From IMG/VR virus record IMGVR_UViG_3300030102_001775, positions 1-21,298 of that record: a stretch of 21,298 nucleotides of DNA; one strand, written 5' to 3'. Positions 1 through 21,298 of this stretch are shown one piece after another. How positions within the stretch are numbered: position 1 is the first letter of the stretch; each line of letters opens with the position of its first letter. Source of the DNA: a virus. The position numbers and the translations under genes were made by a program. The notes beneath the pieces are model-generated. The model was not told the origin of the DNA. It was given only the letters and a program-made list of their open reading frames with translations, and ran no database searches.

Positions 1-16
1 CTCTTTTAATGTTTGT

Positions 17-2221
17 TTAACCGCCTGTGGCAGTTGGATCAATCGTTCCAGAGAACTGATCCTCCCCTGGCTGCGGTATATTTCCAGTTCCGATGTTGCC
101 ACCGCCAGTACCTGTAACTCCAAGTTCTTGAGCTGTTTGAGGTACTCCTCCACCACTTCCCATTGATTGCGGTTGTTGACCAGTGGGTTGAGCTTCCTCG
201 CCTGTATTTTGTCTAGCATTTTGCATTCCTATAATTTGAGCCATCATAGCTGCTTCATCAGGATCGTTAAGTATTTCATCAGGATCTAAATCTAAGCTGT
301 AGGCTAGTTCACTTATTAATTTAGAAATCTTAACAAAAGGAGCAACTGCTGGGTTTTGTGCAGTTTGTAAGAACATAGTTAATCTTTGTGATCTTACTTC
401 TTTCTGCATCAAACTGTTTGTTCCAGTAGCTTTGACTTCTAAATCGCCTTCGACATCCATATTCCCTTCAAAGAACTGCATGTTCCACTGAAAGTAAGCT
501 TCCCCCAAAGGCTTCAATAGGAAATCATCTAAATTTTTAACAACTGTTTTAATATTTAAACTAGCAGCACCAAGTAACATTGACATGCCTGAAGCAGTTC
601 TTGTCATACTTTGAACACCTGTTTGTCCATGTGAGTATGATGGTAGTCCTGTTTGTTCATCTGCAAGTTGTCTAAACTTGTCAAACATCATCATATTCTC
701 ATTAGATGTGTTTGGAAACTTTAATCCATGTATAGCTTGACCAGGCATCCCTGCTTGTCTACGAAATATCTTTCCGGGAAATACTTCCATTGATTGTCCA
801 CCAACAAGAGCAGATTCATCTACATCAAATACTACAGATCCAGATAGAGCTAAATTATCTATAGCCATTCTAGCGTGACCATTCATAACTTGCTGACTAT
901 CACTCATGTTTTCAGCTATTCCGATACCGAAGAAGTTATATGGGTTTCTTTCGTATGGAAAAGCGTGATAAGGAATACGATATGGAGTAAACGGATTTAT
1001 TACTGCTCTTAATATTTTATTTCCAGATATCCAAGCATTAATTTGAACTTCGTCTAAATCGTCTACTTCTTCGTCTATTTCTATGCCAACTTCTCTAGCA
1101 TATTCGACATCCATTAAACCCCAGTATTCTAAGACTTCAAAGTTTGTTTGATAGTCTTCTTCCCCTCTAGAATCATCTTTGAGAGCATACTCAAAATCCT
1201 TTTCAGTATAGTTTGCTCCCATCCTTAAACATTCTCTAATAGCATCTTCATCAAAGTAAGGCATATTTTTTAACTGCCTAAGTTGACTTCTATTCATTTT
1301 ATGTCTATGGATGATATATTCACATTCTTCCATATTAGTTGCTGAAGGATCAGGATAGAAATCCCAACAACTTACAAATTCTATTCTAGGTACTCTAACT
1401 TCTAGAGGACTATATTCTCTTTCGCCTTCTTCGTTTATGCTCCATTTATTTAATTTTTTATTAAAGTTAAATGGGCCTTTAACAATACCAGTACCTAATA
1501 AAGCAGACTCTAGTAAAGCATTTCTTATTTCAGAAGAACCATTAGATTCCTCTATCTGATCATGGATAAGTTTTTCCATTCGTCTTGCTGCTTTTTGTGC
1601 AGGAGACATTTCAGGTACTTGTGGGTTAGGAGAAAGACCATCTGTTAAAAGTCCTTCTTCTTCTGCTTCATCTACAGGAGGAGGAGCATAAAATCCATCT
1701 CCAAAAGTACTGCCAGGTTTTAAAACTCTTCCATCTCCTACATATCCAACATCATAAGGATTTTCTTGAGGAGGATCTTCTAGTCTATTTCCTATGTTAT
1801 CTGGTTGCTCTATATTTGGATTAGGATTATTTATATCTAGATAGGCATTTTCTTTTTCACCTTCTGGTAGAATAGTTTCGCTAATTCCTATAGGAAACTT
1901 TCCAGTTCCAAACATTACATCTACTAATTGTCCAAAGGCTGCAAGTACTTTTGTTTTTGTAACTTTTACAAATACTCTAGATTTTTCAGACTCTCTAAAT
2001 TTAATATTTTTACTGTAAAGACCTCTGTAGTTTTGATAAGAGTCTAACCATCTTCTTTCGTCTAACTGTCTTGCATCTTCTGCAGTTTGAAACCTGTCTT
2101 TAATTAAACCTACTAAACTACTTTGTTGGTTTTCTTCTAATACTAAATTTTTACCTACTTCACCGTCAACATCTTCATAAATGTAATCAGCGTTTAAAAA
2201 TGTGTTTTCGTTGTCTGCCAT
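17..2221 (-). CDS. Portal protein (head-tail connector)
   Basis: Predicted portal, the dodecameric ring at one capsid vertex through which DNA is packaged and ejected. It has 734 residues, long for a podovirus portal. The recognisable core includes an N-terminal helical part (about 75-110, with FVKVTKTKVLAAFGQLVD), a segment around 280-310 containing SCWDFYPDPSATNMEECEYI, and a later segment with NPYNFFGIGIAENM. These match portals of marine podovirus-like phages. Residues about 120-205 form a Pro/Asp/Glu-rich low-complexity insert, and the last 65 residues are Gly/Gln/Pro-rich and probably disordered. It starts 3 bases beyond the terL stop codon with no clear Shine-Dalgarno, so it is probably translationally coupled to terL. 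Family assignment rests on remembered motifs and position next to terL. Confidence 0.88.
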   Translation of the reverse strand: MADNENTFLNADYIYEDVDGEVGKNLVLEENQQSSLVGLIKDRFQTAEDARQLDERRWLDSYQNYRGLYSKNIKFRESEKSRVFVKVTKTKVLAAFGQLVDVMFGTGKFPIGISETILPEGEKENAYLDINNPNPNIEQPDNIGNRLEDPPQENPYDVGYVGDGRVLKPGSTFGDGFYAPPPVDEAEEEGLLTDGLSPNPQVPEMSPAQKAARRMEKLIHDQIEESNGSSEIRNALLESALLGTGIVKGPFNFNKKLNKWSINEEGEREYSPLEVRVPRIEFVSCWDFYPDPSATNMEECEYIIHRHKMNRSQLRQLKNMPYFDEDAIRECLRMGANYTEKDFEYALKDDSRGEEDYQTNFEVLEYWGLMDVEYAREVGIEIDEEVDDLDEVQINAWISGNKILRAVINPFTPYRIPYHAFPYERNPYNFFGIGIAENMSDSQQVMNGHARMAIDNLALSGSVVFDVDESALVGGQSMEVFPGKIFRRQAGMPGQAIHGLKFPNTSNENMMMFDKFRQLADEQTGLPSYSHGQTGVQSMTRTASGMSMLLGAASLNIKTVVKNLDDFLLKPLGEAYFQWNMQFFEGNMDVEGDLEVKATGTNSLMQKEVRSQRLTMFLQTAQNPAVAPFVKISKLISELAYSLDLDPDEILNDPDEAAMMAQIIGMQNARQNTGEEAQPTGQQPQSMGSGGGVPQTAQELGVTGTGGGNIGTGNIPQPGEDQFSGTIDPTATGG

Positions 2222-2224
2222 GTA

Positions 2225-4138
2225 TTAATATCCAAATGTTGAGTCTGCTGGTCTATATATTTCTTTTTTTAAATTTCTTATTCTTTCATACGGATTAGCT
2301 ATTCGAGGTCTGCTCATAATCATATATCGCAAAGCATCGTAAGCATGATCCGAAGCATGAGTATCTACATCTTCTGGATTTGTTTTAGACAACGGAATAC
2401 TTTGAAGTTCTCTTATTAAGTTTGGGCAACTACTAAATATTTGTAATTTAGGTCTACCACTTTCTTGAACTTTTAAATATTCATGTATCTGAATTTTTCC
2501 TTGTACTCTATTCTTATCTGCCCTTCTTAGTTTATGTCCAGCTCTTACTAAAGCTTCTCCAACTGTAGGGCCTGTTGTTCCTGTTTTAGACCATGCTGCT
2601 GTATCTAAAACTCCTGCAACAGAAAAAGGATCTTCAAGCTCCCTTTCTGTTATTATACGTCCTAAATCTTCCCCTGTCAAGCCTTTTCTATACAATTCTC
2701 TATAAATTATTAAAGTTCCATCATTAATATCTAGTGTTCCCCATAAACAACAAGACTCAGAAGCATACCCATAGTCTATTCCCTTTATTCTTTCCCAACC
2801 TATAGGTATTTCAAAAGGTGTTATAATATGTACTTTTGGATCAAACTCTGTAAAGGCTGCTCCTTCTGAAACATCCCAGTTACCTTCTAGTAATTGTCTT
2901 CTTTGAGTAGGAGGCAATGAGTTAAGCATTTGTTCATAAACACCATCCTCTGCTAAATAAGGATTATCTGCTAGTTTTGCAGGTATAAATTTTCTAGTTA
3001 ATCCATCTGTTCCTTTAAAACTTTTGTTATGAGGAGAAGGATCTATGTATCTTCTTTTAACCCAAGAAGAACCTACACCACCAGGGTTAGCAGTACAACG
3101 TAAATAAGTTTGTATATCAGAGTCAGTAGTACGAAGTCGAGAAGCAAGATAGTTCCAACTAAACTCTGTAGGTAAGTGTGTTATTTCATCAAAACCAATC
3201 CAACTATATGCTTGACCTTGATAACGATATACATCTGCATCGCGTTCAAGAAAGCCAAACTCTACTTTTGCACCACTTGGAAAGTTCCAAAGCTTTTCAA
3301 CTTCACGAAACTTAGCACCGGGAAAAGCTAGTGGATATAACTCACGCGATTTATCTATCATTTCGCGTAGTTCTGGCATAGAACGTCTAAGAATTAAAGC
3401 ACGGTGCGCTTTTTTGTGTGCGTAACGCAGTGGATCAACTAACATTGCATAGCTTTTACCACCCCCTGCTGCACCACCATAAAGAACATCTTTTTCTGAA
3501 GCTGCAAGAAAGTCTGTTTGTGGGCCTTCGTTAGGATGAAAGATAACGTGAGAGTTTTTTATAGTTTCTTGTATAGAACTGGTAGTACTTTTTAGCTCTT
3601 CTTCAGAAATTACTCTAGATTGTTTGCTTTCAGGAGGAGCTGTAACTTTTTTTAACAGTTCTTTTTCTTTTTTTAATCTTTCTTTTTTATTATGAATACG
3701 CTGTTCAGCTTTTTTAAGTTCTTTTTGTTGTTTAGCAAGAGCTAATTTTCTTTTATGCTTTGCAGAATAGTTATAACTCTTTTTAGTTCCTGAAGTATTC
3801 TTTGGTCTACCACTTTTTTTACGCGGTTTGCCATTTTTATTTAAAACAAACTCACCATTAGTATCTGTAACATACTCTTCAGGAAATATTAACCATAAAT
3901 CTTTATCTAAATAAGACTTTAAAGCTACATGACTAATCTTTCGTCCAGTTTTTTCAGACAAAAGTACAGCTGCTTCTCTTAAAGAAGCTTGTTTATTGTA
4001 AATAGAGTGTAAAGTTTTATTAAGTTCTTCTAGTTGAGAAGATATAGGCGCAAGATAGCCTTGGATATTACTTAATTTATACCCAAAAGGAATAGTAACA
4101 CTTTTTTTCTTAATATATCCTTTAGGTATGTCTGACAT
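2225..4138 (-). CDS. terL: Terminase large subunit (packaging ATPase/nuclease)
   Basis: Motor that translocates DNA into the prohead and cuts it. The ATPase part shows Walker A GGAAGGGKS (221-229), Walker B followed by the catalytic Glu in WIGFDEIT (313-320) and a coupling motif TANPGG (349-354). The RNase-H-like nuclease shows GIDYGYAS (Asp455), VLDTAAWS and a C-terminal HASDHAYDALRY (about 594-605). At 637 residues it is longer than a typical 450-550 residue terL. The extra N-terminal ~200 residues hold a helix-turn-helix-like stretch (SLREAAVLLSEKTGRKISHV, 52-71) and a very Lys-rich helical segment (about 125-165). No clear ribosome-binding site precedes the start, which lies 6 bases after the stop of the 37-residue gene. 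Confidence 0.95.
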   Translation of the reverse strand: MSDIPKGYIKKKSVTIPFGYKLSNIQGYLAPISSQLEELNKTLHSIYNKQASLREAAVLLSEKTGRKISHVALKSYLDKDLWLIFPEEYVTDTNGEFVLNKNGKPRKKSGRPKNTSGTKKSYNYSAKHKRKLALAKQQKELKKAEQRIHNKKERLKKEKELLKKVTAPPESKQSRVISEEELKSTTSSIQETIKNSHVIFHPNEGPQTDFLAASEKDVLYGGAAGGGKSYAMLVDPLRYAHKKAHRALILRRSMPELREMIDKSRELYPLAFPGAKFREVEKLWNFPSGAKVEFGFLERDADVYRYQGQAYSWIGFDEITHLPTEFSWNYLASRLRTTDSDIQTYLRCTANPGGVGSSWVKRRYIDPSPHNKSFKGTDGLTRKFIPAKLADNPYLAEDGVYEQMLNSLPPTQRRQLLEGNWDVSEGAAFTEFDPKVHIITPFEIPIGWERIKGIDYGYASESCCLWGTLDINDGTLIIYRELYRKGLTGEDLGRIITERELEDPFSVAGVLDTAAWSKTGTTGPTVGEALVRAGHKLRRADKNRVQGKIQIHEYLKVQESGRPKLQIFSSCPNLIRELQSIPLSKTNPEDVDTHASDHAYDALRYMIMSRPRIANPYERIRNLKKEIYRPADSTFGY

Positions 4139-4144
4139 ATTATA

Positions 4145-4258
4145 CTATTTCATAAAAGGTAGTTTAGAAACTAAAGATTTGTATAGTTCTGGGTTTTGTC
4201 TTTTAATTATAACAACTGCAACAACAGCTATAAAACCACCAATAAGTAGAAAATCCAT
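4145..4258 (-). CDS. 37-residue single-pass membrane microprotein between terS and terL
   Basis: Not recognised. The product begins MDFLLIGGFIAVVAVVII, one hydrophobic helix spanning residues 3-18, followed by a basic, mostly helical tail (KRQNPELYKSLVSKLPFMK). A strong GGAGG lies at 4266-4270, inside the last codons of terS, 7 bases before the ATG, and the gene fits tightly between terS and terL. These points support real translation. The single membrane span in a late-gene operon fits a lysis or membrane accessory role such as a small holin-like or spanin-related peptide, but nothing in the sequence proves this. Confidence 0.72.
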   Translation of the reverse strand: MDFLLIGGFIAVVAVVIIKRQNPELYKSLVSKLPFMK

Positions 4259-4260
4259 AA

Positions 4261-4677
4261 TTATTCCTCCGTTATAGTTACATCTTCAAAATCAGCATCT
4301 ATAATTTGCTTTTCAGGCAATATAAAGATACCTCCTGAGACATTATGATTAACATCTATCTTTTCCTTTTTAGTTACACCTACTCTATCAAGGATAGTTT
4401 GTGCTGCTTGTACTTTAATATTAGCTTGAGGTACAGAATGATCTGTAGACATAACTTCTATTAACTTAAAAGCAGCTGCAGGAGCTTCCCTTGCTAGTAC
4501 ATCTGAGGCTAAATCCACTATTTCTTGTCTAAGAGATTTAATAATTTGATAGTGATTTCCTGAGTATCCTGCAAGTTCCGCTGCAAGTTTTAAATCTCCT
4601 CTTGTTTCTATTAAGTTTTCAAGAAAAGATTGTTGTTTTTCTGTAAGATTTCTTTTTGAGGCAGGTAAATTAGACAT
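4261..4677 (-). CDS. terS: Terminase small subunit
   Basis: Predicted DNA-recognition subunit of the packaging terminase. The 138-residue product has an N-terminal helix-turn-helix region (LTEKQQSFLENLIETRGDLK, continuing AAELAGYS, about 11-40), a central helical oligomerisation part, and a short acidic C-terminal tail (DADFEDVTITEE) of the kind that contacts the large subunit. Length and position directly before terL fit. The start at 4677 is the only sensible ATG because the next in-frame Met is around residue 75. No Shine-Dalgarno precedes it. Instead a near-perfect sigma70 promoter places the transcription start at or next to the A of the ATG, so the mRNA may be leaderless. Confidence 0.88.
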   Translation of the reverse strand: MSNLPASKRNLTEKQQSFLENLIETRGDLKLAAELAGYSGNHYQIIKSLRQEIVDLASDVLAREAPAAAFKLIEVMSTDHSVPQANIKVQAAQTILDRVGVTKKEKIDVNHNVSGGIFILPEKQIIDADFEDVTITEE

Positions 4678-4684
4678 AACATAT

Positions 4685-4714
4685 ATTATAGGAACATTTT
4701 AAACAGTTTGTCAA
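4685..4714 (-). promoter_or_regulatory. Sigma70-type promoter of the packaging operon
   Basis: On the minus strand TTGACA (4714-4709) is followed after 18 bases by TATAAT (4690-4685); both hexamers match consensus exactly. The expected transcription start is around 4678, immediately before the terS ATG at 4677. Its -35 box lies in a 9-base inverted repeat (4707-4715 with 4734-4742) shared with the -35 of a divergent plus-strand promoter. Confidence 0.82.
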
Positions 4715-4734
4715 GTAATTTATTTCACTAGGCC

Positions 4735-4763
4735 TTGACAAATGTGAAATTTTACTGTAAAAT
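4735..4763 (+). promoter_or_regulatory. Divergent sigma70-type promoter reading into the gene-free region
   Basis: TTGACA at 4735-4740, a 17-base spacer and TAAAAT at 4758-4763 (one mismatch) make a strong predicted promoter. The start would be near 4770. No plausible gene lies downstream on the plus strand before the hairpin at 5291-5312; a six-codon ATG frame begins right at the predicted start but looks accidental. Confidence 0.65.
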
Positions 4764-4768
4764 ATTCT

Positions 4769-5010
4769 TATGCCCCCCGGGGTTGCATAGTATATATAGT
4801 ACTATATAACTTTATAAAGTTCTTTTGTGCGCGATTCACTATCTATGGGGTTCTTCTTAACACTTTAAAGTTCTGTGAAATGTAGAATCATGTGCATATA
4901 TATACCCAGGGGGGTGGGTGACTCCTGCCTCGCCCTTTAAAGACTCGCGAGTTACTTTAAAGAACCCCTCAAGCTTTTAATAGAAAATTTTTTATAGAAC
5001 TTTATAGTTC
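4769..5010. repeat. Cluster of short perfect palindromes with recurrent CTTTAAAG cores
   Basis: Perfect palindromes seen: CCCCGGGG (4775-4782) inside a TATGC/GCATA inverted repeat (4769-4773, 4785-4789); TATATAGTACTATATA (4793-4808); AACTTTATAAAGTT (4808-4821); ACTTTAAAGT (4862-4871); CTTTAAAG (4935-4942 and 4955-4962); ACTCGCGAGT (4943-4952). An imperfect relative is GAACT-TTAT-AGTTC (4997-5010). The first three lie end to end within 40 bases. Such sites commonly bind dimeric proteins or mark packaging or replication start sites; which applies here is unknown. Confidence 0.75.
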
Positions 5011-5087
5011 TTCATAGTCTAAAAAGTTTTTTATTTGCGCATTAAAGAGACTTCACAGTATTTGAGAGCGTCTTTTGAGAAATTAAC

Positions 5088-5159
5088 GAGTCCTTAGAAG
5101 AACTTTTGAGTCTTTAGAATAACCCCCCAACACTTCACAGAACTTCATAAACTTCATAA
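5088..5159. repeat. Short direct repeats
   Basis: GAGTCCTTAGAA (5088-5099) recurs as GAGTCTTTAGAA (5108-5119), a 20-base period with one mismatch. ACTTCATAA occurs twice in tandem at 5142-5150 and 5151-5159. They continue the repeat-rich character of the gap next to terS. Confidence 0.6.
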
Positions 5160-5280
5160 ATCTCAAATAGATGGGCGATTATCTCTTATAGTCTTAGTGT
5201 TATTGATGAATATATCTCTAAATAGCTCTGTAATGCTCGCTACAAAGAGATAAATTAAAACTAATACCTAACCATAGGAT

Positions 5281-5316
5281 AAAAAAAAAAGACTCCGTAT
5301 CTCTACAGAGTCTTTT
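5281..5316 (-). terminator. Intrinsic terminator, copy 1 (end of leftward unit 3)
   Basis: In minus-strand RNA a 9-pair stem (5312-5304 with 5299-5291) closes on a GAGA tetraloop and is followed by ten U (5290-5281). One pair (5307/5296) is G.U in minus RNA but C.A in plus RNA, so the structure is optimised for the leftward transcript. It ends the 57-residue gene and insulates the gene-free region. It shares sequence with copies at 5576-5612 and 6154-6189. Confidence 0.88.
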
Positions 5317-5336
5317 AATTTTTACTGGATAAATTT

Positions 5337-5510
5337 TTAGATATCAGTCTTTAATATTTGTTGTTCTTCCAACAATTCAGCTTCTCTCAATTTAAGAATG
5401 TGTATCCATCTAAAATCAATCTTATCTTTTAATGTTTCTTCTTTGAGATACTTTTTAATATCTAATAGTTCTTTTTCTATATCTTCTAATGTTTTTATGT
5501 ATGTATTCAT
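5337..5510 (-). CDS. Small helical protein, 57 residues, unknown
   Basis: Not recognised. The ORF begins MNTYIKTLEDIEKELLDIKK and is almost entirely charged heptad-like helix (Leu/Ile spaced with Glu/Lys), so it is likely a short coiled coil. AAAGGA lies 10 bases before the ATG. Its stop sits directly against the family-type terminator. It is a stand-alone unit: upstream another terminator copy (5576-5612) separates it from the next gene. Support is the RBS, the helical composition and the flanking terminators; there is no homology evidence. Confidence 0.7.
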   Translation of the reverse strand: MNTYIKTLEDIEKELLDIKKYLKEETLKDKIDFRWIHILKLREAELLEEQQILKTDI

Positions 5511-5568
5511 GAGAATATTTTCCTTTAGTTAAATTGTCTTTCATATACCCAACGTTCTATGAATTATT

Positions 5569-5577
5569 TTGTGACAA
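5569..5577. promoter_or_regulatory. TTGTGACAA element upstream of unit 3
   Basis: The 9-base near-palindrome TTGT-G-ACAA (13 bases symmetric if flanking T and A are included) lies immediately after the terminator U-tract in leftward reading, about 60 bases before the 5510 start. The same element precedes the other two leftward units at 6147-6155 and 6941-6949. Role unknown; an operator or part of a promoter is possible. No good -10 box was found at the right distance. Confidence 0.45.
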
Positions 5578-5612
5578 AAAAAAAGACTCTAAAATTTTTA
5601 TAGAGTCTTTTT
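5576..5612 (-). terminator. Intrinsic terminator, copy 2 (end of leftward unit 2)
   Basis: A perfect 7-pair stem GACTCTA/TAGAGTC (5607-5601 with 5591-5585), extended by A-T pairs, is followed in leftward RNA by nine U (5584-5576). The downstream flank shares the sequence TTTTACTGGATAAATTTTT with copy 1, so about 60 bases including the terminator are duplicated. Confidence 0.88.
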
Positions 5613-5632
5613 AGTTTTACTGGATAAATTTT

Positions 5633-5827
5633 TTATAGTTCTTTTAAATATCTATTTTCACAATAGAATAGGTCATAATAATCTTGCGCCATTGATTCTA
5701 TAATTTCATCACAAATATCATGACTGTAATTATAGAAATCTTTATCATTATATTTTAGTAAATCATTCCATGCCCAATCAACGCATTTGTCCCATTCTTT
5801 AGTTTTTTTATAGTCTTTATTTTCCAT
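5633..5827 (-). CDS. Small acidic protein, 64 residues, unknown
   Basis: Not recognised. Residues begin MENKDYKKTKEWDKCVDWAW; the protein is rich in Asp, Tyr, Lys and Trp, with no signal or membrane segment. AAAGGTAA precedes the ATG. The gene starts 6 bases after the stop of the 81-residue gene, so the two form one unit that ends in the terminator at 5576-5612. Small, acidic, aromatic-rich early phage proteins often bind host proteins, but this is only an analogy. Confidence 0.7.
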   Translation of the reverse strand: MENKDYKKTKEWDKCVDWAWNDLLKYNDKDFYNYSHDICDEIIESMAQDYYDLFYCENRYLKEL

Positions 5828-5833
5828 GTTTAT

Positions 5834-6079
5834 TTACCTTTTAATTGTTGCCGCGCACCATTCAAGGCGACCTTTTAAGATTGATTTTATTGCTTTACAT
5901 TTAAGAGAATAATTTTTTCTGCTCACTTCACACCTAACCCCACCATTTTTAAAATTGTAAAACTTCCAATACATTCTTTTTAATCTATTAGTATCTATTG
6001 TTCGATAGCATTCAATAGTATCTTCATAAAGTTCGTCCCACCCATGAATTGTAGTTCCCATTATTTTATTTATTTGCAT
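5834..6079 (-). CDS. Small basic protein, 81 residues, unknown
   Basis: Not recognised. It begins MQINKIMGTTIHGWDELYED and ends in a basic region with Cys (CEVSRKNYSLKCKAIKSILK). No membrane segment is visible. AAGGTGA lies 7 bases before the ATG. It is the first gene of leftward unit 2 and follows terminator copy 3 (6154-6189) by about 75 bases. No convincing promoter was found in that gap, so transcription may depend on read-through or a non-standard promoter. Confidence 0.7.
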   Translation of the reverse strand: MQINKIMGTTIHGWDELYEDTIECYRTIDTNRLKRMYWKFYNFKNGGVRCEVSRKNYSLKCKAIKSILKGRLEWCAATIKR

Positions 6080-6146
6080 GTTTTATCACCTTTTTATTTT
6101 GTTAATATTTTTGTTGTTACACTAGATGAACGAATGAATGTTTATT

Positions 6147-6155
6147 TTGTGACAA
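6147..6155. promoter_or_regulatory. TTGTGACAA element upstream of unit 2
   Basis: Same element and same placement as at 5569-5577: directly after the U-tract of a terminator copy and about 68 bases before the start of the next leftward gene (6079). In both copies it continues into AAAATAA on the minus strand. Confidence 0.45.
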
Positions 6156-6189
6156 AAAAAAAGACCCCATATTTCTATAGAGTCTTTTT
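6154..6189 (-). terminator. Intrinsic terminator, copy 3 (end of leftward unit 1)
   Basis: In minus-strand RNA a 9-pair stem (6184-6176 with 6171-6163) closes on a GAAA tetraloop and is followed by nine U (6162-6154). Two pairs are G.U in minus RNA but C.A in plus RNA, so the hairpin is intact only in the leftward transcript. Confidence 0.88.
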
Positions 6190-6207
6190 AATCCTTTTTA
6201 AGTTAGT

Positions 6208-6276
6208 TTAAATAAACAATAAATCAATCATTATTGCGGTGGCTATTAAATAAGGGATTAGTTCAATGCTAGCCAT
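6208..6276 (-). CDS. Possible 22-residue hydrophobic peptide
   Basis: The frame begins ATG at 6276, inside the end of the 48-residue gene (8-base overlap), and encodes MASIELIPYLIATAIMIDLL plus FI, essentially one membrane helix. A weak GGGTG lies 7 bases upstream, and the terminator copy follows about 20 bases after the stop. Nested or overlapping hydrophobic reading frames are a known phage arrangement (spanins, holins), but at this length chance cannot be excluded. Confidence 0.35.
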   Translation of the reverse strand: MASIELIPYLIATAIMIDLLFI

Positions 6277-6415
6277 AAACTAACACCCATAATAAACAAG
6301 TTAAAAACCCAGCAAAAAAACAAAATAAATTTCTATAAAAATTTAATTTACTTTGTAAAATATCGAATGGAGTTTTTAAATATTTTACTGTTTTTCTTTT
6401 AGAATAATCCATCAT
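6269..6415 (-). CDS. 48-residue membrane microprotein
   Basis: Not recognised. The N-terminal half is basic (MMDYSKRKTVKYLKTPFDIL) and the C-terminal half is one hydrophobic helix (FYRNLFCFFAGFLTCLLWVL, 26-45), so a tail-anchored inner-membrane protein with a cytoplasmic N-terminus is likely. GGAGGG lies 6 bases before the ATG at 6415, which overlaps the stop of the 161-residue gene as ATGATG/TGA. A second in-frame ATG at 6412 could be used instead. The strong ribosome site and coupling make expression likely. Confidence 0.68.
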   Translation of the reverse strand: MMDYSKRKTVKYLKTPFDILQSKLNFYRNLFCFFAGFLTCLLWVLVYG

Positions 6416-6897
6416 TTTGAACCCTCCAAAAGTGCTGTCAATTCCGCAAGCTTAGATTCAAGATTAGCAATCTTATCTTCTTGCTCTTTAGCTCTTTTAA
6501 CAGTGACGCTCATTTTTTTAGGTTTCTTTTGGGGCGTCATTTTTTTAACTCGCGCCACGAATGTTTTATTTTCTTCAATTGGAAACAAAGACCAATCGTT
6601 CATCTCTTTACAAGTCTTTTGAATGGCAAGTATTTCTTTTGTGCCTTTCTCAAGTAGCGTTGCAAATTGTTTCAATGCGCCCTCAACTTGAGTAAGTGTT
6701 TTATCGTCCTTGTTATATTTCAATCCTAAACCCATTAAAACGCTTGCTTTTGTGTCTCTATAAGACTTCTTAGCCTTTTCAACATCACCTTTGGCTCTCT
6801 TCATATTAAAACCATAAGCAATTGAATTAACTGCCTTGTAAATGTTGCTAACTTGATTACCTTTATAAACTATCGTTTTTTTATTGTTATCTTTCAT
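6412..6897 (-). CDS. Basic helical protein with C-terminal coiled coil, 161 residues
   Basis: Not recognised. It is Lys-rich (about one residue in five) with helical stretches at 15-60 and 70-95, a very basic linker (VKKMTPQKKPKKMSVTVKRA, about 117-136), and a C-terminal coiled coil (EDKIANLESKLAELTALLEG). The composition suggests nucleic-acid binding and oligomerisation. It is the first gene of leftward unit 1, with AAGGAG upstream of the ATG and a promoter at 6962-6990 loaded with inverted repeats. A regulatory or DNA-compacting role is possible but unproven. Confidence 0.82.
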   Translation of the reverse strand: MKDNNKKTIVYKGNQVSNIYKAVNSIAYGFNMKRAKGDVEKAKKSYRDTKASVLMGLGLKYNKDDKTLTQVEGALKQFATLLEKGTKEILAIQKTCKEMNDWSLFPIEENKTFVARVKKMTPQKKPKKMSVTVKRAKEQEDKIANLESKLAELTALLEGSK

Positions 6898-6921
6898 GAT
6901 TGAAAGTACTCCTTTTAAATT

Positions 6922-6955
6922 GCGGATAATTCCGCGTTGGTTGTCACAATTGACA
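6922..6955. promoter_or_regulatory. Two inverted repeats in the leader of leftward unit 1
   Basis: TGTCA-N4-TGACA (6942-6955, containing the shared TTGTCACAA at 6941-6949) and GCGGA-TAAT-TCCGC (6922-6935) lie between the predicted transcription start (about 6955) and the ribosome site of the 161-residue gene. They could be operators or RNA hairpins controlling this unit. Confidence 0.5.
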
Positions 6956-6961
6956 GAACCA

Positions 6962-6990
6962 TATCTACATCACGAAATTTTTCGTGTCAA
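6962..6990 (-). promoter_or_regulatory. Promoter of leftward unit 1 with an internal operator-like palindrome
   Basis: On the minus strand TTGACA (6990-6985), a 17-base spacer and a weak TAGATA (6967-6962). The spacer contains a perfect inverted repeat CACGAAA-AA-TTTCGTG (6986-6971), exactly where a repressor or activator dimer would act. The weak -10 suggests that the promoter is regulated. Confidence 0.55.
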
Positions 6991-7200
6991 CAAAAATTTT
7001 TTTTATTTAATTAATTAAATGTTTTTACCCCCTTAAAAAAATATTTTTTATTGCTCAAAAATTAACCAACTTTAACAAATTTATGCCAGTTTTTTGGCGG
7101 TGCTTAAATTAACTAAATGCCAGGAATCCTACAACACCATGAGGAGCTTTAAAATATTTCCACTGATCTTTATAATACCTGGCCCTGATTTAAATGTTGT
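6991..7200. other. AT-rich gene-free stretch in the divergent control region
   Basis: There is no supportable gene from 6898 to 7675 (778 bases). This first part is very AT-rich, with a 16-base perfect palindrome ATTTAATTAATTAAAT at 7005-7020. A longer inverted repeat GCCAGG (7119-7124) with CCTGGC (7178-7183) encloses TCCT/AGGA. A TATAAT sits at 7171-7176 with only a poor -35 (TTTAAA, 17-base spacer). An easily melted region between divergent units next to repeats resembles a replication origin; this is inference. Confidence 0.4.
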
Positions 7201-7216
7201 CTAGTTACATAGGAGT

Positions 7217-7246
7217 TTGACAGAAATTTTGGGTTGTGGATATACT
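7217..7246 (+). promoter_or_regulatory. Early rightward promoter P1
   Basis: TTGACA (7217-7222), an 18-base spacer and TATACT (7241-7246, one mismatch). The predicted start is about 7253, leaving a leader of roughly 420 bases before the first gene at 7676. The -35 and flanks (TAGGAGTTTGACAGA) are repeated at P2. Confidence 0.75.
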
Positions 7247-7258
7247 GTCTCCACAGAT

Positions 7259-7334
7259 TAGCCAAGTGGCTATGAAGTACTCTACAGAGCTATACAGTTT
7301 CTTTATTGTTATCTTTACTGTTATCTTTGTAGAG
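7259..7334 (+). promoter_or_regulatory. Hairpins and direct repeat at the start of the P1 leader
   Basis: Just after the predicted P1 start lies a perfect inverted repeat TAGCCA-AG-TGGCTA (7259-7272). Next CTCTACA (7280-7286) pairs with TGTAGAG (7328-7334). Between those arms TGTTATCTTT occurs twice (7307-7316 and 7319-7328), 12 bases apart. The first palindrome could be an operator at the transcription start or an RNA stem-loop. Confidence 0.5.
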
Positions 7335-7377
7335 TTATAACTATAGGTGGTTGGATACCTAAACCAACACACTGTTT

Positions 7378-7581
7378 GATAGTTCCAGTGATAAAGGAGG
7401 AACAAACTATCGGTAGTTTTTAGTTATCTGCTCAACCAAAAACTATCAAGCAGTTGGTAGTCTGCTATAAAAAACTACCAGTCTGAATTTTAGCATCATG
7501 CATGACAGTGATGTGGTTTAGCCGACTTAAAACTGCTATAACCCAACTCAGCAGTTGGTAGTCTGCTTTATCAAAACTACC
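7378..7581 (+). repeat. Repeat-rich structured leader between P1 and P2
   Basis: A 33-base unit beginning AGCAGTTGGTAGTCTGCT is present twice (7449-7479 and 7550-7581, 101 bases apart), each holding a GGTAGT...ACTACC stem. Further stems: GATAGTT/AACTATC (7378-7384, 7405-7411) presenting AAAGGAGG in its loop without a nearby start codon; GGTAGTTTTT/AAAAACTATC (7412-7421, 7438-7447); AACTGCT/AGCAGTT (7531-7537, 7550-7556); CCAACT/AGTTGG (7543-7548, 7553-7558). Several stems share bases, so alternative folds are possible. TCATGCATGA at 7496-7505 is a perfect palindrome. Either a regulatory RNA leader or DNA iterons would fit. Confidence 0.65.
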
Positions 7582-7598
7582 CCCCATTACTTAGGAGT

Positions 7599-7628
7599 TT
7601 GACAGAGATTTCTGCATGGTGCTACCAT
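7599..7628 (+). promoter_or_regulatory. Early rightward promoter P2
   Basis: TTGACA (7599-7604), an 18-base spacer and TACCAT (7623-7628, two mismatches), with the same -35 context and spacing as P1. The predicted start is about 7635, giving a 40-base leader to the gene at 7676. AAACCAACACAC follows both promoters (7361-7372 and 7637-7648), so a promoter-plus-leader block seems duplicated. Confidence 0.62.
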
Positions 7629-7675
7629 GTTCTGTGAAACCAACACACAACCATTTGTAACTGAGGAGATTACAT

Positions 7676-8380
7676 ATGTCATACAAAATTTTAGCACAAC
7701 CCAATTCTAATCCCAAAGTAAAGAAGGGTAACACTAAAGATAGTGATTACATTACAACTATCGTCCACCTTAGACCTGTATCAACTAGCATATGTCCTTA
7801 TCAAAATATAGCTAAATGTAAGGAGGCCTGTTTAAATACTGCAGGTTTAGGAGGAGTCTATCCAAGTATTCAAAAGTCTAGACAAGCTAAGACAGATTTG
7901 TTTTTGAATGATAGAGAAACTTTTATGACTATGCTTTACAAAGACATAGAAAAGTTTGTAAGATTCTGTGAAAAGAAAAACAAGAAACCTGCAATCAGAT
8001 TAAACGGCACATCAGATATTCAATGGGAGACTATTAAGCATGAAGGTGTGACCGCCTTTGAAAAGTTTCCTCAAGTTCAGTTCTATGACTACACTAAAAT
8101 TCCAACAAGGAAAATATCTCACATACCTAACTATCATTTAACTTGGTCTTACTCAGAAGCCAATCAAAAGTATGCAAACTATTTTGATAAACTTAAATAC
8201 AACATTGCTGTTGTCTTTAACAGCAAGACACTACCACCTATGTTTAAAGGGTTACGAGTCATTGACGGAGATAAAACTGACATGAGATTTCTTGATGGTA
8301 ATAAGCGTGTTGTAGTAGGACTGAGAGCAAAGGGTAAAGCTAAGACAGATACAAGTGGCTTTGTAATTAACTGGAGGTAA
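7676..8380 (+). CDS. Gp88-family phage protein
   Basis: Matches from memory the phage 'gene product 88' family of unknown function: CPYQNIAKCKEACLNTAG (40-57), RLNGTSDIQW (108-117), VQFYDYTK (134-141), YHLTWSYSE (153-161) and VIDGDKTDMRFLDG (195-208). The three Cys (40, 48, 52; C-x7-C-x3-C) and a run of predicted beta strands ending in short polar motifs resemble a metal or Fe-S site on a barrel-like fold, which is inference. It is the first gene after P1/P2, with GAGGAG upstream of the ATG, so it is probably made early and in quantity. Confidence 0.85.
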   Translation: MSYKILAQPNSNPKVKKGNTKDSDYITTIVHLRPVSTSICPYQNIAKCKEACLNTAGLGGVYPSIQKSRQAKTDLFLNDRETFMTMLYKDIEKFVRFCEKKNKKPAIRLNGTSDIQWETIKHEGVTAFEKFPQVQFYDYTKIPTRKISHIPNYHLTWSYSEANQKYANYFDKLKYNIAVVFNSKTLPPMFKGLRVIDGDKTDMRFLDGNKRVVVGLRAKGKAKTDTSGFVINWR

Positions 8381-8382
8381 AT

Positions 8383-8628
8383 ATGTTAAAACCAAAATAT
8401 ATTGAAGCTATATATTCACAAGCAATTCAATTTGATTTAGAAAAGTTAAAAATAAATTGGGATGATGTCGATGATTATTGGGTAAAGTATGGAACGCTTT
8501 ATGTTTTATATAAAGATAAAAGCAGTAAAGAATATGAGCATACTTACGAACCTGATATGGATAAACATCCAGAATCTACAGGTGTTTATGACAAAGATTG
8601 GTTTGAAATTAGAGGGAATACATTATGA
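8383..8628 (+). CDS. Small acidic protein, 81 residues, unknown
   Basis: Not recognised. It begins MLKPKYIEAIYSQAIQFDLE and is rich in Asp, Tyr and Trp, with alternating patterns (YWVKYGTLYVLYKD, 32-45) that suggest a beta hairpin. The ribosome site GGAGG lies in the end of the upstream gene, whose stop is 2 bases before this ATG. Its last codons overlap the next gene. Part of the early operon. Confidence 0.75.
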   Translation: MLKPKYIEAIYSQAIQFDLEKLKINWDDVDDYWVKYGTLYVLYKDKSSKEYEHTYEPDMDKHPESTGVYDKDWFEIRGNTL

Positions 8629-8822
8629 TGAGAGACGATTGTTATAACTGCAAAAAACCTTTAAACAAATACAAAGGTTATTATGTTGTTGCTGATTGGG
8701 AGTATTCTTGCTCTACAAAATGTACTAAACAGATGTTAAGTAAAGAGGAATATGAACAAGGAAAAAAAGAATGGAAAGAAAACGGAGACAGCGACATTTT
8801 TTATTGGACTGATTGGAATTAG
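8625..8822 (+). CDS. Zinc-ribbon-like microprotein, 65 residues
   Basis: Two cysteine pairs, CYNC (6-9) and CSTKC (29-33), frame a short beta-like segment (KGYYVVADWEYS), typical of a single treble-clef or ribbon zinc site. The C-terminal part is acidic and aromatic (ENGDSDIFYWTDWN). It starts with ATGATG overlapping the previous stop as ATGA. It could bind host nucleic-acid machinery; the function is unknown. Confidence 0.75.
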   Translation: MMRDDCYNCKKPLNKYKGYYVVADWEYSCSTKCTKQMLSKEEYEQGKKEWKENGDSDIFYWTDWN

Positions 8823-8921
8823 TGTTGCCTTAAATGTAGAAGAAGAGGGTAAAAAATAACTCCCTGATAGAGCAACTACACAAAGGAACACTTTATTTTT
8901 AATAAGCAAGAGGAGTAAGCT

Positions 8922-9080
8922 ATGCAATTTAAAGACGCAGTAGAAATTGTACACCCTGACAAGTTTGATTCTTGGTGGAAAAGTATTGATAAAGACCAGT
9001 CATACATAGATGAATGTGTACAGAAACAGCAACAAGAAGAGGAAGAGAAACAAGGAGAGGAAGATGGAAAGAGTATATGA
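8922..9080 (+). CDS. Small acidic protein, 52 residues, unknown
   Basis: Not recognised. It begins MQFKDAVEIVHPDKFDSWWK and ends in a Gln/Glu-rich tail. GAGGAG lies 6 bases before the ATG. Its 3' end overlaps the next gene by 17 bases, a coupling arrangement seen throughout this operon. A gap of about 100 bases (8823-8921) before it holds no feature I can support. Confidence 0.65.
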   Translation: MQFKDAVEIVHPDKFDSWWKSIDKDQSYIDECVQKQQQEEEEKQGEEDGKSI

Positions 9081-9306
9081 AGCAACATTTGAAGTAGTTG
9101 TATCTGTGATTGCAGAGTCAGAACAACAAGCAAAAGATATTGCTGTTGATGAAGTAACTAAAGGAAAGTTTGACGAAGATGCAGAGTTTGATAGAGCAAA
9201 GTTTATAACGATAGAAGAATATACAAGCGAAGTTCCTTATAGTTTTAAAAGTATGATAGACGAGCCACAAGCTAAAGATGATATTGCAATGTCACTAATA
9301 GACTAA
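9064..9306 (+). CDS. Small protein with beta-strand/helix pattern, 80 residues
   Basis: Not recognised. The start is taken at 9064 (MERVYEATFEVVVSVIAESE) because GGAGAGGAAG lies directly before it. A longer in-frame start at 9010 lacks a site and would lie mostly inside the preceding gene. The first 30 residues follow the pattern 'strand, AES, helix with A..IA.DE', which recurs in the 55-residue protein at 10386-10553, so the two may be paralogues. The C-terminus is acidic. Confidence 0.75.
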   Translation: MERVYEATFEVVVSVIAESEQQAKDIAVDEVTKGKFDEDAEFDRAKFITIEEYTSEVPYSFKSMIDEPQAKDDIAMSLID

Positions 9307-9315
9307 GGAGATACT

Positions 9316-9840
9316 ATGAACATATTTTATTTTTATGATTGTCCAATTAAATCAGCACAAGCACAACCTGACAAGATGTTAGTTAAGATGCCATTGGAAA
9401 CAGCACAGATGTTATGTACAGCACACAGAGAGTTAGACGGAGACGAGTATGCAGATAAGGTAGGTTTATACAAGCGAGCATATTGGAATCACCCTTGTAC
9501 TGTATGGGCTAGAGAAGCTTATGCTAATTATAGATGGTTGTATAAACACTTCATTGCACTAGGAAAAGAATATACATATCGTTATGGTAAAGAACATGCT
9601 AGTGTAACTAAACTTAAAGATGCTTTAGAGTATGTTCCTTCAAATATTAAAGGTTCGTATTTAATGAATCAAAAACTAAAGACACCTATAAAACAATGTA
9701 TGCCAGACCAGTACAAGAATGACAATCCTATCAAAGCATATCGTGACTACTGTATCAATGAGAAACACTATGCTAAGTGGGAGAAGGGCAGAGATAAACC
9801 TAAGTGGTGGGTGAAGGAGGTGACTGATGAAAACATTTAA
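9316..9840 (+). CDS. Conserved phage protein with AQA-DK-KM-ETAQML motif
   Basis: I recognise this as a conserved phage family without a firm name or function. The N-terminal motif (AQAQPDKMLVKMPLETAQML, 14-33) followed by a conserved HR, then NHPCTVWARE (58-67) and YTYRYGKEH (86-94), and a C-terminal MPDQYK...AYRDYCINEKHYAKW, is the pattern. The protein is helical, soluble and about the usual size for the family at 174 residues. AAGGAGA precedes the ATG; its final bases overlap the next small gene. Confidence 0.8.
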   Translation: MNIFYFYDCPIKSAQAQPDKMLVKMPLETAQMLCTAHRELDGDEYADKVGLYKRAYWNHPCTVWAREAYANYRWLYKHFIALGKEYTYRYGKEHASVTKLKDALEYVPSNIKGSYLMNQKLKTPIKQCMPDQYKNDNPIKAYRDYCINEKHYAKWEKGRDKPKWWVKEVTDENI

Positions 9841-9946
9841 AATAATTTACGAAGATGATGACGTTTTGAGTGAAGGTGATTTTGCTCAATTAGAGGAATT
9901 AAAAGAGCATGTAGAGGAGATTTCTGATGAAAGCAAAACCAACTAA
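9827..9946 (+). CDS. Acidic microprotein, 39 residues
   Basis: Not recognised. It begins MKTFKIIYEDDDVLSEGDFA, with about one third Asp/Glu. A strong AAGGAGG sits just before the ATG, and the frame overlaps the preceding gene by 14 bases and the following gene by 20 bases. The clear ribosome site and coupled spacing support translation despite the length. Confidence 0.6.
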   Translation: MKTFKIIYEDDDVLSEGDFAQLEELKEHVEEISDESKTN

Positions 9947-10118
9947 AGGTCAAAAGATATTAGTGCATTATGGGTATGACGACAAGACGTGGTATCATGC
10001 AGAAGTCAGGAGTTTGTTGAGCATACAGTTTACTGCAGAGCTTGACTACAAAGATGAAAAGAGAATTAATTTTTATATGTATAACGACAACAACATAACT
10101 TGGAAGGAGATAGAATGA
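9927..10118 (+). CDS. Small beta-barrel-like protein, 63 residues
   Basis: Not recognised. After MKAKPTKGQKILVHYGYDDK the alternating hydrophobic pattern (WYHAEVRSLL, FTAELDY, INFYMYN) suggests a five-stranded SH3-like fold. GAGGAG lies before the ATG. It ends as ATGA with the next gene. A role in binding protein or nucleic acid is possible but not shown. Confidence 0.75.
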   Translation: MKAKPTKGQKILVHYGYDDKTWYHAEVRSLLSIQFTAELDYKDEKRINFYMYNDNNITWKEIE

Positions 10119-10393
10119 AACTTAAAAAACTTTTAGAAATAAATCAAATGTGTGAAGAAAGAAAAGCACCTTTTGATATACAGGAATCTTTTGAGTATGA
10201 ATCATCAAAGGGGAAAAATATAAACATTCTTGACATGGATATTGTTCATTTTGTTAGAGCATTTAAAGTACTTGCAAGAGATAAAAAAACTTTAAAGCAA
10301 GAACTAGGACGCAAAAGCGACAAAGAACTGTATTGGATTTCAAATAGATTAAACGGATTAGCTAAAGAACTAACGGAGTATATAGATGTCTAA
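10115..10393 (+). CDS. Helical protein, 92 residues, unknown
   Basis: Not recognised. The start is set at 10115 (MKLKKLLEINQMCEERKAPF) because AAGGAGA lies 4 bases before it and the ATG overlaps the previous stop; an in-frame TTG at 10100 is less likely. Mostly charged helix, with a C-terminal KELYWISNRLNGLAKELTEY. It overlaps the next gene by 8 bases. Confidence 0.75.
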   Translation: MKLKKLLEINQMCEERKAPFDIQESFEYESSKGKNINILDMDIVHFVRAFKVLARDKKTLKQELGRKSDKELYWISNRLNGLAKELTEYIDV

Positions 10394-10553
10394 ATTAAAA
10401 GAATACAGAGTAGAAAGAAGAGTTTTATGTGTAGAAGAATGTATTGTCAAAGCTGAGTCTTGGGAAGATGCTGAAGAAAAAGCTATTGACGAAAGTTATT
10501 GGGAATTTGTATATGATGAAACAGAAATATATTCAGAGGAGATGATAAAATGA
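10386..10553 (+). CDS. Small acidic protein, 55 residues, possible paralogue of the 9064 gene
   Basis: The frame begins MSKLKEYRVERRVLCVEECI and continues VKAESWEDAEEKAIDESYWE. The strand-AES-helix-A..AIDE pattern parallels the protein at 9064-9306 (VIAESEQQAKDIAVDEV). It overlaps its upstream neighbour by 8 bases and its downstream neighbour by 4 (ATGA). An ACGGAG before the start fits a ribosome site. Confidence 0.65.
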   Translation: MSKLKEYRVERRVLCVEECIVKAESWEDAEEKAIDESYWEFVYDETEIYSEEMIK

Positions 10554-10774
10554 CAGAGCGTAAATTACCTTTTGATTGCAGAGTAATAGATACAAAACCT
10601 GTTGAAGTAGCCAATAGATTTAATGGGGATAAAATAACTATACCGCCTGATGCTGTTGCAGTTTATGATGCCATTATGGGTGCTGAACTTTTTAATGATT
10701 ACGATACAATGCGGAAGGGTTTGGATTGGTTTATTAAACACGAACCTGATGCTTACATGATACTATTAGACTAA
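10550..10774 (+). CDS. Small protein, 74 residues, unknown
   Basis: Not recognised. It begins MTERKLPFDCRVIDTKPVEV. The middle (FNGDKITIPPDAVAVYDAIM) suggests a beta strand followed by helix, and the C-terminus is acidic (KHEPDAYMILLD). The site GAGGAG precedes the ATG, which overlaps the previous stop. Conserved-looking composition, no motif. Confidence 0.75.
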   Translation: MTERKLPFDCRVIDTKPVEVANRFNGDKITIPPDAVAVYDAIMGAELFNDYDTMRKGLDWFIKHEPDAYMILLD

Positions 10775-10784
10775 GGAGATTGAC

Positions 10785-11045
10785 ATGAAAATACACGAAC
10801 TAAGAACTGAAATTTATAACTCAAACTTTTCTATTGATGATTACAACGGATTGATTGATTTGATTCACGATACAATGACATTAAATGCTAAAGCAAGAAT
10901 TAATGTTGGTGATGATGTATGGGTTGTTCAAAAAACTAAACGATCAAAAGGAGTTGTTACTAAACTTGCAATTAAAAAAGCAGTTGTTGATATAGAAAAC
11001 GAAGGAAGTTACAGAGTACCCTTTTCAATGTTGGAGGTGAGATAA
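10785..11045 (+). CDS. Small protein with KOW/SH3-like C-terminal half, 86 residues
   Basis: Not named. The N-terminal half is helical; the C-terminal half VGDDVWVVQKTKRSKGVVTK, followed by a short linker and strands to RVPFSMLEVR, has the pattern of small SH3/KOW-like barrels found in many phage proteins of unknown role. AAGGAGATTGAC precedes the ATG, very like the start region of the gene at 9316. The next gene (methyltransferase) starts 1 base after the stop. Confidence 0.75.
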   Translation: MKIHELRTEIYNSNFSIDDYNGLIDLIHDTMTLNAKARINVGDDVWVVQKTKRSKGVVTKLAIKKAVVDIENEGSYRVPFSMLEVR

Positions 11046-11046
11046 T

Positions 11047-12294
11047 ATGAAACCAATAAATGTATTCTCATTATTTGATGGTATGTCTTGCGGTCAGTTG
11101 GCATTAAAAAAAGCAGGAGTACCAATAGGTATTTATCATGCTAGTGAGATTGATAAATGGGCAATCAAAGTAACTAAAAAGAACTTTCCATTCACCATAC
11201 AAATGGGAGACATAACTAAACTTGAAGATGCTAGATTAGAAGTTATCAGAAAAGAAATAGGAATTGATTTAGTTATGGGTGGCTCACCTTGTCAAGGATT
11301 TAGTTTTGCAGGAAAGAATCTAAACTTTGAAGACCCAAGAAGTAAACTGTTCTTTGAATTTGTTAGAGTCTTAAAAATACTTAAGCCTAAATATTTCCTA
11401 CTTGAAAATGTCCGAATGAAAAAAGAATCTCAGGACATTATCAGTGAGTACATGGGGATTGAGCCAACAGTAATTAATTCAAATTTAGTTAGCGCACAGA
11501 ATCGTCACAGACTTTATTGGACTAACATTCCTTTTGATATGCCAGAAGATAAAGGTTTGATACTTGCTGATGTGTTAGAGCCTTTAGAAGACCTCGATCC
11601 TAAGTATCTAGCAGGAGATAAACTCTTGAAAAATTACACAGGAGGAAACCAATTAAATCCTAATTACAAGAGCCAAGCCAATACTATACACGACATTACA
11701 AAACCAGGCCCTACTGTATGTGCAGGAACTCATGGCTACGCTAATGGATATATTTCAGGCGGTGCTATTCGTGGTCGCTATGACAAAGACGGAAAGATTA
11801 AACAACAGTTAGAACTTAGACTTGACAATAAAACTAACTCACTTACCACAGTTCAAAAAGATAATGTGGTTGTTACTAGATGTATTCAAGTAGGCGAAGC
11901 AGATTTAAAAGGACACGATATACTCAAAAGAGTTTATAGTCCTCAAGGAAAAGCACCAACACTTAATACAATGGGTGGAGGTAACAGAGAACCTAAAGTA
12001 GTTATAAGAAAGAAATCTAAAACAGTCAGGTCAGGAGGTAGAGGTTCTTATGATAGGCACGAATGGGATAGTGTAGATAATTTACATTGGAGAAAACTAA
12101 CACCTCTTGAGTGTGAGAGATTACAGACTGTTCCTGATAACTATACTAATCATGTATCAGATACTCAGAGGTACAAGATGTTAGGCAATGGGTGGACTGT
12201 AGATGTGGTCGCTCATATTTTAAAAGGTATAAGACACAAAGAAGAAGGTTTAGAGATGATAAACAAATGGACTAAATATGGAGTTGCTCTATGA
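11047..12294 (+). CDS. DNA (cytosine-5)-methyltransferase
   Basis: Transfers a methyl group from S-adenosylmethionine to C5 of cytosine in DNA. Motif I is FSLFDGMSCGQ (7-17), motif IV is GGSPCQGFS with catalytic Cys82, motif VI is LLENV (118-122), motif VIII is AQNRHRLYW (150-158), motif IX is RKLTPLECERLQ (349-360), and motif X is GNGWTVDVV (380-388). The variable target-recognition region is about 180-340. The length (415) is usual for a complete enzyme. No partner restriction enzyme is next to it, so it is an orphan that likely protects phage DNA from host restriction or alters expression. GGAGGTGA precedes the start. Confidence 0.95.
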   Translation: MKPINVFSLFDGMSCGQLALKKAGVPIGIYHASEIDKWAIKVTKKNFPFTIQMGDITKLEDARLEVIRKEIGIDLVMGGSPCQGFSFAGKNLNFEDPRSKLFFEFVRVLKILKPKYFLLENVRMKKESQDIISEYMGIEPTVINSNLVSAQNRHRLYWTNIPFDMPEDKGLILADVLEPLEDLDPKYLAGDKLLKNYTGGNQLNPNYKSQANTIHDITKPGPTVCAGTHGYANGYISGGAIRGRYDKDGKIKQQLELRLDNKTNSLTTVQKDNVVVTRCIQVGEADLKGHDILKRVYSPQGKAPTLNTMGGGNREPKVVIRKKSKTVRSGGRGSYDRHEWDSVDNLHWRKLTPLECERLQTVPDNYTNHVSDTQRYKMLGNGWTVDVVAHILKGIRHKEEGLEMINKWTKYGVAL

Positions 12295-12440
12295 CTAAAA
12301 AAGAACTAGAAGAAATAAAAAATTTGGTAGATGATTTGGGTTGGGAATACCAATGTATGACATCAAGTGGGAGAGAGACATATAAAAAATTATGTCTTAA
12401 ACTTGGTTGGAAGTTTGAGTGGGATGATGAGGAAGATTAA
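12291..12440 (+). CDS. Small acidic protein, 49 residues, unknown
   Basis: Not recognised. It begins MTKKELEEIKNLVDDLGWEY and ends in DDEED. It starts in an ATGA overlap with the methyltransferase stop, so it is probably coupled to it. The paired 'LGWEYQC...LGWKFEW' elements hint at an internal repeat. Its functional link to the methyltransferase is unknown. Confidence 0.65.
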   Translation: MTKKELEEIKNLVDDLGWEYQCMTSSGRETYKKLCLKLGWKFEWDDEED

Positions 12441-12443
12441 TCT

Positions 12444-12611
12444 ATGAATAGTGTAAAACAATGCTTGGAGTGTAGTCATAGTTTTATTGAACTTGATATA
12501 TGTTACGTCTGTAAAAGCGATAAAGTATTTCCTAAATATCTCATGCCTAATCCAATGTATAAAAAATTAAATAAAAAAATAAAAGTAATAAGGAAAAAAT
12601 ATGCCAATTAA
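12444..12611 (+). CDS. Zinc-ribbon-like microprotein, 55 residues
   Basis: Two CxxC pairs (CLEC 7-10, CYVC 20-23) form a probable small zinc site, followed by a basic tail (KKLNKKIKVIRKKYAN). GAGGA lies before the ATG, and the end overlaps the next gene by 11 bases. It is the second four-cysteine microprotein in this operon. Probably nucleic-acid binding, by composition only. Confidence 0.65.
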   Translation: MNSVKQCLECSHSFIELDICYVCKSDKVFPKYLMPNPMYKKLNKKIKVIRKKYAN

Positions 12612-12792
12612 ATTAAGACCTAGTAGTAAAAGCTACGATAGACAAACTAAAAAAACAACAGTTAAACATTATTACATCAAAAGTATTTCTAATAGTGAGC
12701 TTTTAAGTCTTTATAATGAGGAGAGAACTAAACCTAAACTTAAACAAAAAATCTTAAATGAGTTGACGAGGAGGAGGAATGAGAACATTTAA
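12601..12792 (+). CDS. Small basic protein with conserved-looking N-terminus, 63 residues
   Basis: Begins MPIKLRPSSKSYDRQTKKTT, an N-terminus I recall from short conserved hypothetical proteins of marine phages; no function is known to me. Strongly basic, ending in ELTRRRNENI. AAGGA precedes the start. It overlaps the next gene by 14 bases. Confidence 0.75.
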   Translation: MPIKLRPSSKSYDRQTKKTTVKHYYIKSISNSELLSLYNEERTKPKLKQKILNELTRRRNENI

Positions 12793-13000
12793 AGATATAG
12801 ATAAAATAATAAAGCATGTTTCAGAGATTGAGACAACATGCGATGAAGCAACTATAAAGCAGATAGTTTGCATTTTAATTTCAAGACTATTAAATCCTAA
12901 AGGTGCAGAAGAAACCGCAGGTTTAATAGCAGGACTTGCAGAGGCAGAGCAGGAAGTGTTGAACGCACTTAAAAATAAAAAGAAAGAAACTTTACATTAA
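12779..13000 (+). CDS. Helical protein, 73 residues, unknown
   Basis: Not recognised. It begins MRTFKDIDKIIKHVSEIETT and looks fully helical, with an Ala/Gly/Glu-rich centre (GAEETAGLIAGLAEAEQEVL) and a Lys-rich end. No membrane span. GAGGAGGAGG directly precedes the start. It may oligomerise through its amphipathic helices. Confidence 0.72.
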   Translation: MRTFKDIDKIIKHVSEIETTCDEATIKQIVCILISRLLNPKGAEETAGLIAGLAEAEQEVLNALKNKKKETLH

Positions 13001-13022
13001 AAATAAGGAGGAGTAATAATAA

Positions 13023-13298
13023 ATGAAAATAAAAACAAAACCAAAAAGAACTAAATCATATGTAATGACTATGTATCCTGGAGATTTATATTCACAATAT
13101 GTTTTAAAAAATTTAAGAACAACAGTTTCCATGTTGAATAAACACATTGATAGCCAATACTATGTTAAGTGTCATGGCAGATTCGGTAAAAATAATCCTA
13201 ACTTACATAAATATACCAGTGCTTCAGGAAGAGTTAATTACAGAGAATGCAGACTAGGTGATGCTGAAAGGTGGGATGTTTATATATACAGAAGATAA
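13023..13298 (+). CDS. Small basic protein, 91 residues, unknown
   Basis: Not recognised. It begins MKIKTKPKRTKSYVMTMYPG and is rich in Lys, Arg and Tyr; one central Cys-His pair (KCHGRF) and a C-terminal YRECRLGDAERWDVYIYRR are the only distinctive features. AAGGAGGAG lies 9 bases before the ATG. It is the last gene before the internal promoter at 13301-13329, so it ends the early block. Confidence 0.72.
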   Translation: MKIKTKPKRTKSYVMTMYPGDLYSQYVLKNLRTTVSMLNKHIDSQYYVKCHGRFGKNNPNLHKYTSASGRVNYRECRLGDAERWDVYIYRR

Positions 13299-13300
13299 AT

Positions 13301-13329
13301 TTGAAAAAATTTTTTTTTATCTGTATAAT
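13301..13329 (+). promoter_or_regulatory. Strong internal sigma70-type promoter
   Basis: TTGAAA (13301-13306), a 17-base T-rich spacer and perfect TATAAT (13324-13329). The predicted start is about 13336, with a 25-base leader containing GAGGAGG before the ATG at 13361. It allows separate or boosted expression of the membrane protein and the replication genes beyond. Confidence 0.8.
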
Positions 13330-13360
13330 CTATATAGTTACTAGAAAATGAGGAGGAAAA

Positions 13361-13831
13361 ATGTATAAAACAGTAACAATATCAGTAGTGATAGCAACGA
13401 TAATAAGTTCTATAATGTTTAATTTTTATGAAAGAAGTATTGTAGATAGGTTTGATGCTAATAAAGAGTCGTTTTATTTTATTGACGATCAGTTTAAAAA
13501 TATTAAGGATAATATATTAGACTTGAAAACTAGATCTGCACAAGCAATATCAAGCAATGAACTTAGAAATGCTTATATATCTATTGAAGACAATAAAAGA
13601 TTTTTTGAATACGAAATCAAGATGTCTAAGAAAAGTATTCAAGAGTTTGTCGATAAACTAAATCAAGACATGGAGAGATTACATAAAATATCTAATCAAA
13701 GTCAAAGCAACGATAAAAACTTACAAGAACAGCTCAAGTATGTCATACAAGAATTGGAAATGTTAAAGATACAAAAAGGAGATGGTTTACAAGATGTATC
13801 TGAAAATGTTATCGTTACAAACATAGAATAA
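13361..13831 (+). CDS. Membrane-anchored coiled-coil protein, 156 residues
   Basis: Not recognised. Residues 4-22 (VTISVVIATIISSIMF) form one hydrophobic N-terminal segment, likely an uncleaved signal anchor. The remainder is soluble, charged and helical, with coiled-coil character (about 40-65 and 85-140), ending in a short beta-like VIVTNIE. The topology suggests a cytoplasmic start with the bulk in the periplasm. It has its own strong promoter and GAGGAGG ribosome site, and sits directly upstream of the SSB gene. Candidate roles by topology are superinfection exclusion, membrane tethering of replication, or a spanin-like function; none is shown. Confidence 0.82.
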   Translation: MYKTVTISVVIATIISSIMFNFYERSIVDRFDANKESFYFIDDQFKNIKDNILDLKTRSAQAISSNELRNAYISIEDNKRFFEYEIKMSKKSIQEFVDKLNQDMERLHKISNQSQSNDKNLQEQLKYVIQELEMLKIQKGDGLQDVSENVIVTNIE

Positions 13832-13846
13832 AGAGAAGAGAAAACT

Positions 13847-13951
13847 ATGTTAAATATCTTTTTAATATTATCTACCACTTTTATCTCCTTCAAACATAGG
13901 TAGTATTAACTGTTATCAGACTAGCCAGTGGTCTAGTGAAGAGAAACCACT
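13847..13951 (+). promoter_or_regulatory. Structured leader upstream of the SSB gene
   Basis: The 155-base gap 13832-13986 holds competing stems. TTAATA...CTACC (13862-13875) pairs with GGTAG-TATTAA (13899-13909) around a loop with CTCCTT. Further on, ACTAG/CTAGT (13920-13924, 13933-13937) competes with AGTGGT/ACCACT (13927-13932, 13946-13951), which is followed by ATTTTT. A possible 18-codon leader frame (ATG at 13847, stop at 13901-13903) overlaps the first stem. The arrangement suggests attenuation or translational autocontrol of the SSB; this is inference. Confidence 0.4.
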
Positions 13952-13986
13952 ACTAATTTTTAAACGCCAACTAAGAGGATATAATT

Positions 13987-14436
13987 ATGGCAATAGAAAG
14001 TGGACTCGCTTATTGGGCGAGTGTTAGAAATCCTAACCTCAAATTTGAACCTGTCTACACAGTAGACTTGGTAGTTGACGAGGAGGTAGCAAAGAAGTAC
14101 GAGTCGAAAGGCTATAAAGTCAAGACATTGGTTGTAAATGACGAAGTGGTCGGAAAAGCATTAACAATAAAAAGAAAGGTTAATGGCCCTGATGGAATGA
14201 TAAGGAAAGCACCTAAACTCGTAGATGCTAAGAAGAATGTACTAGATGATGACGTGTTAGTAGGTAACGGATCGAAGGTAAGAGTACAGTTCAGTGAGTG
14301 GGAAGTAAGTAATAAGTATGGCAACTTTAAAGGACTTGATTTTCAAGGTCTCCAGGTTATTGATCTTGTATCATACAAAGGAGCTGACGGAGAAGAGTTC
14401 GATGCTGTCGGAGAAGATTCAGTAGAGGAGTTTTAA
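13987..14436 (+). CDS. Single-stranded DNA-binding protein, T7 gp2.5-like
   Basis: Predicted OB-fold protein that coats single-stranded DNA and coordinates polymerase and helicase. It is 149 residues long. The body has alternating strands (VYTVDLVVDEE, YKVKTLVV, ALTIKRKV, KVRVQFSEWEV, LDFQGLQVIDLV) and a K/R-containing central region. The C-terminus is strongly acidic and ends in Phe (DAVGEDSVEEF), the signature of phage and bacterial SSBs. The position ahead of primase-helicase and polymerase fits the T7 plan. AAGAGGA precedes the start. Confidence 0.85.
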   Translation: MAIESGLAYWASVRNPNLKFEPVYTVDLVVDEEVAKKYESKGYKVKTLVVNDEVVGKALTIKRKVNGPDGMIRKAPKLVDAKKNVLDDDVLVGNGSKVRVQFSEWEVSNKYGNFKGLDFQGLQVIDLVSYKGADGEEFDAVGEDSVEEF

Positions 14437-14437
14437 A

Positions 14438-14692
14438 ATGGACAACGAAGAAGCAAAACCTTATATTACTATAGATGGTGTTCAAATTTATGTAGAGGAT
14501 CTACCTGAAGAAGCACAAGGAGTTTTTGGTAGAGTACAAAGACTCAATCAAAAAAAAGTAAACCTTACTCTTGATCTCGAAGAAGTACAAGCAGGATTAA
14601 ACTTTTTCAGTAACAAGATAATAGAGCTTGTAAATAGTACCGCACCCCAACAAGAAGAAAGTAATGAGGAGAAAAGCACTAAAGAAAAGTAA
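14438..14692 (+). CDS. DUF6447-like small phage protein, 84 residues
   Basis: The N-terminal ITIDGVQIYVEDLPEEAQGV (11-30) followed by a helical, Gln/Leu-rich segment resembles a small family of unknown function common in marine phages (DUF6447, from memory). The C-terminal 20 residues are disordered and rich in Glu, Lys and Ser. It begins 1 base after the SSB stop, with GAGGAG in the SSB end, so the two proteins are probably made together. Confidence 0.7.
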   Translation: MDNEEAKPYITIDGVQIYVEDLPEEAQGVFGRVQRLNQKKVNLTLDLEEVQAGLNFFSNKIIELVNSTAPQQEESNEEKSTKEK

Positions 14693-14709
14693 ATAACATT
14701 TAACAATAT

Positions 14710-14767
14710 GCTAGTCACTTTTTAGTTTGTACGGATTGAAGATAGCTGAAAAGTGTCTAGCTTTTTT
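14710..14767 (+). terminator. Intrinsic terminator/attenuator before primase-helicase
   Basis: A long stem (14710-14725 with 14746-14761; one T.T mismatch and one T.G wobble) with a 20-base loop is followed by TTTTTT (14762-14767). It lies between the SSB unit and the primase-helicase gene, whose ATG is 13 bases further on with AAGGAGATATA between. No new promoter is evident, so it probably reduces rather than blocks downstream transcription. Confidence 0.85.
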
Positions 14768-14780
14768 ATAAGGAGATATA

Positions 14781-16442
14781 ATGTCAACCCCACCACTTAA
14801 ATTTGTAAAGAAATACCAACCTTGTCCTGATTGTGGTAGCAGTGATGCTCTTTCAATAAATGAGGACGGATCTACTAAATGTTTTAGCTGTAAAGAGTTT
14901 GTATCTAAAAAGAAAAACGAAAGAGTATTTATAGAACAAGACGAGTTTAATACAGTTACAGAAGAGATAATTCCAGAGGGAGTATTCGCTCCCCTTTCAG
15001 ACAGACAAATATCAATAGAGACTGCTAAGAAATATGGAGTCCGAATATCCTATGATTCTAAAGGAGTAATAGCTAAACATCATTATCCTTATTCAATAGA
15101 TAACGAAAGGACTTCTTATAAAATTAGAGAGACAAAAAATAAAAAGTTTTATTGGAAAGGTTCTACCAGAGAAACACAATTATTTGGGCAGAATCTTTTT
15201 AAAGAAGGAGGAAAATATATAACTATTGTAGAGGGAGAGTGCGATGCTATGGCTGCCTATGAATTATTAGGAAGCAAGTGGGCAGTAATTTCTATTAAGA
15301 ACGGAGCAGGAGGAGCAGTTTCTGATATAAAAGAAAACTTAGAATATGTAGAGAGTTTTGAAAATGTTGTCCTGTGCTTTGATACAGATAAACAAGGAAA
15401 GGAAGCCGCACATAATGTTGCTAGATTATTAAAACCAGGAAAGGCTAAGATATATACACTTCCTACTGGCTACAAAGATCCTAACGATATGCTTAAAAAG
15501 AAAAGGCATTTGGAATTTACTACAAGTTGGTGGGATGCAAAGCCTTATACACCTACAGGTATCATTCGAGTATCTGAAAAACAAAATGAATTTTTAAACA
15601 GAGATAAAAAAGACAGTGTTCCTTATCCGTGGAAAGGCTTGAATAAAAAGCTGTACGGCATGAGACAAGGAGAACTCGTTACCCTTACAGGGGGTACAGG
15701 TCTTGGTAAAAGCTCCATAACAAGAGAGCTAGAGCATTGGATTATCAATACTACAGAGGACAATGTAGGTATCATAGCTCTTGAAGAAGATTGGAAGAGA
15801 ACTGTTGACGGTATCCTATCCATTGAAACTAACTCAAGACTTTATATAGATCACATCAGAGAAGAACATTCTCAAGAATACCTCACAGAAAAATACAATA
15901 AGCTATTCAGCAACGACAATGTATTTATCCACGCACACTTCGGAACAAATGATATAGAATCTATTTTTAATAAACTACGATATCTTATAGTTGGATGTGA
16001 TTGCAAATGGGTAATTGTAGATCACTTACATATGCTTGTCAGTTCCCTTGCAGAGGGTGATGAACGAAGAGCTATTGATAATATTATGACAAGACTTCGT
16101 AGCATGGTAGAAGAGACAGGAGCAGGTTTAATACTTGTCTCACATCTTCGTAGAGTAGAAGGAAATAAAGGACATGAGAATGGTGTCGAAGTAAATTTAT
16201 CGCACCTAAGAGGAAGTCAAGCAATAGCACAACTATCTGACTGTGTAATCGCCTTAGAAAGAAATCAGCAATCTGATGATGAATTAGAAGCCAGAACAAC
16301 CAAACTTAGAATACTTAAATCCAGGTACACAGGAGATGTCGGTATGGCTACTGCCCTTGTCTATGATCCTAGAACAGGGAGACTATCTGAGGAGTACAAT
16401 GAGTTTAAATTAAGACTTGACGATACAGAGTTAGATTTTTAA
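14781..16442 (+). CDS. DNA primase-helicase, T7 gp4/Twinkle type
   Basis: Bifunctional replisome enzyme that unwinds DNA as a ring and lays primers. It has a zinc-binding domain CPDC...CFSC (Cys15, 18, 34, 37); TOPRIM primase with VEGECDA (150-156, catalytic Glu151) and CFDTDKQG (199-206); helicase Walker A GGTGLGKS (304-311), Walker B VIVDHLHML (411-419), a later VSHLRR (453-458), and a likely arginine finger in RILKSRYTG (510-518). The length (553) equals T7 gp4. The C-terminus LDDTELDF is acidic and ends in Phe, as in gp4. The stop overlaps the polymerase start (TAATG). Confidence 0.96.
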   Translation: MSTPPLKFVKKYQPCPDCGSSDALSINEDGSTKCFSCKEFVSKKKNERVFIEQDEFNTVTEEIIPEGVFAPLSDRQISIETAKKYGVRISYDSKGVIAKHHYPYSIDNERTSYKIRETKNKKFYWKGSTRETQLFGQNLFKEGGKYITIVEGECDAMAAYELLGSKWAVISIKNGAGGAVSDIKENLEYVESFENVVLCFDTDKQGKEAAHNVARLLKPGKAKIYTLPTGYKDPNDMLKKKRHLEFTTSWWDAKPYTPTGIIRVSEKQNEFLNRDKKDSVPYPWKGLNKKLYGMRQGELVTLTGGTGLGKSSITRELEHWIINTTEDNVGIIALEEDWKRTVDGILSIETNSRLYIDHIREEHSQEYLTEKYNKLFSNDNVFIHAHFGTNDIESIFNKLRYLIVGCDCKWVIVDHLHMLVSSLAEGDERRAIDNIMTRLRSMVEETGAGLILVSHLRRVEGNKGHENGVEVNLSHLRGSQAIAQLSDCVIALERNQQSDDELEARTTKLRILKSRYTGDVGMATALVYDPRTGRLSEEYNEFKLRLDDTELDF

Positions 16443-18244
16443 TGAAGTTAATATTTGACATAGAAGCAAACGGTTTATTAAAGCATCAGCTTACAGAAGA
16501 AATAAATCAGGAGGCTACAATTATATGGTGTATCGTTGCTTTAGATGATAGAGGTAAACTATATGCCTTTAAGCCAGATAAAATTAAAGAAGGAGTAGAT
16601 CTTTTAAAATCTGCTGACACTTTAATTGGACACAACATTATAGGATTTGACATACCTGCTATTAAAAACATATGTGGTGTAGATCTATATGAACACTGTA
16701 AGATAGTTGATACTCTCACACTATCTCAACTTTGTAATCCTAACCGGGACAAAGGACATAGCTTAAAAGCGTGGGGAGGAAAGATAGATTTTTCTAAAGA
16801 TGATTACGAAGACTTCTCACAGTTCTCTCAAGCTATGTTAGATTACTGTATAAAAGACGTTAGGATAAATAAAAAAGTATATGACATTCTTAAAAAAGAA
16901 AGCGAAGATTTTTCAAAGCAATCTATTCAAATAGAACACGACATAAGAAAAATTATAAGTAAACAAATAGAAAATGGGTTTGCTTTCGATTCAAAAAAAG
17001 CTAGTATTCTCTTAGCTGAACTCACTCAGCGTAAGGCAGAAGTGGAAGAGGAGGTAAAGAAAACATTTAAGCCTAGAGAAACTGAACATATTATTTTACT
17101 TAATCATAAAGAGAATCAATTAAAAGATGGAAGTTATTCTAAAAAGAAAGGATACAATCACTTTACAAAAAAGAATGTTAATTTAACAGACGAAGAAAAA
17201 GAAAAAGTTTTATCTGGATGTGTCACTTCTCTTAAAAGAATTATTATCTCTGAGTTTAATCTAGGATCAAGAAAGCAGATAGGAGAATACTTAATAGAGT
17301 TTGGTTGGAAACCTAATAAGTTTACACCAACAGGACAACCTATAGTAGACGAAGCAACCTTAGAAAAAGTTAAACATATACCAGAAGCTAAACTTATTTC
17401 TGAGTTTTTACTTTTACAAAAAAGAATTGCGCAGGTTCAATCTTGGCTAGACTCTGTAAAAGAAGGAGGAAGGATACATGGTAATGTTATTTCAAACGGA
17501 GCTATCACAGGACGAATGACACATTATAATCCCAACACTGGACAGATACCAAGCACTAGGAAACCTTATGGAAAAACCTGCAGAGAATGTTGGACTGTTG
17601 ATAAAGGCAATGTGCTATTGGGAATAGATGCCTCTGGACTAGAGCTAAGAATGTTGGCACACTACATGAAAGATAAGGAGTATACAAATGAAATTATTAA
17701 TGGAGACATACACACCTCTAATCAAAAACTTGCAAGACTTAAATCAAGAGATCAGGCGAAAACATTCATATATGCACTTATGTACGGAGCAGGAGATAAA
17801 AAACTTGGGACAGTGGTTGAAGGAACTAAAAGAGATGGCAAAAGAGCTAGACAATATTTCTTCGATAATCAACCATCATTCAAATCTCTTAGAGATAGAG
17901 TTGAAAGAGCATCAACAAAAGGTTATTTAAAAGGACTAGACGGTAGGAAAATATTTATACGAAACCAACACGCTTCATTAAATACTTTATTACAAGGAGC
18001 AGGAGCTGTAGTAATGAAGAAGGCATTAATAATATTTGATAGGCATTTAAAAGAAGCTGATCTTCAGTATAAGTTTGTTGCTAACATACACGATGAATGG
18101 CAAATGGAAGTACCTAAAGATAAAGCAGAACTGATTGGTGCTATGGGTGTTAGATCTATAATTGAAGCAGGAGAATCTTTTAACATGAACTGTCCTTTGG
18201 ACGGCGAATACAACATAGGAGCTAACTGGAGTGAAACGCATTGA
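16442..18244 (+). CDS. polA: Family A DNA polymerase with 3'-5' proofreading exonuclease
   Basis: Replicative polymerase. The exonuclease has DIE (Asp6, Glu8), IGHNIIGFD (Asp70) and YCIKDV (Tyr135, Asp139). The polymerase has motif A GIDASGLELR (Asp396), motif B RDQAKTFIYALMYG (Arg436, Lys440, Tyr444, then YG), and motif C IHDEWQ (Asp551). All catalytic residues are present. The residue equivalent to E. coli Phe762 is Tyr444, as in T7. The length (600) is below the 704 of T7 gp5. A thioredoxin-binding insert is not obvious. No 5'-3' exonuclease domain. The 3' end overlaps the next gene by 14 bases. Confidence 0.96.
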   Translation: MKLIFDIEANGLLKHQLTEEINQEATIIWCIVALDDRGKLYAFKPDKIKEGVDLLKSADTLIGHNIIGFDIPAIKNICGVDLYEHCKIVDTLTLSQLCNPNRDKGHSLKAWGGKIDFSKDDYEDFSQFSQAMLDYCIKDVRINKKVYDILKKESEDFSKQSIQIEHDIRKIISKQIENGFAFDSKKASILLAELTQRKAEVEEEVKKTFKPRETEHIILLNHKENQLKDGSYSKKKGYNHFTKKNVNLTDEEKEKVLSGCVTSLKRIIISEFNLGSRKQIGEYLIEFGWKPNKFTPTGQPIVDEATLEKVKHIPEAKLISEFLLLQKRIAQVQSWLDSVKEGGRIHGNVISNGAITGRMTHYNPNTGQIPSTRKPYGKTCRECWTVDKGNVLLGIDASGLELRMLAHYMKDKEYTNEIINGDIHTSNQKLARLKSRDQAKTFIYALMYGAGDKKLGTVVEGTKRDGKRARQYFFDNQPSFKSLRDRVERASTKGYLKGLDGRKIFIRNQHASLNTLLQGAGAVVMKKALIIFDRHLKEADLQYKFVANIHDEWQMEVPKDKAELIGAMGVRSIIEAGESFNMNCPLDGEYNIGANWSETH

Positions 18245-18536
18245 TCATAAACACGATAATAGAAAAGGAGATCTAGCAGAGTATTATGCAGTAACCTGGT
18301 TGTGGGATAATGGATACGAGGTTTTCAAGAACTGTGGTTGCTCTGGCCCTGTAGATTTGGTAGCATTTAAAGATGGGGAGTTTACTTTAATAGATGTTAA
18401 AACAAAGACAGGAACTTCTGGAAGAACAAGAAATCAAACACAGAAGGAGTTAGGTGTAAAACTTTTAAACTATAATTCCGAAACAAGAAAATTAAATTTT
18501 GTAAGGCATAAAAATGATACCAAAAAAAACATATAA
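18231..18536 (+). CDS. PD-(D/E)XK-fold nuclease, 101 residues
   Basis: The pattern GDLAEYYAVTWLWDNGYEVF (13-32, Glu17), PVDLVA (40-45, Asp42) and LIDVKTKTG (53-61, Asp55, Lys57) is that of small Holliday-junction-resolvase or homing-type nucleases with the PD-(D/E)XK core. It begins with GTG (MKR...) inside the polymerase end, with GGAG 9 bases before. Its exact DNA target is unclear: branch resolution or a repair cut. It overlaps the following exonuclease by 23 bases. Confidence 0.8.
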   Translation: MKRIDHKHDNRKGDLAEYYAVTWLWDNGYEVFKNCGCSGPVDLVAFKDGEFTLIDVKTKTGTSGRTRNQTQKELGVKLLNYNSETRKLNFVRHKNDTKKNI

Positions 18537-19287
18537 AAAAGAATCAGGACACTGGTATGACAAGGACGGAGAACCTAAGTATACTATAATAGGAACTAAT
18601 GGAAAAGAAAGAAACACAACACTCAGAGATGCTAGAAAAGAAGGGTATGTACCGTCAGTTACAACTGTATTAGGATTAATTGCAAAGCCTTTCTTAGAAA
18701 ACTGGAAAATAGATCAAGCTTTAAAATCTGCTATGTCTTTAAATAAATTTGAAGATGAAACAGATTATTCTTTCTTTAAAAGATGCAAAGCAGATTCTAA
18801 AAAGATAGGATTAGAGGCAGCAAAAAAGGGAACAAAGATTCATGCAGATATTGAAAAAGGATTTACTGATAATGTTAAAAGTAAATCTTATTTAATAGTT
18901 AGAAAATGGTTGGATAAAAAATATCCTGATGAAAACTGGATAGCAGAAGGATCTTTCTGTTCTAAAAAAGGATACGGAGGTAAGATAGATTTATATTCAG
19001 AAAATGGAATATTCGTAGACTTTAAAACTAAAGAGGATTTAAAAAATAAAACACCCTCTAGTTTACTTTTCGATGAATATGGAATGCAGTTATCTGCATA
19101 TGCACAAGGATGTGAATTTAAAAAGCCAGAAAGAGTTTCTATATTCATAGACAGAGATAACACAAGTACTATATTAGGACATGTTTGGGATAAGAAAACA
19201 CACAGCAGGCACTTAAAAATGTTTAATAGTATTCTGACATATTGGAAACTTTCAAAAAATTATGATTCTTCAAAGGCTATAAAATGA
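18514..19287 (+). CDS. RecB/Cas4-type PD-(D/E)XK exonuclease
   Basis: GTKIHADIE (106-114, His110), KIDLY (157-161, Asp159), VDFKTK (168-173, Asp169 and Lys171) and YGMQLSAYA (189-197, the Gln-x3-Tyr element) form the full RecB-like nuclease signature. The position after polymerase fits the role of a phage exonuclease, analogous to T7 gp6 in primer removal and host DNA breakdown, although the fold differs. It has 257 residues, usual for phage members. It overlaps both neighbours. Confidence 0.88.
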   Translation: MIPKKTYKKESGHWYDKDGEPKYTIIGTNGKERNTTLRDARKEGYVPSVTTVLGLIAKPFLENWKIDQALKSAMSLNKFEDETDYSFFKRCKADSKKIGLEAAKKGTKIHADIEKGFTDNVKSKSYLIVRKWLDKKYPDENWIAEGSFCSKKGYGGKIDLYSENGIFVDFKTKEDLKNKTPSSLLFDEYGMQLSAYAQGCEFKKPERVSIFIDRDNTSTILGHVWDKKTHSRHLKMFNSILTYWKLSKNYDSSKAIK

Positions 19288-19532
19288 GTAACAAAAGTTC
19301 TAAACAATTAAGAAGAAAAGCTAAACAAATGTTTATAGATTGGTTAAGAACAATGACTCCTGAAGGAGAAGAACCAACTAAAATAAATAAAAAGAATATG
19401 CACTTATTCTTACCAGAAGAAAAACATTTTTATTCTAACAGACAGCTAAGATTAAATGCGTATACTTTAAAATGGTTTGAAAAGAAATTAAAACAAAATC
19501 CTAATTTTACTTTAGAAGATTTAGATGCCTAA
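19284..19532 (+). CDS. Small basic helical protein, 82 residues, unknown
   Basis: Not named. It begins MSNKSSKQLRRKAKQMFIDW and shows an N-terminal basic helix, a central loop (TPEGEEPTKINKKN) and a helical end (NAYTLKWFEKKLKQNPNFTL). It starts in an ATGA overlap with the exonuclease and ends overlapping endonuclease I by 8 bases, so it belongs to the nuclease cluster. Possibly nucleic-acid binding. Confidence 0.78.
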   Translation: MSNKSSKQLRRKAKQMFIDWLRTMTPEGEEPTKINKKNMHLFLPEEKHFYSNRQLRLNAYTLKWFEKKLKQNPNFTLEDLDA

Positions 19533-19938
19533 AAGAAAACCAAGAAAGATTAGACCAAGAGAAAAAAATGTTCCTAAAGGATATGATAGTAAATGGGAAC
19601 ACTGGTTACATAGAGGAGTTCTTAAATCTTGGAAGCACCATACTAAAAAAATACCTTATGTTGTTCACCATACTTATGAACCTGACTTCTGTAAAGATAA
19701 AATACTTATAGAAGCAAAGGGTAGATTTTGGGATCATGCAGAATACAGTAAATATGTATGGATTAGAAAGTCTCTACCTGATACAATAGAGCTTGTTTTT
19801 CTATTTCAGAAACCCTATGCTCCTATGCCAGGAGCTAAGAAAAGAAAAGACGGAACTAAAAGGACACATGCTGAATGGGCAGAGTCTAATAATTTTAAGT
19901 GGTACACAGAAGAAACTTTACCAGAGGAGTTTAAATAA
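19525..19938 (+). CDS. Endonuclease I (T7 gp3-like Holliday-junction resolvase)
   Basis: Resolves branched DNA and helps degrade host DNA. The 137-residue protein has SKWE (Glu25), YEPDF (Asp54) and LIEAKGR (Glu63, Lys65), matching the T7 endonuclease I catalytic set Glu20/Asp55/Glu65/Lys67 in order and spacing. The basic N-terminus and the ELVFLFQKPYAPMPG region are also typical. It begins inside the previous gene and ends in a TAATG overlap with the DUF3310 gene. Confidence 0.92.
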   Translation: MPKRKPRKIRPREKNVPKGYDSKWEHWLHRGVLKSWKHHTKKIPYVVHHTYEPDFCKDKILIEAKGRFWDHAEYSKYVWIRKSLPDTIELVFLFQKPYAPMPGAKKRKDGTKRTHAEWAESNNFKWYTEETLPEEFK

Positions 19939-20303
19939 TGGAGTATAAATTTAACGAAGATAAAACAATAAAAATTATATCAAGTTATATAAAAGATACA
20001 TATACACAGCACTACGCTAAAGATAAAAAGTATCAAGCAACTGATATTATATTTGATGCAGGACAAGGAGAGGGGTTTTGTCTTGGTAATATAATCAAGT
20101 ATGCTATGAGATATAAAAGAAAAGACAAAGGATATTTATCAGATATTAAAAAGTTAATACACTATGCAATTATATTGTATGGAGAGGAAACAAAAAAACT
20201 AAATAAAAATGTAGAAGAAGAAACAGAGCAGGAGTATCTATCAATGAAAAAAGAGATATTTCCAAGAAATAAAAACGGAACAAGGAAAGGGTGGTACAAA
20301 TGA
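19938..20303 (+). CDS. DUF3310 family protein
   Basis: YQATDIIFDAGQGEGFCLGN (32-51), followed directly by IIKYAMRYKRKDKGYLSDIKKLIHYA, is the hallmark of DUF3310 ('Q..D.I...F.LGN.IKY..R...K.....D..K..HY'). This family is often loosely called a nucleotide-kinase-like protein but has no proven activity. The C-terminal 35 residues are charged. GAGGAG precedes the start. Neighbouring nucleotide-metabolism and nuclease genes fit an early metabolic role. Confidence 0.85.
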   Translation: MEYKFNEDKTIKIISSYIKDTYTQHYAKDKKYQATDIIFDAGQGEGFCLGNIIKYAMRYKRKDKGYLSDIKKLIHYAIILYGEETKKLNKNVEEETEQEYLSMKKEIFPRNKNGTRKGWYK

Positions 20304-20605
20304 TGAACGTATTTGATGTGTTAGGAAAACTTTTATATATGATTCCTTTCATAGGAATGTTTATAGGTAGTTACTATATTTATAGTATGGACATAGCAGC
20401 AATTTATATATTAGCAGGTTTATCCCTAACACAGGGGGTTATCTGTTGTTTTTATTTATTAATGCAAATGTTTATAGCAGGGATTGACGGAATACTAGAA
20501 CTAGAAGTACAACTGTGGGATGCTCTTATGCCAGTTATCTTTTTAATGTTGTCAGGAACTTCTTATTTTTTATTTATTAACGAAACAATAAAAGGAATAT
20601 TATAA
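20300..20605 (+). CDS. Three-helix membrane protein, 101 residues
   Basis: Not recognised. After MMNVFDVLGKLLYMIPFIGM the sequence has three hydrophobic segments (about 8-27, 33-60, 75-97) with a short acidic loop (GIDGILELEVQLWD), so an integral inner-membrane protein is predicted. The start is set at 20300 because ATGA overlaps the DUF3310 stop; an in-frame GTG at 20291 would add three residues. It sits between DUF3310 and the reductase with tight overlaps on both sides, which is an odd place for a membrane protein. Confidence 0.8.
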   Translation: MMNVFDVLGKLLYMIPFIGMFIGSYYIYSMDIAAIYILAGLSLTQGVICCFYLLMQMFIAGIDGILELEVQLWDALMPVIFLMLSGTSYFLFINETIKGIL

Positions 20606-21298
20606 TGGAACAAGGTATCACACAACTACCAACTAACTATCAACAGTTTATACATCTAAGTAGATATGCTAGATGGAATGAAGAGAATCAACGCAGAGAA
20701 ACATGGGATGAAACTGTATCTCGATACTTTGATTTCTTTGAAAAACATTTAAAACAAAATCACAATCTAAGTAAACCACAGTTTGATGAAACTAGAAAGT
20801 ACTTAGAGAAAGCTGTACTGTATCTAAACATTATGCCAAGCATGAGAGCATTAATGTCTGCAGGATTAGCTTTAGAAAAAGATAATGTAGCAGGTTTTAA
20901 CTGTAGCTATGTTGCTGTAGATAATGTTCGTGCATTTGATGAGACACTTTATATACTTATGTGTGGTACTGGTGTTGGCTTTAGTGTAGAGCGTCAGTAT
21001 ATAAACCAGCTACCAGATCTTCCTGAAGATTTATTTCCTACAGATACAGTTATTAAAGTAGCTGATTCTAAAATAGGATGGGCAAAAGCCTATAAAGAAC
21101 TATTATCCTTACTTTACTCAGGTCAAGTTCCTACATGGGATGTCTCTAATATAAGACCTTACGGTGCTAGATTAAAAACATTTGGAGGAAGAGCAAGTGG
21201 CCCTGCTCCTCTTGAAGAGTTATTTGATTTTACTATTAACATATTCCGTGATGCTATTACAAAAGGACAACGTAAGCTTGTATCTATAGACTGCCACG
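20605..21298 (+). CDS. Ribonucleotide reductase, class II (adenosylcobalamin type), N-terminal part
   Basis: Open to the window edge; 231 codons are visible. It would reduce ribonucleotides to deoxyribonucleotides for phage DNA synthesis. IMPSMRALMSAG (about 77-88), GFNCSYVAVDN (about 99-109, with the first redox-active Cys) and LMCGTGVGFSVERQY (about 118-132) match the monomeric B12-dependent reductases (Lactobacillus RTPR-like), as does RPYGARLKTFGGRASGPAPL (about 191-210). No ATP-cone precedes the catalytic domain, usual for monomeric class II. The active-site loop and C-terminal cysteines lie outside the window. AAAGGA precedes the ATG, which overlaps the previous stop (TAATG). Confidence 0.92.
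   Translation, partial: MEQGITQLPTNYQQFIHLSRYARWNEENQRRETWDETVSRYFDFFEKHLKQNHNLSKPQFDETRKYLEKAVLYLNIMPSMRALMSAGLALEKDNVAGFNCSYVAVDNVRAFDETLYILMCGTGVGFSVERQYINQLPDLPEDLFPTDTVIKVADSKIGWAKAYKELLSLLYSGQVPTWDVSNIRPYGARLKTFGGRASGPAPLEELFDFTINIFRDAITKGQRKLVSIDCH

Follow-up and report, generated by a model that had tools for sequence, protein, structure and literature searches.

Predicted pseudoknots in a promoter leader and ahead of many genes of uncultured marine phages: a possible counterpart of the T4 gene 32 operator

The window (the whole 21,298-nt stretch of viral DNA that was analysed, positions 1 to 21,298 of IMG/VR record IMGVR_UViG_3300030102_001775) contains two promoter-like sites, P1 and P2, ahead of a gene of the GP88 family. 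The features of this region are listed below. Pseudoknots are written strand by strand, with stems in capitals, loops in lower case, and a dash for an absent loop.

7205..7246, + strand: promoter P1 with the shared upstream repeat (-35 TTGACA at 7217, -10 TATACT ending at 7246)
7279..7335, + strand: hairpin opening the P1 leader (arms ACTCTACAGAGCTA / TATCTTTGTAGAGT)
7345..7368, + strand: predicted pseudoknot PK0, AGGT.g.GTTGG.at.ACCT.aaa.CCAAC
7370..7411, + strand: predicted pseudoknot PK-A, CACTG.ttt.GATAGTT.c.CAGTG.ataaaggaggaaca.AACTATC
7412..7447, + strand: putative pseudoknot PK-B, decayed in the window (four of six stem-2 pairs left)
7449..7480, + strand: predicted pseudoknot PK-C, first repeat copy, AGCAG.t.TGGTAGT.-.CTGCT.ataaaaa.ACTACCA
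7550..7581, + strand: predicted pseudoknot PK-D, second repeat copy, directly 5' of P2, AGCAG.tt.GGTAGT.-.CTGCT.ttatcaaa.ACTACC
7587..7628, + strand: promoter P2 with the same upstream repeat (-35 TTGACA at 7599, -10 TACCAT ending at 7628)
7676..8380, + strand: GP88 family gene (PF17338), first after the leader, function unknown

P1 is TTGACA-18-TATACT (7217-7246) and matches 11 of 12 consensus bases; P2 is TTGACA-18-TACCAT (7599-7628), matches 10 of 12, and has TG preceding its -10 box. The two sites share a 25-nt repeat (TTACATAGGAGTTTGACAGAAATTT at 7205-7229 and TTACTTAGGAGTTTGACAGAGATTT at 7587-7611, 92% identity). The common -35 context and the 18-base spacers described in an earlier sequence-only reading of this DNA are thus present. 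That reading had also placed AAACCAACACAC downstream of both promoters. Two copies do exist, at 7361 and 7637, but they lie about 114 and 8 nt past the -10 boxes of P1 and P2, and because these distances differ by roughly 100 nt, AAACCAACACAC was rejected as a fixed part of the promoter. The copy on the P1 side contains the 3' strand of a pseudoknot. In the related records L014/L015 and L214, the -35 box of P1 is identical and the whole site near-identical, and P2 is unchanged in L014/L015. Since close relatives retain P1, P2 and the pseudoknots, the arrangement in the window is more than a chance observation.

From P1 to the GP88 start codon at 7676, the leader measures about 420 nt and contains no recognisable gene, as had been proposed for P1 transcripts. 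The two copies of a 33-base repeat, 101 bases apart, were confirmed between P1 and P2: 7449-7474 and 7550-7575 are 88% identical over 26 nt, and the similarity is longer when the shared AAAACTACC is included. Each copy is predicted to fold as an H-type pseudoknot, AGCAG-tt-GGTAGT-CTGCT-A-rich loop-ACTACC. Between the AGCAG and CTGCT arms lies the 5' strand of a second stem; its ACTACC partner is found downstream, and the stems therefore cross. Loop 1 has 1-2 nt, loop 2 is absent, and loop 3 consists of 7-8 A-rich nucleotides. The stems reported earlier as mutually exclusive are real, but in most cases such a pair consists of the two stems that cross within one pseudoknot; some are true alternatives, such as 7520-7537 pairing with 7550-7567. 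Likewise, the loop carrying AAAGGAGG without a start codon was found to be loop 3 of PK-A, and no start codon lies downstream of it. Judged by base pairing, small H-type pseudoknots, one of them a decayed copy, form a nearly unbroken array along the P1 leader, with 0-2 nt between units except for 69 nt ahead of PK-D.

The individual units were followed through the relatives. The opening hairpin is conserved in L014/L015 and L214, and a looser version is found in L001/L021. PK0 is also found in L004 and L097 (AGGT.t), L014 (GGGT.t, loop 1 changed), L118 and L214; its support is weaker because few sequence changes occur among the copies. Stem 2 of PK-A is retained in L004, L014, L097 and L118, with a weaker stem 1 in relatives. 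PK-B is intact in L014 (4758-4794, GGTAG.t.TGGTAGTT.at.CTGCT..AACTATCA), and PK-D is retained in L014/L015. At PK-C, the orthologous P1 leader of L214, which was found via PK0, has AGTAG..CTACT in place of AGCAG..CTGCT with identical flanks. This change is compensatory by pairing and represents an independent case of covariation. The leaders of the window, L004, L014/L015, L097, L118 and L214 are composites with shared modules in different orders, which supports the view that recombination between such modules assembled the array and continues to exchange it.

Other structures were observed nearby. In L001 (4870-4975), an apparently whole second pseudoknot lies inside loop 3 of a GGTAGT pseudoknot, and in L215, L221 and L239, an insert of about 38 nt in the same loop forms a hairpin. 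Between the pseudoknots of L097 (approximately 4100-4195) and L118 (approximately 3760-3855, reverse strand), there is a structured module GTTTAAATAGAGGACTTCAGAGTGC...CATAGGTWTCTATTTAAAC with a long outer stem and no Rfam match. In the leftward left part of the window, the minus strand carries a pair of strong intrinsic terminators that are related to each other (AAAAGACTCTGTAGAG.. and AAAAAGACTCTATAGA..), at 5287-5316 and 6158-6189. A pseudoknot-like inverted repeat (4929-4960, CTCGC.c.CTTTAAAG.actc.GCGAG.tta.CTTTAAAG) lies in a 950-base gap between leftward genes, where strong sigma-70-like sites are found on both strands. The early region also contains a DNA cytosine methyltransferase-like gene (11047-12294; PADLOC orphan methyltransferase model).

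To search for the element elsewhere, we queried IMG/VR with stem 2 only, and many phages were found to carry such a site. Of 75 distinct non-coding sites that had been selected by their stem 2, 42 had a matching stem 1 (at least four pairs), while permuted left flanks gave 14.3 of 75 (maximum 24, 1000 permutations). For the non-redundant sites, stem 1 matched in 29 of 61, compared to 9.7 after permutation (maximum 19, 2000 permutations). A scan blind to the motif was also performed, in which loci were picked by the GP88 protein only and any such pseudoknot was counted. The 906 leaders contained 56 pseudoknots (47 distinct), compared to 5.7 in shuffled sequences (maximum 11). The opposite strand gave 19; this count cannot serve as a clean null, as a pseudoknot remains a pseudoknot when reverse-complemented. 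The same leader scan of nine reference phages (HTVC103P, 104P, 115P, 011P, 120P, 023P, 008M, HMO-2011 and T7) gave 5 pseudoknots versus 1.8 in shuffles. These counts are near background, and the class is therefore no general feature of marine podoviruses. No match to the exact pseudoknot core was found in bacterial genomes. Score thresholds for pseudoknots were fixed after the first examples had been seen, and genes were called by simple ORF rules.

The sequences of both stems vary across the class. As MAFFT put the stems out of register in SSB leaders of unequal loop lengths, the formal covariation count was limited to ungapped natural 31-mers. In 14 such elements, a set that leans towards structure because most rows came from pseudoknot searches, 99.4% of cells pair and double changes occur in 9 of 11 pairs. 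The covariation value was 0.787, compared to 0.228 in shuffles and at most 0.173 with slid partners. Even where loop 3 is enlarged by about 38 nt (L215, L221, L239), stem 2 is retained. A genome-wide array search at a low score threshold separated poorly from shuffles (48 versus 27), and the arrays therefore rest on individually strong units and their conservation. The sequence-only reading had staked its proposal on the stems covarying and being conserved, and both were observed. These results support a structured regulatory RNA, one of the options it had offered, although it misread the stems as mutually exclusive hairpins. Its second option, a put-like anti-terminator, is unsupported because the element also stands singly before many internal genes and not only after early promoters. 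Iterons were rejected, since the elements are strand-specific, their stems covary and the unit sequences differ.

By sequence and position, the pseudoknot class is dispersed in related uncultured marine phages, about 30 nt 5' of many start codons; only uncultured contigs are rich in it. Most copies are single and internal, ahead of individual genes. The distance from the pseudoknot end to the ATG is 30 ± 10 nt, and that from the preceding stop codon to the pseudoknot is 66 ± 57 nt. A U-rich tract lies 3-9 nt 3' of the pseudoknot and is followed by a Shine-Dalgarno site; TTTTTA occurs in 36% of these spacers and in 6% of other leaders. The genes downstream encode SSB, primase-helicase, GP88, a DUF932 protein and many small unknown proteins. 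In the window, L014/L015, L020, L130, L222 and L228, a pseudoknot stands before a promoter and not directly before a ribosome-binding site. The nearest cultured phages of the window infect abundant SAR11 bacteria. On the minus strand of the cultured Pelagibacter phage HTVC115P (L203, position 37856), a lone good pseudoknot was found 28 nt before a gene of the structural region, and it could possibly give laboratory access to the class.

Among the gene families with a pseudoknot upstream, that of the single-stranded DNA-binding protein (SSB) is the largest; it is represented in the window by the following features.

13920..13951, + strand: predicted pseudoknot of the same class before the SSB gene, ACTAG.cc.AGTGGT.-.CTAGT.gaagagaa.ACCACT
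13987..14436, + strand: gene for a gp2.5-like ssDNA-binding protein (phrog_112, E 2e-9)

The pseudoknot ends 35 nt before the ATG and is followed by ACTAATTTTTAAACGCC. The structural model of the protein (pLDDT 82) has T7 gp2.5 as its best fold match (1je5, E 1.5e-7) and is also close to the Enc34 SSB; the acidic C-terminus ends in a phenylalanine that is invariant in the alignment. Of 76 SSB homologues, 37 carry a pseudoknot. Most of those examined among the other 39 have a TTGACA..TATAAT promoter in its place. The two are seldom found together upstream of SSB genes, L020 and L130 having a pseudoknot and then a promoter.

We tentatively favour, with slightly less than even confidence, the explanation that the pseudoknots are a cis element on the mRNA at gene starts that resembles the gp32 operator. 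As in the operator of T4 gene 32, each pseudoknot would be recognised by its structure and bound by a phage protein, for which the phage's own SSB is the best candidate. From there, the SSB would extend over the U-rich tract until it covers the ribosome-binding site, and the expression of genes for DNA metabolism would be tied to free SSB. Messages from P1 might be controlled, or protected, through the several sites upstream of P2, while those from P2, which begin 3' of all array units, would escape control by the array. The element may act either by blocking translation or by setting mRNA ends. Several points count against the operator explanation: the pseudoknot is missing in 39 of the 76 SSB homologues, some copies precede promoters rather than a ribosome-binding site, gp2.5-type SSBs of the T7 kind are not known as autogenous repressors, and GGT or AGT is frequent at the end of stem 2, which may reflect a specific binder other than SSB. 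A wider version of the proposal, a post-transcriptional regulon in which one gp2.5-type SSB binds many dispersed pseudoknots resembling the gp32 operator and the early-leader arrays and thereby coordinates replication genes with the amount of ssDNA, we consider unlikely.

The main rival is an element of mRNA processing or stability, because it explains the copies before promoters equally well; we regard it as possible, if rather unlikely. The pseudoknot would block exonucleases or mark a fragment end, and an RNase E-like endonuclease would cut in the U-rich tract. In this way, cistrons would be separated, and either the 3' end of the upstream message protected or the 5' end of the downstream one set. 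The strong U-rich single-stranded tract 3-9 nt past the pseudoknot is consistent with this, positions before a ribosome-binding site and before a promoter suit it equally, and pseudoknot and dedicated promoter alternate ahead of SSB genes. Moreover, T4 gene 32 mRNA is itself processed by RNase E, according to references listed in PMC3014915. However, the position of the pseudoknot is fixed to the downstream start codon and not to the upstream stop codon, and both stems are short, at about -5 and -6.5 kcal/mol.

Pausing or partial termination of the polymerase at the pseudoknot and a T-run, which would grade expression along the operon, is improbable. A T-run is present after about half of the pseudoknots, and the window has a true terminator-like hairpin with T6 at 14710-14767, directly before the primase start codon. 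In 35 of the 61 pseudoknots with a run, however, the run starts 4-5 nt past the stem, compared to 0 nt in the terminator-type hairpins of the window, and 57 of 118 pseudoknots have no T-run. Because of this displacement, and because the run is missing in half of the cases, termination is less likely. The hairpin before the primase gene (GCTAG-t-CACTTTT..AAAAGTG-t-CTAGC followed by T6, about 13 nt from the start codon) is attenuator-like; at its position, several relatives show a different hairpin or a pseudoknot.

We consider it quite improbable that the elements are recombination linkers for shuffling small genes, with the array of the window as a scar of lost genes that does no regulatory work. 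The same 18-mer occurs in 40 viral stretches ahead of different genes, the composite leaders described above share modules in differing orders, and in L001 a small gene occupies the place that is only leader in the window. Linkers need sequence identity, yet the stems vary while pairing is kept, and both position and strand of the pseudoknot are fixed relative to the start codon.

A small-molecule riboswitch or a decoy RNA resembling type III toxin-antitoxin systems is very improbable: the H-type pseudoknot of PreQ1-I (RF00522) weakly matches one site (L004 4092-4132, 14.2 bits, far below the gathering score of 39) and ToxI antitoxins are tandem pseudoknots, but there is no conserved sequence of a ligand pocket over the class, the downstream genes are unrelated, no toxin-like gene was found among the ten window proteins tested, and the array units are unlike each other.

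These two systems nevertheless share features with the class. PreQ1-I is a small H-type pseudoknot with an A-rich loop 3; the class has no matching consensus, no match was found in the window leader at E ≤ 5, and the genes behind the class are not queuosine genes. ToxI arrays consist of tandem pseudoknots of about 36 nt each. The window array has the tandem arrangement in common with these repeats (PMC8860590), but its units differ from each other, and most copies of the class are single and spread over operons. The gene next to the array is GP88, and no toxin model was found in the ten window proteins tested. In lambdoid phages, put RNA stands at the beginning of early transcripts and lets the polymerase read through terminators; this location partly fits P1, but most copies of the class are internal before single genes. 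In T4-type phages, PeSL cassettes are repeated intergenic modules of a promoter plus a structure that are linked to gene shuffling. The class also consists of repeated intergenic modules, but its structure is a pseudoknot with covarying stems, and a promoter is usually absent.

In Rfam searches at gathering and at relaxed cut-offs, nothing scored above threshold. The class provides a large natural set of sequence-diverse pseudoknots, none of which matches an Rfam family. A DUF2815 RNA match, weak and below threshold at T4 gene 32 and absent in the window, was rejected. The statement in the sequence-only reading that the leader cannot be assigned to a known class holds as regards Rfam membership; it is partly solved by the likeness to the T4 gene 32 operator and the resemblance to STAXI. 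By theme, STAXI is the closest RNA motif: it is a pseudoknot repeated in tandem, close to genes for SSB and other functions in DNA handling (PMC2864571). STAXI units, however, are repeats with UUCG tetraloops, whereas those described here are sequence-diverse, mostly single and right before start codons. In STAXI, 2-3 tandem copies lie near SSB genes; here, tandem arrays are present ahead of GP88 and small genes, and the SSB gene has a single copy. None of ten related records matched the STAXI model (RF01728) at E ≤ 10, nor did the window at the gathering cut-off.

In T4 and RB69, gp32 nucleates at a pseudoknot and spreads along an unstructured stretch over the ribosome-binding site, with relaxed requirements for sequence and strict ones for structure (PMC535899; see also PMC3014915 for the T4 gene 32 operator). 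Our scan recovered this operator in T4 (TGCC.a.GCTATGA.-.GGTA.aagtg.TCATAGC, 39 nt before the ATG and followed by UUAAA repeats). The T4/RB69 operator and the class share a stem 1 of 4-5 bp, a loop 1 of 1-2 nt, a stem 2 of 6-7 bp, no loop 2, a short loop 3, and a structure that stays while the sequence varies. At the SSB gene, both end 35-39 nt before the start codon, with an A/U-rich stretch and then the Shine-Dalgarno site downstream (PMC535899). Of the characteristics of the gp32 system, the H-type pseudoknot 5' of the SSB gene (13920-13951; 37 of 76 homologues) and the A/U-rich, less structured stretch before the ribosome-binding site (TTTTTA, 36% versus 6%) were both found, while the SSB is not homologous to gp32 but gp2.5-like by PHROGs and fold. 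Unlike the T4 operator, the class is found at many genes and in tandem arrays, together with an SSB of the T7 gp2.5 type, and repression is suggested by analogy. If the class works like the T4 operator, this principle would either have evolved or have been retained in phages that are not T4-type, where it would involve another SSB fold family and control many genes.
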